Notes under the pieces: model-generated
Databases searched by the model: none
What the model was told of the DNA's origin: nothing
Seen by the model: only the letters and a program-made list of their open reading frames with translations
Made by a program: the position numbers and the translations under genes
Source of the DNA: Mariniblastus sp.
GTDB taxonomy: Bacteria > Planctomycetota > Planctomycetia > Pirellulales > Pirellulaceae
NCBI GenBank assembly: GCA_022447555.1
Contig: JAKVBF010000010.1
Span: 110,641-174,640 of the forward strand
Length of the DNA stretch: 64,000 nucleotides
Direction: 5' to 3'
In this document: one piece after another, positions 1 through 64,000 of the stretch
How the letters are laid out: each line of letters begins with the position of its first letter
Numbering within the stretch: position 1 is the stretch's first letter

Positions 1-395
1 ATTTCATCATATTTGCCGCTGACGATTCCAATTGACAAAGGGAACATCCGAATGTTGATTAGGCCAAAAAAGAGCGTGAAAAACAGGGCTCCCACAACTA
101 ACACGATGACTACAATTGGGATGTCTTTGCCAAACAGATGGGCTGGGTAGAAAACCACACTGCCAAACCAATCGGCGATCGGCTTAAAAGCTTCATCGAC
201 ACGTTGGTCGATTCCGATCGTTGTGTCCGCGGGTTCGATAACGCCTTCAAGTGCGACTTCAGCGGGATCTGTTCCTGCCTCCTGCGTGAACCCTCGAGAT
301 GGATTTCCGAGGAATCCCAGCAGACCCGTACCAAGGACAAAGGCGAGAAACAGTGATTGGAACCAACGGTTTGAGACAGACCTAGCGAGAATCAT
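1..395 (-). CDS. Na+/alanine (AGCS family) symporter, 5' part
   Basis: The gene runs off the left edge of the window; its first 131 codons are present, starting at the ATG at 395-393 and open throughout. The protein begins with a hydrophobic signal-like stretch (residues 13-32), then a short soluble segment. Next comes a first membrane helix (about residues 86-110, including GALFFTLFFGLINIRMF) followed by a basic-polar SGKYDE segment. This order, with FFT..F..INIR and GKYD, matches the N-terminus of planctomycetal alanine/glycine:cation symporters, which import small amino acids with Na+ across the inner membrane. The catalytic core lies outside the window. It is transcribed divergently from the SufR-like gene, so the roughly 200 bp between them should hold both promoters. 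The family call is fairly secure; the substrate is inferred from the family. Confidence 0.8.
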   Translation of the reverse strand, partial: MILARSVSNRWFQSLFLAFVLGTGLLGFLGNPSRGFTQEAGTDPAEVALEGVIEPADTTIGIDQRVDEAFKPIADWFGSVVFYPAHLFGKDIPIVVIVLVVGALFFTLFFGLINIRMFPLSIGIVSGKYDE

Positions 396-710
396 ACAAT
401 TGCCTTTGCGTTTTGGCTTTAGGAGTTGGCCTCAGGGCCCGCTCGCGGTTAAAAGGGTGTGGGTTTTCAAGCTCGCTTTTTTAATCCACGAACGTCCGAA
501 CGTCAATATTTTCCGGGTATATCCGCGATTTTTACTGTTTTTGACATGCTGAGTTGCGAAAAATATATATGTTGATATTATCTTCCGATCGAACGCGACA
601 TTCCCGACTCTCCCAAATCATGGATCTTTAAAATTCCCGCTCAACTTTCACGAAGCGATATCGCCGTTATTCAGCTGATACTGCGAACCGGACCGCTGAC
701 GATTAACGAG

Positions 711-1280
711 TTGGTTGACCATTTGGGTGTCACAGCAACCGCGGTGAGGCAGCGTCTGGCCCGATTGTTAGATGCTTCGTTGGTCGACCGAACCGGTACG
801 GCTGATGGGCGGGGCCGACCTAGTCATCGCTATGATTTGACTGACGCGGGACGTCGAACGCTCGGGGATAATTTGGCTGATCTGGCCTGTGCTCTATGGC
901 AAGAGATACATGAAATTGCGGATCCCCATCTTCGGAAATCTGTTGTTGACGGAGCCATTCGGCGAATGGCCAATGGCTACGCTAACCGCGTCTTTGGTGA
1001 CTCGGTCGAAGAACGGTTAAATTCGGCCGCTCAGATTTTTGCTGAACGTGACATCGCGATTACGGTTGAGAAAACAGACGAAGACAGTCTTCCGGTTCTC
1101 CGGGTGTTACAATGCCCCTATCCGGATTTAGCCAAAGACGACCACCGGGTTTGCGAAATGGAAAAGCAGCTGTTTTCCGAAGTAATTGGTGGCCCCGTGG
1201 AATTATGTCAGTGTCGGCAAGAGGGAGATACAGGCTGTACGTTTCAGGCCGAGCAATCTTATGAATCGGTGGAAGATTAA
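711..1280 (+). CDS. SufR-like winged-helix Fe-S regulator
   Basis: This is a predicted transcriptional regulator of Fe-S cluster assembly, just upstream of sufC. A winged-helix DNA-binding domain at the N-terminus contains VTATAVRQRLARLLD and the wing motif GRGRPSHRY. The C-terminal part has cysteines in an arrangement expected for a sensor cluster: C-X12-C, then CQC and one more Cys (about residues 136-180). In SufR proteins such a domain binds an Fe-S cluster and represses suf genes. The start is a problem. The TTG at 711 is the first usual start codon, but it cuts off the first helix of the domain. The frame stays open and HTH-like back to 576 (IAVIQLILRTGPLTINELVD just before 711) without ATG, GTG or TTG. 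The real start may be a rare codon such as ATT at 600, or a frameshift may be present. Confidence 0.82.
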   Translation: MVDHLGVTATAVRQRLARLLDASLVDRTGTADGRGRPSHRYDLTDAGRRTLGDNLADLACALWQEIHEIADPHLRKSVVDGAIRRMANGYANRVFGDSVEERLNSAAQIFAERDIAITVEKTDEDSLPVLRVLQCPYPDLAKDDHRVCEMEKQLFSEVIGGPVELCQCRQEGDTGCTFQAEQSYESVED

Positions 1281-1291
1281 AAATTCAAACA

Positions 1292-1308
1292 GGGCGGCTT
1301 TGCCGCCC
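1292..1308 (+). promoter_or_regulatory. GC-rich hairpin between regulator and sufC
   Basis: A perfect 7-bp stem, GGGCGGC-TTT-GCCGCCC, lies 11 bases after the regulator stop codon and 79 bases before the sufC start. No T-run follows, so it is not a typical intrinsic terminator. It may be an mRNA-stability or processing element that sets different levels of regulator and Suf proteins, or a weak attenuator. The role is inferred. Confidence 0.45.
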
Positions 1309-1387
1309 AGTTATCCAGACAACAAACGGTCGTTCGTAGCAACCAACGAATGGACCCATGCATTACCCAGATTGGAATCAGGAAAAG

Positions 1388-2200
1388 ATGAGTGACATTC
1401 TCGAAATCAAGAACCTACATGTTGAAATCGACGGAAAGCCGATCTTGCGAGGTGTGAACCTCTCGATCAAGAAGGGTGAAACCCACGCGTTGATGGGACC
1501 CAACGGATCGGGTAAGAGCACGTTGGGCTTGGTCATCATGGGGCATCCGAATTACGAAGTGACCGAAGGAGAGATACTGCTAAATGGTGAAAATATCGTC
1601 GAGATGGAAGCCGATGAGCGAGCTCGGTTGGGACTATTCATGGCATTTCAACGGCCCGTAGCGATACCGGGTGTAAAAATGGCGGACTTTTTGCGGCATG
1701 CGACAACCAATGTTCGCAATCCGGACCGCAAAGAGGGGGAAGATTTGATCGTCATGCGGGAATTCCGAAAAGAGATCAAAGAAAAGATGGGGCAACTTCA
1801 AATGGATTCCGAATTTGCCCGCCGGTATGTCAATGATGGATTTTCCGGTGGTGAAATGAAACGCGCTGAAATCCTTCAGCTCGCTATGTTGCAGCCAAAA
1901 TTCGCTATCCTTGACGAGACGGACAGCGGTCTTGACGCCGATGCCGTCCGCTTGGCAAGCCAAAGCATTAACGAAATTGGTCACAATAAAATGGGGCTGC
2001 TGATCATCACCCATCACGACAAGCTTTTGGAGCATAACCCACCCGAGTTCACCCACGTTATACTAGGCGGGAAAATCGTCGAGACGGGCGGTAAGGAGTT
2101 GGCGGCGGAGCTACATTCCCACGGTTACGAGCGAATCAGAGCCGATCACCCCGAATCGGCGGCGGCCAATGACGAAGTAGGAGAAGTGACGGCCAGTTAA
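1388..2200 (+). CDS. sufC: Fe-S cluster assembly ATPase SufC
   Basis: SufC is the ABC-type ATPase of the SufBCD scaffold complex, which builds Fe-S clusters in the cytoplasm. The 270-residue protein has a Walker A motif (GPNGSGKST, about residue 36), a signature motif in the SufC form (FSGGEMKRAEI), a Walker B motif (FAILDETDSGLD) and an H-loop His (ITHHD). It is slightly longer than typical SufC (about 250) because of a C-terminal tail. The ATG at 1388 is chosen because GGAAAAG precedes it directly and the protein then starts like other SufC proteins; an in-frame ATG at 1358 would add ten unrelated residues. A 228-base gap separates it from sufB, unusually long for this operon. Confidence 0.97.
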   Translation: MSDILEIKNLHVEIDGKPILRGVNLSIKKGETHALMGPNGSGKSTLGLVIMGHPNYEVTEGEILLNGENIVEMEADERARLGLFMAFQRPVAIPGVKMADFLRHATTNVRNPDRKEGEDLIVMREFRKEIKEKMGQLQMDSEFARRYVNDGFSGGEMKRAEILQLAMLQPKFAILDETDSGLDADAVRLASQSINEIGHNKMGLLIITHHDKLLEHNPPEFTHVILGGKIVETGGKELAAELHSHGYERIRADHPESAAANDEVGEVTAS

Positions 2201-2428
2201 AGGCGGCCTGATGATTCGGGCCGCGACGCGGCGGTTCGAAAAACCTCGTCAATAATGTTGACCCAGACGCTGATCTTGAATGAGATCTCGCCGATAATCA
2301 TAACAAAGAGAACAGGTCGGAAGACGCGATTTATCGCTTCCACGACCCGAGGACTAGCACTACTAGACAGAAAGGACGGAATTGAGCGGCAAGTTGATTG
2401 ATTTCACTAGCCCATTCCGAAGAGAGCA

Positions 2429-3841
2429 ATGTCAACCGAGATCACGGAAAGCCAAGAACTGAAGTCAACAGAAATCAATAAGTATGATTTCAAGACTCAA
2501 ACCGAAGCGGTTTTTAAAGCACGAAAAGGTTTGGACGCGGAAATCGTCAATCAGATTTCCGACATCAAAAATGAACCAGACTGGATGCGAAAATTCCGGC
2601 TTGAAGCACTTGAGATTTTCGAATCCAAGCCGATGCCGGAATGGGGCGGTGATATCGCACTCGATTTCCAAGATATCTTTTATTATTTAAAACCGACGAC
2701 GGACCAAGGTAAATCTTGGGATGATGTTCCTGAGGAAATTAAAGAAACGTTCGAAAAACTCGGTATTCCAGAGGCTGAGCGGAAGTATTTAGCCGGCGTC
2801 AAAGCCCAGTTTGAGTCGGAAGTTATCTATGGATCACTCCAGGAAGACTTAGCAAATCAAGGTGTTATTTTCACCGACACGGATACGGCTGTGCGGGAAC
2901 ACCCGGAGTTGCTGAGAGAACACTTTGGCAAAATCATTCCTTCCACTGACAATAAGTTTGCGGCGTTGAACTCAGCGGTATGGTCTGGAGGTTCGTTCAT
3001 TTACGTACCCAAGGGGGTCAAAATTGAATTTCCTCTTCAAGCTTACTTCCGGATTAACGAAGAAAATATGGGGCAGTTCGAGAGAACCTTGATCATCGTC
3101 GATGAGGGCGCTCAGGTGCACTATGTCGAAGGTTGCACGGCGCCCATGTATACGAGCGAGTCATTGCACTCGGCGGTGGTTGAAGTGGTTGTTAAGAAAA
3201 ATGGTCGCTGTCGTTACACAACGATCCAAAACTGGGCTAATAATATTTACAATTTGGTGACCAAGCGGGCCTTTGCTTATGAAGATGCGGTCATGGAATG
3301 GGTAGATGGGAATCTCGGCAGCAAGCTGACGATGAAATATCCAGCCGTTTACATGATGGAGCCAGGAGCCCGTGGAGAAATCCTATCGATTGCCTTCTCA
3401 AGTGCGGGTCAGCATCAGGATGCGGGGGCCAAACTCGTCCACTGTGCACCCAACACGACAGGCACAATCATCTCCAAGTCAATCTCTAAAAATGGGGGTC
3501 GCAGCAGTTATCGTGGGTTGGCTCGGGTAGAGGAAGGGGCCGTGAATTCAAAGTGTAGCGTCGTCTGTGATGCTTTGATTCTTGATCCACAAAGCCGCAG
3601 TGACACCTACCCTTACATTGAAATTGCTGAACAGGACGTCTCGATTGGTCACGAAGCCAGCGTATCTAGGATTGGAGAAGAGCAGCTATTTTACTTAATG
3701 AGCCGTGGTCTAAGTGAAGCGGAGGCCAGCACCATGATTGTTAACGGTTTTATTGAACCATTGATTAAAGAGCTTCCGATGGAATATGCCGTCGAGATGA
3801 ATCGCCTGATTCAACTTCAGATGGAAGGCTCTGTTGGTTAG
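2429..3841 (+). CDS. sufB: Fe-S cluster assembly scaffold SufB
   Basis: SufB is the scaffold subunit of the SufBCD complex on which the nascent Fe-S cluster is built. At 470 residues it has the usual length of the family. The N-terminal helical part is followed by the right-handed beta-helix core and the conserved C-terminal helical domain ([20 protein letters not shown], then [18 protein letters not shown]). The conserved segments [20 protein letters not shown] and [15 protein letters not shown] are present. sufD follows 68 bases downstream. No cysteine desulfurase (sufS) or sulfur carrier (sufE/sufU) lies in the cluster, so sulfur must be delivered by enzymes encoded elsewhere. Confidence 0.97.
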
Positions 3842-3909
3842 TTTTATATCAGGCGGGGGAGCCTGATTTGTTTTCATATCCATTCCGACACACTCTGCGA
3901 CATTTAAAT

Positions 3910-5217
3910 ATGACCACCGCTATTGAAAACCAAATTGCATTTGACGAATCCGGCTTTCATTCGTTCATTGAAAGTCGTTCTGAACCTGGTTGGCTGACTG
4001 ATTTGCGAAAGTCTGCGTGGCAGCAATTCAACGAGTTGGATTGGCCAACCAATCGCGACGAAGAATGGATGCGAACGGACATTCGATTGTTCAAATTGAA
4101 GAAGTTTGGGCTGCCATCTGCAGCTCTTGGACCTCAGCCGACATCGGTTTTGGATGCTGGCGTTGATCTTGCTGGGCGTGTGATTGCGCTCGATGGCATC
4201 CCACAGAAAAGCGAAGTTGATCCCGAGGTCGCTGCTCAAGGAGTGATCTTTGGCGGGATTGCCGAAGTTATGCGAGACCATGGCGATCAGTTGCAGCCTT
4301 TTTTCAATCGCGTATTTAAATCGGAAACGGATCGATTCAGTGCGTTGCACGCTGCATTCTGGTCTTCGGGTTGTGTGCTCTACGTGCCCCGAGGGGTGGC
4401 TTTGGAAAGGCCTTTACACGCTTTTTCCGGCATGAGTAATGGCGGGGTTGATCTGGCCCATACGCTCGTGATCTTGGAGGATGGCGCGGAGGCGACTCTG
4501 CTTGCAGAAAGTTCTAGCGATACCGAGACTTCGACCGGTTTTCATTGTGGTGCCATTGAGTTGATTGTTGGGAGTCAAGCGAATTTGCGATATGTGAACC
4601 TGCAGGATTGGGGGCAAGGGGTCTGGCATTTTGCTCATCAAAAAGCGACCGTAGGAAAAGACTCGAACCTCCAGTGGACGGCAGGGGCTCTCGGTTCAAG
4701 GTTATCCAAAGTCAATCAACATGTTGACCTGACGGGTGAAGGGGCAAATTGTCAAGTGAACGGTGTCCTGTTCACAGAGAACAAACAGCACCTTTCCTAT
4801 CACACCTTGCAGCAGCATAAAGCACCTCATTGCACGAGTGACTTTCTGTACAAGGCCGCCTTGCAAGATACCTCTCGCACGGTCTGGCGAGGGATGATCA
4901 AAGTTGATGAAGGGGCTCAGAAAACCGATGGTTTTCAACGAAACGACAATCTTTTATTGTCCAACCATGCCCGCGCCGATTCGATTCCAGGATTGGAGAT
5001 CGAAGCCGATGATGTGCGATGCACTCATGGCAGCACCAGCGGGAAAGTTGACGAGGAGCTGATCTTTTATGCTCGCTCTCGTGGCTTCACCCGCAAGGAA
5101 GCTATCCAGATGATCGTGACCGGCTTCTTCCAGCAAGTCTTTGACCGGGTGACGATTGAAAGCGTTCGAGAAGCACTAGGACTGGCGATCTCTCGTCGCG
5201 TCCGTGATTATGAGTAA
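3910..5217 (+). CDS. sufD: Fe-S cluster assembly protein SufD
   Basis: SufD is the partner of SufB in the SufBC2D complex, needed for iron entry and cluster assembly. The 435-residue protein has the SufB/SufD beta-helix core and the C-terminal signature CTHGSTSGKVDEELIFYARS, which includes the conserved His, then GFTRKEAIQMIVTGFFQ. The start at 3910 gives an N-terminus (MTTAIENQIAFDESGF) like other SufD proteins; an in-frame TTG at 3868 would add 14 unconvincing residues. It is the third suf gene in the operon, followed after 93 bases by the Rieske gene. The substrate-binding His in the CTHG motif is seen directly; its role is known from the family. Confidence 0.95.
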   Translation: MTTAIENQIAFDESGFHSFIESRSEPGWLTDLRKSAWQQFNELDWPTNRDEEWMRTDIRLFKLKKFGLPSAALGPQPTSVLDAGVDLAGRVIALDGIPQKSEVDPEVAAQGVIFGGIAEVMRDHGDQLQPFFNRVFKSETDRFSALHAAFWSSGCVLYVPRGVALERPLHAFSGMSNGGVDLAHTLVILEDGAEATLLAESSSDTETSTGFHCGAIELIVGSQANLRYVNLQDWGQGVWHFAHQKATVGKDSNLQWTAGALGSRLSKVNQHVDLTGEGANCQVNGVLFTENKQHLSYHTLQQHKAPHCTSDFLYKAALQDTSRTVWRGMIKVDEGAQKTDGFQRNDNLLLSNHARADSIPGLEIEADDVRCTHGSTSGKVDEELIFYARSRGFTRKEAIQMIVTGFFQQVFDRVTIESVREALGLAISRRVRDYE

Positions 5218-5310
5218 TCGAGCCGAGGGCTTGCTCACGACGGTAGAATGGCAGGATTGGTTCCTGCGATCGGCAGTTCACTCGGATCAATTGGCACTGG
5301 CATTTTGAAT

Positions 5311-5625
5311 ATGGCAAACGAATTTCATCAGATTGCAAAGACGTCCGAGATCCCTGACGGTGGTTTTGAGCTGTGCGAAGCGGACGATCAGTTGGTGATT
5401 CTATTTCGCGTCGGAGATGAGTTTTATTGTATCGATGATGTTTGCACTCATGACGGCGGAACCCTGAGTGATGGTTTCGTCCAGGGCTGTGAAATCGAAT
5501 GTCCGCGGCATGGGGCTAGATTTGACATTCGCAATGGCCAAGCGCTGACGATGCCTGCCACTCAGAGCACCCGATCGCATCAGGTGAAAGTCCAAGACGG
5601 TGAGATTTGGGTCTGTCTCAGCTAG
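5311..5625 (+). CDS. Rieske-type [2Fe-2S] ferredoxin
   Basis: This 104-residue soluble protein is a stand-alone Rieske domain of the kind used as ferredoxin component of non-heme iron oxygenases. The cluster ligands are visible: C45-T-H47 and, 16 residues on, C64-P-R-H67, giving C-X-H-X16-C-X2-H. There is no signal peptide or membrane anchor. It ends the suf cluster. Such Rieske genes follow sufBCD in many bacteria and may act as electron carrier or cluster acceptor; the exact role is unknown. The ATG at 5311 is chosen because it starts directly at the domain; an upstream in-frame start at 5248 would add 21 unrelated residues. It converges with holB, with only 32 bases between the stop codons. 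Confidence 0.9.
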   Translation: MANEFHQIAKTSEIPDGGFELCEADDQLVILFRVGDEFYCIDDVCTHDGGTLSDGFVQGCEIECPRHGARFDIRNGQALTMPATQSTRSHQVKVQDGEIWVCLS

Positions 5626-5657
5626 CGTTGGTACCCCGTAATCGAAGCGTTTCTTAT

Positions 5658-6749
5658 TTAATAGAAGTCGAACGCTATTTCCGCTCGGGATAACCTGCCT
5701 AAATCAGCTAGCCAGTTCGTGATGACGTTGGCTTGCATCGCATTGGCGTGAACCTCTTGTTGCATCGAGAGTGTTCTTCGAATGCAGGCTGAGGCCGCTT
5801 CTTGAATAACCGAATCAGTGAAACCAGTTTGGCGGAACTGAGATAGTGAAGCGGCCGTATGTTTTTCAAGGTTTTCGTGGACTTCTCTGGAATCGGCAGA
5901 ACGGTGTAAGAGGTCCCGGTAAAAGTAGATTGCAAAGTCACCCACTTCGGACAACCGCCGCCGCTTCAGTGCCGCGTCCTTTCCGGCCGATTCGACAAAG
6001 GTACCCAATGATTTGGCGAAGTCCTCCTGGGTTGGGTCCAGGCTGGCAAGCTGATGGTACAACAGTTGAACAAACTCTAGCAATTCTGGGTTGCTCAAGC
6101 GAATCGCCTGTTCTACGCTGCCATTGGCGGCCTGAGCAATGGGTCGGGGATCTGTCTCGGGGTCAAGCAGATGGTGACGCTCGAGGACTTCCTGTACCTG
6201 CTCGGCAGTGAGGGGCGAGAAATGCACAACTTGACTCCGGGAAATAATAGTCTGAAGTTGCCGCTGTTGACTGGTACCAATCAAAATCAGAATCGATTTA
6301 GGGGGCGGTTCTTCCAATGTTTTCAGCAAACTATTGGCGCTTTCGGCATTCAAATCGTCAGCATCGTCAATGATTGCTATTTTGCGCCCTCCGTAAAAGG
6401 GCTTCAGTCCAATGTCGTGACACATCCCCCGCTGGCGACGGTGTTCTCTATCGCCGATGAATGTTTCAACAGGTATGAATTTTTTATCGGCAGGTTTGGC
6501 GACTTGAATCAGGTCTGGGTGCGAGCCCGATAGCACCTGCTGGCAGGCTGGGCAATGGCTACAGCACTCAAGTGCCGATTCAGGCGTCGAGCTACAAAGT
6601 AAAGACTGCGCGAGTTTCAACGCAAACGTCCGCTTGCCGATTCCACTGGGGCCGACAAACAGGTAGGTGCTGGCCAGCCGGTTACGGCGAGCGCTTTTTT
6701 GGAATCGTTCCAAGGCACTCTGGTGCCCGACGATCGTTTCCCAGCTCAT
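5658..6749 (-). CDS. holB: DNA polymerase III delta' subunit
   Basis: HolB is the delta' subunit of the clamp loader that places the sliding clamp on DNA at the replisome. The 363-residue protein starts with MSWETIVGHQSALERF and has an AAA+ P-loop (VGPSGIGKRTFAL, about residue 36). A zinc module follows (CC..CPACQQV, about residues 58-70). A Walker B-type IAIIDDADDLNAESANSLLK and a sensor-1-like ILIGTS..QLQTIISR come after it. The start at 6749 is chosen because it lies 7 bases after the tmk stop and gives the usual family N-terminus; an upstream in-frame start at 6827 would overlap tmk. The tmk-holB order is common in bacteria. Confidence 0.93.
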   Translation of the reverse strand: MSWETIVGHQSALERFQKSARRNRLASTYLFVGPSGIGKRTFALKLAQSLLCSSTPESALECCSHCPACQQVLSGSHPDLIQVAKPADKKFIPVETFIGDREHRRQRGMCHDIGLKPFYGGRKIAIIDDADDLNAESANSLLKTLEEPPPKSILILIGTSQQRQLQTIISRSQVVHFSPLTAEQVQEVLERHHLLDPETDPRPIAQAANGSVEQAIRLSNPELLEFVQLLYHQLASLDPTQEDFAKSLGTFVESAGKDAALKRRRLSEVGDFAIYFYRDLLHRSADSREVHENLEKHTAASLSQFRQTGFTDSVIQEAASACIRRTLSMQQEVHANAMQANVITNWLADLGRLSRAEIAFDFY

Positions 6750-6756
6750 GGCACCC

Positions 6757-7374
6757 TCAATCGGTTGGTTTCGGAAATATGGATACGGCTGCCCGGCGGA
6801 TGGCCGCCTGAATCCCCTCGATGTCACCGCTGGCGTCGATGACTGCTACACCAGATTGCCAGCGCTCGGCCTCACGTAAAAAACCTGCGCGGACCCGTTG
6901 GAAATAGGCTTCACCCCTTGATTCCATACGGTCACGCAACGTTCCCATTCGTTCGCCCGCAGTTGCGATATCGAGGTCAAAAATGAAGGTCAGGTCTGGC
7001 ATTAATCCGGCGGTTGCAATTTGATTCACCTTCCAAACATCGTCTGGATCCAGATCACCGGCATGGCCCTGATAGACCACAGTCGAAAAAACGTACCGGT
7101 CACAGACGACTGTTTTCCCATTGGCTAAGGCTGGTTTGATCAGTTCTTCAACCAATTGGCAACGGGCCGTCATGAACATCAGCATCTCACTGCGCATATG
7201 GATCGGAACTTGGTGGTCGCCCAATAGCAGCGATCGCATTTGCCCACCGAGTTCTGTGGTCCCGGGGTCCGTATAACAGACGACGTCTCGGCCGCATTCT
7301 CGGAGCCAGTCTGCAAACAGATTGAGCTGGGTCGATTTACCGGCCCCGTCGACGCCGTCAAATACAAAAAACAT
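6757..7374 (-). CDS. tmk: Thymidylate kinase
   Basis: Tmk phosphorylates dTMP to dTDP with ATP in the dTTP pathway. The 205-residue protein begins with the P-loop FDGVDGAGKST (residues 5-15). It contains DPGTTELG where most thymidylate kinases have REPGGT, a variant known in Planctomycetes, then CDRYVFSTVVYQG and a LID segment (MESRGEAYFQRVRAGFLR). It is the first gene of a two-gene unit with holB on the minus strand, linking nucleotide supply and replication. The gene starts at the only reasonable ATG (7374), about 540 bases from the next gene, which is divergent. Confidence 0.95.
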   Translation of the reverse strand: MFFVFDGVDGAGKSTQLNLFADWLRECGRDVVCYTDPGTTELGGQMRSLLLGDHQVPIHMRSEMLMFMTARCQLVEELIKPALANGKTVVCDRYVFSTVVYQGHAGDLDPDDVWKVNQIATAGLMPDLTFIFDLDIATAGERMGTLRDRMESRGEAYFQRVRAGFLREAERWQSGVAVIDASGDIEGIQAAIRRAAVSIFPKPTD

Positions 7375-7911
7375 GCTTGAGTTAACCTGAGGTCTAAAGT
7401 GTCACTTGCTAGCCTTTGAATGCTGTGGTTGAGCCAGCAAACGAAAGATGGGAGGTGCGATCATTATTGATGGGAAAACCGCACTCGTTAACCGTAGTAC
7501 CAGCGGATGTTGGCAGAAAAGAAATAGAAATTGTTTGATTTCAAATAGCAAGATTTTACGATTGACTGTCCTTAAGATGGACTCGCCGACCCCTTCTACG
7601 AGTGTAAAGGGCTGGATTTGTCTGGGAGACCTCAATCGGCACAATCGTCAAAGGCGTTAACGGTTTACAACGCCAATTACTTTTTTGTCGGATATTTATT
7701 AATCCGATTAAACTTTTTGCCTCCGCCATGTTTGCTTGCCGTTACAACCAGCATTCAATTAGGGAAAATTAAATAAGAAGTCTTCCTTTTGGCTTTCCCG
7801 TTTTCAATTCTGATCTAACTTTAGTCGAAGCCGTACTGGAAATAGTTCTGGTCGGCCGATCCGATCAATTCAATTTTCAAGATATTCCCTCGGTATTATC
7901 CGGAGTAAAAC
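7375..7911. other. Intergenic region, divergent promoters
   Basis: No convincing gene is present. The short open frames here have no protein-like sequence. The region separates tmk (minus) from the secreted protein gene at 7912 (plus) and should carry both promoters. It contains AT-rich stretches and an inverted repeat TCGGAT-N8-ATCCGA around 7688-7709. No reliable -35/-10 pair could be assigned. Confidence 0.4.
7902..7905 (+). promoter_or_regulatory. Shine-Dalgarno site for gene at 7912
   Basis: GGAG lies six bases before the ATG at 7912. It supports this start, which also gives a clear signal peptide. Confidence 0.6.
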
Positions 7912-8910
7912 ATGTCACGTTTTAAAATCCTTGTTCTGATGGCGGCTATGGTATTTGGCCAGCTGGCTTTGTTTTCGGAACAAGCCGAAGCCGGCCCTCT
8001 ACTGGATTGGCTGCGCGGTTGCCGTAATCGTTGTTTTTCATCGATCAGTGGCCAAACGGCTGGTTTCGCACCCAATGCAAACGGTTTGCAGCCCGGTCAG
8101 TGTCAAACGACCTGCATGAAAACATGTTCCCGTGTCGTGGTTAATTATGTGCCCTGCACCGCTTACCGAACTTCCTACAAGCGGATTCCTGTCACCCAGT
8201 ACAAGCCGGTTACAAAAACCGACCCCTGCACCGGTTGTACCGTAACGTGCATGAAACCTTGCACGACCTACACTTATCAATCACAGAGAATTCCCTACAC
8301 GACATACCGCCCGGTTTACAAAACGGAGACTTATAAAGTTCCGGTGACGACGATCACGAATGACTGTGCGACCGGCGGTTGCGCGACAGGTTTGTGCAGC
8401 TCATGCCCAACACCTGGTATGGCTCCGAATGCTGCTGGTTGTACGACCTGCAATGTTCCGGGACAAGCGATCATGTCACCCGGCGCGACTTACACACCGC
8501 TTCCGGCGACGAGTACGCCTAGTGGAGCGGTCCCGACTCCAGCGGATATTCCTGCTGCGGATATGACACCGACGCTGAATCCCCAGACCCAGCAACGCCC
8601 TTTGTACGAGCGTTTTGAGGTACAAGACACGTCGAAAGTTGGGTGGCCTGCACCTCCGGCGATTCCATCTAATATGACGACGGAAAACAAGCCGGCTGAA
8701 ATTAACGTGTCTGCTACGGCTAGTCCCATCCGTCGAGCATGGTCCTACAATCCAATTAAGATGGCTAATTACACATCGGTCGCTATACCTCAGGTTGAAG
8801 CTCAGGTCAGAACTGAATTGGTTCAGTATCAAGGAGCGTTCACTCCTAATCTTGCAACGAAGAAAACGGAGCGAAAGACGAACACTCTGTGGAAGTCAAT
8901 CGATTGGTAA
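7912..8910 (+). CDS. Secreted Cys/Tyr-rich protein
   Basis: The 332-residue protein has a clear signal peptide (hydrophobic residues 5-22, likely cleavage after QAEAG near residue 28). The first half is rich in cysteine, tyrosine and threonine: CxxxC pairs such as CQTTCMKTC and CTGCTVTCMKPC alternate with segments like YRTSYKRIPVTQYKPV and IPYTTYRPVYKTETYKVPV. These resemble the Tyr-Val-Pro repeats of planctomycetal cell-envelope proteins. The second half is Pro/Thr-rich and ends with a basic segment. It is probably an extracytoplasmic structural protein, with disulphides likely. GGAG sits six bases before the start and a strong terminator follows the stop. No enzyme motif is seen; the function is unknown. 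Confidence 0.75.
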   Translation: MSRFKILVLMAAMVFGQLALFSEQAEAGPLLDWLRGCRNRCFSSISGQTAGFAPNANGLQPGQCQTTCMKTCSRVVVNYVPCTAYRTSYKRIPVTQYKPVTKTDPCTGCTVTCMKPCTTYTYQSQRIPYTTYRPVYKTETYKVPVTTITNDCATGGCATGLCSSCPTPGMAPNAAGCTTCNVPGQAIMSPGATYTPLPATSTPSGAVPTPADIPAADMTPTLNPQTQQRPLYERFEVQDTSKVGWPAPPAIPSNMTTENKPAEINVSATASPIRRAWSYNPIKMANYTSVAIPQVEAQVRTELVQYQGAFTPNLATKKTERKTNTLWKSIDW

Positions 8911-8938
8911 ATTGAAAAGGCCGCGTCTTTAAATCAAA

Positions 8939-8966
8939 ACGGGCTCCTTTTGGAGCTCGTTTTTTT
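8939..8966 (+). terminator. Intrinsic terminator after secreted protein gene
   Basis: A stem ACGGGCTCC / GGAGCTCGT (one G-T pair) with a TTTT loop is followed by a run of T. It lies 28 bases after the stop codon at 8910. Confidence 0.85.
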
Positions 8967-9393
8967 ATGTGTCAGGCATAAAGACGACCGATTAGTCCTC
9001 TTGAACTGTTGAAGAGCATCTTCTAATGACGGTTTGAGCTTTGGCCGACGCGAGGATTCGCCATCCCAGCCACCTTGGCCCAGCAGTGAAGCCAAGATAA
9101 TCTCTGGAAGAATGCTCCGGAGCCGGAGATCAATCGGCGGCCCGAGTCTCCTGTAATCATGACTTTGGGTGGTAAATTTGGAGGCTGGCCCATTCAAGTG
9201 GTCGAATGCTCCCTTAGATTTACTTTAACGTAGAAAAATGCCCCCGAAAGAAAAACCTTTACCAATCTACGGCTTTACTTTCAGGTTGGTTTTAAGACAA
9301 TTATCTGGATAGAAATGGGTAACGGTTTGATTTGTCACATTATGTCCGAATTGGTCGAAACTAGAATAGAGAGTCGACATATCAGAGGTGGAT
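8967..9393. other. Intergenic region upstream of aceE
   Basis: About 430 bases with no supported gene. A minus-strand open frame covering part of it also runs through the terminator at 8939-8966 and is not protein-like. The aceE promoter is expected here, but none could be assigned with certainty. Confidence 0.35.
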
Positions 9394-9457
9394 GGAGATC
9401 GGGCGGTAAGCAATCTCTAAGGTTTTTTGCGATTTGTAAAAGTCTCTGCCGATCTCC
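9394..9457 (+). promoter_or_regulatory. Inverted repeat in aceE leader
   Basis: GGAGATCGG (9394-9402) and CCGATCTCC (9449-9457) are exact reverse complements, separated by 46 bases. In RNA they would close a 64-base domain. It lies about 165 bases before aceE and just before a 24-codon open frame. A structured leader or a protein-binding operator are both possible. Confidence 0.35.
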
Positions 9458-9469
9458 CCGACTAGAACC

Positions 9470-9544
9470 ATGAAAAAGATCCCGCTTGCAGAGAGTCTGC
9501 GCGATGTTTTCTGTGATGGTTCAGAGGTTAACGCTGACGATTAG
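9470..9544 (+). CDS. Possible 24-residue leader peptide before aceE
   Basis: The open frame starts with ATG-AAA-AAG, a codon order typical of well-translated starts. It encodes 24 residues (MKKIPLAESLRDVFCDGSEV..) and stops 77 bases before aceE. It lies just after the inverted repeat at 9394-9457. There is no clear ribosome-binding site. It may be a regulatory upstream ORF or chance. Confidence 0.2.
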   Translation: MKKIPLAESLRDVFCDGSEVNADD

Positions 9545-9621
9545 CCTCTGCATTGCGAGCATCGTTGGAATGAATACGAAACAACAGTTGAATTACAACA
9601 CTTTGAGACAAAGGCAATTTT

Positions 9622-12348
9622 ATGTCAGACGTAATTAAGTCGACACAAGATGAAGCGCGCCAGCCGAGTAATGAGGGATATCTGGCTCAGACAACGGATA
9701 TTGATCCCGCTGAAACCCAAGAATGGCTTGATTCTTTGGAGTACGTCCTTGGGAGCCGAGGGGCCGAGCGCGCACAGTATCTTCTAACGATGTTGGAGGC
9801 TCGGGCGCGGAGTGAAGGTGTCGACATTGCGAAGAAGTTGAACACGCCTTACATCAACACGATTCACGTCAACAAACAGCCCCCGTATCCCGGGAATCGC
9901 GAAATTGAGCGACGACTGAAAAGTATCATTCGTTGGAACGCCATGGCGATGGTGGTGCGGGCCAACAAAGAGATCGACGGAATTGGAGGCCATATTTCGA
10001 CGTTTGCCTCGTCAGCAACCTTGTACGAGATCGCCTTCAACCATTTTTTCCGAGGACGCGGTGAGTCCGGCTATGATGGAGATCTGGTCTTTTTTCAGGG
10101 CCATGGATCACCAGGGATTTATTCCCGAGCTTTCCTTGAGGGGCGCTTAACCGAACAGAACCTGTTGAACTTTCGGCAGGAGTTGGCTCCCGAAGGTGGT
10201 TTATCGTCCTATCCCCACCCTTGGTTGATGCCTGGTTTCTGGGAGTATCCAACGGTTTCAATGGGCTTGGGTCCAATTATGGCAATATACCAAGCCCGGT
10301 TTAATTGCTATCTAAACGATCGTGGGCTCAAAGATACGTCACGGCAGCGGGTATGGGCATTCCTCGGTGATGGCGAGTGTGACGAGCCAGAATCCCTCGG
10401 GGCCATCACTTTAGCCGGCCGTGAGCGGCTTGATAACCTGAAGTTTGTGATCAACTGCAACCTTCAAAGACTAGATGGGCCGGTGCGCGGTAATGGAAAA
10501 ATCATTCAGGAGTTGGAAGCCTTGTTCACGGGTGCCGGATGGAACGTGATCAAAGTGGTTTGGGGTGATGATTGGGACGCGTTGCTAGAAAAAGACGAAT
10601 CCGGCTTGTTGGTCAAACGAATGGGTGAAGTGGTCGATGGGCAATTTCAAAAGTATGTTGGAATGCCAGGCTCGTACATCCGAGAACATTTTTTCGGGAA
10701 ATACCCTGAGCTGCTTGAATTGGTTCGGGGGTATTCAGATGAAAAACTAGAGTCAATGCGACGCGGTGGCCACGATCCCGAGAAAGTCTATGCAGCCTTT
10801 AAAGCAGCAGCGGATTACAAGGGTAAGCCGACCGTTATCTTGGCCAAGACGATCAAGGGATACGGACTTGGAGAGGCCGGCGAGGGTCGAAATATTGCGC
10901 ACAATAATAAGAAGCTGAACGAGGAAGAGCTTCTCGAATTCCGTAGTCGATTTGGAATTCCAATCTCGGATGAAGACGTTGTAAAAACGCCGTTTTACAA
11001 GCCGGCTGAAGATAGCGTTGAAATGAAATACATGCGGGAACGCCGTAAGGCATTGGGTGGCTCGATTCCATCGCGGCCGATCACGATCCCCAAGATGGAA
11101 GTCCCTAGGATGGAGGGCTACCAAAAAATGATTGATCGTGACAACGGTAAAGTACTGTCGACAACTAATGGTTTTGTTCGACTTCTGAGCCGGCTTTGTA
11201 AAGACAAAAAGATTGGCAAGAACATTGTGCCGATCGTTCCAGATGAATCGCGTACTTTTGGAATGGAAGGCATGTTCCGGGAAGTTGGGATCTACGCTCA
11301 TACCGGACAGTTGTATGAGCCGGTCGACTCCAATGTATTCTCTTATTACAAAGAAGCCAAAGACGGTCAATTACTGGAAGAGGGAATTTCCGAAGCCGGT
11401 TCGATGTCTTCGTTTTGTGCGGCAGGCTCAGCCTATTCTGCGCATGGCATCAACATGATTCCGTTTTATATTTTTTACTCTATGTTCGGTTTTCAACGAA
11501 TTGGCGACCTGATTTGGGCGGCTGCCGACCAGCGGGCAAAAGGGTTTTTGATTGGTGCAACAGCTGGTCGAACAACGCTCAATGGTGAAGGATTGCAGCA
11601 TCAAGACGGGCATAGCCTGTTGAATGCGATGGCATTCCCAACGGTTCGTTCCTTTGATCCGGCGTTTCATTACGAAACAGCAGCGATCGTCTTTGATGGC
11701 CTCAAGCGAATGTACGAGGATGGAGAAACGGCTATTTATTATCTAATGGCCGAGAACGATAACTACGAGATGCCTGCGATGCCAACCGGTATTTCCGATG
11801 GAATTGTTAAAGGGATGTACAAGTTCCGCAGTCATGAAGTTCAAGGCGCCAAGCATCGTGTGCAGCTGTTGGGTAGCGGTGCGATCCTGAATAGCGTCTT
11901 GAAAGCTCAGGAGATACTCGCTGACAAATTCAAGATTGCCAGTGATGTTTGGAGTGTCACTAGTTACACCGAGTTGCGGCGAGAAGCTCATGAATGCCGT
12001 CGCTGGAATATGCTGCATCCTACGGCGACACCTCGAAAGAGTTATCTCGAGGAAGTGACCGAGGGGGCAACCGGACCGTTCATCGCGGCCAGTGATTACG
12101 TCCGGGCTCATTCCGAGCAGATCTCACCGTGGTTGCCTGGAAACATGCTAGTTCTAGGGACGGACGGGATGGGGCGAAGTGAAACTCGCCCGGCCCTGCG
12201 GCGCCACTTCGAGGTGGATGGTGAATTCGTGACGATTGCCACCCTTTACCAATTGAGTCAAGAGGGACAGATTGAAGCTGAGGTTGTTGCAAAAGCAATT
12301 CAGGAAATGGGGGTTGATCCCGACAAAATTAGCCCACTTTACGCCTAG
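9622..12348 (+). CDS. aceE: Pyruvate dehydrogenase E1, homodimeric type
   Basis: AceE is the thiamine-diphosphate E1 component that decarboxylates pyruvate and passes the acetyl group to lipoyl-E2. The 908-residue protein has the length of homodimeric E1 (E. coli 887). The thiamine diphosphate site is seen as GDGECDEPES (from residue 249) ending in NCNLQRLDGPV. Other family segments are FFQGHGSPGIYSRAFLEGRL, KTIKGYGLGEAGEGRN, and TLNGEGLQHQDGHS in the second half. The C-terminal domain carries GTDGMGRSETRPALRRHFEVD. aceF follows after 63 bases. A separate E3 gene is not in the window. The long leader (about 650 bases since the last terminator) suggests regulation at this point. Confidence 0.97.
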   Translation: MSDVIKSTQDEARQPSNEGYLAQTTDIDPAETQEWLDSLEYVLGSRGAERAQYLLTMLEARARSEGVDIAKKLNTPYINTIHVNKQPPYPGNREIERRLKSIIRWNAMAMVVRANKEIDGIGGHISTFASSATLYEIAFNHFFRGRGESGYDGDLVFFQGHGSPGIYSRAFLEGRLTEQNLLNFRQELAPEGGLSSYPHPWLMPGFWEYPTVSMGLGPIMAIYQARFNCYLNDRGLKDTSRQRVWAFLGDGECDEPESLGAITLAGRERLDNLKFVINCNLQRLDGPVRGNGKIIQELEALFTGAGWNVIKVVWGDDWDALLEKDESGLLVKRMGEVVDGQFQKYVGMPGSYIREHFFGKYPELLELVRGYSDEKLESMRRGGHDPEKVYAAFKAAADYKGKPTVILAKTIKGYGLGEAGEGRNIAHNNKKLNEEELLEFRSRFGIPISDEDVVKTPFYKPAEDSVEMKYMRERRKALGGSIPSRPITIPKMEVPRMEGYQKMIDRDNGKVLSTTNGFVRLLSRLCKDKKIGKNIVPIVPDESRTFGMEGMFREVGIYAHTGQLYEPVDSNVFSYYKEAKDGQLLEEGISEAGSMSSFCAAGSAYSAHGINMIPFYIFYSMFGFQRIGDLIWAAADQRAKGFLIGATAGRTTLNGEGLQHQDGHSLLNAMAFPTVRSFDPAFHYETAAIVFDGLKRMYEDGETAIYYLMAENDNYEMPAMPTGISDGIVKGMYKFRSHEVQGAKHRVQLLGSGAILNSVLKAQEILADKFKIASDVWSVTSYTELRREAHECRRWNMLHPTATPRKSYLEEVTEGATGPFIAASDYVRAHSEQISPWLPGNMLVLGTDGMGRSETRPALRRHFEVDGEFVTIATLYQLSQEGQIEAEVVAKAIQEMGVDPDKISPLYA

Positions 12349-12411
12349 TGATTTTGCGGTGCGTCGTTTAGCAATTGGAATCAAATAGACTTAACAGGAT
12401 ACACATAAGAG

Positions 12412-13776
12412 ATGTCAGTAGAGATCAAAGTTCCGGTCCTTGGTGAAGGCGTCGAGTCAGGTGACGTGCTCGAAATTTTTATCAATGAAGGCGAAGTCAT
12501 TGAGCAGGAGCAAGGCCTAGTCGAATTGGAAACAGACAAAGCGACGGTGACCGTTCCGGCACCGGTGGGGGGTACGGTTACCAAAATTCATGTGGCCGAA
12601 GGGGACACGATTGATATCGGGTCGGTGATTGTGACCGTGGATGAGGCCGGCGCTGAAGGAGTTGCGGGGGCTGAAATTGCTGATCCCGTAGCAACCGAAG
12701 CTCCTGAGGAAGCCCCGTCGGAGGCACCAGATGAACCAGTAGCACCCTCGCCCTCTGCTGTAGAGCCAACGGTGGCTCCCGTTCCGACATTGCCGCCCGT
12801 ATCGCCGGTTTCTCCTGTTGAACCTGTTTCTCCTTTGCCACCTGTCGCCCCCATTGCTGAGGAACCGGTAGCCGGGCCAACGGAGCAAGCGGGTGTCGCT
12901 GCTGGACCTGCCATACGACGTCTTGCTCGTGAAGTCGGTATCGATCTAAGGCACGTTGCCGGTACAGGCGAGCATGGACGCATTACGCGTGAAGACGTGA
13001 TGCAAGCAGTCCGGGGCGGGACCAGTCGCACGGCCACTCAGACGGATAGGCGATCGGGTGAATCCGATGGGTTCGGACCGGTTCGCGTTGAGAAAATGCC
13101 TAAGATCCGTCAGACGATCGCGAGAAAAATGCACGAGTCTTGGACTCAAGTGCCTCGGGTCACGAACTTCGATGATGCAGATGTGACCGATTTGGAAGGC
13201 ATTCGCCAGAATAGTAAAAAGGACTATGCGGCTCGGGATATTAAATTAACGACGATGCCTTTCATCATCAAGGCGGTCGCGATGGCGCTCAAGTCCCACC
13301 CCGTGATCAATGCATCGGTCGATTTGGATGCTGGCACCATTATCTACAAGGATTATGTCAACGTGGGAATTGCCGTTGATACGGATCGGGGGCTGGTGGT
13401 GCCTTCACTGCGGAACGCGGATGAGTTAGCCATTCCCGATATCGCGCGACATTTGAGTGACATGGCCGACAATGTGCGAGATAATAATTTCTCGATTGAC
13501 GACTTGCGAGGTGGTACCTTTACAATCAGCAATTTGGGCGCGATTGGAGGGGCCTATTCAACGCCGATTGTGAATGTTCCCGAAACCGCCATTTTACTGA
13601 TTGGTCGGTCACGCCAAATGCCGGTTGTGGTGGACGGTAATATCCAAGTCCGCTTGATGATGCCTCTCAGTTTTTCATACGACCACCGTTTGATCGACGG
13701 CGGCGCGGCGGCGCGTTTCTTAAACGAAGTGATCGGTTATCTCGAAGCCCCTAGCCGTCTACTGTTGGCTCTCTGA
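12412..13776 (+). CDS. aceF: Pyruvate dehydrogenase E2 acetyltransferase
   Basis: AceF is the core subunit of the pyruvate dehydrogenase complex and transfers acetyl groups from lipoyl to CoA. The order is: one lipoyl domain (residues 1-80) with the lipoylated Lys in ETDKATV; a long Pro/Ala/Glu-rich linker (about 82-162); an E1/E3-binding domain (PAIRRLAREVGIDL..VAGTGEHGRITREDV); and the catalytic domain ending in SYDHRLIDGGAAARF, with the HxxxDG active site. One lipoyl domain is fewer than in E. coli (three). At 454 residues it is normal for such E2 proteins. It is co-transcribed with aceE and ends before a shared terminator. Confidence 0.95.
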   Translation: MSVEIKVPVLGEGVESGDVLEIFINEGEVIEQEQGLVELETDKATVTVPAPVGGTVTKIHVAEGDTIDIGSVIVTVDEAGAEGVAGAEIADPVATEAPEEAPSEAPDEPVAPSPSAVEPTVAPVPTLPPVSPVSPVEPVSPLPPVAPIAEEPVAGPTEQAGVAAGPAIRRLAREVGIDLRHVAGTGEHGRITREDVMQAVRGGTSRTATQTDRRSGESDGFGPVRVEKMPKIRQTIARKMHESWTQVPRVTNFDDADVTDLEGIRQNSKKDYAARDIKLTTMPFIIKAVAMALKSHPVINASVDLDAGTIIYKDYVNVGIAVDTDRGLVVPSLRNADELAIPDIARHLSDMADNVRDNNFSIDDLRGGTFTISNLGAIGGAYSTPIVNVPETAILLIGRSRQMPVVVDGNIQVRLMMPLSFSYDHRLIDGGAAARFLNEVIGYLEAPSRLLLAL

Positions 13777-13818
13777 TTTTAAAAGACCATATAACGGGCT
13801 TGCATACCCAAACCCTAC

Positions 13819-13855
13819 AAAAAAGGCCAACACGTATTTCGTGTCGGCCTTTTTG
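13819..13855. terminator. Bidirectional terminator between aceF and OMP gene
   Basis: AAAAAAGGCCAACACG-TATTT-CGTGTCGGCCTTTTT forms a stem with one mismatch. A-run and T-run flank it on both sides, so it can end both the aceF transcript (plus) and the convergent minus-strand gene. Confidence 0.85.
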
Positions 13856-13884
13856 TTTTATTAGGGTTTCGTGATTGCGATGAT

Positions 13885-14919
13885 CTAGTGCTTCCATTCC
13901 ATACCAAAACTGAAACCGGCGGCGACCACGCCTTCTTCAAAGATTCCTGGGCTGCCCAGATTTTGGCCGAAACCAGAGTTTGGATTGTCGAAGGTCGACA
14001 AGTTATTTGCTCGTGCCATGCCGTTCCAGAGATACATGAACTGGGCCCCACCCCGGATCCCAAAGTCTCGAGTCAGGTTGTAAGCAAGTTCGTAACTTAA
14101 ATCGATGACGGGAACAAACGAGTTGCCTGTAAAGTAAGTCTCAGAGACAGTGGTGGCCGTCTCGGTGAAGGTCAAATCAGTTGCGAAGTAGTTTTGGTTG
14201 TTGTACAGCGTGGCAAGCGATGTGTCGAATGTACTGCGGAAGCGACCGCGGCGGTTCGAGTAGCTGCCACCAACATGAAATCCGAATGCATTGTTGGTCA
14301 CATTTTGCTTGAAACGCAGGCCGGCACCTCCGGGAATAGGAGAGTCCTCAATCGTATTGTCACTTAGATTGATGAATCGAATTCCCAAGTAGGGTTCCAG
14401 CCAGCCACCTTGGCTCAATCGTTGACGGAAGATTTTGTTAACCGCAACATCTGCGAATTTCGTGCTGTGTAACATTGGATTGGCGACTTGTGAGTCTTGA
14501 CCCGCTGAGAAGAATGAACCTTCCGTTTGAGCGTACTCAAAACACCAGCCGTCATCGGAATCGGTCATCCAACCGGCCTTATAGCGATTGCCCCACATGT
14601 AGTTGTTACCAACCGGAGCGAGATCAGAATTGGTGTCATCACCCTTAGCTCGCGTCATGCTAAGGTAGAGTCGATCCATGGAGGCGAAAAATCCATTTCG
14701 CGGTCCAAGCTCTTCCCCAGTAGGGAATTCCAGAGGTGCAAACATCTGGGCGTCATAGTTGAAGATGCCCGGAGTCGCGAAAGGTCGCGTTGCTTCCGTT
14801 TGCTCGACTTGCTTGTATTTGAAAACGGGCCCAGGAACATTAATTTGTCCTGTCGCCACATTCATGTTGAAACATACAACAAACAAGGCACCGAGCGTGA
14901 TCAGGTTTTTAATTGCCAT
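13885..14919 (-). CDS. Putative outer-membrane beta-barrel protein
   Basis: The 344-residue protein has a signal peptide (MAIKNLITLGALFVVCFNMN.., cleavage near residue 24). Alternating hydrophobic/polar strands rich in Gly, Asn and aromatics follow, and it ends in FSFGMEWKH, close to the aromatic end of outer-membrane beta-barrels. The segment FFASMDRLYLSMTRAKGD after the signal peptide, and paired strands such as WLEPYLGIRFINL and FGFHVGGSYSNRRGRF, resemble the BBP7-type barrel proteins of Planctomycetes. That assignment is by eye only. It is a single gene that converges on aceF. Function and cargo are unknown. Confidence 0.7.
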   Translation of the reverse strand: MAIKNLITLGALFVVCFNMNVATGQINVPGPVFKYKQVEQTEATRPFATPGIFNYDAQMFAPLEFPTGEELGPRNGFFASMDRLYLSMTRAKGDDTNSDLAPVGNNYMWGNRYKAGWMTDSDDGWCFEYAQTEGSFFSAGQDSQVANPMLHSTKFADVAVNKIFRQRLSQGGWLEPYLGIRFINLSDNTIEDSPIPGGAGLRFKQNVTNNAFGFHVGGSYSNRRGRFRSTFDTSLATLYNNQNYFATDLTFTETATTVSETYFTGNSFVPVIDLSYELAYNLTRDFGIRGGAQFMYLWNGMARANNLSTFDNPNSGFGQNLGSPGIFEEGVVAAGFSFGMEWKH

Positions 14920-15286
14920 CGCGTTTAGTCCTGCTGAATTCAGCGTACAAAGTAGCTCTCCGAAACCCCGGGAGAACGTGTGTTGGTGAATTTATCGGGC
15001 GTTTGGTTTGTGCGGGTTGAATAAGAAAGTCAAAATTTGACGAACATTACGGTAATTCCTTAAAATCGACGTGAAATCCGGGACAAAAGGGGGTGATAAA
15101 AATAGTTTTTATCGATTGCGTTAACTTTAAAGGTCGCAAAATCGTCGCATTTGTCCCCTGAGATAAGTAGTTTGATCGTAACTCAATGAGGCAGACAACT
15201 GATTTCCGACAGAAAAATGTGGGTTCACCTCATCAATGGTTCATCATCCCTTGGTATGAGCTTTACCTCGCAAGATAGCTACGGAT
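14920..15286. other. AT-rich intergenic region
   Basis: This region holds the promoter of the minus-strand outer-membrane gene and possibly that of the small plus-strand ORF at 15287. It is AT-rich with homopolymer runs. No gene or RNA was recognised. Confidence 0.4.
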
Positions 15287-15526
15287 TTGAGACAGTTCGT
15301 ATCAGGAGCGAAGGCATTGGTGATGGCAGTCATGCTATCACTGTTGGTGACCTCATCCGCGAAATCGGAAGACATCATTAACGTGGACAATTTAGGTGTC
15401 GCATCGCAGTATCGATTTACATTTCAGCAGGTGGAGGCCTTTTGGGACAAAACCCTTACCGGCTACTCTAGAAAGCGACCGAGGCCAGACTCTCTTGGCC
15501 TTTTTACTTTGCTTCGGATCGCTTGA
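15287..15526 (+). CDS. Short secreted ORF, possible gene remnant
   Basis: A 79-residue frame starts with TTG and has a signal-peptide-like N-terminus (hydrophobic residues 8-23, likely cleavage after SAKS). After it come IINVDNLGVASQYRF and FWDKTLTGYSRKRPRP, then a low-quality tail. The terminator at 15482-15505 overlaps the last 15 codons, which suggests that the reading frame ends inside transcription-stop DNA and that the 3' end of an older gene was lost. It may be a truncated secreted protein (pseudogene) or a real small protein. No family was recognised. Confidence 0.35.
   Translation: MRQFVSGAKALVMAVMLSLLVTSSAKSEDIINVDNLGVASQYRFTFQQVEAFWDKTLTGYSRKRPRPDSLGLFTLLRIA
15482..15505 (+). terminator. 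Intrinsic terminator, plus strand
   Basis: AGGCCA-GACTCTCT-TGGCCT followed by TTTT. It functions only in the plus direction and ends the transcript of the small ORF at 15287, with whose 3' end it overlaps. Confidence 0.7.
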
Positions 15527-15538
15527 TTCTTCCTCAGA

Positions 15539-17320
15539 TCACCGCATCGCCTTGGTGAATTGATTCCGCAAGCATTCTAATCCAGCTTGCCCCTCACATC
15601 CGTCAACGACAACATTAACACGGACTTCACTGGTATTGATCATGTCGACATTGATTTTGGCATCGTGAAGCGCCTTGAACATCCCAATGGCTACGCCGGT
15701 GTGGCTTCTCAAGCCAATCCCAGAAACGGTCAGTTTTGCAATTTCACGTTTGTAGTTAAGACCTTGGCATTTAAATTCCTGCTGTATTTGAGTCGCCACT
15801 TCAAGGCTGGCAGCGAATTGTTTGTTGGGGACTGTAAAACTGATGTCAGCGTGTTGATCGTCGGCATAACTTTGGACGATCATGTCAACGAAGATCCCTT
15901 CATCAGCAACCCGCTCAAAAACGGCCGCTGCAACGCCAGCTTCATTCGGCACGCCTGTCAGCGTGACACGAGACTGACTGTCGTCCAAGACAATGTCGTC
16001 GACCATCAACGATTCCATGCCAATTTTTTGCAGCCGGTCAACGACATCGATCGCATCAATTTGAGGCAAGGGGTCCGGTTCATATGAAAAGGAGGGCGTG
16101 TCAGTCACTCCCGTGTCCAGACCAAACTCTTTGTGAACCGTTCTCAATGCTGCCAAGGCCTGGTCTCGACGGACCAATGCAGAGATCTTGATTTCGCTAG
16201 TGGTAATCATCTGCATACTAATATTCGCATCGGCCAAGGCGCGAAACATTCGGTTGGCAACACCGACTTGAGTGGCCATCCCCATGCCAACCACCGAAAC
16301 CTTCGAGACCTCTTGGTCTGTCTTTCCCATCCGACCACCAAGAGACTGGACAATTGGCCTTAAAATATCGAACGTTTCATCTGCCTCATCGCGTGGGATC
16401 GTGAATGAGATATCGGCGGTTCCGTCGTCGGCGATATTTTGAACAATCATATCGACGGTTACTTTGGCCTCGGCGAGCTTCATGAATAATTCATAGATCG
16501 TTCCAGGAACGTCTGGAACATCTAAAATCGAGATTCTCGCTTCATCCCGCGTCAATGCGGCGCCGCTGACAGGCAATTCACGGGTTTGTGCGTGGTCGAT
16601 AATTAGGGAACCACTTGCATCACTCAGGCTACTCCGTACTCGAATGGCAACATTGAATTTTTTTCCGAATTCGATGCTACGGCTATGCATCACACCGGCT
16701 CCAAGGCTAGCGAGTTCCAGCATTTCGTCGTAGTTGACCGAACCAATTAAACGAGCCTCGGGGAGGATGCGAGGGTCGGTCGTGTAAACGCCGTCCACAT
16801 CGGTGTAGATTTCACAGGTTTCTGCCTGTAGCACGGCTGCGAGTGCAACCGCCGTGGTATCACTGCCACCCCGCCCAAGCGTGGTGATATTGAGATTTTC
16901 GTCGATCCCTTGGAAGCCGGCGGCAATCACAATGTTCCCCTGATCCAAAAGCGATTGGATTCGAGCGGTCGAGATATGCTGAATCCGCGCTTTGGTATGA
17001 GAACTATCTGTTTGGATTCCGATTTGAGAGCCGGTCAAGCTGACCGCTTGATACCCCAATGAATCAATGGCCATCGCCATCAGGGCGACACTCACTTGCT
17101 CTCCAGTCGAAAGCAGCATATCCATTTCACGGGCCGGTGGTTTCTCGCTGATCTCACCGGCGAGCTGGACCAACATGTCCGTGTTCTTACCCATGGCACT
17201 GACAACCATGATAACTTGATGGCCTTGTTGGTGAGCGCGGACTGCCTTGCGAGCAGCAGAAAGTATTTTTTCGCTGTCAGCAACGCTGGTACCACCAAAT
17301 TTTTGAACGACCAGTGACAT
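15539..17320 (-). CDS. lysC: Aspartate kinase with four ACT domains
   Basis: LysC phosphorylates aspartate in the first step to lysine, threonine and methionine. The 593-residue protein has the kinase domain at 1-235 (VQKFGGTSVADSEKI at the start, LSTGEQVSVALMA, GFQGIDENLNITTLGRGGSDTTAVAL). Two tandem ACT pairs follow: ILDVPDVPGTIYELFMKL... and VSVVGMGMATQVGVANRMF..., then again VTLTGVPNEAGVAAAVFERV... and LTVSGIGLRSHTGVAIGMF... Such doubled ACT regions are known from cyanobacterial and planctomycetal aspartate kinases (about 600 residues) and mediate feedback by end-product amino acids. It is a single gene; a 195-base gap separates it from the ABC transporter operon upstream on the same strand. 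Confidence 0.96.
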   Translation of the reverse strand: MSLVVQKFGGTSVADSEKILSAARKAVRAHQQGHQVIMVVSAMGKNTDMLVQLAGEISEKPPAREMDMLLSTGEQVSVALMAMAIDSLGYQAVSLTGSQIGIQTDSSHTKARIQHISTARIQSLLDQGNIVIAAGFQGIDENLNITTLGRGGSDTTAVALAAVLQAETCEIYTDVDGVYTTDPRILPEARLIGSVNYDEMLELASLGAGVMHSRSIEFGKKFNVAIRVRSSLSDASGSLIIDHAQTRELPVSGAALTRDEARISILDVPDVPGTIYELFMKLAEAKVTVDMIVQNIADDGTADISFTIPRDEADETFDILRPIVQSLGGRMGKTDQEVSKVSVVGMGMATQVGVANRMFRALADANISMQMITTSEIKISALVRRDQALAALRTVHKEFGLDTGVTDTPSFSYEPDPLPQIDAIDVVDRLQKIGMESLMVDDIVLDDSQSRVTLTGVPNEAGVAAAVFERVADEGIFVDMIVQSYADDQHADISFTVPNKQFAASLEVATQIQQEFKCQGLNYKREIAKLTVSGIGLRSHTGVAIGMFKALHDAKINVDMINTSEVRVNVVVDGCEGQAGLECLRNQFTKAMR

Positions 17321-17515
17321 AACTTCTTCCGTATCTGAGGTCTGAATCGTCTAATGTAATTTGAATAAGGCGAATAAGAAAGCGGCTAGAGTGAACGGCG
17401 GTTGAAGTTGTTGCTAAATTTGTTTTGTCTTCATCTCTGTCAGCTGGATGCCTACTTTTACGTTCAGCTGAGGGCGAAAGTGATTGAAGATTTGATGGAT
17501 CGCTGTTGTCTTTCG

Positions 17516-18343
17516 CTACCCCTTAATGCCGGTTGTTGAGATTCCTTGGATGAACGTCTTTTGCGCTAAAAAGAAAATGATGATCATGGGGATCGTGAAG
17601 AGGGTTGCTGCAGCCAATAGTAGATGGGTCTGGTCCCCGTAGGAACTGACAAAACGTTCCAGTCCATAGGCCAGAGGGAATTTTTTGGGGTCGTTAAGAT
17701 AGAGCAATGGCCCCCCGAAATCGTTCCAAGTGGTAACGAATTGAAAGAGTGCGACGGTTGCCAAGGCGGGTTTCGATAAGGGAATCACAATTTTCCAAAA
17801 CAAACCCCAGTGAGACAGTCCATCGATTCGCCCCGCATCCAGCAACTGTTCCGGAATGGTCATGAAGAACTGGCGGAGTAGAAAGATGAAAAAAGCTTCT
17901 CCCAAGAAAGTTGGTAGCACGATCGCCCATAAAGAATTGTAAAGCCCCAGTTCGCTCAGCAGGACGAATCGAGGAATCATCGTGATATGCCAAGGTAATA
18001 ACATGGTGGCGATCACCAGTCCAAACATCCAGTTTCGGCCGGGCCATGAGACTCGCGATAATCCATAGGCGGCGAGGGCGCAGGAAAGTGTGGTCCCAAT
18101 CACGCAGCCGAAACAAAGAAGTAGGGTGTTAGAGAGATACACAAAAAATGGCATGCTGGAGAGCGCCTCAGGAAAGTTGCTCCAGTTCCACTCCGCCGGC
18201 AAAAGGCTGTAGGGATCACGGGTCAGTTGTTCCGCTGATTTCAACGACCCACTGATCATCATCAACAGAGGCAGCGAAAAAAGGGCCGCCATGAACCAAG
18301 CAGTGAGATACAGGCATATCGTTTTTAACCCACGTTGGTTCAT
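17516..18343 (-). CDS. Carbohydrate ABC transporter permease (MalG type)
   Basis: This is an inner-membrane permease of a carbohydrate ABC importer. Its 275 residues contain about six membrane helices and the ATPase-contact (EAA) loop DAGRIDGLSHWGLFWKIVIPLSKPALA in the second half. The family marker GSLKSAEQL follows the first helix, as in MalG/LacG proteins. Its ATG overlaps the TGA of the binding-protein gene by four bases (ATGA), so translation is coupled. It is the last gene of a three-gene operon. The substrate cannot be read from the sequence. Confidence 0.92.
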   Translation of the reverse strand: MNQRGLKTICLYLTAWFMAALFSLPLLMMISGSLKSAEQLTRDPYSLLPAEWNWSNFPEALSSMPFFVYLSNTLLLCFGCVIGTTLSCALAAYGLSRVSWPGRNWMFGLVIATMLLPWHITMIPRFVLLSELGLYNSLWAIVLPTFLGEAFFIFLLRQFFMTIPEQLLDAGRIDGLSHWGLFWKIVIPLSKPALATVALFQFVTTWNDFGGPLLYLNDPKKFPLAYGLERFVSSYGDQTHLLLAAATLFTIPMIIIFFLAQKTFIQGISTTGIKG

Positions 18344-19728
18344 TGCGATCGGGCCCTTTCCAGTCGCAATTGAATTCGCTGATTTGCTTGTTTGAGAATC
18401 GGAGTCACTGATTCTTCGGGGTGACTCATGGCTTCATATGCAGCTGCTTCAACGGTTCGCTTAAACATCGCGGCTCCAGGGACCACGGGCGTCGGGAACT
18501 GGTTAGGGCTGTTGGCGAGCTCCACAAATGTTGCAAAGAGTGGATTCTGGATAAGAAATCGTTGAAACGTTTCCGTTTCGACGACCTGTTGAGATACAGG
18601 GATCCATCCACCTGCAGCGCAGGTTTGGGCAGCCCACTTGGGCTGATTCAATCCAATCCAGAATTGCATGAATTCCCAAGCCCCCTCTGGGCAATTGGCA
18701 CCGGCGGGAACGACGAAAAAGTTCCCGTTCACCCAGCCAGCCTGCGAGCGACCTTGTACCATGGGTACGGTGGGCGAAGGCAGAGGGCAAACACCGAATT
18801 CCGGACAAGGTAATCCCCGTTCCCGTCGTTTACTGGTGAATTCAACAATGTCTCTTGTTCGCCATTGGCCATCCATGATTAGACCGTAGCGTCCCACCAT
18901 GGATTCTGGCTGGATAGGGAGTAGGGGAAATGGTTTACCTGGCAGAGATTGATCGGCTTGGCGAAACGCCGCCAAGTTATCCGGACCATAGCGAAGTCCG
19001 TAGTCGGCCATCCAACGGGTCGCCTGTTGGATCGGCCCCGAATCGACTTGCGCCAGGCCCTTTGTCGCGTCGTAGAATTGCCCACCGAAAACATAGCCCC
19101 ACGCCCAAAGACGTCGAGAGTCCGGAAGATAGGCATACAATCCCATGGCGCGGGCTGTTGCAGCGTCCGGTGTCAGCTTGGCTGCGATCTGATCGAGGTC
19201 TTGAAGCGTGCGAGGTGGTTGCAGGCCTTCTTGTTCAAGAAGTGTTTTATTGTAATACAGCGCTCTTATGTCGAGGCCGTTACAGATTGCGTAGTAACGA
19301 TTGTTGACTTTCGAAAGCCGTTGCGCTGGTTGAAACATCCAGCGATCGAGCTTGGCGATTTCTTCAGATTTGGCGATTGTTTCAATCGGCTGAATCACGC
19401 CGCGCTGAGCCCAATCGGCCAGAATGGGATCGTCCTGATTCACGAGGTCGGGGGGATCGCCCCCGGTAACGGCCAAGAACAACTTGGCTTGTAGGTTGTT
19501 TCCCGGCATGGCCACAGCGCGGACAAAAAATTGATTCTGGGAATCGTTGAACTGCTGAACCACGTGGTCAACAACAGACCGATCTCGCCCGCCCCAGAAA
19601 TGCCAAAAGACGACTTCCTGACGGCCCGTTGGAAGGGTGACGTGTTGTTTTGAAAATAACCCAAACAGCACTCCTGATATCAAGCAGGCAAAACCAATCA
19701 GCAAGAGTCCGTTTCGAATCCTGATCAT
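18340..19728 (-). CDS. Sugar ABC transporter substrate-binding protein
   Basis: This is the extracytoplasmic solute-binding protein of the operon. A hydrophobic N-terminal segment (about residues 5-26) acts as signal or anchor. No standard lipobox is seen: its only Cys is in GFACLISG, which lacks a Leu at -3. Family segments include EVVFWHFWGGRDRSVVDHVV, QFNDS..FFVRAVAMPGNNLQAKL, and PPDLVNQDDPILADWAQRGVI, as in extracellular solute-binding protein family 1. The 462-residue length fits. The start at 19728 gives a four-base ATGA overlap with the upstream permease gene; the alternative at 19752 would extend into that gene. A complex carbohydrate or oligosaccharide is the likely ligand (inferred). 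Confidence 0.9.
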   Translation of the reverse strand: MIRIRNGLLLIGFACLISGVLFGLFSKQHVTLPTGRQEVVFWHFWGGRDRSVVDHVVQQFNDSQNQFFVRAVAMPGNNLQAKLFLAVTGGDPPDLVNQDDPILADWAQRGVIQPIETIAKSEEIAKLDRWMFQPAQRLSKVNNRYYAICNGLDIRALYYNKTLLEQEGLQPPRTLQDLDQIAAKLTPDAATARAMGLYAYLPDSRRLWAWGYVFGGQFYDATKGLAQVDSGPIQQATRWMADYGLRYGPDNLAAFRQADQSLPGKPFPLLPIQPESMVGRYGLIMDGQWRTRDIVEFTSKRRERGLPCPEFGVCPLPSPTVPMVQGRSQAGWVNGNFFVVPAGANCPEGAWEFMQFWIGLNQPKWAAQTCAAGGWIPVSQQVVETETFQRFLIQNPLFATFVELANSPNQFPTPVVPGAAMFKRTVEAAAYEAMSHPEESVTPILKQANQRIQLRLERARSQ

Positions 19729-20702
19729 GCCGCCATCCTGTAGTGAACCCAATATCGGGATGTTCGAAACAGTATTGTGGTCGCTAGGGTCAGGCCGATG
19801 AACAGGAGCAGAGCCATGGCCGAAGCATAACCCATTTCCAAATCACTGAATGCGGACAGAAACAGTTCGAGAGAAATGAGCCTTAATGAGCCACCCGGCG
19901 CGCCCGTCCCTTCGCTGAGTACATAAACGGAGGTGAATGTTTGGACGCTCCGAATTAACCCCATGACCAAGTTGAAGAAAATGACCGGGGATAGCATGGG
20001 AAGCGTTACGTGAAGTAGTTTTCGCCCAGGGCTCGCCCCATCGATTTCGGCTGCCTCGTAAAGCGATTTGGGAATGTCACTGATGGCGGCCAAGTAAATG
20101 ACAACAAAGTTGCCGACTCCCCAGAGCGTCATCAAGATCAACGCATCCTTACTGCCAAGTAGCTTGAGTGGCTCGCCCGTTGTGTAATTTTGCAGGACTC
20201 CGATGGTTTCTAAGCTAAAAGCGGATCGCGCTTGATTCAACCAATTTTGCGGTGGGATACCGATCCAAGACAGAAGGTAATTGACCAAACCACTTTGAGG
20301 ATCCAGTAGCCAAAGCCACAATACACTCGCCGCGACCACTGGAATGACCGAGGGTAGAAAAATCAGTGTGCGGTAGATCGCTTGTCCTCGTAGACGTGCT
20401 GAAAGAAGTACCGCCAACAAGATACCCATTACGACCGAGAGCGGCACCGATAGAAGCGAGTAATAGAGTGTGTTGGTCAAGGCTTGCCCGAAGCCTTGTT
20501 GCTCTCTGGCTTCGCGAGTCAGGCGACTGTAGTTTTCCCAGCCAACCCATTCTGGCGAATTGATTAAGTCGTATTGGCAAAAGCTCCACCAAACAGAGGC
20601 GGTGAATGGCCAAACGAACAAGGCCAGGAATCCCAAGATCCATGGCATGCTGAACAGCCATCCAGCGCGCGCTTCGGAATGGTGATTAGAGTTTTTAGGC
20701 AT
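19725..20702 (-). CDS. Carbohydrate ABC transporter permease (MalF type)
   Basis: This is the first gene of the transporter operon and an inner-membrane permease. The first helix is preceded by a short basic N-terminus (ARAGWLFSMPWILGFLALF), as in MalF/UgpA-type permeases. The coupling loop is EAAEIDGASPGRKLLHVTLPMLSPVI. About six membrane helices are visible in 325 residues. The ATG at 20702 is chosen over one at 20747 because it gives the usual N-terminus. No ABC ATPase gene is linked; such transporters often share one MsmX/UgpC-type ATPase encoded elsewhere. Divergent from tyrS, with about 200 bases for promoters. Confidence 0.9.
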   Translation of the reverse strand: MPKNSNHHSEARAGWLFSMPWILGFLALFVWPFTASVWWSFCQYDLINSPEWVGWENYSRLTREAREQQGFGQALTNTLYYSLLSVPLSVVMGILLAVLLSARLRGQAIYRTLIFLPSVIPVVAASVLWLWLLDPQSGLVNYLLSWIGIPPQNWLNQARSAFSLETIGVLQNYTTGEPLKLLGSKDALILMTLWGVGNFVVIYLAAISDIPKSLYEAAEIDGASPGRKLLHVTLPMLSPVIFFNLVMGLIRSVQTFTSVYVLSEGTGAPGGSLRLISLELFLSAFSDLEMGYASAMALLLFIGLTLATTILFRTSRYWVHYRMAA

Positions 20703-20898
20703 CAAACAGGTCGCCAGAAAAAACAGTTGGAGACCTGTTATTGTCATCGATCACGGGACGGATACCAAGTATGCCACTGAAACTCCGGTAAATCGGCTAG
20801 GCAACGGAGATTTCACCTATGCCCCTCCCTGACAATCGCCTCCTTGCGTTAGGATGTAATCAACCAATCGTTAATCGAATGTTGGAATCTTAAAAGTC

Positions 20899-22179
20899 AT
20901 GACAGATATTTTTGCCGACCTTATGTGGCGTGGGTTGATTCATCAAACGACTGCAGATGACCGTCTTCCTGAATGGCTGAACACCGGTAGTCGTACCGTT
21001 TATGCAGGCTTTGACCCCACGGCTGACAGCTTGCATGTAGGTAGCTTATTACCTCTGATGATGTTGCGCCGATTTCAAAAGGCAGGCCATCGTCCGATTG
21101 CGATTGCCGGGGGTGCCACAGGTATGATCGGTGATCCGAGCGGTAAGAGTGCGGAACGCAATCTGTTATCGAGTGACCAACTGAAAGCGAATTTGCAGGG
21201 GATCGAGTCGCAAATGCGTTTGATGCTCGATTTTGAATGCGGAGCCACTTCCGCGATTTTGGTCGATAATAACGACTGGATGAGCCAGTTCAGCTACGTC
21301 GAGTTCTTGCGAGATGTTGGCAAGAACTTTCCCGTCAATGTTATGCTGGGCAAAGATTCGGTGAAAAGTCGGCTGACCAGCGAGGCGGGTTTGAGTTACA
21401 CCGAGTTCAGTTATATGCTCTTGCAAGCCTATGACTTCGTGCATCTGAACCGCGAGTATGGTTGCGAGTTGCAAATCGGCGGGAGTGATCAGTGGGGCAA
21501 TGTAACGGCTGGTATTGATTTGGCTCGTCGTATGCACGGAGCGCACCTATTCGGCTTGACCTGTCCCCTGCTTACCAAAACAGATGGATCGAAAATGGGT
21601 AAAACGGAATCGGGGGCGATTTGGCTTTCTTCGGAGAAGACCAGTCCTTACGACTTCTACCAATATTGGGTCAACGTCGCGGATGAGGACGCGGGTAAGT
21701 GCCTCCGCTTTTTGACCGAACTGGAACTTGAAGAATTGCAGGAATTGGACCAGTCTCGAAAGGAGTCTCCCCATTTAAGGCAGAGTCAAAAACGACTCGC
21801 TGAATCCATCACCACGATGATTCACGGTGATGCCGGTCTGGCTAAAGCCAAACAGGCGACCGAAATCTTTTTTGGAGCTGAGATCCAAGCCCTATCCGAC
21901 GCCGAGTTAGGACAAATTTTTGCTGATGTTCCCAGCAATGCCATGGCTTTTGAGGTCCTTTCCGAGAACGGCTACTCGCTGATTGATGCGTTGGTGGTTT
22001 CAGGATTGTGTAAGAGTAAAGGTGAGGCCAGAAGAACGATCACCGAGGGGGGCGCCTACGTGAACAACCGTCGGGTTGGCGAAGTAGAAGCCGCTTTGAA
22101 GAGGGAGAACTTGGCCAGTGAGTCAATGATCGTCCTACGTCGAGGCAAAAAGAAGTACGCCTTGTTGAGATTTGAGTAA
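20899..22179 (+). CDS. tyrS: Tyrosyl-tRNA synthetase
   Basis: TyrS attaches tyrosine to tRNA-Tyr. The 426-residue class I enzyme has the HIGH-type motif HVGSL (in DPTADSLHVGSLLPL, residues 40-54), the KMSKS-type motif KMGKT (about residue 232) and a C-terminal S4 RNA-binding domain (DALVVSGLCKSKGEARRTI). TyrS segments GSDQWGNVTAGIDL and YDFYQYWVNVAD are seen. It is a single gene divergent from the ABC operon and 52 bases upstream of the carboxypeptidase gene. Confidence 0.97.
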   Translation: MTDIFADLMWRGLIHQTTADDRLPEWLNTGSRTVYAGFDPTADSLHVGSLLPLMMLRRFQKAGHRPIAIAGGATGMIGDPSGKSAERNLLSSDQLKANLQGIESQMRLMLDFECGATSAILVDNNDWMSQFSYVEFLRDVGKNFPVNVMLGKDSVKSRLTSEAGLSYTEFSYMLLQAYDFVHLNREYGCELQIGGSDQWGNVTAGIDLARRMHGAHLFGLTCPLLTKTDGSKMGKTESGAIWLSSEKTSPYDFYQYWVNVADEDAGKCLRFLTELELEELQELDQSRKESPHLRQSQKRLAESITTMIHGDAGLAKAKQATEIFFGAEIQALSDAELGQIFADVPSNAMAFEVLSENGYSLIDALVVSGLCKSKGEARRTITEGGAYVNNRRVGEVEAALKRENLASESMIVLRRGKKKYALLRFE

Positions 22180-22231
22180 TAGCCCTTTAGCGTCTCGCCG
22201 CTGATGTTGTTACCGGAGGTTGGTTGAAGGA

Positions 22232-23809
22232 ATGAACGCTTTGATGAATGTTTTTTACCCAGCCGCTTTGTCATTATTCGTGTTGGTCTCCTTAATGCAT
22301 GGGCGGACGCCGGCGCAAGACTCACCTTCTGCCACAGCTCAAAATCCGATACCAACTTCGGAGGTCATTCCAACGGTTGTGGGGGAGCCAAATCGCTACC
22401 GCTCGATCACACACCATCAGCTAATCGTCGGCGAGCAAGACATTTCTTATGATGCCATTGCGGGTGAAACCTACTTAAAAGACGGTGCCGGGAATTCCAT
22501 TGGCAGTATCTTTAGCTTTACTTACCTACGAACGGATGTCGAAAATCAAGACCGACCCGTTCTCTTTATCTTTAATGGTGGCCCGGGATCGGCGTCTCTA
22601 TGGCTGCATCTGGGTGCACTGGGTCCCAAGAAGCTCGTCCTAGATAGAGAGGTTAACCCCTCCAATATTCCCCCCTTTGAGTTAGACAACAATGAAAATA
22701 GCCCTTTGGATGTTGCGGATTTGGTTTTCATCGATCCCATCGGTACGGGATTTAGCCGGCCCATCAACGGCACCGACCCCAAAATCTTTTGGGGCGTCGA
22801 TGAAGATGCCGATTCCATCGCCCAGTTCATTGAATTGTGGCTGACTGAATATGGACGCTGGAATTCCCCGAAATTCGTCTTAGGCGAAAGTTACGGCTCC
22901 ACGCGAGCAGCTATACTCCCCCGCTTCTTGATGGGCAGTCCATTCCCCCCGGGGGTTCTGCGCGGCATCTCACTAAATGGCATCATTATGGTCGGGACGA
23001 CACTTGGAAATCCGGCAAACGTTAAAACACCAGAGCAAGTGATCAAGGAAAATGCTTTGCGCATTCCGGGCATCGCAGTGACGTCGGCCTATCACAAATT
23101 GATACCCATCCAAGGCAACATAGAAAATCATTTCAAGCAAGCCTTGGAGTTCTCCAAGACTCGCTATCTTTCAGCCCTGCAGCAGTTAGCCGAAGAGAAG
23201 TTGAGCCCTGCCGAAGAAACAAATATACTCAAGGAGCTTCAAACTTTGACCGGTTTATCGGCAGCACAAATCGGCGAAGACCTGGTCATCGATGAAAAAG
23301 AATATGCCAAAATAGCGTTGCAAAAAAAAGGCTTGGAACTAGGTATTTATGATAGCCGTTACACGCTGCCTCTTGCTAACTCGGGACAAAATCCAGTGGC
23401 GGATGATCCGGCGATGACGCGTTACGGGCCAGGCTTTGTCGCGGCATTTCACGAATTGTTAGAAAGCCACCTTCACGTGAATTTAAGGCGACCCTACATT
23501 GCTATTCGCTGGAAAGACTTGTTACCTAGCTGGAATTGGAGCCGGGGTTTTACACCGATTCCGATACAAAACAGCGGGCAAGAATTGGCTTGGGCGATGC
23601 GGCGGAATCCGGATCTTCGAGTTTTGGTAGCTTCGGGCTATTTTGATCTGGCGACAACGGCCGCTGCCGCTTTGGATCAATTCGAAGCGGGCGGTGTCCC
23701 GGCAGAGCGGGTTACCTTTAAGGAATACCCTTCGGGGCACATGGTGTACCTTGGGGGCACGGAACAGGTGTTTGCCGACGACCTAAAGATATTCCTCAGT
23801 GAGAAGTAA
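22232..23809 (+). CDS. S10 family serine carboxypeptidase, exported
   Basis: A serine carboxypeptidase of family S10, predicted to act outside the cytoplasm: a hydrophobic signal sequence (about residues 9-23) precedes the Q-rich start of the mature protein. The fold markers are FIFNGGPGSASLWLHLGALG (oxyanion region), the Ser nucleophile in GESYGS (about residue 219), the Asp in GYFDLATT (about residue 471) and the His in SGHMVY near the C-terminus. At 525 residues it has the usual length. The ATG at 22232 is preferred over the in-frame TTG at 22220, which lies directly after a GGAGG sequence. Role: peptide degradation for nutrition (inferred). Confidence 0.92.
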   Translation: MNALMNVFYPAALSLFVLVSLMHGRTPAQDSPSATAQNPIPTSEVIPTVVGEPNRYRSITHHQLIVGEQDISYDAIAGETYLKDGAGNSIGSIFSFTYLRTDVENQDRPVLFIFNGGPGSASLWLHLGALGPKKLVLDREVNPSNIPPFELDNNENSPLDVADLVFIDPIGTGFSRPINGTDPKIFWGVDEDADSIAQFIELWLTEYGRWNSPKFVLGESYGSTRAAILPRFLMGSPFPPGVLRGISLNGIIMVGTTLGNPANVKTPEQVIKENALRIPGIAVTSAYHKLIPIQGNIENHFKQALEFSKTRYLSALQQLAEEKLSPAEETNILKELQTLTGLSAAQIGEDLVIDEKEYAKIALQKKGLELGIYDSRYTLPLANSGQNPVADDPAMTRYGPGFVAAFHELLESHLHVNLRRPYIAIRWKDLLPSWNWSRGFTPIPIQNSGQELAWAMRRNPDLRVLVASGYFDLATTAAAALDQFEAGGVPAERVTFKEYPSGHMVYLGGTEQVFADDLKIFLSEK

Positions 23810-24281
23810 TAGTCAGTTGGTGCGTGGCAAACGGTGATTCGCCAGTGCTCTTCTGCGAGGCTCCGGCCCTCTGATGAATGGTGAGCGTCTCAACAAGCAG
23901 TGTCTCAATCCGAGGTGGTTCACCGGCTAGAGCACATTAAGCACATTATAAAAGGCAGGCAGGACGTTATGCTGGCGGTTCGTGTGCGAGCGACCAAATC
24001 GCATGCGTGCGTTTGCCAGCATTTTCCTCGGATGATACCGCTTTTCTCCGAGACTTACCGTCTCTTTGGCAAAATGGGTCAGTGTCCCGTTTTCCAATGT
24101 TAATCTGGGGTGTCAAAATCTACTAATTATCCGAATTGTAGTGAAATTACTAATGACCCTGAGCTTACGATGTCGAACACTCATAACACGTGTACCTGTT
24201 TTGCGGGCGTGAAAGATGCGCCCGTGACCGGATATGACCGAACCTTTGGGGCTTTCAACCGCCCAGCGTCGGGAGACATCA
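23810..24281. other. Intergenic region before beta-helix protein gene
   Basis: About 470 bases with short open frames that do not look like proteins. No tRNA or terminator was recognised. It is likely to hold the promoter of the 3.3 kb surface protein gene. Confidence 0.4.
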
Positions 24282-27200
24282 ATGAAGACGAGCGTAAGTT
24301 TCGCCTACTGCCTTGCCATCGTAACGATGGTATTTGCATCCAACCTAGCTGCTCAGCAGCCGATTATAGATGGAACAACTGGAGGCGGCGGACAAGTTTA
24401 TGAACCGACTGCCGGCGTCGTGACTGGAATGGCCGATTATCGGATGCCAGTCTTTGGCCCGGGTCGCATTTGGTTTGGTACCAACATTGCCGATCAGACC
24501 GTTGGTCAAAACGGCATTTATGCATCACTGGGACTCAAAAATCGTCTGTTTGAGGATCGTTTCGATGGCCGCTGGTTAACGGAAGTGCGACTGCATCAAT
24601 CGCTCGAAGAGGGTGGCGGTTTCTTTACCAACCTCGGTTTAGAGCGGGTGTTCTCGATTGATGCGGCCAATGCAGATGTCAGTGTGGGTGCTTGGTTCGA
24701 TTACGACAGTGATACACATGACGATTTCTCACATGCTTTTTATCAGGTCGGCGTGAGTGCATCGATCAAGACTCGCAACTGGGATCTGATCGGTAATGGT
24801 TATTTTCCATCGGGCACGACGAATTACAGTCAAGGAGATCCAACGGGCGATAGTCCATTTTGGTTGAATAGCATTGTTCTGGTGCCCGGAATTGACAGCG
24901 CTTTAGAAGGTTTTGATGCAACGCTTCGAGTTCGACCGCGAGCTCTTTCCTATGTGAACGGCTCTTTCGATATTGGTGGTTACGGTTATGGCTCTGATCT
25001 GGTTGATTTCTTTGGTGGTGGCCGTGCACGATTGAACACACAGCTTAGGGGCGGACTGATCGTCTCGAGCGAGATTTCCTATGACGAACGTTTCGACCTG
25101 ACCGGTGGCGTCAACTTGACCTATTTGTTTGGCGGCGGTGCCCGAGGTGCTGAGTATTCAGGGATTGGTCGTGATCTTGAGCGCACGGTTCGGAATGATC
25201 ACGTCGTTCGTTACAACCAAGATGTTGTATTGGCGATCGATCCCGACACGGGACGCGCCTATAACGTATGGCACGTCGATAATCTTGCCGCTGAGGCAAT
25301 CCCTCCTAGTACCGAAGATGGTACGGTTGAGAATCCTTTCTCCACGATGGCTCAGGCTGAGGCACGCGCCGGCGAAGACGACATTATCTGGGTGAACGGA
25401 GGCGATGGGACTCCCACTGGTTTAGATACAGGGATTCAACTTCGCAATGGACAACAACTGTTGGGTAATGGAATTGCCCATCTAATCGATATCGATAATG
25501 GTCCCGCTTTCGGACCTTCCTACTTGCTGTTCGATAATCTTGACGGACAATTGCCGACCCTCACCGGGCGCAACAATGGTGCGGCGGTTGATTTGGCGAA
25601 TCGGAACACGGTTTCCGGCTTCGTCATTGATGGGAGCCAGGCTGTGGGAGGCATGGGATATGGTATTCGAGGCAATGGAATCACTCGGGGTAGCCGAATC
25701 AATGGTGTCACGATTGAAGATAACTTTATCTCAGGCGCGATTCTGGATGGTGTACGAATCAATCACTCTGAAGGTGATTTCAGTATCGCTCAGAACGTGA
25801 TTGGGTCTGGTGCTCCTGGCAACGTGCCTAACGGCCGCCATGGATTTGTGCTGCAAGATCATGACGATCCAGGCTCATCTCTGGTCTTTGAAGATAATAC
25901 GTTCGTCGACAATACTGTAGATGGAGTGCTCATTGATCAGTACACCGCCGGAGACACTACGGTCAATGAGGAGGCCGTTGTCCTGTTTGAGAACAACACT
26001 TTTTCGGGTAACTTGAGAAACGGTGCTTGGCTCAATGATAACGCCTCCCTTGGTGTTCCTTTTACAACGGTTCGATTTGAAGATAATCTGTTTACCACAA
26101 ACGGTGAGCATGGCATCAACGTAACCAACGGTAATGGTGACCTTCGTGTTTTGGATAACCAGTCCGTTGACAACGGTGGAGCGGGTGTTCGGATTGTCGA
26201 TTGGACCAATGATGAGCCCGCTGGCGAAGATTACCAGACCGTGATCGGCGTCACGAATGCCGGAACGTTTGCAGCCGGAACCAGTAGTTACACCGGTAAC
26301 GGGATCGGTGTCGAGGTGATTCTCAACGGCAATAATCAAGAGTTGTTCATCGGAAACTCGACCATCAATTCCAATAACATTGTGGGTATGCGAACGACCG
26401 CCAACGGAACGGGTACGAGTTTGAAGACCACGGTTTTGGATAACCTGTCGGTTAGCAACAACAGTGGCGACGGGATGCGGTTCAGTGCCAACGATGGGGC
26501 TTCCCAAACGGTCGTCGTCGATCAGGTCAATGCGGGCACACTGGACATGACCGGTAATGGTTCGATTGCCGGAGATGGTATTGCCTTATACGCAGGAAAT
26601 GACGCCGGTGGAGCGATTTCATCTTTGGATGTAACGCTCCGAAACGTGAATGTATCCGGTTCGGGTGGTAACGGAGTTCAGGTAACAACCTTCCGAGATG
26701 GCCAGACGAATCTCAGGCTGCTAGACGCCACGGTTTCAGGAAATGCTGGAAACGGTGTCGACCTGTTCATGGATGCCAACTTCAACAACGTTGTCAATCA
26801 AATTTACATTCAAGATTCGACTTTCAATACCAACGCCAGCAATGGCCTTCTTTTGCAAACGCTACCGGGTACCTTTACCGACTTGGTTTTGGTTGACAAT
26901 GATTTCTCCAGCAATGGAAACGCGGGCCTTACGGTGCAAGCCACCGGGGACTCTGATCCTGCCGATCCGTTCAATAACCGAACGCGATTGCAGATGCAGG
27001 GGAACACAGTTGGAAACAACTTTGCTGAGGGGATTAGTATTCAGGGGAATGGGAATGCACGGATGTTGGCATTCTTGGAAAACAACACGGTTTCCACGAA
27101 TGGTTTTGGCGATGGTGCTAACCTGCCTTTCTTCCGGGGAATCGATGTCACGATGGCAAACAACTCCGTGCTGGGGCTGGACATGAAGAACAACTTGGTG

Positions 27201-27587
27201 ACGGGCAATGCCGAAGCTGGACTGTTCATGACGACCTTAGGCAATGGAACGATTTTCGCCGACTTGGTGGACAACAACTTGGGTGGCAACGACGTTCAAG
27301 GCGACCCTGCTGTGGCGGGTGTCTCAGACATGGCGGTGATCAACTCAGCCAACGGCGAAGTGTGCTTAGCAATGTCCAACAACTCGCTGTCGATTGTTCC
27401 TCCAGCGCTGGTCAATTTAGGACCTGCGGTCTTCTTCAAAGTTGAACTTGACGGTTTGACCAACGGATTTGGTGAGGGAGATCTTGGTGGAGGTTTTGAC
27501 TTCCCACCTTATGGCACCGTCTGCCGCCCAGCGATCGAGGCCGAAGAAGCTGCGTTTGAAGCAGCTGGTTTCCCACCACTGTTCTAA
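24282..27587 (+). CDS. Beta-barrel plus right-handed beta-helix surface protein
   Basis: The 1101-residue exported protein starts with a signal peptide (MKTSVSFAYCLAIVTMVFAS.., cleavage before QQPII). Residues about 40-285 show repeated amphipathic beta-strands with Gly and aromatics (RIWFGTNIADQ, LGLERVFSI, VGVSASIKTRNWDL, GLIVSSEISYDERFDLTGG), as in an outer-membrane barrel. From about residue 335 on, the sequence is a parallel beta-helix with many repeats of the type G-hydrophobic-x-hydrophobic-x-x-N-x-(I/F/L)-x-x-N (ending near 1060). The N-terminal barrel followed by a C-terminal repeat region resembles an inverse autotransporter, so the beta-helix may be on the cell surface. No pectate-lyase or other catalytic motif was found. 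A strong terminator follows. Confidence 0.8.
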   Translation: MKTSVSFAYCLAIVTMVFASNLAAQQPIIDGTTGGGGQVYEPTAGVVTGMADYRMPVFGPGRIWFGTNIADQTVGQNGIYASLGLKNRLFEDRFDGRWLTEVRLHQSLEEGGGFFTNLGLERVFSIDAANADVSVGAWFDYDSDTHDDFSHAFYQVGVSASIKTRNWDLIGNGYFPSGTTNYSQGDPTGDSPFWLNSIVLVPGIDSALEGFDATLRVRPRALSYVNGSFDIGGYGYGSDLVDFFGGGRARLNTQLRGGLIVSSEISYDERFDLTGGVNLTYLFGGGARGAEYSGIGRDLERTVRNDHVVRYNQDVVLAIDPDTGRAYNVWHVDNLAAEAIPPSTEDGTVENPFSTMAQAEARAGEDDIIWVNGGDGTPTGLDTGIQLRNGQQLLGNGIAHLIDIDNGPAFGPSYLLFDNLDGQLPTLTGRNNGAAVDLANRNTVSGFVIDGSQAVGGMGYGIRGNGITRGSRINGVTIEDNFISGAILDGVRINHSEGDFSIAQNVIGSGAPGNVPNGRHGFVLQDHDDPGSSLVFEDNTFVDNTVDGVLIDQYTAGDTTVNEEAVVLFENNTFSGNLRNGAWLNDNASLGVPFTTVRFEDNLFTTNGEHGINVTNGNGDLRVLDNQSVDNGGAGVRIVDWTNDEPAGEDYQTVIGVTNAGTFAAGTSSYTGNGIGVEVILNGNNQELFIGNSTINSNNIVGMRTTANGTGTSLKTTVLDNLSVSNNSGDGMRFSANDGASQTVVVDQVNAGTLDMTGNGSIAGDGIALYAGNDAGGAISSLDVTLRNVNVSGSGGNGVQVTTFRDGQTNLRLLDATVSGNAGNGVDLFMDANFNNVVNQIYIQDSTFNTNASNGLLLQTLPGTFTDLVLVDNDFSSNGNAGLTVQATGDSDPADPFNNRTRLQMQGNTVGNNFAEGISIQGNGNARMLAFLENNTVSTNGFGDGANLPFFRGIDVTMANNSVLGLDMKNNLVTGNAEAGLFMTTLGNGTIFADLVDNNLGGNDVQGDPAVAGVSDMAVINSANGEVCLAMSNNSLSIVPPALVNLGPAVFFKVELDGLTNGFGEGDLGGGFDFPPYGTVCRPAIEAEEAAFEAAGFPPLF

Positions 27588-27618
27588 TCGAATGTGAATC
27601 AGTGGAAACGAATCAGAA

Positions 27619-27647
27619 GGCATCGATCTCGGTCGATGCCTTTTTTT
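27619..27647 (+). terminator. Terminator after beta-helix gene
   Basis: GGCATCGA-TCTCGG-TCGATGCC, an 8-bp perfect stem, followed by seven T. It lies 31 bases after the stop codon at 27587. Confidence 0.9.
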
Positions 27648-27717
27648 GTGTGGGACCGACAGCTTACCTCAGAGGATTACTTCGGGGCGGAGGTTTGGAT
27701 CAGATTAACGCTCTGGG

Positions 27718-30717
27718 CTAGGGATCTGAAGGGTTGGCCGTTTTTCCTTGGATTTTGATTTCGGGGAATTCTTTGACCAGCCCTGAGTCCTCAGCCAATT
27801 CGGGAAACATTTTTTCTACACGTTTCCACTGGCTCCAGTCGGTACGCAAGATTTGGCAGTTCCGACCCAGTCGCCCTTCTGCGACCCAAAGCGAAAGCGT
27901 ATCCAGCGTGACCGGTCCGTACTCTTTTCGCTCTGCCGTTCTGACAATCCACATGTCAAACGGAGGGGTCCCCAATAATTCTGGATGGGGTGAAACGTCG
28001 ACGGTGTCTCGTGTTACAGGAGGCCTCAGGGGACGTGCGATCTCCGTTGGCAGGGGTAAGAGTTCGGGGCGAGCTGAATCGTTCGGCGCCTCGGCCAGCC
28101 ATTGGATCGTCCGTTGAAGTTCGGTGTTGTCGGGCTGTCGCTTAAAGACCCGCTCCAAGTCGCTCGCAGCCTCATCAAATTTTTCATCTGCGGCATAAGC
28201 GGTTGCTCTTTTGAGTCGTATCCGAGCGACCATTTCTCGGTCGTCACGAATCCGATCGATGGCCAAACAGTAATCGTTGATCGCTCGGGTGTTTCTGCCA
28301 GTTTGCAAAAAGATATTACCTCGTTGAAATAGGATCGTTGCCAACGCCCTCGGTTCCTCGAAACGATGCAATGTTTTGCTGAGCCAGATCAATGCTGTTT
28401 CATATTGGGAATCGGCGGCCATGGCCGCACCTCGTTCGCAGTAGGCTTGGTATTGCTGCTGGTCCAAGGCGATCGCAGCCTCAAAATCTTGCATTGCCAG
28501 CTGATGATTGCCTTGGGACAAATAGGCTCGCCCCCTTTGCGTTAATAAAACCGGCTGATCGTTCGAAATTTCTAAAGAACGGTTGAAATCGCTGATTGCA
28601 CGATTGGTCTTGCCCAGTTCCTGATAGACCATGCCACGATGGTAAAATAGAACGGGATTCCGAGCATCGTATCGTATGGCTTGTTCCAACGATCGTACCG
28701 CTTTCAGCCACTCCTGTTTTTGAGCCATGAGTTCGGCGTGTAATAGAAAATAACGAGGATCGGTGGCTTCGAGTTTGATCGCTTTAACAATGTCTGACAG
28801 GGCTCGATCTTGCTGGTGGTTTTGCCGGTAGGCATCTGCTCTCCAAAACCGGGCAACATGATGATCCGGTTCCGCGTCGATCACCTGTTTGAAATCTGCC
28901 AAGCCCGCATCGAAATCGAGCTCCTGAATCAAACAGCGACCTCGTCGTATACGAACGTCGGTGTCTTCTCGTAACGCTAACGCTTTGGAGTAGTCTTGAA
29001 TTGCCTCGGGGTGCTTTCCCAGAAACTGGTGAGCGAGTCCTCGGCTGCGATACACTTCGACCGTTTCATTACCCCGCTGAGCCATTCGGGAAAAATGGGT
29101 GATGGCTTTTTGGGCAACCGGCTTACCGAGTTCTAAGTAGGCATTAGCTTCGACCGGTTTGGAGCGAATCGCCTGTTCCAGTCCCAGAATGGCTTTGGAC
29201 CATTTTTCCAGCTTCGAACATACCTGGGCTTTCCAAATCCAAGCTCCAGCGTGGTTGGGATTAAGTTTCGTTGCTTTGCGGAAGTAACGGAGCGACTCAT
29301 CCAATTGGTCGAGCTGGTAGTAGGCATTGGCTCGGCGGTAACAGTATTGTGATTTATCAACGTTTGAAGCGGAGAGGCGCTCGGCACGAATGAAGTCTTC
29401 AATCGCCAGTGAATAATCACAAAGTTGGTAGTGGATTTCGGCCAACGTTCCAAAGACCTCGGCTTTTTGATTATCGAGTCGGGAGGCTTTCTGGCATTCT
29501 GTCAGCGCATGATCTAATTGATTCGTTGCGAGGAAAACTTGGCTGCGTCCGAGGAAGGCTTCACCACAAACAGCGTCCAACTCTAGGGAGCGATCAAAGT
29601 CGGCGGCGGCCCGATCCAGTTGATTTGTTTTCAGGTAGGCTTGACCACGGCGGAGACGTGTCTGCACGGAATCCGGATTCCGCCGAAGGTACTTAGAATA
29701 ATCGTTGATGGCTAAAGCGTAGTTCTGAATAGCCTGGTACGCGTCGCCTCGGACGACCAAAGCCTCTTGCATTCTCGGGTTTGATTTTAACACGGAATTC
29801 ATATCGGAGATCGCTCGGACCTTCTCGCCCAATTCCAACCGCAGCTTTCCAATCTCGAAGAGGCAAGCAACATCACCAGCGGCAATTTTTTTAAGCTCGC
29901 TCAGATCTTTCGTGACTTGCCGGTTGTTGCCCAGGTGTTGATTGGCTTTAGCGCGCAGAAACAGGCTGCGTTTCAATGCTTTCGGACCTCCATTCATAGC
30001 AGTCGTTGTCAACGCAAGTGCTTCGGACGCCTGCCCATCGTCAAGTTTGAGACCTGCCATCCCTAAAGCGGCTTGCCAATGATTTGGGTCTTTACTGAGG
30101 GCTTGTCCAAAATCTCGCTCGGCTTTTACTTTTTTTCCCGCTCGAAAATAAACCCAACCGCGGTCATAAAACAGATCGGCGGAATCACGTCCGGCGATAA
30201 TCTGCTGACGAAAGTGTTCGCTGGCCGTTTCGATATAAGATTCCATCAATCGTAGATAATGATCTTTTTCGTTGCCGGCCGCCTCGCAAGCACTCGAGAG
30301 ATCATCAAACGCAGCCGCCCAAGCATTTTGCTCTCCAAAGGCAGCGGCTCGCCAAGCGAGCGTTTGAGCATCGGACCAATCCCGTGAGATCGCCTCCGAG
30401 CAGTCGGTTTCTGCTCGCTTAAAGTCTCCTTGCTTTAAATGAACATAACCCCTCAGTGAATAGCATTCCGCTAATCTTTCATCAGGCGCGTCTACCAAGG
30501 CTCGGTTAAGTGAAATCAAAGCGGCGGGTAAATTATCCTGTTCGATGAAGGATAAAGCTTGCTCAATGTGCAGGTCTATCTCGAGAACGACTTGTTCGAT
30601 GGGTACGTTTCCATCAGATCGCGTTTCCATTTGTGGCCGATTTTGATTCCCGCATTGTGGGCACTCGGCGGCAGCTGCTGGCGGCTGGTGTTGGCAGAGT
30701 GGACATGTTGGAGGCAT
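27718..30717 (-). CDS. Large TPR protein with zinc ribbon and GYF-like end
   Basis: The 999-residue protein begins with a zinc ribbon (CPLC-X10-CPQC, residues 5-22). It continues with more than twenty tetratricopeptide repeats (about residues 45-890) such as AECYSLRGYVHLKQGDFKRA. The C-terminal 75 residues, MWIVRTAERKEYGPVTLDTL..WVAEGRL, look like a GYF_2 domain, used to bind proline-rich peptides. No membrane segment is seen, so it should be cytoplasmic. It probably acts as a protein-interaction scaffold; the partners are unknown. The ATG at 30717 starts directly at the zinc ribbon; a GTG at 30771 would add 18 unrelated residues. It is a single gene, divergent from the EF-hand gene. Confidence 0.85.
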   Translation of the reverse strand: MPPTCPLCQHQPPAAAAECPQCGNQNRPQMETRSDGNVPIEQVVLEIDLHIEQALSFIEQDNLPAALISLNRALVDAPDERLAECYSLRGYVHLKQGDFKRAETDCSEAISRDWSDAQTLAWRAAAFGEQNAWAAAFDDLSSACEAAGNEKDHYLRLMESYIETASEHFRQQIIAGRDSADLFYDRGWVYFRAGKKVKAERDFGQALSKDPNHWQAALGMAGLKLDDGQASEALALTTTAMNGGPKALKRSLFLRAKANQHLGNNRQVTKDLSELKKIAAGDVACLFEIGKLRLELGEKVRAISDMNSVLKSNPRMQEALVVRGDAYQAIQNYALAINDYSKYLRRNPDSVQTRLRRGQAYLKTNQLDRAAADFDRSLELDAVCGEAFLGRSQVFLATNQLDHALTECQKASRLDNQKAEVFGTLAEIHYQLCDYSLAIEDFIRAERLSASNVDKSQYCYRRANAYYQLDQLDESLRYFRKATKLNPNHAGAWIWKAQVCSKLEKWSKAILGLEQAIRSKPVEANAYLELGKPVAQKAITHFSRMAQRGNETVEVYRSRGLAHQFLGKHPEAIQDYSKALALREDTDVRIRRGRCLIQELDFDAGLADFKQVIDAEPDHHVARFWRADAYRQNHQQDRALSDIVKAIKLEATDPRYFLLHAELMAQKQEWLKAVRSLEQAIRYDARNPVLFYHRGMVYQELGKTNRAISDFNRSLEISNDQPVLLTQRGRAYLSQGNHQLAMQDFEAAIALDQQQYQAYCERGAAMAADSQYETALIWLSKTLHRFEEPRALATILFQRGNIFLQTGRNTRAINDYCLAIDRIRDDREMVARIRLKRATAYAADEKFDEAASDLERVFKRQPDNTELQRTIQWLAEAPNDSARPELLPLPTEIARPLRPPVTRDTVDVSPHPELLGTPPFDMWIVRTAERKEYGPVTLDTLSLWVAEGRLGRNCQILRTDWSQWKRVEKMFPELAEDSGLVKEFPEIKIQGKTANPSDP

Positions 30718-31152
30718 TGAGCTAAACCCAATCTGGACAATTGTTTGCGTTGCAGGAGGGGATTTGGTCACTGGGCAATCAGTACAATTTCACCGGTCAG
30801 AACCATTATCGAGGAGCATGCCGGATGGGTCAACTTTGGTTGCAAGCCTCACAGGCCAGCGGTTGCCTAAAACGGACTTCGGGCACCCAACGCGCGTTGA
30901 AAACCGCACAAAAGGGTCTTGAATTCGTGGAAATCCCAGAAAAAGTCCCAGTTTTTGCGGTAAATTGGTACCAAGAGCTACAATAGAATCATGCCAAAAG
31001 GTTGACCCTGGCGATTCGGATTTTAGGGTGTTGGAAGACACTTTTTTAAGGTCGCTGAAATATTTGGAACTTTACCAAGGATGACTGGTTTAATGGTTTT
31101 CAGAATGATTGCCGAAGAAGAAACTCAAGCCGCAATTCGGGATAATCGAGTC
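30718..31152. other. Intergenic region between divergent genes
   Basis: About 435 bases between the TPR gene (minus) and the EF-hand gene (plus). Two overlapping open frames on opposite strands have no protein-like features. It probably holds divergent promoters; none was assigned. Confidence 0.4.
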
Positions 31153-32478
31153 ATGAGAAGACAAATGATATGCCTACTAGGGTCAGCCCTTCTGGCGTCC
31201 CTATTTCCCCTCGCTGCTTGGGGGCAAGATTCTGGTGACCGTCGGGATCGGGGAAAACGGGAATATTCGCGCGAGCAAATTCAAGGCCATCTCAACCGTC
31301 TTGATGATAACGACAACCAGGTCTTAGAACTCAATGAGATGTCGGATCGAACAAAAGGTTGGTTGCGAGGTCTTGGTCTTGATACCAGTCGCCCAGTCAA
31401 AGTTAGCTCCGTGATGAGGAAGGTTGATTCGGATAAAGCCACCAAAGCAAAAATTGAAAAACGAAAACAGATGGATGCCAATCGCCTTGTCCCGAAATTC
31501 GGAGTGGAGGACTCATCCGAAGCGGGAGCAGCCTCCGTTCCGGACTTTTCAGATGCCGCGCCCATTTCCCCGGGCTCGTTAGAGGAAAAGTACGGCAAGA
31601 AAATCATGAGTGAGGTCGATAGCGTACTGCAGCGTTACGACACAAATAAGAGCGGGACATTGAACAGCCAAGAGATCGCCGCAGCCCGTTGGGGACGCCC
31701 GACGCCTCAGGATTCAGATAAGAATAAAGATGGTCGCTTGACTCGGAGTGAACTGGCTGAACGGTATGTCGCTCGAGCCGCGAGCTCACGAAAGTCGAGT
31801 TCGGATTCGTCCAAAAAGGAGGACTCAAAAGAGAAAAGTCGCACGTCGAGCAGTCGCAGTTCTTCACGGGAGAGCAGCAGTCGATCTAAAAGCCGCTCTG
31901 GCGGGAGTGATCTACAGTCGCGGATGGATAAGTATCAGTCCAAGGTGGACGAAAAATATGACAAGTCGGCCTCGGAAGAAAAATCATCCTCCAAAGACTC
32001 CGCGTACAACTCTGGAAACGACCGGTACAAGCGATACGCCGACGCACTGTTGAAGCAGTACGACAAGGATAAAGATAATCGTTTGAGTAAATCGGAAGTT
32101 AAGGCAATGCGGCGTCCCCCTAGCGAGGCAGATAGCAACGGGGATGGAATGATCTCAAGAGATGAGCTCATTGACTCGATTGCGAACCCAAAATCATCAT
32201 CCAAATCCAGTAGTAGTGAGGAGAAATCGACGCGGTCGAGCTCTCGCTCTCGCTTTTCCAGTCGTAGCCGGGAAGGCTCAGATTCTGACGATTCCAAATC
32301 CAGTAGCCGTTCCTCATCCAGCCGTGTCTCTTTTTCTGGGAACGACACCAACAAGGATGGCCAGTTGCAGATGCACGAGTTCGCTCGAGAGTGGGATTCT
32401 GACACGCTCGAAGATTTTAAAAAGAAAGATAAAAACGGCGACGGAATCATCACCCGTGCCGAGTGGACCGGACGCTAG
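31153..32478 (+). CDS. Secreted protein with seven EF-hand-like motifs and Ser/Arg linkers
   Basis: The 441-residue protein has a signal peptide (MRRQMICLLGSALLASLFPLA..). Seven EF-hand-like Ca2+ loops are visible: DDNDNQVLELNE (about residue 50), DTNKSGTLNSQE (163), DKNKDGRLTRSE (190), DKDKDNRLSKSE (305), DSNGDGMISRDE (327), DTNKDGQLQMHE (398) and DKNGDGIITRAE (426). The last six form three pairs, separated by low-complexity Ser/Arg/Lys linkers such as SSSRSSSRESSSRSKSR. It is probably an extracytoplasmic calcium-binding protein; partners are unknown. The ATG at 31153 gives a clean signal peptide; an in-frame ATG at 31081 would place 24 charged residues before it. Confidence 0.82.
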   Translation: MRRQMICLLGSALLASLFPLAAWGQDSGDRRDRGKREYSREQIQGHLNRLDDNDNQVLELNEMSDRTKGWLRGLGLDTSRPVKVSSVMRKVDSDKATKAKIEKRKQMDANRLVPKFGVEDSSEAGAASVPDFSDAAPISPGSLEEKYGKKIMSEVDSVLQRYDTNKSGTLNSQEIAAARWGRPTPQDSDKNKDGRLTRSELAERYVARAASSRKSSSDSSKKEDSKEKSRTSSSRSSSRESSSRSKSRSGGSDLQSRMDKYQSKVDEKYDKSASEEKSSSKDSAYNSGNDRYKRYADALLKQYDKDKDNRLSKSEVKAMRRPPSEADSNGDGMISRDELIDSIANPKSSSKSSSSEEKSTRSSSRSRFSSRSREGSDSDDSKSSSRSSSSRVSFSGNDTNKDGQLQMHEFAREWDSDTLEDFKKKDKNGDGIITRAEWTGR

Positions 32479-32571
32479 ACGCCTCCTCCATGAACTCCCG
32501 TTGCAATCAATCGGGTCCCTACTGGCAAGACGATGGGAGGGGCGATCATCCTTGACAGATTAAGGTGACCC

Positions 32572-32991
32572 ATGCGATCCAATGCAGAAGATGAAACGCC
32601 TTTGGTGAGGCGACTTAGGTTGGTGATTCGTCGTTCCGAGCAACCGATTATCGCAGGTCTGGTTGGCATCTCTCTGATTGCGATGGCTATTTATTTTTGG
32701 AGTCAATCATTCGTTCGGAGTGGTTTGATCGATATCGACCAAGCGGCCCCCAGAGAGCAGCATTTTTTGGTCGATCTTAATTCAGCCTCATGGCCTGAGT
32801 TGGCGAATTTGCCGGGAATCGGCGAGACGTTTGCTCGGTCGATTGTGCAGTATCGAGAGCGTCATGGGCCATTTGGAAGCCATCAGGAGTTGATGAATAT
32901 TTCAGGCATTGGACCGGTTAAGTTGAAGAAATTGCGAACTTACTTATCCCCCCTTCCGATATCGCCTTCCCCACAGCCCGACTCACCATAA
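32572..32991 (+). CDS. Membrane-anchored helix-hairpin-helix (ComEA-like) protein
   Basis: The 139-residue protein has an N-terminal membrane anchor (about residues 24-43, IIAGLVGISLIAMAIYFW). An extracytoplasmic part follows with two helix-hairpin-helix motifs: LNSASWPELANLPGIGETFA and QELMNISGIGPVKLKKLRTY. This is the arrangement of ComEA, a DNA receptor for natural competence. The HhH domain may bind DNA at the outer face of the membrane. No other com genes are nearby, so uptake of DNA is only suggested. The next gene, uvrB, starts 62 bases downstream, which could mean co-transcription. Confidence 0.85.
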   Translation: MRSNAEDETPLVRRLRLVIRRSEQPIIAGLVGISLIAMAIYFWSQSFVRSGLIDIDQAAPREQHFLVDLNSASWPELANLPGIGETFARSIVQYRERHGPFGSHQELMNISGIGPVKLKKLRTYLSPLPISPSPQPDSP

Positions 32992-33053
32992 AATGGAAGC
33001 AGATTTTATCTTTCTTCCCACACCTCCCATAACGCAGAAACATAAAGACACGA

Positions 33054-35132
33054 ATGTTTCAACTCAAAGCACCATTTGAACCCGCAGGCGATCAGCCTCA
33101 GGCAATCGATGCACTGGTCAGGGGGCTTCAGGAGAATAAGCGTCACCAAGTGCTGATGGGCGTCACGGGTTCCGGTAAAACCTACACAATGGCTAATGTC
33201 ATCGAGAAGATGCAAATGCCAACCTTGGTTATTTCGCATAATAAAACGCTCGCCGCCCAACTTTATTCAGAGTTCAAAGAATTCTTTCCCTGTAATGCCG
33301 TTCATTATTTTGTCAGTTACTACGATTACTACCAGCCAGAGGCCTACATTCCGCAGCGGGATATTTACATTGAGAAAGACGCTTCCATCAATGAGGAGAT
33401 CGACCGTTTAAGGCTGGCGACGACAAGCTCTTTGGTGAGTCGTGAAGACGTGATCATCGTTGCCAGCGTCTCGAGCATTTATGGATTGGGTTCCCCTGAA
33501 GACTACAAGAATATGATGGTTTCGTTGCGCAAGGGTGCGACGATTGATCGGGACGAGATGTTGGCTAAGTTGGTGGATATTCAATATGACCGAAACGATA
33601 TCGCATTCGAGCGATCCAAATTTAGGGTTCGCGGCGATACGGTTGAAATTTGGCCATCCTACGAGGAATACGCTTATCGCATCGAATTTTGGGGAGATGA
33701 AATCGAACAAATGTCGATCATCAACCCAGTTTCTGGAGAGACGCTATCTATCCAAGACCAGCTATTTGTTTATCCAGCCAAGCACTTCGTAACTTCGGAG
33801 GAACGAATTGCGACAGGGGTCAAGTTGATCCGAGAAGAGCTGAAGGAGCGATTGGAATGGTTTCAGGAGCATGGAAAATTACTGGAAGCCCAAAGACTCA
33901 ATGCCAGGACCCGTTTTGATATCGAGATGCTGGAGCATGTCGGGCATTGTCCCGGGATCGAAAATTACAGCCGCCCCCTAGCGGGTCGGAAAGAGGGCGA
34001 AACACCTGCGTCACTCTACAATTTCTTTCCAGATGATTTCCTGCTCTTTGTCGATGAGTCTCACGTGACGATCCCTCAGGTGGGCGCCATGTATGCCGGT
34101 GACCGAAGCCGCAAGACAACGCTGGTCGAGCATGGTTTCCGACTTCCGAGCGCGTTGGATAATCGCCCGATGAAATTTGAAGAATGGGAGGATCGTGTTC
34201 AGCGCGCGGTTTTTGTTTCCGCCACTCCGGGGGATTACGAACTTGAAAAAACAAACGGTGAGTTGGTGGAACAGATCATCCGCCCCACCGGTTTGCTGGA
34301 TCCCGAGATCGAAGTGGTTCCCGCACGGGGTCAGGTGGCCCATCTTTTAGAAGAGGCCAAACATCGGGTGGATGCAGGTGAGCGTGTATTGGTGACAGCG
34401 TTGACCAAGCGCTTGGCCGAAGATCTTGCTGCTTATCTATCTGAAAATGGCGTTGCTTGTAAATGGCTGCATAGTGAGTTGGATGCGTTTGAACGCGTTG
34501 AATTATTAAAGGATTTGAGGGCGGGGAAGTTTGACGTCTTGGTTGGCGTCAACCTTTTGCGAGAGGGGCTTGATTTGCCAGAAGTCTCGATGGTGGCGAT
34601 TCTGGATGCCGATAAACAAGGTTTCCTCCGGAGTGAAACGTCGTTGATTCAGACGATCGGGCGATCGGCACGTAATGTGAATGCCAAGGTGATTTTGTAC
34701 GGAGACAAGGTGACCCGAGCGATGAAGAACGCGATAGATGAAACCAATCGCCGTCGCAAAATTCAAATGGATTTTAACCAGAAACATGGAATCGTTCCCA
34801 AAACCGTCCAGAAGAGCATTCGCGTCGGGATTGATTCCGAGTTGACGGATCATCGAGAAGCCAACGAAAAAGTCGCGCGCAACGAAGATACGGTTTACAT
34901 CACTGAGGAGCACATCTCAGAGGTTGAGAAAGAGATGATGGCGGCTGCTGAATCACTAGATTTTGAAAAGGCAGCCTCGCTGCGCGACCGGATTGGTCTG
35001 TTAAGAGATGCCGTCGGCCAGCCGGTCTCATCCGTTGCAGAATCTAAATCGGGTTACGGGAAAAAGGGACGTCGTGGTCGCAAGCGACGTAGCGCTTCTA
35101 AGAAAGTACCACGGCCCAAAAAGAAGATCTAA
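33054..35132 (+). CDS. uvrB: Excinuclease ABC subunit B
   Basis: UvrB is the damage-verifying helicase-like subunit of nucleotide excision repair, working with UvrA, UvrC and UvrD. The 692-residue protein starts with [19 protein letters not shown], has the Walker A motif [13 protein letters not shown] (about residues 39-47), the beta-hairpin region [21 protein letters not shown], the DEAD-like [10 protein letters not shown] and motif VI with [13 protein letters not shown] motif ([22 protein letters not shown]) near the C-terminus should contact UvrC. The C-terminal tail is rich in Arg/Lys/Gly and ends in a poly-basic stretch. Confidence 0.98.
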
Positions 35133-35241
35133 AAACCAGCTTTTGCAGCCGGGTGCCGTTTGGATGAAAGATCCGATTGAGTCAGCTGTTGGGTTTGCTG
35201 ATGAGATCTTTGTTTATGGGCAGCGCTGCTGGGGGGGCACC

Positions 35242-35358
35242 TTAAATCCAGCACATTGACAGAACCCAAGCGCCCATCAAGTTGGTCAGTAGAAAAACGT
35301 AGCCGGCGAAAATCAGAAATCCGATCGGGAATTCTTCGGTTAATTTTAGATCGTTCAT
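35242..35358 (-). CDS. 38-residue single-span membrane protein
   Basis: A small open frame on the minus strand, opposite to uvrB, encodes MNDLKLTEEFPIGFLIFAG.. and ends after VLSMCWI. An acidic soluble start (residues 1-10) is followed by a hydrophobic span (about 11-36). ATG start and TAA stop are clear. Its composition, with one typical transmembrane helix and Asn/Glu at the N-terminus, is unlike the shadow frames around it. It might be a membrane-regulatory peptide or a hydrophobic toxin. No Shine-Dalgarno site is obvious. It is not a known family that I can name. Confidence 0.5.
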   Translation of the reverse strand: MNDLKLTEEFPIGFLIFAGYVFLLTNLMGAWVLSMCWI

Positions 35359-35483
35359 TTGGTTTGATCTTCAAGGGAGTTTGGTTGTATTCTTGGCCGT
35401 TGTGATTTTATCATAATCGATGGAGCAATGCGTAGCGAGGGCGGATTTTGAATCGCCCTGCTAGGGTGGCCTTTGAGGATCCA

Positions 35484-35672
35484 TCAGTGGTCGACTTTTG
35501 AAGCTTGATGATTGTTTTGTCTCCGGCTGTTTTCGAGGTAATCGAAGCCTTTTCCTCTTTTTGAATTAAGCCACAGCCGTTTGCCATTCAATTTTGTCCA
35601 CCCCGGTCCAGAGGCTTTCTTGAGCGCCTTTTCTTGTTCAGCCTCAGCCTTCGCATCGGTGTTTTGTCCCAA
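35484..35672 (-). CDS. Possible small basic protein
   Basis: A 62-codon frame on the minus strand with a TTG start. The sequence is protein-like: an acidic/Ala-rich start (TDAKAEAEQEKALKKAS), then GPGWTKLNGKRLWLNSKRGK and a polar tail. The frame stays open to 35708 upstream without ATG or GTG. It may be a real small protein, a gene remnant, or a chance frame in the region between uvrB and the DUF1559 gene. No family recognised. Confidence 0.3.
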   Translation of the reverse strand: MGQNTDAKAEAEQEKALKKASGPGWTKLNGKRLWLNSKRGKGFDYLENSRRQNNHQASKVDH

Positions 35673-35848
35673 ATATGAAGATCGTGTTTGGGCAAAATGA
35701 AGTTTGTTTTAATTCAAGCTCATTTCTAGATGAAACGGTTTTCAACACAGAAATCATCACTATTTTACATGTGCCCATTGGATGGCCGTGAAGATTGTTT
35801 GGCGAGAAAGCCAGAATCACGAACTCAATTAGGAAATGTTTTGGTACT

Positions 35849-35854
35849 AGGAGA
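35849..35854 (+). promoter_or_regulatory. Shine-Dalgarno site deciding DUF1559 start
   Basis: AGGAGA lies seven bases before the ATG at 35862 and marks this ATG, at the prepilin leader, as the real start rather than the ATG at 35730. Confidence 0.7.
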
Positions 35855-35861
35855 TGGTTTA

Positions 35862-36863
35862 ATGAAACTACGTAAAGCGTCAGGATTTACATTGGTTGAA
35901 TTGCTGGTGGTGATCGCCATTATTGGCATTTTGATTGGCATGTTGTTGCCGGCGGTCCAGCAGGTGCGCGAAGCGGCTCGCAGAACGACCTGTTTGAACA
36001 ACTTGCGTCAAGTTGGTTTAGGTTTGCACAATTACGAGAGTGCGATGGGTGAATTCCCACCCAGTCGATTGAACCCAGATGACAACCTGATTCCAAGCGA
36101 CATGACGAACAATTCGGGTGCAGAGAGTGCCTTTCAAAGTTGGACAACCCTGTTGCTGCCATATTACGAGCAAAATAACCTTGCCGATAGATTCGATTTC
36201 AAGCAAGCCTGGTTCGATAATGTGAGTTCGGTGAACAACGTTGCCATTGGCTATCAGCTCCCGATCTTCCTTTGCCCTTCCGCTCCGGGCCAAGATCGCT
36301 TCGATGGCTTTCACGTTGTTGGCGCAGCGGCTGGCGATTATGGATCGATCAATGAAGTCAAAAAGAAGGTCTACACAGAAGTGATGGGTGTTGACGATCC
36401 TGGCAGCAACGCACGAGCTGGATTCCTTTCAAAGTTTAGGGCAGGCCGAATGGCCGACTGTACGGATGGAACGAGTAACACGTTTTTTGTCGCAGAGTGT
36501 GCAGGTCAACCTGGAGTTTGGGTTTCAGGCCATCCAATGACGGCTACCGAGTTCGCGAATTACACAGACGATAAAGTCATCGAGTATGACGGCAACTTGG
36601 TTCCGGAGGATGGCGTGGGATGGGCCGATCCTGACTGTGGATTCAGTATTAACGGAGCCACATCAGATGGGTTGAACAAGTATGGCACGACGATGATTAA
36701 TGCGATCAACGTAAGTGAAGTTTATAGCTTCCACGCCGGCGGGGCGAGTTTCGCCATGGCCGACGGTTCCGTTCACTTTGTGAGGGAATCGGTCGATGTG
36801 GCTCCGTTCGTCGCACTCTGTACGCGACAGGGTAGCGAAGTGATCGAAGCTGATTCGTACTAA
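35862..36863 (+). CDS. DUF1559 prepilin-like secreted protein
   Basis: The 333-residue protein has a type IV prepilin-type leader: MKLRKASG, then [20 protein letters not shown] with Glu five residues after the cleavage site. [20 protein letters not shown] follows, which is typical of DUF1559 (SBP_bac_10-like) proteins, a family expanded to dozens of copies in Planctomycetes. The C-terminal motif [18 protein letters not shown] is the other family hallmark. It would be processed by a prepilin peptidase and exported by a type II secretion/pilus-like machinery, probably as a pseudopilin-like surface component. A strong terminator follows. Confidence 0.95.
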
Positions 36864-36962
36864 GAACCTGATTTAAAACAGCCTTTGGCAGCTGCATTTT
36901 GTCCGTCCCAACAGCGGGGTTTGGCCGGGATTTGGTTGCCATATTCGGCTCATTCTGTATCG

Positions 36963-36986
36963 AGCCCGGTTCTCGCCGGGCTTTTT
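36963..36986 (+). terminator. Terminator after DUF1559 gene
   Basis: AGCCCGG-TTCTCG-CCGGGCT followed by TTTT. It lies 100 bases after the stop at 36863 and before the start at 37023. Confidence 0.85.
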
Positions 36987-37022
36987 CTTTGGATTCATGA
37001 TACCTATCTGTGGAGTTGTATA

Positions 37023-38237
37023 ATGAGACGTGGACGAATATTTTTGAAGAGTGGGTGCCTGGCCTTGAGCTTGATGCTTGTTAGCCTCGCTCTTTCAGCG
37101 CAACAGGTCGATTTGATTGGGGTCGCCGAAATCGGTGGTGACCAGCTAGACCGATCGGGTTTGGAAGGCGAATTAGGTGAAGGGCTGACGAACAATATGT
37201 TGGGCGGTATTTCGGCAATGGAGTACACGGGCCGGGACGATTTATATATCGCCGTACCAGATCGGGGGCCTCTTGATGGTGCCGTTCAATGGCAGTGTCG
37301 TTTCAACTTGATGGAAATTAAAATTCCTAAAACTGGAAAAGGACCGATCGCTTTTAAAACGGTCAAGACGACCATCTTGTCTGACGAAGAGCAGCGGCCA
37401 TTCACGGGTTCGGCAGCCCAATACCAGCCCAGCTCATCTTCGGCGGGTCGACTCGACCCGGAAGGTGTTCGGTTGGGTGCCAATGGGAATATTTATCTCT
37501 CCGACGAATATGGGCCTCACCTTTTTGAAATGAGAATGGACGGGGCAATGGTCCGTCGGCTTCCGGTTCCGAGTCGCTATCTCATAAAGAACCCCGGTCT
37601 GGATAAAGCAGATGAAAATGGGAAAAACAACTGGGGCAGATCATGTAATCGGGGTATGGAATGCTTGGCACTTTCACCAGATAAAACCCTTCTCTACGGC
37701 TTGATGCAAAGCCCATTGCTACAGGATTCATTGCGGGATGAGAATTGCAAACCTTATGGGCTTAACTGTCGATTGATCGAATTTGACATCGCAACGGGTT
37801 CCAATCGTGAATTCTTGTACCAATTGGACAATAAGTCTAACAAGCTGAATGAGATCCTTGCGCTCAATGATCACGAGTTTTTAGTGATTGAGCGGGACGG
37901 AACTGAGGGGGCTGCGGCCGTGTGCAAGCAGATTAAACGGATTTCTCTTCAGGGAGCCAGTGAGATTCAGTGCCTGTCGCGATTGCCAGGCTGCAGGCTT
38001 CCGAGGAATGTTCGACCTGTCAAGAAAGCGACCTTTATTGATCTATTGGATCCTAAATTTGGTTTGGTGGGCGAGTCGATGCCCGAAAAGATTGAAAGCC
38101 TGACTTTTGGCCCAGACCTGGCGGATGGTCGTAAAACCCTGTTGGTCGTCTCAGACAACGATTTTGTCAAAGAGAAACCCACGATGATTTACGTATTCGC
38201 AATCTCTTCGGGACAGATGGTGGCGTCGGCCAAGTAA
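37023..38237 (+). CDS. Exported phytase-like esterase domain protein
   Basis: The 404-residue protein has a signal peptide (MRRGRIFLKSGCLALSLMLVSLALS..). The segment LDPEGVRLGANGNIYLSDEYG, with preceding AMEYTGRDDLYIAVPDRG, matches the esterase-like activity of phytase domain (a beta-propeller-type fold; PF13449). These exported proteins are predicted to hydrolyse phosphoesters or bind metal. A second conserved stretch is SRYLIKNPGLDKADENGKNN..CNRGMECLALSPD. The in-frame start at 36885 was rejected because it would run through the terminator of the previous gene. It is a single gene with its own terminator. Confidence 0.82.
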   Translation: MRRGRIFLKSGCLALSLMLVSLALSAQQVDLIGVAEIGGDQLDRSGLEGELGEGLTNNMLGGISAMEYTGRDDLYIAVPDRGPLDGAVQWQCRFNLMEIKIPKTGKGPIAFKTVKTTILSDEEQRPFTGSAAQYQPSSSSAGRLDPEGVRLGANGNIYLSDEYGPHLFEMRMDGAMVRRLPVPSRYLIKNPGLDKADENGKNNWGRSCNRGMECLALSPDKTLLYGLMQSPLLQDSLRDENCKPYGLNCRLIEFDIATGSNREFLYQLDNKSNKLNEILALNDHEFLVIERDGTEGAAAVCKQIKRISLQGASEIQCLSRLPGCRLPRNVRPVKKATFIDLLDPKFGLVGESMPEKIESLTFGPDLADGRKTLLVVSDNDFVKEKPTMIYVFAISSGQMVASAK

Positions 38238-38306
38238 TCGCTTACCGTTCATTTCGGGAGATCAACACACAGCCTTGGGAAGATGGGGCCGGTACCAAAG
38301 GGTATT

Positions 38307-38330
38307 GCCCCCATTTCCCGGGGCTTTTTT
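38307..38330 (+). terminator. Terminator after phytase-like gene
   Basis: GCCCC-CATTTCC-GGGGC type stem (38307-38324) followed by six T. It lies about 70 bases after the stop at 38237. Confidence 0.8.
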
Positions 38331-38624
38331 GCCTGGGTGTTCTTCATTATGAGAAGCTTTCTTATAGAGGATTTTGGAGATTTTAGATCTGCTGAGAAAC
38401 CCATTGCAGTTGGCTGATAGGCTCGGTCTTTGGAAGGCCTAAGTCATCGCATCCCAAGAGCGGGAGGCGGCCGGTTTTGAAAGTTGGTGCCGATTATCAT
38501 CACTAGAAGCATTTCTAAAAAAACCAGAAAATAGTTCTTTGGAAAAGTGCTCGTAACCCATAAAATCCGTTTCCCAAAAGTGCTAGACAACCAATGAATG
38601 TTCGTTCCGATCAACGGTCTCTTG
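38331..38624. other. Intergenic region before metallopeptidase operon
   Basis: About 290 bases, AT-rich at 38500-38580. No gene was recognised. It probably holds the promoter of the three-gene operon that starts at 38625. Confidence 0.4.
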
Positions 38625-39716
38625 ATGGCGAATCGCTCCAAACATAGTGTAAAAAAGAAAGTTCGATCGAGTTCGAGCAAAGCCAAGCGTACGGTAAAAA
38701 AAGTTCAGCCCGGATGGGCGCGGCTGCCCAATGAAGAACTCCTTGAGTGTCGTTTGTGCGATCTGGATCTTTCGTTAGAAGGGACGCAGGTCGAGCGGTG
38801 TCTGGACCGGTTGCACAGGGAGATTAAAAATTGCGGCCTTCGTTTAAAACCACATTATTGGATTAGTGACGATTGGTTTTCTCCCGACGGGATTCCAGGT
38901 ATCGCGGTCCCCTTCTATATGGCTCATCCAAGATTGCGCCGTTTGGAACGCAATCAGATGATGGAGGTTGAGGGTGGAACTCAGACGTCTTGCATGCAAA
39001 TCCTGCGACACGAGGCGGGACATGCCTTTGATACCGCCTACCGGTTGCATCGTCGGAAAAAATACCGGGAGCTATTTGGCAAGTACTCGACACCTTATCC
39101 GGAAACGTACAAGCCTGATCCGAATTCAAAAAGTTACGTGAACCATCTCAAGCCTTGGTACGCGCAAAGTCATCCATCAGAAGATTTCGCCGAGACGTTT
39201 GCGGTTTGGTTAAAGCCTCGAAGTATGTGGAGGCGGGATTATGCGGGATGGAAAGCGATTCGGAAACTCGAGTATGTTGACGAGTTGATGTCAGAGTTAA
39301 AATCCCGGCCTCCTAAATTCAAATCGCGCGCCAAAGTCGACCCGGTGAATCGATTAAAGCAAACACTCCGAGAACATTATGCGGAACGATTGGCGTGCTA
39401 CGATCTGAGTTGGCATGAAGCGTTGGACTCGGAGCTTAAAAAACTCTTTCCCCAGATTGCCAAGAGTCGCCGAAGTGAGCCTGCCAGCAATTTTCTTCAG
39501 AAAAACAGAAAAGAGTTAACCCGACTCGTAGCGCAATGGACTGGTGAATGCCACTACAATGTCGATCAAGTGGTGCGTGAAATGATTGCTCGCTGTTGCG
39601 AACAAAAGTTGTTTGCCAGTGTGAGTCGTGCCAAGACATTGCAGAACACTGTGGCGATGTTAACAGCGCACACCATGCGAAACCTACACGGAGGAAACCA
39701 CCGGGTTGCCCTATGA
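38625..39716 (+). CDS. Putative zinc-binding metallopeptidase
   Basis: The 363-residue protein contains the zinc protease motif HEAGH (residues 129-133, in LRHEAGHAFDTAYRLH) and a likely third ligand in the segment SEDFAETFAVW (Glu186 or Glu190). This is the pattern of a planctomycetal family of putative zinc-binding metallopeptidases. Other markers are PHYWISDDWFSPDGIPGIAVPFYMAHPRL and GKYSTPYPETYKPDPNSK. There is no signal peptide; the N-terminus is very basic. The ATG at 38625 is chosen; one at 38598 would add nine residues. Its stop codon overlaps the next start by four bases (ATGA), so it is translated together with the ATP-grasp ligase. The substrate is unknown. Confidence 0.85.
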   Translation: MANRSKHSVKKKVRSSSSKAKRTVKKVQPGWARLPNEELLECRLCDLDLSLEGTQVERCLDRLHREIKNCGLRLKPHYWISDDWFSPDGIPGIAVPFYMAHPRLRRLERNQMMEVEGGTQTSCMQILRHEAGHAFDTAYRLHRRKKYRELFGKYSTPYPETYKPDPNSKSYVNHLKPWYAQSHPSEDFAETFAVWLKPRSMWRRDYAGWKAIRKLEYVDELMSELKSRPPKFKSRAKVDPVNRLKQTLREHYAERLACYDLSWHEALDSELKKLFPQIAKSRRSEPASNFLQKNRKELTRLVAQWTGECHYNVDQVVREMIARCCEQKLFASVSRAKTLQNTVAMLTAHTMRNLHGGNHRVAL

Positions 39717-40741
39717 AAAAGTTGCGTGCGCTGGTGCTGATGCACGAGTCACTGGTTCCACCCAAGAGCATTGAAGGCTACACCGACGAAGAGATACTTG
39801 AGTGGAAGACGGAATTTGACGTTGTCACCACGCTAAAAGATATTGGACACGAAGTCCTTCCATTAGGGGTCTACGATGACCTGGGGGATATCCGCCGGGC
39901 CATCAAGGACTTCAAACCGCATGTTCATTTTAACTTGCTGGAAGAGTTCCACGGCGTCGGCGTCTATGATCACCACGTGGTCAGCTACCTCGAGCTGATG
40001 AAACAGCATTACACGGGATGCAATCCTCGAGGCCTGTTGCTATCCCATGACAAACCGCTGGCCAAAAAAATCCTGACCTTTCATCGGATTCATACCCCCG
40101 GATTTTATGTCATCCCCAAAGGTAAAAAACCACGACGCCCGGCAGGTTTTAAATACCCATTGCTGGTGAAATCCGTCTCGGAAGATGCTTCGTTAGGAAT
40201 CACTCAGTCGTCGATCGTTTACGACGACGAAAAGTTGTTTGACCGTATCGATTACGTTCACGCCGAGACACAAACCGACGCACTCATTGAGACCTACATT
40301 GAAGGCCGTGAATTGTATGTTGGTGTAATGGGCAATCGTCGGCTGACGACCTTGCCTGTATGGGAGATGGTCTTTAAGAATGCTCCGGCTGGGATGCCTC
40401 AAATTGCGACGTCCCGAGTGAAATGGGATCTCGAATATCAAAAAAAATTGGGGATCGATACGGTGGCGGCCGAAGGCCTTGATCCCTCTACGGAGCAACG
40501 GATTTTAAAGACCTGCAAACGGGTTTACCGGGCATTGAGTTTGAGTGGCTATGCAAGAATGGATCTCCGGTTGAGCGATGACGGTAAGGTCTACGTGTTA
40601 GAGGCCAACCCGAACCCGAATCTTTCGTTCGGCGAAGATTTCTCAGAGTCCGCTGATAAAGTGGGTGTGAGTTATCAGGTTTTGCTGCAGAAAATTATAA
40701 CGCTTGGTTTGAATTATCAGGCCGAATGGCGAGCTGTCTAA
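39713..40741 (+). CDS. ATP-grasp ligase, D-Ala-D-Ala ligase family-like
   Basis: The 342-residue protein has an ATP-grasp fold of the Ddl type: the N-terminal domain (LRALVLMHESLVPPK), KPLAKKILTFHRIHTPGF, ATP-binding KYPLLVKSVSEDASLGIT, a central-domain ELYVGVMGN and the metal-binding C-terminus RMDLRLSDDGKVYVLEANPNPNLS. In true Ddl enzymes the substrate loops read roughly EGSSxG and NTxPGxTxxS. Here they are SEDASLG (about residue 156) and ANPNPNLSFGED (about residue 298), so another amino acid or peptide is likely joined. The start at 39713 (ATGA overlap) gives the family-typical N-terminus; the long frame from 39596 lies inside the upstream gene. Likely co-translated with the metallopeptidase. 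Confidence 0.85.
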   Translation: MKKLRALVLMHESLVPPKSIEGYTDEEILEWKTEFDVVTTLKDIGHEVLPLGVYDDLGDIRRAIKDFKPHVHFNLLEEFHGVGVYDHHVVSYLELMKQHYTGCNPRGLLLSHDKPLAKKILTFHRIHTPGFYVIPKGKKPRRPAGFKYPLLVKSVSEDASLGITQSSIVYDDEKLFDRIDYVHAETQTDALIETYIEGRELYVGVMGNRRLTTLPVWEMVFKNAPAGMPQIATSRVKWDLEYQKKLGIDTVAAEGLDPSTEQRILKTCKRVYRALSLSGYARMDLRLSDDGKVYVLEANPNPNLSFGEDFSESADKVGVSYQVLLQKIITLGLNYQAEWRAV

Positions 40742-40769
40742 TAGTAGCTTGGATTCTATCGCTTCTAAT

Positions 40770-41723
40770 ATGACCCCCTCAAAAATTGAATCGAATCGTG
40801 ATTTAAGGAAGCCGATCAGTGAGTACGATCGTCTAACCGGCATTGCATTGCTTCTGGCGGTGGGTGCCGTTTTCCTGCTGGTCAATTTTTTCTGTGCGCC
40901 CGTAACGACTTTGGGACTCCCGAGTCTTAGGGATGTCTTTCTTCTGACAATCTATATGGTCATGGGCGGTTTGCTGATGTCAGAGCCCGCTGTGTTGCTC
41001 ATTTGGCTGATCTGTGGGGGCGGTTCAGCAGCTCGGCGTTGGGCGTTGGTTACGGTCGGGGGATTGGTATTAGGAGCCTCTCTGTATTTGGGTTTTTCAT
41101 TTTCCTATCTCAATATTGAACGCCCGTTGTGGCGACAGCTCGATTGGGTTTTTAGTTCACCTTTTATGCTTGTTCCCTTAACGGTTTGGTCATTGGGGAT
41201 ACCGGTGGTTTTATGCCATAAAATCCGGGGTTGGCAATTAAGAAAAGAGGGTGAGTTGGTACCTCGGATTTCTCTCAGCACAAAAGATTTGTTTGTGTTG
41301 ACGGGGCTGTCGGCGTTTGCCATCGGCGCGGTTCAGCTGTTTTGCAGTTTGCGATATGCTGATCCTCAATTGCGGCTCCAAATATGGCTTCTGGCTGGGG
41401 GCATCGCGGTACTGGCGTTCGGAGTTTCGCTTCTATTCATCGTCACGGCGATAGGATGTTTGATGCGCGAACGGGGGTTTTGGTTTTGGTTTTGGATTTG
41501 GCCTGCCGCGACGATCTCAGCAACCACTGGTGGGTTAATGCTGGTCTCTTTGTTTGGATTCTTTGGATTCGCCGATTTCTTTGCAATCCCCCAACCGACC
41601 CAGCGGTTTTCTGATTGGATCGTATTATTTGCAGTTTGGCCGTTGAGCTACTCAATGACGTTGGTCATTTTTCTAGGCGGTCTGCGATTGCTAGGATATC
41701 GCTTATATAAAGGAGCTCGATAA
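40770..41723 (+). CDS. Polytopic membrane protein of unknown function
   Basis: The 317-residue protein has a short soluble N-terminus (about 25 residues) and about seven hydrophobic spans (GIALLLAVGAVFLLVNFF; VFLLTIYMVMGGLLM; WALVTVGGLVLGASLYLGF; and further ones up to YSMTLVIFLGGLRLL). No known family was recognised. It starts 28 bases after the ATP-grasp gene, so it is probably the third gene of the same operon and may export or anchor the product of the metallopeptidase/ligase pair. The ATG at 40770 is preferred to an in-frame TTG at 40749, which is only 8 bases after the stop of the ligase gene. Confidence 0.75.
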   Translation: MTPSKIESNRDLRKPISEYDRLTGIALLLAVGAVFLLVNFFCAPVTTLGLPSLRDVFLLTIYMVMGGLLMSEPAVLLIWLICGGGSAARRWALVTVGGLVLGASLYLGFSFSYLNIERPLWRQLDWVFSSPFMLVPLTVWSLGIPVVLCHKIRGWQLRKEGELVPRISLSTKDLFVLTGLSAFAIGAVQLFCSLRYADPQLRLQIWLLAGGIAVLAFGVSLLFIVTAIGCLMRERGFWFWFWIWPAATISATTGGLMLVSLFGFFGFADFFAIPQPTQRFSDWIVLFAVWPLSYSMTLVIFLGGLRLLGYRLYKGAR

Positions 41724-41761
41724 GACGAGCCGCGATTTGGATAACTTAAAGAGACACATCT

Positions 41762-43657
41762 TCAGTTGTCTTTTTTGGGATCAGGTTTTTTGCCAGTAGC
41801 CCAAGCCTTGCTCCTCGCTTTTTCTTCCTCGGACCGATCTTTCATGAGATTATACGACAATCGCCAAGTGTTGTTGGGTCGCGGTCCCAGCGTCACAGGC
41901 AGGTGAGTCAACCGGCCTCCACGACTGATTAAAAAATCGAGTTCGTCACCTACTTGATACTTGTTGATCCATGATTCAATCGAGCCTGTTAGACGGTAAT
42001 CGTTGATTGCAAGAATCTCGTCGTCTGGATTCAGGCCGGCTTTCGTTGCGGGAGAGTCTGCAACGACCGAGGAAACGGTGTTATCCGATATTTTCGCGCC
42101 CAACCAGGGTATCCGAGAAACTGCTTCTTTGGGTGTTTCTGTTTGCTCTTTGGAATCGGTCCCTTTGCTTGACTTAGATTGGATCGTGCGGCGGCCTGAG
42201 AAGTGCATTCCGAAATAATTCAAGGCCTCGCCGAAATCCAAATCGTCAGTACGATCCACCGACGATGCGAAAAATTCTTTGAGATCGCCTCCTGCGACTT
42301 CACTTGCCACGGCTCGGAAATCTGATGGTAAGTAGCCTGTATTTTGGAAGCGTTCGAACATGATTCGCATTACGTCATCCAAGCTTTTTTCGCCGTCGGT
42401 CATTGAACGTATTTTGGCATCTAAGAGGAAGGCCACGACCGCACCTTTACTGTAATAGCTGATGCGTGTGTTGGAGGCGTTTTCATCAGGTCGATAAAAT
42501 TTGATCCAGGTATCGTAGGATGAATCTTTGAGGCTTTGTTTTTTACGGCCCGGCGCATTTTTTACCGATTGAATGTCTTGGGATATTCCAGAAACTAACT
42601 CACGCGATGAAATTAGGTCCGCCCTGCAAAGTGCGATATTTTCGTAATAGCTGGTCACGCCTTCAGCCACCCAGAGAGATTTGACATAGACTTCATTTTC
42701 ATAGTCGTAATTGACCAATGGTTTGGGCCGCAGTCGGCGAACATTCCAGGTATGAAAGAACTCGTGACTGGCCAGTGCGAGCCATCGCTTGTAGCGACTT
42801 TTGTCACGAAATGACCATCGCCCTGTCATCATCAGGCAGCTGTTGTCATGTTCTAGGCCCCCGCTGCCCGCGCCAATGACGTTGATGAAGTGGTATTGCT
42901 TGTAGGGGATGGTGCCCCAGATTTCTTGATGGGCCTTTACGACTTTGGCGAGATCTTTGGCGACTTGCTCTCCATCCCAGTTGCCTTGTTCACCCACATT
43001 GACCAAAAAGTGCTGAACATCACTGACGAGGAACGGATAGATATTGAGGTTTCCGGCGACAATCGGACTATCAATCAGCTCGTCAAACGTTTTTGCGAAG
43101 TAAGCATTGGATATTTCGGGAAGCGGTGTCAGAGCCGTTGCGGAACGTTTCCAATTTTTTGGCATTTTCAGGACCACGCTATGTTCGGCATCGCGCAGTT
43201 CGGGTACGGAAAGGAATGTCGGCGCACCGTTGAGCACGGCATACTCGTTGTTTACGAAGTTTGTTCGGACTGATGCCTCACGACAGTAAACTCGGTACGA
43301 AACCACAAATGTTTTGAGCCCGATAGTATCGACTTGCCAGCGATTCTTACGAATCTTTTCCATCAAGAGTGGTTTGCCAGAAGTTGTTTCAGCTTCAAGG
43401 CTATCAATGTTTCTCGCATATTCGCGGATCAGATAGGATCCCGGTGTCCAGACTGGGATCATCAGTTGAGTTATATCGCCTATTGCAGGGACTCGCATCC
43501 GAACCTGAATATAGTGATTTTTCACGTCATTCAGATCGATTTCGTAGGCAATCGAAGCTGATTTTTCTTGTAGCTTGTTTGCCAAACAGGTGTAGGGGAA
43601 AGCAAGTAAGCAGAGCAGCCCGGGGATGATCAAGAGAGAATTCAGATAGCGGATCAT
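41762..43657 (-). CDS. M61 family metallopeptidase with PDZ domain
   Basis: This glycyl-aminopeptidase-like M61 protein is exported: the hydrophobic N-terminus MIRYLNSLLIIPGLLCLLAFPYTC is a signal sequence. The zinc site is HEFFH (in LALASHEFFHTWNVRRLRPK, about residue 298) with the third ligand Glu in WVAEGVTSYYE. Upstream, IPVWTPGSYLIREYARNI and FINVIGAGSGGLEHDNS are family-typical. A C-terminal PDZ domain (LGAKISDNTVSSVVADSPATKAGLNPDDEI) can bind peptide ends. At 631 residues it is normal for the family. It should act in the periplasm on peptides or damaged proteins. The in-frame start at 43723 is less likely because it lies before the signal peptide. Confidence 0.93.
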   Translation of the reverse strand: MIRYLNSLLIIPGLLCLLAFPYTCLANKLQEKSASIAYEIDLNDVKNHYIQVRMRVPAIGDITQLMIPVWTPGSYLIREYARNIDSLEAETTSGKPLLMEKIRKNRWQVDTIGLKTFVVSYRVYCREASVRTNFVNNEYAVLNGAPTFLSVPELRDAEHSVVLKMPKNWKRSATALTPLPEISNAYFAKTFDELIDSPIVAGNLNIYPFLVSDVQHFLVNVGEQGNWDGEQVAKDLAKVVKAHQEIWGTIPYKQYHFINVIGAGSGGLEHDNSCLMMTGRWSFRDKSRYKRWLALASHEFFHTWNVRRLRPKPLVNYDYENEVYVKSLWVAEGVTSYYENIALCRADLISSRELVSGISQDIQSVKNAPGRKKQSLKDSSYDTWIKFYRPDENASNTRISYYSKGAVVAFLLDAKIRSMTDGEKSLDDVMRIMFERFQNTGYLPSDFRAVASEVAGGDLKEFFASSVDRTDDLDFGEALNYFGMHFSGRRTIQSKSSKGTDSKEQTETPKEAVSRIPWLGAKISDNTVSSVVADSPATKAGLNPDDEILAINDYRLTGSIESWINKYQVGDELDFLISRGGRLTHLPVTLGPRPNNTWRLSYNLMKDRSEEEKARSKAWATGKKPDPKKDN

Positions 43658-43948
43658 GTTGATGAAGTCCTTGAGACTGTATGGACCAGAGCGGCAGATC
43701 GACGGCTTCGATTGATTGCCCAATCTTGCGCCGGGCCGATCCTTTTATAATACCATGTGATAGCGTGAATTCGTCATGCCTCTTTTGCGACAAAGGTCCG
43801 AGCTCCTTCGTTTCCGAGCAAACGCTTAGAAAATGGAGTGTTTTCGATCGCTTCGTAATGCCGTGTGTTTAGGGACGATCGCCAAAATCACTATGATTGG
43901 AAGTCATTCCTTCGATAGGGGTGTCATGGCACTGCCTTGGGTGCCCAT

Positions 43949-45448
43949 TTAGAGCAGTTGGAGCGAACGTTCCGCTTGTTCACTGAGGGCGGCTTGGCGA
44001 TCTGCCATGTCAGGATCCATCAGCGTTTCGTCAAAAGAAGGAATCATCTTTTTCATTCGTTGGTGGCCATCGTCCGTCTCAAGCCAATCCCCAAAACAGT
44101 CTTGGACAATTTCCAGAATGATATTGGCCGATACCGAAGCCCCTGGTGAAGCTCCCAGTAAAACGGAAATGGTTTTATCCTCATCCGAGAGCACTTCGGT
44201 CCCGAAATGGACGATACCAGCGTCTCCGTCTTGTTTTTTAATTGCCTGCACACGAATTCCAGCATCGATTAATTCCCAATCCTCAGTCTTCGCATCAGGG
44301 TAAAAATTCCGCAACTCCTTCATCCGCGTTGACATGCTCTGAAGACCCTGCTGAATGAGGTAACCAACCAAGGGAATGTTGTGCAGTCCCACTTTGATCA
44401 GAGAGCTAAGATTATCCCACCGCATTGATCCGGGTAAATCAAGCAAGCTTCCACCTTGATGCAGGAATTTAGTGGTCCAAGCAGCATAAGGTCCAAAAAG
44501 GAGCGCCTCTTCACCGTCGATGATGCGTGTATCGAGATGGGGTACCGCCATCGTGGGAGCGGCACCGGGAGACAATCCGTAGACTTTCGCGCCGTGCTGC
44601 TTGACAATTTCCGGCTTGCGACAGATGAGCCATTGGCCGCCAATGGGGAACCCGCCGAACCCTTTACCTTCGGGAATATTGGCTTTTTGAAGCAGCGGTA
44701 AACTTCCCCCACCCGCACCGATGAATACAAATTTCGCCGAGTTCGTGATGCTGCGACCGTTTTTTAAATCACGGATTCCTATATCCCAACCATTCGATGT
44801 TCTGTTGAGGCGTGTCACCCGGTGTTGGCAGGCGTAGCCACAGCCCGTTTGTCGCCCCAACCATTGGACCAGTTGTCTGGCGATTGCGCCGAAATTGACA
44901 TCGGTGCCGCGTTCCATTTTCGTGGCTGCGATCGGTATGTCTGCGCGGCCGCCGACGAGCAATGGTGCCCATTGCGAGATCAGCTTTCGGTCTTCGGTGT
45001 ATTGCATGTCGCGAAAGAAATGGTGCTGGCTCATGCCATGGTAACGTGAGCGCAGAAAATCAACCTGTTCCTGCCCGTAAACGAAGGAGATGTGGGGAAC
45101 TGGATTGATGATCGTTTTGGGATCATCAATTATCCCCTCGCGAACCGCATAACCCCAGAAATATTTGGAATGCTCGAACTCTTCAAAAATGGAAATTGCT
45201 TTGGCAACATCGACTTCACCATCGGGTCGACGATTGGGGGTGTAACTTACTTCACAGATACCAGCATGGCCGGTCCCAGCATTGTTCCACCCATTAGAAC
45301 TTTCTTGCGCTAGTTCATCAGTCACTTCATAGAGTTGTATCTTGAGTTCAGGGCGAAGCGATTTCAGTACAGTGCCGAGTGTTGCACTCATGATGCCACT
45401 GCCGATGAGGATCACGTCAGGATTTTCAATGTGCGAAGTAGCATTCAT
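43949..45448 (-). CDS. mqo: Malate:quinone oxidoreductase
   Basis: Mqo is a peripheral, FAD-dependent enzyme that oxidises malate to oxaloacetate and passes electrons to the quinone pool. The 499-residue protein begins with the dinucleotide-binding motif DVILIGSGIMSATLG (residues 10-24). NGWNNAGTGHAGICEVSYTP and the long family segments GAGGGSLPLLQKANIPEGKGFGG, QKWLICRKPE-type QWLICRKPEIVKQH, SVLLGASPGASVSANI near the C-terminus follow. This is the usual length. It takes the place of or supplements the NAD-dependent malate dehydrogenase in the citric acid cycle. It is a single gene with its own upstream region. Confidence 0.96.
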   Translation of the reverse strand: MNATSHIENPDVILIGSGIMSATLGTVLKSLRPELKIQLYEVTDELAQESSNGWNNAGTGHAGICEVSYTPNRRPDGEVDVAKAISIFEEFEHSKYFWGYAVREGIIDDPKTIINPVPHISFVYGQEQVDFLRSRYHGMSQHHFFRDMQYTEDRKLISQWAPLLVGGRADIPIAATKMERGTDVNFGAIARQLVQWLGRQTGCGYACQHRVTRLNRTSNGWDIGIRDLKNGRSITNSAKFVFIGAGGGSLPLLQKANIPEGKGFGGFPIGGQWLICRKPEIVKQHGAKVYGLSPGAAPTMAVPHLDTRIIDGEEALLFGPYAAWTTKFLHQGGSLLDLPGSMRWDNLSSLIKVGLHNIPLVGYLIQQGLQSMSTRMKELRNFYPDAKTEDWELIDAGIRVQAIKKQDGDAGIVHFGTEVLSDEDKTISVLLGASPGASVSANIILEIVQDCFGDWLETDDGHQRMKKMIPSFDETLMDPDMADRQAALSEQAERSLQLL

Positions 45449-45911
45449 AAAAATTTCACGGCGTTGCGAGGATGAATAACTGGTGAAATAAATTCGCTGG
45501 GACGTTTTTCGGTGAACGAACGTTTGCCCATAGGTGCACCGCCACCTCCCAGTCCGCCACGGGCCCCTGTCGCCAACGGCCGTTGTGAGGTGAGTGCGCC
45601 ACAGATCTCCCTATTATGAACTGATTTCTCCCACTCACAATGAGGTCGTTTTTTCGAGAAGAACGCGGAAGTTGCCGGTTCAAAGCGTCCCGTTCCCAAG
45701 ACTTAGTCTCTATGCCATTACGCAGTTGACATTCTGAAAAGGGCCGTTGTTGAGGTGTCGGTACGTGGCGTCGCGCTGAAAACAGTTCGGTTCGTAACTA
45801 TTTTGCCGGATACGTAAAAAGATAGGGAGCGATCACATGATTTATACCAATTGGATCTGAAGTACCGATAACGAGTGTGTCATCAATAGTCAAAAGGTTG
45901 CTAGCAGTCCA
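45449..45911. other. Intergenic region upstream of mqo
   Basis: About 460 bases between mqo (minus) and the small gene at 45912. It holds an open frame on the minus strand (45445-45699) that overlaps the mqo start by four bases, but its composition (Gly/Arg/Pro-rich, many frames open) does not look like a protein. Several GC-rich stretches could form RNA structure in the mqo leader. No tRNA was found. Confidence 0.35.
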
Positions 45912-46184
45912 ATGGCAAATATAAACCCCCAATATCAAGATGTGATCTCGTCCGTTAGCGAATTGAGCCGTGTCCGACTGGTTCGCCTCGCCAATGCCTC
46001 GGCTGACGAATCCGTTCAAAAGTCTTTTCTGATGCAGGACGATTTTTTCTACGGAGTCGAATTTCGACTGGGTCCATTCCGGACGGTGTGGTTGATCGGC
46101 TCCGATGTAATCGAGGTTTTCCGCGACAAAAATCAGATCGACTTGATCTATCTTCGCCCCGATTCGGTGCGACTCGCTGGTTGA
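45912..46184 (+). CDS. Small conserved-looking hypothetical protein
   Basis: The 90-residue protein (MANINPQYQDVISSVSELSR..) has no signal peptide or membrane segment. It has a mixed alpha/beta pattern: an N-terminal helix with charged residues, then FFYGVEFRLGPFRTVWLIG and VIEVFRDKNQIDLIYL. Clear alternation of hydrophobic and charged residues supports translation. I do not recognise the family. An overlapping longer minus-strand frame (45798-46247) looks like its shadow. No strong ribosome-binding site is seen. It converges with the small basic protein gene. Confidence 0.55.
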   Translation: MANINPQYQDVISSVSELSRVRLVRLANASADESVQKSFLMQDDFFYGVEFRLGPFRTVWLIGSDVIEVFRDKNQIDLIYLRPDSVRLAG

Positions 46185-46248
46185 TTTTCTAGTCTCGTTG
46201 CATCCCAACGTGAACGGGAAGGTGAATGGGCGTATCATGACGCGCATG

Positions 46249-46276
46249 AAAAAACCGCAGCAGGGCAGCTGCGGTT
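46249..46276 (-). terminator. Terminator of small basic protein gene
   Basis: On the minus strand: AACCGCAG-CTGCCCTG-CTGCGGTT followed by T, 29 bases after the stop codon at 46305. Confidence 0.85.
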
Positions 46277-46304
46277 GCGTTCGGTAGGTTTGTCAAATCG
46301 AACC

Positions 46305-46517
46305 CTAAGACGCCTCTTCGCCGTCTTCGGCTTTCTTGACCTTCTTTTTCTTCTTCAGTGCGATCTTTTGAACCCGGACTTTGGGGATCCCTAGGACGGA
46401 CTGGCCCTCTTGCCAGCGATCGGTGGCTGCCAATTTTTCGAGACGCTCACCTCGAGTCAGCACGTTTCGCTGCTGATTACCGCCCGCTTTTACTTTGAGA
46501 CTTTTGTCGATCGTCAT
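46305..46517 (-). CDS. Small basic protein of the PVC superphylum
   Basis: The 70-residue protein starts MTIDKSLKVKAGGNQQRNVL and has the core TRGERLEKLAATDRWQEGQS, then SVLGIPKVRVQK and a poly-Lys stretch. This matches the small basic protein family (TIGR04137) found in Verrucomicrobia, Chlamydiae and Planctomycetes, where it often sits near rRNA genes. Here no rRNA is close. It is probably a nucleic-acid- or ribosome-associated protein, but its role is unknown. It has its own terminator. It is a good lineage marker for this window. Confidence 0.88.
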   Translation of the reverse strand: MTIDKSLKVKAGGNQQRNVLTRGERLEKLAATDRWQEGQSVLGIPKVRVQKIALKKKKKVKKAEDGEEAS

Positions 46518-46740
46518 CGGAAAGATCCTTGAATTCTAAATTTCTGATCGCGAAATTATAGAGAGAAGCAGGCCCTCCCACAAGGGCTAAAAACCGGCCT
46601 GGTTGCTTTGAGAGTCGTGCAAAAGACAGGGAAAACGTGTAAAACAGAGCTTTCCGGTGAGCAATGGAAGCGACCGGGTGACGGTGGCCCTGTCAGAGCT
46701 GGCAGCTACCGAGTCGGGCAATCGCGGTAGAGGTGCATAT

Positions 46741-47733
46741 ATGCGAATCGGAGTTTTTTGCAGTGGTGGGGATGCCCCGGGGATGAACTCGTGTGTCACC
46801 GCGGTCGTCCGTGCCGCCAATGGGCTGGGTCACCAAGTGGTGGGGATTAAGCGCGGCTATCAGGGGCTGCTCGAAGAAGATTTCTTTATCAATTCGCAAG
46901 GCCAGCCAGTGCTCACCTTGCGGCGGGCATCCAGTTGGTCGCATGTTGGAGGGGCGTTTCTTCGCAGCAGTCGTAGTGACGAGTTCCGAACGGCAGAAGG
47001 CCAGCAAAAGGCAGCAGAGATTCTGAACCGTCACCAAATCGAAGGACTGATTGCTATTGGGGGAGACGGAACGTTTCAAGGTGCGGTAGCCTTGACTCAA
47101 TATTGGGATGGTAAGATCGTTGGTTGTCCCGGAACCATAGATAACGACCTTCTGGGAACGGACTACACCATCGGTTTTTCGACCGCTGTTCAAACCGCAG
47201 TCGATGCGGTGGATAAGATCCGTGATACCGCGAGCAGTCATGATCGCATGTTTTTGGTGGAGGTGATGGGGCGTCATAGCGGTTACATCGCAGCGTATAC
47301 CGCAATCGCGACAGGCGCCGATGCAGTGGCAATTCCCGAAACGGAAACTCGCAGCAAACGGATTGTCCAGCAGATGCGAAATTTACAGGAGCAGGGGAAA
47401 AATTCAACGATTCTGATTGTCGCCGAGGGTGACGAGAGAGGGGGGGCTGCAGAGCTTATTGAGCAGCTCGAAAATGAGAATTGCCCTTACTCGATGCGCA
47501 CAGTCGTTCTGGGGCACTTGCAGCGTGGTGGAACGCCAACACCCGAAGATCGACGGCGAGCAACCCAGATGGGCTCGGCTGCCGTTCATGCAATGATGGA
47601 TGGGAAATCAGGAGTGATGATTGGGACTCGCGATGATCAGATTGTACTGACACCTTTACCAGAAACGTTTGCCCGCCATCGTCAGATTCCCCCAAGCGTC
47701 CTTGAGTTAATCGAAGAAATGATGGTTTCATAA
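46741..47733 (+). CDS. pfkA: 6-phosphofructokinase
   Basis: PfkA phosphorylates fructose 6-phosphate in glycolysis. The 330-residue protein starts MRIGVFCSGGDAPGMNSCVT and has the phosphoryl-donor loop IGGDGTFQGA (about residue 106) and the catalytic segment PGTIDNDLLGTDYTIGFSTA. A Gly after GGD and PGTIDND rather than PKTIDND point to ATP rather than pyrophosphate as donor. Sugar-phosphate binding MGRHSGYIA is present. The ATG at 46741 is chosen; the longer frame from 46657 has no support. The stop codon overlaps the start of udk by one base. Confidence 0.95.
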   Translation: MRIGVFCSGGDAPGMNSCVTAVVRAANGLGHQVVGIKRGYQGLLEEDFFINSQGQPVLTLRRASSWSHVGGAFLRSSRSDEFRTAEGQQKAAEILNRHQIEGLIAIGGDGTFQGAVALTQYWDGKIVGCPGTIDNDLLGTDYTIGFSTAVQTAVDAVDKIRDTASSHDRMFLVEVMGRHSGYIAAYTAIATGADAVAIPETETRSKRIVQQMRNLQEQGKNSTILIVAEGDERGGAAELIEQLENENCPYSMRTVVLGHLQRGGTPTPEDRRRATQMGSAAVHAMMDGKSGVMIGTRDDQIVLTPLPETFARHRQIPPSVLELIEEMMVS

Positions 47734-48365
47734 TGATGAATGAAATCACCATCATTGGAATTGCCGGTGCCTCGGGAGCCGGCAAGAGTTCATTGGCTAA
47801 CACGGTGGTTAATCGATTGCAGAAGCGATACGGCGAGGATCAAGTGGTTCTTCTGCATGAGGATGCTTATTACCGATCGCGAGATGATTTGACGTTTGAG
47901 CAACGGGAGCAAATAAACTACGACCACCCGGATGCACTCGAGCATTCTTTGATGCTGGAGCATCTGAATGCGTTGAGGCAGGGGCACATCGTCAATGTGC
48001 CGCAATATGACTACGCGACGCACAATCGTTTGCCGAGTACGGATACTCTGGTTCCGCCACGTGTTTTAGTGGTGGAGGGGATTCTTATTTTGCATGACCC
48101 GGAGATTCGATCTCAGTTGGACCTGCGATTGTTTGTGGACGTTCCGTTGGATATTTGTCTTGCGAGGCGGATAGAGCGGGACGTTAACCAACGGGGAAGA
48201 ACGGTCGATTCGGTTTTAGAGCAGTTTCGCAATACCGTCCGGCCGATGTATTTTCAGTACATCGAGCCAACTCGGCAGCAAGCAGATATGATCGTTCCGG
48301 AGGGGGGTGAAAATGAAAAAGCGGTAGAGGTTCTCATTAGCCATCTTCAGAAATTACTCGACTGA
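47733..48365 (+). CDS. udk: Uridine kinase
   Basis: Udk phosphorylates uridine and cytidine in pyrimidine salvage. The 210-residue protein begins with MMNEITIIGIAGASGAGKSS, with a P-loop (residues 11-19). It has the family segments LLHEDAYYRSRDDLTF, NYDHPDALEH, VNVPQYDYATHNR (substrate-binding) and RRIERDVNQRGRTVDSVLEQF, typical of uridine kinases. Translation starts in the stop codon of pfkA (TAATG), so the two genes are coupled. The second ATG at 47736 is an alternative start. Confidence 0.94.
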   Translation: MMNEITIIGIAGASGAGKSSLANTVVNRLQKRYGEDQVVLLHEDAYYRSRDDLTFEQREQINYDHPDALEHSLMLEHLNALRQGHIVNVPQYDYATHNRLPSTDTLVPPRVLVVEGILILHDPEIRSQLDLRLFVDVPLDICLARRIERDVNQRGRTVDSVLEQFRNTVRPMYFQYIEPTRQQADMIVPEGGENEKAVEVLISHLQKLLD

Positions 48366-48408
48366 ACCTCTTGTAAAACGTGTGTGTCAGTCCTTCCAGA
48401 ATCAAGGA

Positions 48409-49902
48409 TCAGTTCGAATGTTCCCCATCGTATGGACTTGGAAACTCTTTGGAGGGGACTCGCGCTGAGCGGGCAATGTCCAACATTTTCTTTAACTGCT
48501 CCGGCTCGGATTCAGCCAGATTGTTGGCTTCCCCTAAGTCGGTTTGCAAGTTGTACAGCTCCGTCTTGATATCTCCCTTTTTGTTTGCGCTCCGGTACAA
48601 CTTCCAGTCCCCAGCACGAACGGATTGTTGATTTCGCAATTCCCAATAAAGGTGGTCGTGTTGGACCTGCTTACCCCTATTGAAAAGCGTTGGTACGAGT
48701 GAGACTCCATCGACATCTTCAGGCGTTTGTGCTCCCCCTAATTCAGTGATTGTGGGAAGGATGTCTTGAAATCCAGAGATTAAGTCGGTGGTGGTGTCGG
48801 CTTCGATTTTTCCGGGCCAACATGCGATCATGGGGACTCGAATACCCCCTTCATGAAGACTGACCTTGAGACCTCTTAACGGGCCGGCCGACTCGAAGAA
48901 CTGCGAGTCGGATCCCCCATTAAAGGTGGGTCCGTTATCACTTGAAAAAATGATCAATGTATTATCATCCAATTCCAGTTCGTGGATTTTGGCGATGAGT
49001 CGGCCAATGTTTCGGTCCATTCGGCTGATCATCCCGGCGTAGGCAGCTCGAGGCGTTGGATGTGGCAGGTAGCTTTTCTGACCCAAATAAGGTTGTTCTT
49101 CGAATTGTCCGAGGTAGGGTTTTAACGAGTCTGCTGGGACTTGAATGGCAACGTGTGGAATCGGAGTCGCGTAGTAAAGGAAAAACGGTCGATCTTCATT
49201 CTCTTCGATGAATTGTAACGCGTGGTCGATCATTTTATCGGTCGCATAGACAGACCCGGTGTACTGTTTCCATTGTTCGGCATCTTTTGGAACAGAATCA
49301 AGTTTTTGATGTGCGTTAAAGTATGGATTTCCGAGAACGTCGACGTCGTGGTTATTCCAGAGATGGGTTGGGTAGTAATTGTGGGCGACACGCTGACAGA
49401 GGTAACCGTAGAATTTGTCGAACCCCTGATAGCAAGGGTGTCCGCTCGAACCGGGGCCGCCTAGGCCCCATTTTCCTATGGCGGCCGTCTGGTAGCCGCG
49501 ATCTTTCAATAATTCAGCGATGGTGATTTCTTCATCTATCAGAGGAAGTTGTCCTTCGGGTTCATCCGGCCCCCAGCCACCAACTTCGTGGTTGCTCCGG
49601 ATGTAAGCATGGCCGGTGTGCTTTCCGGTTAACACGACACATCGAGAGCACGCGCAGACGGCACTTCCACTATAGTGCTGGGTGAATTTCATACCTCGCC
49701 TTGCCAGATCGTCGAGATGGGGAGTCTGGATTTTTTTCTGCCCGTAACTCCCGAGTTCTCCGTAACCTAAATCATCGGCAAGGATATAGATGAAGTTGGG
49801 GCGATTAGGGTCGGATTTTTGTTCAGCTCTTAATTCGCCTGTTGGCCAACTAGAAATTCCGGACAAGATTACCAACAGCAGAAGTGAAAGGAATCGATTC
49901 AT
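48409..49902 (-). CDS. Exported arylsulfatase-type enzyme with altered signature
   Basis: The 497-residue protein has a signal peptide (MNRFLSLLLLVILSGISSWP..) and the alkaline-phosphatase-fold of type I sulfatases: metal site YILADDLGYGELGSYG, the FGly signature region (C83-A-C-S-R87, in SGSAVCACSRCVVLTGKHTG), FSSDNGP, and a C-terminal domain with ELYNLQTDLGEANNL. The usual signature is C-X-P-X-R; here Pro is replaced by Cys (codon 49650-49648 = TGC). Cys83 is still in place to be modified to formylglycine. If active it would release sulfate from polysaccharides or other esters outside the cell; if not, it is a degenerate member. Single gene on the minus strand. Confidence 0.92.
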   Translation of the reverse strand: MNRFLSLLLLVILSGISSWPTGELRAEQKSDPNRPNFIYILADDLGYGELGSYGQKKIQTPHLDDLARRGMKFTQHYSGSAVCACSRCVVLTGKHTGHAYIRSNHEVGGWGPDEPEGQLPLIDEEITIAELLKDRGYQTAAIGKWGLGGPGSSGHPCYQGFDKFYGYLCQRVAHNYYPTHLWNNHDVDVLGNPYFNAHQKLDSVPKDAEQWKQYTGSVYATDKMIDHALQFIEENEDRPFFLYYATPIPHVAIQVPADSLKPYLGQFEEQPYLGQKSYLPHPTPRAAYAGMISRMDRNIGRLIAKIHELELDDNTLIIFSSDNGPTFNGGSDSQFFESAGPLRGLKVSLHEGGIRVPMIACWPGKIEADTTTDLISGFQDILPTITELGGAQTPEDVDGVSLVPTLFNRGKQVQHDHLYWELRNQQSVRAGDWKLYRSANKKGDIKTELYNLQTDLGEANNLAESEPEQLKKMLDIARSARVPSKEFPSPYDGEHSN

Positions 49903-50116
49903 GAAACGTATTTTCTGACTAGAGATTTTTGATGCAGATTGCTTTTTTTAGTAAACGACCCGTCGCCTATCTTAGCACGTTTGGAGGGAATGGAAATTGT
50001 CGGTATGCGTCGGAGATCGCATATCGGTTTCAAATATCTTGTGGAACGCTTCGCCGCTCTACTAAACGGTTAGGAACCTGATGCTAACCGCAGCGGCTGC
50101 CGGGGGCTGCGGCTAT
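49903..50116. other. Intergenic region upstream of sulfatase
   Basis: About 210 bases between the sulfatase start and the rpoD terminator. No gene seen. It should hold the sulfatase promoter. Confidence 0.35.
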
Positions 50117-50153
50117 AAAAAAACACCGGTTGGCTGTTGCCGGCCAACCGGTG
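50117..50153 (-). terminator. rpoD terminator
   Basis: On the minus strand: CACCGGTTGGC..GCCAACCGGTG, an 11-bp perfect stem, followed by seven T. It ends the rpoD transcript 83 bases after the stop codon. Confidence 0.9.
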
Positions 50154-50235
50154 AATCACAAGGAGACACACACCTCTTGCGTCTGTGGAATACTATGCAT
50201 CAGTCCAGTCAGGGACCAGTCCCGGATGTTTTTTA

Positions 50236-51765
50236 TTAAGAGTTTTCTACGGACGGGTAGTCGGCAACGTGTTCTACCCCATCGAGGAAACTGGCGAGCG
50301 AACGAGCTCGATAAGGCTGTTGCAGTTTTCGAACAGCTTTAGACTCAATTTGCCGGACACGTTCGCGAGTCACGGAAAAAATCTTGCCAACTTCTTCCAA
50401 AGTGTAAGAATAGCCATCCGCCAAGCCGTATCGCAGCTTGAGGATTTCTCGCTCGCGGTAATTCAAGTGCTCCATCGCCTCTTCGATTCTGCTTTTAAGG
50501 GCTTCTTGATTCGTTTCGTAAAGCGGGTCGATATCACGATGATCCTCAACGAACTCACCAAAGTTGCTGTCTTCATGATCTCCCACGGGCTGATCGAGTG
50601 ACAGCGGTTGACGAGCCATCTTCATGATGATCCGAGTGTCATCGAGGGAGAGTTTAGCACGCTCGGCTGTTTCATCGGCGGAAGGTTCTCGTCCCAGCTC
50701 TTGAACGAGTTCTCGCATGACATTGCGTACCTTGCTCATGGTGTCAATCATGTGAACCGGAACGCGGATGGTCCGACTTTGATCGGCGATCGCACGAGTG
50801 ATTGCTTGGCGGATCCACCAGGTGGCGTAAGTTGAAAATTTGTAACCACGTTGATGTTCGAACTTATCCACGGCTCGCATCAGGCCAGTGTTTCCCTCTT
50901 GTATTAAATCCAAGAAGCTCAATCCGCGATTACGGTACTTCTTTGCAATCGATACAACTAGGCGGAGGTTGCCCGCTGATAAGATTCGTTTAGCCGAGTC
51001 TTGACGCTGACGTAGTGCCTTCACCTTGACGATACGACGATTAAGGGTGGCGGGCGTCTCGTACGTTTGCATGATCAGGTAGTGTAGCTCAGCACGGATT
51101 TCTTCATAGTTTCGCGAGCCAGCATAACCGGTCGCCTCGGCGGTCGGCAGCATCTGGTAAAGCTGCTGCATTCGTTCATTGATTTCACAAAGTTGAAGAA
51201 ATAGAGGTTGGAGTCGGCTGACCCGAAGGTTTAACTCTTCAACTAAAATGACACATTTGTTACGGCGGCGGGTTAATTGTCGCCAAACTTTGCGACGTTC
51301 CGTTAAACGATTTTTACTGTCAATCACAAATTGAAAGTCAGCCTTATTAAGATCTAAAAGGTGTTTGAGCGTTTTCAGATTGGGAACCAAACGCAGCATG
51401 ATGCGTTGCTTTTCAGCTTTGTTGGTGACCGATACTTCGATCGTACGATCTAACCGCAGCTTGCCGGCGAGAACTTGTTGCAGTGCCTCGTAGGCACCGC
51501 GCAACATGAAGTCAGTTGCCAGCATGTTGTTGCGAAAGAATAGTCGAGTCCGGTCGATTTTCTTCGCGGCCGAGAGTTCTTCTTCACGCGACAGCAGAGG
51601 GATCCGCCCCATCTGCATCAGGTACATCCGGACAGGATCGTCCGTTGTTTCCTCTTTGGCCGGGCTGGGAGTTGATTTTTCAACCGGGCTATCTGCCGGG
51701 ATTGATTCTTCTCCTTGAGCGGGGAATTTGAAATCGGTGCTGGATGGGTTTTGGGCTTTGGGCAT
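50236..51765 (-). CDS. rpoD: RNA polymerase sigma factor RpoD (group 1)
   Basis: This is the primary sigma factor, which gives RNA polymerase its promoter specificity. The 509-residue protein has a variable N-terminus, region 1.2 ([21 protein letters not shown]), a non-conserved insert (about 80-260), regions 2.1-2.4 ([37 protein letters not shown]), region 3 ([13 protein letters not shown]) and region 4 with [19 protein letters not shown]. The start at 51765 is the first ATG. It is a single gene with an 83-base 3' end and terminator, divergent from the J-domain protein gene. Confidence 0.97.
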
Positions 51766-52181
51766 TACGTCCTCGGTGTGTCTCGATGTGGTGCATTGGT
51801 GAGATGTGTGTACCGCGGCATAGTAAGCAGGTTGGATGCCGACCGATGATAAAAACAGGTCTCTGGTTGTAAGCTCTTGTATTTCATGTATTTACGTCGA
51901 AAAAAACGGCGGTTTGTCGATTTGCGTGTTGCGTCGAATCAACACACTCATTTCCAAAACGAGACAATTTGTTTCGAAAAGTGAACGCGAGCCACACTCA
52001 AAAGGCGATTTACTTGACGAATGTCCGTTCAAAAATTGGCGTTGTCAGTAATCTATATGACTTTGATCAATTCAAATTGGTTATGAATCAGGGGCTAATT
52101 CTGAGTGGCAGAATTGCTTAGAATTAGGGTCCTGTTCGGATTGAATTAAGTAAAAGCTCCTGAGTGTAGATTGAATCATAG
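51766..52181. other. Divergent promoter region rpoD / J-domain protein
   Basis: About 415 bases. Short frames here are not protein-like. AT-rich stretches at 51890-51980 and 52060-52180 may contain promoters for both genes; none was defined. Confidence 0.4.
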
Positions 52182-53168
52182 ATGGCAGAAGATTATTACA
52201 AAGTGTTGGGTGTGGCTCGGGCGGCGTCAGAAGACGAAATCCAAAAGGCCTACCGGAAGTTAGCGAGGAAATACCATCCGGATTTGCATGCCAATAAATC
52301 AGATAAAGAAAAGGATCGGGCGAAACAGAAGTTTCAACAAATCCAACATGCCTATGACGTGTTAAATGATCCTGAAAAGCGAAAAATGTATGATCAATTC
52401 GGTGAGAATTATGAGCAGATGGCCGGGGGTGGCAATCCATTTCAGGGAGGTGGCGCTCCCTTTGGTCAGATGGATGTTGACTTCAGTCAAATTTTTGGTG
52501 GAGCAGGTGGACAGCAAGGCTCCCCGGGTGGGTTTGAAGAGATTCTTAGACAGTTTGGCGGTGGTGGCGGCCAGGGGCAGCCTCGAGGTGGTCCACGTCA
52601 GAGAGGCGGATCGCGACCGGTCTCCGGCCAAAATGTCGAGCAGGAAATCACAGTAACCTTTCACATTGCCGTATTGGGAGGAGAGCATGTTTTACTCCTA
52701 AAAAAGCGAGATGGTTCAACCGATTCGATCACCGTCAAAATACCGGCGGGAATTGAGACGGGTAAAAAAATACGCCTGAGGGGTCAGGGGGAGCCGGGTG
52801 CGAATGGTGGTTCGGCAGGCGACTTACTGATTAAAGTAAATGTTGCCAACCATCCGTTGTACATTCGCAGCGGATTGAATTTAAAGGTGGAGTTGCCCAT
52901 TTCTGTAATGGAGGCTGTGGACGGTGCAAAGATAGATGTGCCCACGCCTCATGGAACGGTCACGGTCACCATTCCTTCGGGCACCAGCGGTGGCAAAGTG
53001 CTTAGACTAAAGGGGATGGGTGTTAAAACCAAACGAGCCTCTGGGGATATTTTGGCCGAAGTTCAGATACACATCCCCCAAAAAGTTTCCGCAGACGATC
53101 GTAAAAAGATTAGCGAACTAAGCGGAGCTTGGGGTGATTCGAAGATACGGAGCGATTTAAAGTGGTAG
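52182..53168 (+). CDS. J-domain chaperone without zinc finger (CbpA-type)
   Basis: This co-chaperone of DnaK (Hsp40) has 328 residues. The J domain is at 1-72 ([20 protein letters not shown].. with the HPD motif in KYHPDLH). A Gly/Phe-rich region follows (75-155), with many GG and Pro/Gly segments. The C-terminal substrate-binding domain (about 160-320) includes [19 protein letters not shown] and [20 protein letters not shown]. The CxxCxGxG zinc modules of DnaJ are absent, so it is a CbpA-like type II protein. It lies upstream of rnpA-yidD. Confidence 0.92.
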
Positions 53169-53241
53169 CCCAAACCAGAAGTTCGAGAAGCCGTTCGTTC
53201 CCAAACACCATCTCTTTTGGGCTTTATCCCGAGTGTTCGTC

Positions 53242-53655
53242 ATGAATCAATCGTCGGATCATCGTTTGTCGCCAACCGAAGGTGAGGGATTTCCAAAATC
53301 GCTGCGATTGAGGAGGCAGTTTGAATTTGACCGGGTTCACCAGTCTGATTGTTATGCGGCAGATCAGATGTTGGTGGTGAAAGCGGTGACAAATGGAACG
53401 ATGGTCACTCGACTTGGTTTGTCCATTAGCCGGCGGTTCGGGCAGGCCGTAGTACGAAATCAATGGAAACGCATGATTCGAGAAGTGTTCCGAAAGCAAC
53501 GGAATGAATTGCCAACTGGTTTGGATCTGATTGTGAGGCCACGACGTGGAGCCAGTTGTCGCTACGATCGAATTGCCAAATCATTACCCAAGTTGGTTGA
53601 TCGATTGAATCGTCAGCTCCATCGAGATAACAATCGTAGTGCTTCTGTCGATTGA
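53242..53655 (+). CDS. rnpA: Ribonuclease P protein component
   Basis: RnpA assists the RNase P RNA in removing 5' leaders of tRNA precursors. The 137-residue protein has the signature VVRNQWKRMIREVFRKQR and SLRLRRQFEFDRVHQ at the start, as in the family. The ATG at 53242 is preferred to the GTG at 53233. In most bacteria rpmH directly precedes rnpA; here the preceding gene is the J-domain protein and only a 73-base gap remains, so rpmH must lie elsewhere. yidD follows 65 bases later. Confidence 0.9.
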   Translation: MNQSSDHRLSPTEGEGFPKSLRLRRQFEFDRVHQSDCYAADQMLVVKAVTNGTMVTRLGLSISRRFGQAVVRNQWKRMIREVFRKQRNELPTGLDLIVRPRRGASCRYDRIAKSLPKLVDRLNRQLHRDNNRSASVD

Positions 53656-53720
53656 CGACGTCTTTTCGAGAGCTTCCAATTTATTTCACGAGTTCCTAAT
53701 CCACCAATGGTTTTATTCCG

Positions 53721-53960
53721 ATGAAGTCTTCGCTGAAATTTCTTATCCGTTTGCCAGGACTGATCCTGATCAAAATGGTGCGAGTTTATCAGATTTTTCT
53801 GAGCCCCATTATGGGGCAACAGTGTCGTTTTTCTCCAACTTGTAGCGCCTACTTTATTGAAGCCGTTGAGAAATACGGGGCGATTGTGGGATCGGCTAAA
53901 GGAATTTGGCGTATTTGTCGGTGCCATCCTTTCCATCCGGGCGGGCACGATCCCCCGTGA
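53721..53960 (+). CDS. yidD: Membrane protein insertion efficiency factor YidD
   Basis: YidD is a small, membrane-associated protein near the inner membrane that helps YidC-dependent insertion. The 79-residue protein contains the family motif [20 protein letters not shown], then [20 protein letters not shown] and [13 protein letters not shown]. The neighbourhood rnpA-yidD is the usual one in bacteria. It precedes mutY, which lies on the other strand, so the two converge. YidC is not in the window. Confidence 0.93.
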
Positions 53961-54010
53961 TTCGATTTGTTCCATTGGCGTTCAAGATGAATCGATCAAG
54001 ATGAATCAGT

Positions 54011-55117
54011 TTAGGAGTGAAGCAATCGATCAGCGATTTTTCTGCCCGTGATGCTCATTGGCATCGAGTGTATTTGCTGGGGCGACAACCAACGCATTTC
54101 TTGCCCTCGTGTCTTGAGTCGACCTTGGAGGCTGGTTGTCTCATAACAGTCTAATGTGATTCGAAATCGGGTGACCGCGTGCCGGATGCGATGATTTAAA
54201 GTTCGGATCGTGGTGACCAGCCCATAATCTTCGAACAATTGTTGCTGTAGCCTGTGGTGAGGGTCTGTAGCGTTTCCCTCTACCGAGTATCGTGGGAAAT
54301 CCCACAAGCCGGCCCATCGTTCGCCGGGTAGGCATTTTCGAACCAGGAAACGGTTGTTTCGGGTTACCAGAATCACCGCCTCGGTCGTTTTAAGGTAATT
54401 CGTTTTTTTGCTGGGCGCCGGAATGAGACTTTGTTTGTTTTGGGCGAACGTTGGGCAATGGGTTTGTAGCGGGCAGTGTTCACAGTCTGGTGAAGTGGGC
54501 GTGCAGACGAGCGCCCCTAATTCCATCAAGGCTTGATTGAAGTCGCCCGTATGTTTCCGCGGTAGTATCGTTTCGGCAAATTCCCATAGCGATTTTTGAT
54601 TTTCGTTAGAGCGGGGGTCGGAATCCATCAACAATAATCTTGAGTAAAGCCGGATAGTGTTTCCCTCCAGAATGGGGAATCGTTGATCATCTGCAATGGA
54701 CAGAATGGCGCCCGCCGTGTATCGACCAATTCCTGGTAACCGAATCACCTCCTCATAATTGTTCGGAAATCTGCCTCCATAGGATTCCATGATCGCATTC
54801 GCTGCGGCATGCATCTGTCTCGCGCGGCGATAGTACCCTAGGCCTTCCCATTGTTTAAGCACATCATCCAAATCGGCATAGGCAAGCGACTTGATGGATG
54901 GGAAACGTTTCATGAACCGATGATAGTAATCAATCACCGTCGCGACTTGAGTCTGCTGTAGCATGATTTCGCTGACCCATATCCGGTAGCGGCTCTTATT
55001 TCGTCGCCAAGGTAGATCGCGTTGCTTCGCCGCAAACCAATTCAACAGTTTTCTTCGCGCGGCGGACCGCTGCTCGATGCAATTCGCATGAGGAAATCGA
55101 TCAATCAGTTTCGGCAT
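54011..55117 (-). CDS. mutY: A/G-specific adenine glycosylase MutY, Asp-to-Glu variant
   Basis: MutY removes adenine opposite 8-oxoguanine. The 368-residue protein has the HhH-GPD glycosylase domain with the catalytic Glu in WVSEIMLQQTQV (E50) and the hairpin LPGIGRYTAGAILS. The [4Fe-4S] ligands are C-X6-C-X2-C-X5-C (CTPTSPDCEHCPLQTHC). A C-terminal NUDIX-like 8-oxoG recognition domain (about 225-360) follows. The catalytic Asp, normally in ILDGNV, is Glu151 here (ILEGNT, codon 54667-54665 = GAG). This may lower or change activity; related planctomycetal proteins may share it. Separate transcription unit from leuS. Confidence 0.93.
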   Translation of the reverse strand: MPKLIDRFPHANCIEQRSAARRKLLNWFAAKQRDLPWRRNKSRYRIWVSEIMLQQTQVATVIDYYHRFMKRFPSIKSLAYADLDDVLKQWEGLGYYRRARQMHAAANAIMESYGGRFPNNYEEVIRLPGIGRYTAGAILSIADDQRFPILEGNTIRLYSRLLLMDSDPRSNENQKSLWEFAETILPRKHTGDFNQALMELGALVCTPTSPDCEHCPLQTHCPTFAQNKQSLIPAPSKKTNYLKTTEAVILVTRNNRFLVRKCLPGERWAGLWDFPRYSVEGNATDPHHRLQQQLFEDYGLVTTIRTLNHRIRHAVTRFRITLDCYETTSLQGRLKTRGQEMRWLSPQQIHSMPMSITGRKIADRLLHS

Positions 55118-55220
55118 TCTATGACAGCCTTGTGAGAGATTGAATCTACAGAACCAATAGCGGAAGCAGCCTTTTCGATAACGAATCGGAGTGAGAGGGG
55201 TATTTGATTAATCGGTTAAC

Positions 55221-58085
55221 TCAATCTGATACGACAAAGTTGACCAATCGGTCGGGTACCACAATCACCTTGTGAACCTGTTTCCCTTCCAAGAGTTCGC
55301 GGACACGTTCATGATCCCGAGCCTCTTTTTCGAGTTCGGCTAGGCTCAAGCCGCGAGCAACACTTATCCTCGCCCGGATTTTACCTTTCAATTGAACTGG
55401 GATTTCGACAACTTGTTCGGCAATCAGCGAGTCATCGTAGGTTGGCCATGCTTCATACGCCAGAGTATTCGAGTTTCCCAAGTGCTGCCATAGCTCCTCA
55501 CTTAAGTGAGGAGCAAACGGGGCCAACACCAGTAGGAATGGTTCCATCGCTGCCCGAGGCCGTTGTTTTTCTTTAGTGAAAAAATTGACGAACTCCATCA
55601 TGCGAGCAATTGCTGTGTTGAAACTGAGAGAATCGATGTCCAAGGTCACGGCTTTGATGGTCTTGTGAAGCACCCGCAACTGTTCTTCAGTCGGTTCGGA
55701 TTCGGTGATGGCCGGGTTTAAGGCTAATTCGTCCTCGCGTTCGTTGATGACCATTCGCCAAACGCGATCCAAGAAATTACGAACGCCGCTGACACCGGCC
55801 ATGCTCCATGGTTTTGATTGCTCCAGAGGTCCCATGAACATTTCATACAGCCGTAACGCGTCGGCCCCGTAATCCGCCACGACCTCATCCGGGTTCACGA
55901 CGTTGCCACGTGCTTTAGACATCTTGTGCGCCCGGGAGTCAATTCGAATCGTAGGATCTGATTTTAAAACGAACATATCTCCCTGTTTTTCGGTTTGATC
56001 AGCATCAAGCTTAACGATTTGCAGCAGGGAGCCATCCGATTTGGAGATCGGCTGACGTTCATCATTGGTCTCGACTTCTGCTGAGCTGACCCAACGTTCG
56101 TTGGCATTTCGATAGCCGGTGAACTCCATTTCACCTAGGATCATTCCCTGATTGACCAATTGCCCAAACGGTTCTGGGTGTGTCAGGTGCCCTCGATCAT
56201 AAAGAACTTTATGCCAAAATCGTGAATAGAGTAGGTGGAGGACAGCGTGTTCTGCGCCGCCAACATATAAATCGACTGGCATCCATTGCCGCTCTAGCTC
56301 TGGATCTAGAAACGTCTCATCATTTTCAGGGTCGATGAATCTTAAATAGTACCAGCAGGATCCAGCCCATTGCGGCATCGTGTTGGTCTCTCGCTTGTAC
56401 TTGCGACCATCGATGACTGGGTAGAGCCATTCGTCATTCGCTTTCTCGAGCGGTGGTTCAGGACGGCCGTGAGGCTTGTAATCTTCGATGAGCGGTAAGT
56501 CGATTGGTAAGTCTTTGGGATCGACGGCGCGGAGGGCACCCGTTTTATTTCCGTGTTCATCCAGTTCGTGTAAGATCGGAAAGGGCTCACCCCAAAAACG
56601 TTGGCGACTAAATAGCCAGTCTCTTAGTTTATAATTGACTGCTTTCCGTCCCCAACCAGCCTTATCAATGTCCTCGATGATTCGGGCTTTGAAGGTTTCG
56701 GTTTCCAAGCCATCGTAGATACCCGATCCAATGGCGATACCGGAACCGGTGAAGCAAGCCTTTCCTTTGAATAAGGCGCTGGTATCTATTTCATCACTAA
56801 CGACAGGGCGAAAAACAGGTTGTACCGGTAATTGAAAGGTCTCCGCGAACTCAAAGTCTCGAGTGTCGTGGGCAGGGACAGCCATGATCGCGCCGGTTCC
56901 GTAGCTGACCAGAACATAGTCGGCGATCCAGATGGGAATGGGTTTGCCGTTGATCGGGTTGATTGCGTAGCTCCCCGTGAAGACGCCGGTTTTTTTTGTT
57001 TTATCATCCTGTCGATCCCGATCGCTTTTAAATGCAGCCGCATCGATGTAATGTTTAACGGGTCCCGCTTGTTCCTCCGTGGTCAGTGTTTCTGCCAACG
57101 GGTGCTCTGGCGCGATCACCATGTAGGTGGCACCGAAGAGGGTGTCCGGGCGTGTGGTGTAGACTCTCAATTCTTGAGCCGTCGGTTTGCGAGGGAAGCC
57201 GTCATTCTCGCGTGTTTGCTTCCAGCTCTCAAAATCACTTTCGTCGCCGATGAAAAAATCAACCTCAGCACCAGTGCTGCGACCGATCCAGTCCCTTTGG
57301 AGCTTCTTGATTCCCTCTGGCCAATTCACGTTTTCCAAGTCGCTTCCTAAGCGATCTGCATACGATGTGATTCGTAGCATCCATTGTCGAAGCGGTATTC
57401 GTTGGACCGGGTGATCACCCCGTTCGGAGTAACCATCAATGACTTCTTCATTGGCCAATACAGTACCCAAGGCTGGGCACCAATTCACCAGCGCGTCGGA
57501 CTGGTATGCGAGCCGATGTTCATCCCGGTAGGCGGCTACACCCTCGGGGCCGGCTGATTCGATTGATGGGGGGATCGGCAGCTCGGCGATAGGCTTGCCA
57601 ACCTGCGAGGTTTCATCAAACCAGGTATCGAATAAAACGAGAAAGATCCACTGCGTCCAGCGAAAGTATGCGACATCGGTGGTGGCCAATTCGCGATCCC
57701 AGTCATAGCTGAAACCCAGCATTTTTAATTGCCGTCGGAACGTCGAGATGTTGGTTTCGGTTGATTCTCGGGGTGGCGTATTCGTCTTGATTGCGTATTC
57801 TTCGGCCGGCAGGCCAAAAGCATCGAAGCCCATGGGATGCAGCACGGACTTTCCTAGCATGCGGCTGTATCGTGCAACAATGTCGGTCGCCGTATAGCCT
57901 TCGGGGTGACCGACATGCAGGCCCGATCCGCTGGGGTAAGGGAACATATCTAAAATGTAGACCTTCTCTCCATCCACGGAGTCGGGAGTTCTGAAGGTTT
58001 TATTTTCAGCCCAGTAGCGTTGCCAACGAGGCTCAATTTCTGCGGGGTTGTATCGAGGCACGTGTGAAAATCCTTGTGATCTCAT
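55221..58085 (-). CDS. leuS: Leucyl-tRNA synthetase
   Basis: LeuS attaches leucine to tRNA-Leu. The 954-residue class I enzyme has the HIGH-type motif [12 protein letters not shown] (after FPYPSGSGL), the KMSKS motif in [13 protein letters not shown] and a large editing domain (about 230-430, with [11 protein letters not shown] after it). This is longer than E. coli LeuS (860) because of insertions in the editing and catalytic parts, as seen in Planctomycetes. The ATG at 58085 starts directly before [21 protein letters not shown]; an upstream in-frame TTG at 58091 is possible. Confidence 0.97.
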
Positions 58086-58338
58086 ATCCAATTATGGATG
58101 GGTAGCATCGCTGGGGGCGCCGCTAACAAGCCTTATATCTTACCAAAATTGCCTCTCTCTGGGCATGTGTGAAAGCCAGTTAAAAGTTATGGATCCGTCA
58201 TGGAGAGAAACGGCGAATGATGTGAATTCCAACTTTGTCGGTAGGTTTTTTGATTTGATTGAGTAAACTGAAGTCTCTTAGAAAGGGCCACGCTGGGGCT
58301 ACGATGGGCCGTTTCGCAAAGGGTCTCCTTTGGGGCTG

Positions 58339-59229
58339 ATGGAAGTAAGCGATTTTGTTAAATGGCTGGTCCCTTTTCATTTGGTTCAATTTACATGGGT
58401 CGGAAGTCCATTGATTCGTAGAAGGTCAAGATATCTGTTAACGGAAACGCAGCGCGAAAAAATGCGTGTTGCTTGTCGCTTCAATGCCGACGTGATGGAT
58501 TTTATCAGACCCCATGTTCAACCTGGTGTGACGACTGGCAAACTGGATGAATTGATTCATGATTACACACTCGATCATGGACATACGCCGGCCTGTTTGG
58601 GTTATCCAGGTGATAAGTTTCCATTTCCCAACAGCTGCTGCATCAGTGTGAATGATATTATTTGTCACGGAATCCCCGGCGACTACGAATTGAGACCGGG
58701 AGACATTGCCAACGTAGATCTCACTTCCATTGTGGATGGTTGGCACGGGGATCAATCCGAGACGTTCCTGATTGGGATGGTTGACGCACATGTGCGAGAC
58801 GTTACCCAATGTGCTTTTGACAGTCTCTACCTTGCCATTGAGGCCATTCACCCAGACTGTCCCATATCCAATATCGGCGAAGCGATTGTTGAGCATGTTG
58901 CGCAGCATTACCCAGGATTTGGGGTGGTCGACAAATACATTGGGCATGGCATTGGACAGAGGTTTCATCAGCCCCCCAACATCCCCCATGTTCCCAATCG
59001 TCAATCTCGGCAGGAACGACTCGCTCCGGGAATGTGTTTCACGATTGAACCGATGATTAACGGTGGAACATCGGATACAAAATGCGACCGTTCGGACGGT
59101 TGGACGGTACGCACAACCGATGGTGCCGTTTCTGCCCAGTTTGAACACACGCTGTTGATGACCGAAACCGGTGTCGAAATCATGACACGGACTCAGACGG
59201 GACCTCAAGCGGGTCACACATTTCAGTAG
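58339..59229 (+). CDS. map: Methionine aminopeptidase, type I
   Basis: Map removes the initiator methionine from nascent proteins. The 296-residue protein has an extra N-terminal segment (about 35 residues) before ETQREKMRVACRFNADVMD. Metal ligands are seen: Asp residues in ANVDLTSIVDGWHGDQSETF, His in YIGHGIGQRFHQPP, Glu in CFTIEPMI and Glu in SAQFEHTLL, as in type I MetAPs. The HGIPGDYELRPGDI and PNSCCISVNDIICHG segments are family-typical. The ATG at 58339 is chosen over TTG at 58330. It is divergent from leuS. Confidence 0.95.
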   Translation: MEVSDFVKWLVPFHLVQFTWVGSPLIRRRSRYLLTETQREKMRVACRFNADVMDFIRPHVQPGVTTGKLDELIHDYTLDHGHTPACLGYPGDKFPFPNSCCISVNDIICHGIPGDYELRPGDIANVDLTSIVDGWHGDQSETFLIGMVDAHVRDVTQCAFDSLYLAIEAIHPDCPISNIGEAIVEHVAQHYPGFGVVDKYIGHGIGQRFHQPPNIPHVPNRQSRQERLAPGMCFTIEPMINGGTSDTKCDRSDGWTVRTTDGAVSAQFEHTLLMTETGVEIMTRTQTGPQAGHTFQ

Positions 59230-59491
59230 GCCAAATAGGCACGGTGAGAACAGGTTTCGATAACAGCGTGAGACAGAATTTTCTTTAGATTCGCGGAAAG
59301 CCTCGGATTGCCGAGCGATAGAGATGACCGGTTTTTTTAGTGAACCAGACTGCTTTCTGTTCTGTGATAGCAAGGAAGGGCCGGTTCGTATTGTTTGCGA
59401 AGGTCGATTTCGCTACAAATCCGCAGCCTGAGTTCATTTCCTCCGTTTTGGAAAATAGCCAGCGGATCGTAACGCGGAATTTCAGATTCAT

Positions 59492-61006
59492 ATGCGCTTG
59501 TTAGCAACCCTCCTTTTGACGCTCTTATTCGGTCTATCAACCGCGGCTAACCTTGCTTGCGCTCAGAACATGGTTGAATTCCCCTATCAGGCGAATGTGA
59601 TCTCCGACGAAGCGCTGGTTCATTCTGGGCCGGGTGACGTTCATTATCCTACAGATCAACTATCAGCAGGTGCGCTGGTTGAAGTCTATCGGCATGATCC
59701 CGGAGGTTGGTGCGCTATTCGGCCCGTCGTGGGTAGCTTTAGTATGGTTCCAAGGGAATCCATTGAAGAGATGGAAGAAGCTTTAGGGCGGGTTACGAAA
59801 GATGGTGTTCCAGCTTGGGTAGGCACTCGTATGGGAAACGCATCAGAGCCCATGTGGCAGGTTAAATTAAAACAAGGTGAGACGGTCGAAATATTAGGTA
59901 AATTAAAATGGGATAGTCCTGACGAGCCACCCGTTAATTGGTATCAAATAGCTCCTCCAGCAGGTGAGTTTCGTTGGATCAAGATTTCCGAAATAGAACG
60001 GTCCCGTCCGTTACCGAAGGTGGCTCAAGAAATCGGTAGCTCGCTGAGTGAAACGGATTCGGTCGTTTCCGAGCCCCGATTCGATTCGTTTGTACGGTCG
60101 GCTGGATTTGAGACGAATCAAACTCAAGTGAGCGGTTTGGCAAGACAGCGAACTTCACAGCCGGGTACAGGATCGAATTCTGGTTGGAGGCGTTCCAGTC
60201 GCCCGATTCGCGTGGCCAATGATGGCGGTCCGAGTGCTTTGCCTCGGAACTTTCACGACGTTCCGGTCTCTACCGCTGGAATGGGAACTGTTGCACAAGT
60301 GGATCACTGGTTCGAAGCCGGTAATGCCTCGTCGGCTTCGCGTGCGGCACGATTTGCAGATGCTCGTCTCGCAGATATTAACGAGCAACCGATGATGCCT
60401 TCGCTTGACATGACCGGTAACTCAGGTCGCAATCGATTACAGACCCCTGCCATGATGCCTCCCATTGGTGATTTGACACAGCGTTTGACCGACCTAGAAC
60501 TGGCTCTCACACAAGAGATGTTGGAAGCGCCAACAAGTTGGGCGCTGTCGCCCTTGATTCATCAAACTCAAGCAGTTTACCAAAGCTCGCAAGACGCCAA
60601 AGAAAGAGAACAGGCGGAACGTCTTCTTTATAAGCTGCGAAATTGCCAACAACTTCAATCAAAAATGTTGAATCCCAAGAAACTCATAGGGTCGGGTTTC
60701 AAGTCAACATCGGCAACCCTGCCGATTGGAACGGGTATCGATCAGCAGGTGCAAATGGGAACCATTTATGACGCCTACGGTTGGTTGGATAAATTAGTTC
60801 GTGATTCAGGAAAGTCTCCCTCAACATTCGTGATCAAAGATGACTCCGGGAAAATCACCCACCATGTTTCGCCAGCTCCGGGTTTGAATCTCCACCGTTA
60901 TCTACGGCAAAAAGTTGGCGTGATTGGACAGCGAGGTTTTCACCAACAGTTGCGTCTGGATCATGTCACCATCGAGCGAGTGGTCGTGTTGCAAAAGCGC
61001 CGCTAG
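59492..61006 (+). CDS. Exported SH3-like domain protein
   Basis: The 504-residue protein has a signal peptide (MRLLATLLLTLLFGLSTAANLAC..). Residues about 28-90 look like a bacterial SH3 domain (VISDEALVHSGPGDVHYPTDQ, then GALVEVYRHDPGGWCAIRP). A second similar copy spans about 100-170 (VPAWVGTRM..PMWQVKLKQGETVEILG). The rest is low in recognised motifs and ends with a globular-looking stretch (YDAYGWLDKLVRDSG). SH3 domains of this type bind peptidoglycan or protein ligands; the target is unknown. Single gene, followed after about 300 bases by another exported protein. Confidence 0.78.
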   Translation: MRLLATLLLTLLFGLSTAANLACAQNMVEFPYQANVISDEALVHSGPGDVHYPTDQLSAGALVEVYRHDPGGWCAIRPVVGSFSMVPRESIEEMEEALGRVTKDGVPAWVGTRMGNASEPMWQVKLKQGETVEILGKLKWDSPDEPPVNWYQIAPPAGEFRWIKISEIERSRPLPKVAQEIGSSLSETDSVVSEPRFDSFVRSAGFETNQTQVSGLARQRTSQPGTGSNSGWRRSSRPIRVANDGGPSALPRNFHDVPVSTAGMGTVAQVDHWFEAGNASSASRAARFADARLADINEQPMMPSLDMTGNSGRNRLQTPAMMPPIGDLTQRLTDLELALTQEMLEAPTSWALSPLIHQTQAVYQSSQDAKEREQAERLLYKLRNCQQLQSKMLNPKKLIGSGFKSTSATLPIGTGIDQQVQMGTIYDAYGWLDKLVRDSGKSPSTFVIKDDSGKITHHVSPAPGLNLHRYLRQKVGVIGQRGFHQQLRLDHVTIERVVVLQKRR

Positions 61007-61305
61007 AGTCGAGCCGTTAGTGGCGCTTGATCAAGTTTTCGGAGGGTTTTGAGGAATCGCTATTCAGCGGCCCTGTCCGACTCACTTTGCCTCTCTTTTT
61101 TGATAGCATTTGCTGCTAGCCCTAACCATCCATGGCTGGTACTGGGAAGCCATGCGATTTCTTGCGCGCTTTGGGGGCGACCTCTCAAAAAAACTGTTTC
61201 GGCCGAACGAGAGTGGCCGAACTAATCGTACTAAGCGTCTTTGTGTTTCGACAACTTGGCGCGGGGTCTCTTGGACTCCGTTTTTCATACGCTCCGGAAT
61301 CACTA
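61007..61305. other. Intergenic region before exported protein gene
   Basis: About 300 bases between two exported-protein genes. It holds a long in-frame extension of the next gene without protein-like features, and two copies of GGCCGAAC about 20 bases apart (61199-61221). No gene recognised. Confidence 0.35.
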
Positions 61306-62421
61306 ATGAAGAATCGTCTCGTCATTTGCACCTCCAAAGTGACCTTTTGGATTTTCATTTGCGTTGTGATTTTGGTGATATCTACCCCATCGCAAGCGAT
61401 GGAGCAGCTGACTTCCGGGACCTCTTCCAAGCAGGCGCGGCAGCAGGCGCTCCAGTCGGTTCCTTATGATCAATTGAATCAGCAGACGCGAACGAAGATT
61501 AGAGAGGTACTCGAGAAACCCAGTATCTATCGTCGTCTGCCGATTACGGAAATTGATATCGAATCGGATTATTTTGTCTTTCTTGTGCGGCATCCCGAGG
61601 TCATTGTCAACATTTGGCAAATCATGGGTATTACCCAAATGAAAGCAGAGCGAATCGGACCTTTCGAGTTGCGTACCGATGATGGGCAAGGGGCGGCTAG
61701 TGATGTAGAACTCGTCTACGGCAGTGAAAACACGCACATCTACTATGCTACCGGAAGTTACGAAGGGCCGATTCTGAAAAAGAAGATCTTGGGACGATGT
61801 GTCATGATCCTGAGAACCGAATACCAACGAGGATCCGACGGTGCCTCGCGGGCCAAATGTTCTTTAGATGTGTTCTTGAAAGTCGATAACACAACGGCCA
61901 GTTTAGTTGCCAAAACGTTAAACCCAATCGTAGGTACGACTGCTGACCACAACTTCGTTGAATCATTGAATTTTCTTCAACGTCTGAATGAAACAACGGA
62001 AAAGAACGGTGCTGGTGTTCAACGAATGGCGGGACGGTTACGAAATATCAATCCTCAAGTGAGAGGCGAATTTGTAAAACTTGCCGGTCAGGTTTACCAG
62101 CGCCACGCTCATCTAAAGGGCGCTCCCAGTACCCGATCCAATAGTTCTTATCCGGTTCAGCCCTCCAGTTTTCAGGCTGCACCCTACCCTTCGGTAACGC
62201 CCATGCCAGGCAGTCACCCGACCACAATAAATCCGTCCACGATGCCGTATCCAGCGACGGTCCCCCTGCGGCAGTCAGGAGCTTATCGGTTGAATGGAAA
62301 CGTGCGTTACCCCTATTATCAGATGCCCCAGGATCAAGGGGTTCAGAAGGCCAGCTATTGGTCTTCTCAAGGTGGACCGGCCCCGCGGATCTCGTATCCT
62401 CGACAGCGATTCCTGCGCTGA
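61306..62421 (+). CDS. Exported protein of unknown function
   Basis: The 371-residue protein starts MKNRLVICTSKVTFWIFICVVILVIST, a clear signal sequence. The mature part has a conserved-looking core (about 70-230): YRRLPITEIDIESDYFVFL, GPFELRTDDGQGAASDVELVYGSENTHIYYATG, SLDVFLKVDNTTASLVAKTL. The last 100 residues are Pro/Ser/Tyr-rich (PYPSVTPMPGSHPTTIN) without folding signals. I do not recognise the family. The ATG at 61306 is preferred because it places the signal peptide at the N-terminus; an in-frame ATG at 61132 lies far upstream. Confidence 0.65.
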   Translation: MKNRLVICTSKVTFWIFICVVILVISTPSQAMEQLTSGTSSKQARQQALQSVPYDQLNQQTRTKIREVLEKPSIYRRLPITEIDIESDYFVFLVRHPEVIVNIWQIMGITQMKAERIGPFELRTDDGQGAASDVELVYGSENTHIYYATGSYEGPILKKKILGRCVMILRTEYQRGSDGASRAKCSLDVFLKVDNTTASLVAKTLNPIVGTTADHNFVESLNFLQRLNETTEKNGAGVQRMAGRLRNINPQVRGEFVKLAGQVYQRHAHLKGAPSTRSNSSYPVQPSSFQAAPYPSVTPMPGSHPTTINPSTMPYPATVPLRQSGAYRLNGNVRYPYYQMPQDQGVQKASYWSSQGGPAPRISYPRQRFLR

Positions 62422-62588
62422 GATCACGCTGTTATCGCCAAATCGTCAGCTCGTTTTGGAACGGCTTTCACGTTGACCAGAGGCTTCGATTACGTGTCTT
62501 GCCATTGCCACTGATGGATCGGTCGTCAATGGGTTATGATCATCGGTTCAATGGAAAGAATCAGACTGCGGTAGGGAGTGGATGCGGG

Positions 62589-62798
62589 ATGGCGACAATG
62601 ACGCGAGAAGACCTCGTAAGATTGGTTGAGAAGATTCGACGAGAAAGTGGCTGCATCGTTGACCTTGATGCGTTGATCTCCCGGTTTGAGGCGAATGTGC
62701 GAGACCCCGCAAGCAGCGCGTTTATTTTTGAATCCCCAACGGGACGCCTATTATCAGCGACGGAAGTGGTCGAACGGGCGATGAAATCAACTTCTTGA
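62589..62798 (+). CDS. Small hypothetical protein
   Basis: The 69-residue protein MATMTREDLVRLVEKIRRES.. has a helical N-terminus, then CIVDLDALISRFEANVRDPA and a short C-terminal part. There is no signal peptide. The sequence is protein-like with regular heptad spacing. An in-frame start at 62358 would overlap the previous gene and is rejected. It converges with the small membrane protein gene, with one base between the stop codons. Function unknown. Confidence 0.55.
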   Translation: MATMTREDLVRLVEKIRRESGCIVDLDALISRFEANVRDPASSAFIFESPTGRLLSATEVVERAMKSTS

Positions 62799-62799
62799 A

Positions 62800-62985
62800 T
62801 CACTTACCGTGGTTTGCATCCTTGGAGCAATCAAGCTCATTTCTATCCTGCCACGCCCAAATCGCACCGACCAAGGCGATGACGAGAGTAAAAACGATTG
62901 ATCCACCCAAGTGTATTCCATCAAGGTTCCGCTCAAGAGCCGTATGATGATCGCGGGAAAAACCACAGATCACTAAATTATACAT
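62800..62985 (-). CDS. Small membrane protein
   Basis: The 61-residue frame has a polar start (MYNLVICGFSRDHHTALERN) and one clear transmembrane span (about residues 27-47, GSIVFTLVIALVGAIWAWQ). Its tail is charged (DRNELDCSKDANHGK). The stop codon lies one base from the stop of the gene at 62798. A real gene is plausible but the N-terminal part is not typical. Family unknown. Confidence 0.4.
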   Translation of the reverse strand: MYNLVICGFSRDHHTALERNLDGIHLGGSIVFTLVIALVGAIWAWQDRNELDCSKDANHGK

Positions 62986-63168
62986 GCTTCCTCTTAAGAC
63001 ACTTCGAGCAGCAGCAGGTGGGTTGATTTAAGACTTCTGTAAATCAAATGCCCAATTCTTGAGTCTCACATCAGTCTATTGGAAACGCAAGCTTATGAAG
63101 AGGAGTGCTGGGCACCTTTAGTACCAATCCTTCGCGGATCATTCTAGAGATTCATCTTGGGGCTGGCG

Positions 63169-63501
63169 TTAAACCATTCGACTTTTAGCCATTGCCTCTT
63201 CGGCTTTTTGAATGAAGACAGGATCCCGAGTCCCCTCGAAAGCCCTCTGATAGGTGACGCTTAAAGCGGACCAGTTGAACTGATCTTCGGGTTCTATTTC
63301 GACTACCCGTTCTGCGTGATGGCAGCTCTTTTCATGCTCCTCGGTTTGATGATAAAGCACGCTCAAGGCCATGTGACCGCGAACGAATCGTTCATCCAAC
63401 TGAATGGCTTCAGTTAGTTTTGCGATTGCTTCCTGAGTCTTGCCTTCCAGCTTGAGCTGGTCCGCTTCTTTTTCCAACGCGAGTGCTTGTTCTTCGGTCA
63501 T
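63169..63501 (-). CDS. Small TPR protein
   Basis: The 110-residue protein has about two and a half tetratricopeptide repeats: ALEKEADQLKLEGKTQEAIA, AIQLDERFVRGHMALSVLYH and EHEKSCHHAERVVEIEPEDQ. There is no signal peptide, so it is a cytoplasmic protein-interaction module. It is downstream of ppdK on the same strand, but a terminator at 63588-63612 separates them, so it should have its own promoter. The partner is unknown. Confidence 0.75.
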   Translation of the reverse strand: MTEEQALALEKEADQLKLEGKTQEAIAKLTEAIQLDERFVRGHMALSVLYHQTEEHEKSCHHAERVVEIEPEDQFNWSALSVTYQRAFEGTRDPVFIQKAEEAMAKSRMV

Positions 63502-63587
63502 GGGGTTTAGTTCATCAAGAGAGGTGACGGATTTATAGAATTATCGCGAAGCTGCACAATATTCCAAGGTCTCCAATGCAGAGCGGT

Positions 63588-63612
63588 AAAAAAATCCCGG
63601 TTAAAACCGGGG
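63588..63612 (-). terminator. ppdK terminator
   Basis: On the minus strand: CCCCGG-TTTTAA-CCGGGA followed by T, about 95 bases downstream of the ppdK stop codon. The DNA next to it (63613-63650) has two copies of TTTGGGTTT. Confidence 0.8.
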
Positions 63613-63706
63613 TTTGGGTTTAACCGAGATTTGGGTTTGCTTTTACCAAGAGAGGCGCTGTCGTAATGGTCGGCTCACTATTGGAAAGCCTTTCAATATT
63701 TCCATT

Positions 63707-64000
63707 CTATCGTTTACTCTTCAGCGCTGCCTGAGCTGCCGAAAGGCGAGCGATCGGTACTCGAAATGGAGAACAGCTGACGTAATCCAGTCCGACTTTG
63801 TGGCAGAAATGGATTGAGTCTGGATCACCTCCGTGTTCGCCACAAATCCCCACCTTGAGGTTTTTCCGAGCGGCTCGGCCCTTCTGAACGCCCATCTCAA
63901 CCAATTGGCCCACGCCCGTTTGGTCAATTGAGACAAACGGATCGTTGGGGAGGATTTCTTTATTGAGGTATTCAGGAAGGAAACTTCCGATGTCATCTCG
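63707..64000 (-). CDS. ppdK: Pyruvate phosphate dikinase, 3' part
   Basis: The last 97 codons of the gene are present; the rest lies outside the window. The C-terminal catalytic domain is clear: [45 protein letters not shown] with the catalytic Cys, then [20 protein letters not shown]. PpdK interconverts pyruvate and phosphoenolpyruvate with ATP, AMP and pyrophosphate. It thus complements pfkA and pyruvate dehydrogenase in this window. Its own terminator follows. Confidence 0.95.

Follow-up and report, generated by a model that had tools for sequence, protein, structure and literature searches.

A Peptidase_Mx metallopeptidase and a Ddl-like ATP-grasp ligase encoded as a conserved two-gene module: a possible writer-eraser pair

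The window analysed here, a stretch of 64,000 nucleotides from a contig of the planctomycete Mariniblastus sp. (JAKVBF010000010.1), carries a zinc metallopeptidase gene that overlaps the gene of an ATP-grasp ligase, with a membrane protein gene close behind. This arrangement raises the question of which of these genes belong together, and of what a peptidase and a Ddl-like ligase would do in one unit. The features of the locus are as follows.

38625..39716, + strand: Peptidase_Mx zinc metallopeptidase, 363 aa (start ATG 38625, stop TGA 39714-39716)
39713..40741, + strand: ATP-grasp ligase of Ddl fold that lacks the D-Ala-D-Ala substrate residues, 342 aa (start ATG 39713)
39713..39716, + strand: ATGA overlap of the ligase start codon and the peptidase stop codon
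40770..41723, + strand: multi-span membrane protein with no assigned family; a neighbour only, outside the conserved module

A sequence-only reading of this region had proposed a three-gene operon. The coordinates read from the sequence bear out its three ORFs, including a four-base overlap that is exactly ATGA and a membrane protein ATG at 40770, 28 bases past the ligase stop. The HEAGH zinc site is present in the first protein, for which the Pfam call is Peptidase_Mx, and the two ligase loops said to be altered relative to Ddl, SEDASLG and ANPNPNLSFGED, both appear as quoted. The membrane protein, to which seven spans had been ascribed, instead displays eight hydrophobic stretches in a simple Kyte-Doolittle scan.

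The first two genes are paired far more often than chance would allow. Among the 80 closest relatives of the peptidase, which come from 8 named phyla of a species-level genome collection, the ligase gene lies directly downstream in 78 and the other two run off their contigs, and the notion that homologues are never neighbours in other genomes thus fails outright. An exact 4-base overlap is found in 57 of 79 pairs (51 ATGA, 6 GTGA), which suggests matched synthesis of both proteins, as had been anticipated in the claim that the peptidase and the unusual ligase are made in step. In a phylum sample of 294 genomes, all of the 50 strongest peptidase matches have a ligase downstream on the same strand, at a distance of at most 176 bases by alignment ends. 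The two proteins are also inherited jointly, their distance matrices being correlated over 103 pairs (Mantel r 0.79; permutation maximum 0.24). The 28 genomes of the window's genus hold both genes in 24 cases, neither in 3 and a peptidase at a contig end in 1, and in at least 3 of the 24 the pair is separated yet both genes are kept. The tree of the pair is deep and largely follows phylum, with 12 phylum-label changes against a minimum of 7 and a shuffled mean of 33.5. This near-obligate linkage of the close clade decays in distant peptidase paralogs, where 7 of 27 weaker matches lie within 6.5 kb of the ligase rows compared and, by the adjacency rule applied, a single one has its ligase next to it in the standard order. 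A general tie between Mx peptidases and ATP-grasp enzymes was also considered and rejected, inspection by eye of the ORFs listed around the second Mx protein of a Methyloceanibacter genome having revealed no ATP-grasp gene.

No third gene family recurs above 9 of 121 loci in the pair neighbourhoods, as clustered with a custom ORF caller that leaves gene boundaries rough and with 2 loci being second copies of others. Eight clusters (34-107 loci) were set aside, their example members lying antisense or out of frame inside the pair genes or spanning the junction between them. Relatives of the membrane protein beyond the window were found in two congeners only, among the neighbourhoods searched: in G303 (34% identity) the relative immediately follows the ligase, and in G338 (the L095 locus; 26% identity) one additional gene lies between the two. 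The gene is not conserved beside the pair, and the membrane protein is therefore rejected as a third component and as the exporter that it had been taken for. Of the proposed operon, then, the peptidase and ligase genes stand as a real module and the membrane gene falls outside it. Given the strict linkage across eight named phyla, without any other conserved neighbour, the pair probably does one defined job.

The ligase resembles the cell-wall ligase Ddl but, judged by its sequence, is something else. It matches PF07478 with 89.9 bits (cut-off 24), and the best 50 PDB matches to its AF2 model (pLDDT 93) are all Ddl or Van-type enzymes, with TM up to 0.76 by query length. It falls far below every cut-off among the NCBIfam matches listed (25 of 36; best 115.9 bits vs 243) and reaches 98.5 bits against TIGR01205, for which the cut-off is 245.65. 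The ATP/Mg residues are kept (K114, K153, E193, E200, K237, R282, D284, E297 and N299); over the 103 pairs, K114, K153, E193 and E200 are conserved in 103, D284 in 102, and E297 and N299 in 101. The substrate pocket of the window ligase presents A159, W238, N303 and E308-D309 in place of the triad and carboxylate-binding residues of Ddl, which we take to be S150, Y216, G276 and S281 in E. coli DdlB numbering. Canonical Ddl rows bear Ser, Tyr, Gly and Ser at these four positions in 13 of 13 readable rows, the other two of the 15 having been extracted in a wrong frame. Across the 103 pairs, position 159 (Ser in Ddl) is Ala in 75, Gly in 22 and Ser in 6; position 238 (Tyr in Ddl) is Trp in 85, His in 14 and Phe in 4; Gly is absent from the six commonest letters at position 303, and from all 50 sequences of a smaller alignment; and position 308, Ser in the 13 readable Ddl rows, is Glu in 96 and Asp in 3. 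The claim that the usual Ddl substrate loops are lacking is thus upheld by both the replaced residues and the scores below the Ddl family cut-offs, and the alignment speaks against a pocket that matches normal Ddl.

The peptidase matches PF15887 (Peptidase_Mx) with 38.1 bits (cut-off 27), covering only positions 84-165 of the 236 in the profile, and the other Pfam peptidase family that it matches, Mx1, is below cut-off. All 12 module genomes searched have a PF15887 match above cut-off, compared to 0 of 14 controls. The catalytic residues are intact: H129, E130 and H133 of the HExxH motif, Y179 and E186 are invariant in the alignment of 103 peptidases, and H129-E130-x-x-H133, Y179 and E186 likely make up the active site. 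Sequence searches gave no credible relative of solved structure, and the best Foldseek match has an E of 0.16. By VIA-align, the catalytic part superposes on the M34 fold with a Z of 10.1 (139 residues, 3.3 A) and on PPEP-3 with a Z of 8.3, both below the level of about 13 under which, the tool warns, scores can be common for mostly helical models; the C-terminal part (about 229-355) is helical and lies outside these fold matches. In PPEP-1 and lethal factor, the third zinc ligand is a Glu seven residues past the catalytic Tyr, and Y179 and E186 are seven apart, as counted by alignment positions. The enzyme is probably cytosolic. The window peptidase has a basic N-terminal tail, which was considered as pointing to a ribosomal target but is not a general feature: among 110 tails whose start codons were guessed by script, the charge is at least +4 in 29 and 0 or less in 47.

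The best explanation for the module is that of a ligase-hydrolase writer-eraser pair, probably cytosolic, acting on one shared amide-linked substrate, a reading that we judge to be about evenly poised between right and wrong. The ligase would activate a carboxylate as an acyl phosphate and couple it to an amine, thereby adding an amine-bearing group to the substrate. The amine may sit where Ddl binds the carboxylate of its second D-Ala, in a pocket that the matching of residues to Ddl predicts to have turned acidic (E308, D/E309). The translationally coupled Mx zinc peptidase would then cleave the product or trim it back, so that the pair would write and, if hydrolysis is indeed the reversal, erase a peptide-type modification. 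We infer the common substrate and the cytosolic location, and the two proteins may also form a physical complex. Of 56 close ligases in the phylum sample, 3 belong to genomes that yield no peptidase match and a further 3 are non-adjacent, whereas none of the 50 strongest peptidase matches stands alone, as expected if an eraser is useless without its writer, an argument drawn from few genomes and mostly incomplete assemblies. From linkage by itself, reversal cannot be told apart from trimming ahead of ligation, nor from the two enzymes serving as separate steps in a single pathway.

The two activities might instead be sequential and not opposed, the peptidase cutting the end of a protein or peptide to expose an acceptor to which the ligase then adds a residue. 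This order, which we consider unlikely, would suit the position of the peptidase first in the operon, with its frequent 4-base overlap, and the resemblance of its catalytic part to M34/PPEP-type enzymes, endopeptidases that cleave within chains and do not remove single residues. Six of the 56 close ligases have no peptidase next to them, which is harder to accommodate if the peptidase acts first. A search of the kind advised earlier for a short precursor, covering 149 flanks at 81 loci with 3521 ORFs of 25-90 aa, did not find a widespread short substrate gene; the largest cluster spans 7 of these loci, which all belong to the Rhodopirellula/Rubripirellula clade.

In a fairly improbable small-molecule reading, a dipeptide or amino acid-amine conjugate made by the ligase would serve as an osmolyte or store and be recycled by the peptidase. 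Small-molecule ligases of this ATP-grasp kind include MysD and Ddl. Distant relatives of the ligase (26-36% identity) occur in tandem beside a GNAT acetyltransferase, joined at L078 and L082 by a lysine 2,3-aminomutase-like enzyme, a setting that points to amide chemistry on small molecules. These clusters share Ddl-like ATP-grasp enzymes with the module but differ in carrying two ligases in tandem, with Ser, Ala or Gly and not Glu at position 308, and no peptidase match was found in the cluster stretches of L078, L080 and L082. The low recurrence of any third gene beside the pair argues against such a pathway, and an M34/PPEP-like fold would, to our knowledge, be unusual for a dipeptidase.

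A role as the peptidoglycan Ddl was rejected in view of the true Ddl found alongside, the family scores and the residues of the pocket, and the narrower proposal that the enzyme is the D-Ala-D-Ala ligase of Pirellulaceae, where canonical Ddl was not found, is highly improbable. Canonical Ddl is over the NCBIfam cut-off in none of 25 genomes (the window's and 24 relatives; control 10 of 14) and in none of 5 Rhodopirellula-group genomes, and R. baltica is reported to possess peptidoglycan (PMC4432640). However, a separate canonical Ddl accompanies the module in 11 of 16 other module genomes, and the close ligase in 3 of 4 further planctomycete genomes (G257, G266 and G042; in the fourth, G185, the canonical match is 2 bits short of the cut-off). 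Further, both the close ligase and canonical Ddl are missing from three near-complete genomes of this family, the only PF08245 proteins of the window genome are one MurE-like and one FolC-like, and the Ddl substrate residues are replaced. Since the module is present in genomes both with and without a detectable canonical Ddl and full Mur ligase set, the envelope (peptidoglycan) precursor once suggested as substrate is disfavoured.

A graspetide-like ribosomal peptide pathway, with the membrane protein as exporter, is largely refuted and has very little chance of being correct: ATP-grasp, protease and membrane protein are a familiar set-up for such peptides and the three genes are contiguous in the window, but the membrane gene is not conserved, short ORFs recur no more than stated above, and the ligase is nearest Ddl by fold and family. 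From the earlier picture of a protease and peptide bond-forming system, the coupled peptidase and Ddl-like ligase are thus retained, without exporter, precursor gene or peptidoglycan precursor. Equally slight is the prospect of a defence or toxin-antitoxin pair, which the compact overlapping unit and 35 viral-contig relatives of the peptidase catalytic part might suggest, but 34 of these have no ligase in the stretch examined, the tree is deep and mostly phylum-following, and nothing was returned by PADLOC (all three proteins), PHROGs (two proteins) or a plasmid search (peptidase query only); a defence, plasmid or phage origin was rejected accordingly.

Compared to known systems, the ligase shares with Ddl its fold and ATP/Mg residues and differs in its substrate residues, its scores and the presence of true Ddl alongside; the peptidase shares with Peptidase_Mx and M34/PPEP-type enzymes the HExxH catalytic core and differs in its extra helical C-terminal part, to the end of which only L213 of the 35 viral relatives aligns, and in a gene locked to that of a ligase. 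In vancomycin resistance, the Ddl homologue VanA is encoded beside the zinc peptidase VanX, an M15-type D,D-dipeptidase, in a cluster that includes VanH and acts on peptidoglycan precursors. The module likewise joins a Ddl homologue to an adjacent zinc peptidase gene, but its peptidase is Peptidase_Mx by Pfam and not M15-type, it has no comparably recurrent third gene, and it is independent of peptidoglycan genes.

By analogy, the best reading is that the writer-eraser pair would work like RimK and RimB, although built from unrelated families. In the glutamylation of ribosomal protein S6 in Pseudomonas, an ATP-grasp ligase and a peptidase are co-encoded as adder and remover, according to two reports (PMC11957791, PMC12239564), the first of which describes RimB as taking off the glutamates added by RimK and as stimulating RimK. 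The second reports that loss of RloA proteases is rescued by mutations affecting RloB, a transmembrane protein, and RloC, an ATP-grasp protein (PMC12239564). RimK ligates glutamate and RimB is an aspartic peptidase of the retropepsin-like type, whereas the present pair combines a Ddl fold with a zinc HExxH site; its Pfam families are PF07478 and PF15887, with RimK-type and aspartic peptidase families not listed.

No account of this peptidase-ligase unit was found in the accessible portions of the open literature, nor did an assay of any of its members come to light, and the pair is easily mistaken for a D-alanine-D-alanine ligase plus a stray protease. Because the ligase is the best Ddl-like match in the Rhodopirellula-group genomes and in those genomes of the window's genus that have it, and canonical Ddl was not found there, Ddl-type matches from this family should not count as evidence of peptidoglycan. 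We suggest, tentatively and as a somewhat unlikely possibility, that the two genes encode a dedicated, reversible system for the ATP-driven, peptide-type modification of a widely conserved cellular target in at least eight bacterial phyla. If the writer-eraser reading is true, the module would constitute another, independently built peptidase/ATP-grasp modification system beside RimK/RimB.

The zinc metallopeptidase and the ATP-grasp ligase considered here are encoded in the following stretch of the window.

36885-38237, phytase-like esterase domain protein (PF13449), upstream of the module
38625-39716, plus strand, Peptidase_Mx metallopeptidase (PF15887), 363 aa
39713-40741, plus strand, Ddl-fold ATP-grasp ligase (PF07478), 342 aa
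40770-41723, plus strand, membrane protein
41762-43723, minus strand, M61 glycyl aminopeptidase with a PDZ domain

The sequence-only reading had described an ATGA overlap of the peptidase and ligase genes and a membrane protein 28 bases further on, and both details hold, with the peptidase running from its ATG at 38625 to a stop at 39716, the ligase from its ATG at 39713 to a stop at 40741, and the membrane protein ORF starting 28 bases after the ligase. Pfam assigns the peptidase to Peptidase_Mx (38.1 bits, cut-off 27) and the ligase to Dala_Dala_lig_C (89.9 bits, cut-off 24), and places the membrane protein in no family above cut-off. Among the best 25 of 36 NCBIfam matches, the ligase falls far under every Ddl family cut-off. 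In three close relatives (loci L095, L097 and L142), ORFs of the same cluster as the M61 aminopeptidase also lie near the module.

The linkage of peptidase and ligase recurs well beyond the window. In an even set of 294 Planctomycetota genomes, a peptidase match occurs in 69 and a ligase-type match of some sort, often weak, in 255. The ligase lies directly downstream on the same strand for all 50 of the strongest peptidase matches, whereas among the 27 weaker matches just 7 are within 6.5 kb of a tabulated ligase match, so the tight linkage is a feature of one clade. Conversely, 50 of the 56 closest ligases adjoin a peptidase; three are not adjacent to one (genomes G003, G131 and G081), and three occur in genomes with no peptidase match at all (G266, G196 and G063), where a relaxed search of the flanking stretches, limited in G196 to the 926 upstream bases on the contig, found no credible peptidase remnant. 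A one-genome-per-species collection yielded at least 593 matching stretches, 580 of them confirmed as peptidase relatives. The ligase is directly downstream in 78 of the best 80, a figure that describes the closest relatives and not distant paralogs; in the other two (L099 and L108) the sequence stops 82 and 385 bases past the peptidase match. Exact overlaps are found in 51 (ATGA) and six (GTGA) of 79 pairs, the window included.

Within the genus Mariniblastus, 24 of 28 genomes carry both genes, three carry neither, and in one the peptidase stops 82 bases short of the end of its contig. The genes are adjacent by coordinates in 19 of the 24. They lie 3.3 kb apart around an opposite-strand ORF in G294, and on separate contigs in G298 and G305, where the 0.9 kb and 2.7 kb upstream of the ligase hold other ORFs and no peptidase match; in G301 and G306 they are also on separate contigs, with the ligase too close to a contig end for adjacency to be judged. 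Both genes are thus retained even after their linkage is broken.

The membrane protein, proposed earlier as a third component, did not prove to be one. Among 121 neighbourhoods (two being second copies of others), the ligase cluster occurs in 116 and the peptidase cluster in 115, and the next cluster reaches nine in a ranking that leaves out antisense or wrong-frame ORFs inside the pair. Relatives of the membrane protein lie directly 3' of the ligase in G303 (34% identity) and after a 530-codon ORF in G338 (26%; the same locus as L095), with none in the other loci searched at E values of at most 1e-10 (species-level set) or 1e-3 (other loci), thresholds that faster-evolving relatives could escape. 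Nor did a search of the flanks of the pair turn up a widespread short ORF of the kind expected for a peptide precursor.

The analysed pairs with a named phylum come from Planctomycetota, Nitrospirota, Acidobacteriota, Pseudomonadota, Gemmatimonadota, Myxococcota, Methylomirabilota and Nitrospinota, many as metagenome assemblies in which misbinning is possible; named strains include Rhodopirellula baltica, R. sallentina and Methyloceanibacter superfactus. Across 103 pairs, peptidase and ligase distances correlate (Mantel r 0.79; permutation maximum 0.24), and the nearest neighbour is the same for both proteins in 53. A quick tree built from 71 concatenated rows takes 12 changes of phylum, against a minimum of 7 and a mean of 33.5 after shuffling, so the pair is mostly ancient and descended with its host, apart from some transfer or misbinning.

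The peptidase is likely an active zinc hydrolase, since H129, E130, H133, Y179, H183, E186, D187 and E190 are invariant in all 103 peptidases. Its catalytic part (about residues 50-228) matches M34/PPEP-type zinc peptidases with Z scores of 10.1 (139 residues at 3.3 A) and 8.3, values that can be common among mostly helical models, and Foldseek matches are weak (best E 0.16). The match is supported by the agreeing motif and by the top-ranked folds, all of which we take to be HExxH enzymes. E186 is likely the third zinc ligand, as the Y179-E186 spacing of seven is presumably typical of the M34/PPEP-type family. The C-terminal part falls outside the fold matches. Inspection by eye revealed no signal peptide, and the enzyme is probably cytosolic. 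Relatives of the catalytic part (27-39% identity) occur on 34 viral contigs (L214-L247); none of them aligns as far as the end of the C-terminal part or is accompanied by a ligase in the flanking stretch searched. A further viral contig, L213, carries both genes.

The AlphaFold2 model of the ligase is a confident Ddl fold (pLDDT 93), and its best 50 PDB matches are all Ddl or Van-type ligases. Alignment with canonical Ddl proteins encoded in genomes that have the module or the ligase shows the ATP/Mg residues retained, with mainly A, W, N/D/Q/E and E at the positions equivalent to the DdlB substrate residues S150, Y216, G276 and S281. E308-[D/E]309 stands where Ddl has mostly Ser-Leu, a replacement suggesting that, at this site, the second substrate would offer an amine in place of a carboxylate.

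The module appears to be independent of peptidoglycan. Of 16 module genomes drawn from several phyla, 11 encode a separate canonical Ddl that scores above cut-off, and the other five comprise three Rhodopirellula and two strains placed with these in the concatenated tree. In two planctomycete genomes of the window's class, G257 (pair) and G266 (ligase alone), the ligase occurs alongside a canonical Ddl and five Mur_ligase_M (PF08245) proteins. By profile searches, one or two Mur_ligase_M proteins each are found in the window genome (contigs C10 and C34; one MurE-like and one FolC-like by eye, and no more) and in four Rhodopirellula-group genomes, with a single match in R. baltica (L155); four other ligase-bearing genomes have five or six. 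The same type of search found no canonical Ddl in R. baltica or in 25 genomes comprising the window's and 24 relatives, and three near-complete members of the same family yielded neither this ligase nor a canonical Ddl. Jeske et al. (PMC4432640), using other methods, report that peptidoglycan genes of the essential set occur in every species they analysed, so these profile searches do not prove such genes absent.

More distant Ddl-like ATP-grasp genes also occur in tandem.

Tandem Ddl-like ATP-grasp pairs beside a GNAT acetyltransferase
L078, 5900-10144, GNAT assigned by Pfam
L080, 7464-10320, GNAT assigned by Pfam
L082, 5229-9960, GNAT assigned by eye

Those of L078 and L082 adjoin a lysine 2,3-aminomutase-like radical SAM enzyme (Pfam), and a similar-looking cluster with a deacetylase-like protein was noted by eye in a Methyloceanibacter genome (L211, 4358-10040). 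Such clusters possibly make an acetylated beta-lysine peptide. Another two-gene Ddl-like ATP-grasp arrangement, in a Gemmatimonadaceae genome (L212, 4973-7602), encodes a second protein that seems, by eye, to have a SET-like C-terminal part.

The peptidase and ligase are best read as the eraser and writer of one modification, in that a hydrolase is coupled to the ligase and apparently synthesised in step with it, and ligases sometimes stand alone where close peptidases are never seen alone. The ligase would write the modification and the peptidase would erase it. That the peptidase instead trims a substrate which the ligase then caps is less likely, and turnover of a small molecule by the two enzymes is somewhat less probable again. 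The writer-eraser reading has a precedent for an ATP-grasp writer and peptidase eraser in RimK and RimB, the latter being described as stripping the glutamates added by RimK and stimulating it (PMC11957791). In the related rlo operon, mutations affecting RloB, a transmembrane protein, and RloC, an ATP-grasp protein, are reported to rescue protease mutants (PMC12239564). Searches of the open literature listed no description of this pair; a 2009 amidoligase survey that may mention it lay outside their reach. Pairs of a peptidase and an ATP-grasp enzyme are already known in kind, and what is new here is the parts from which the pair is built.
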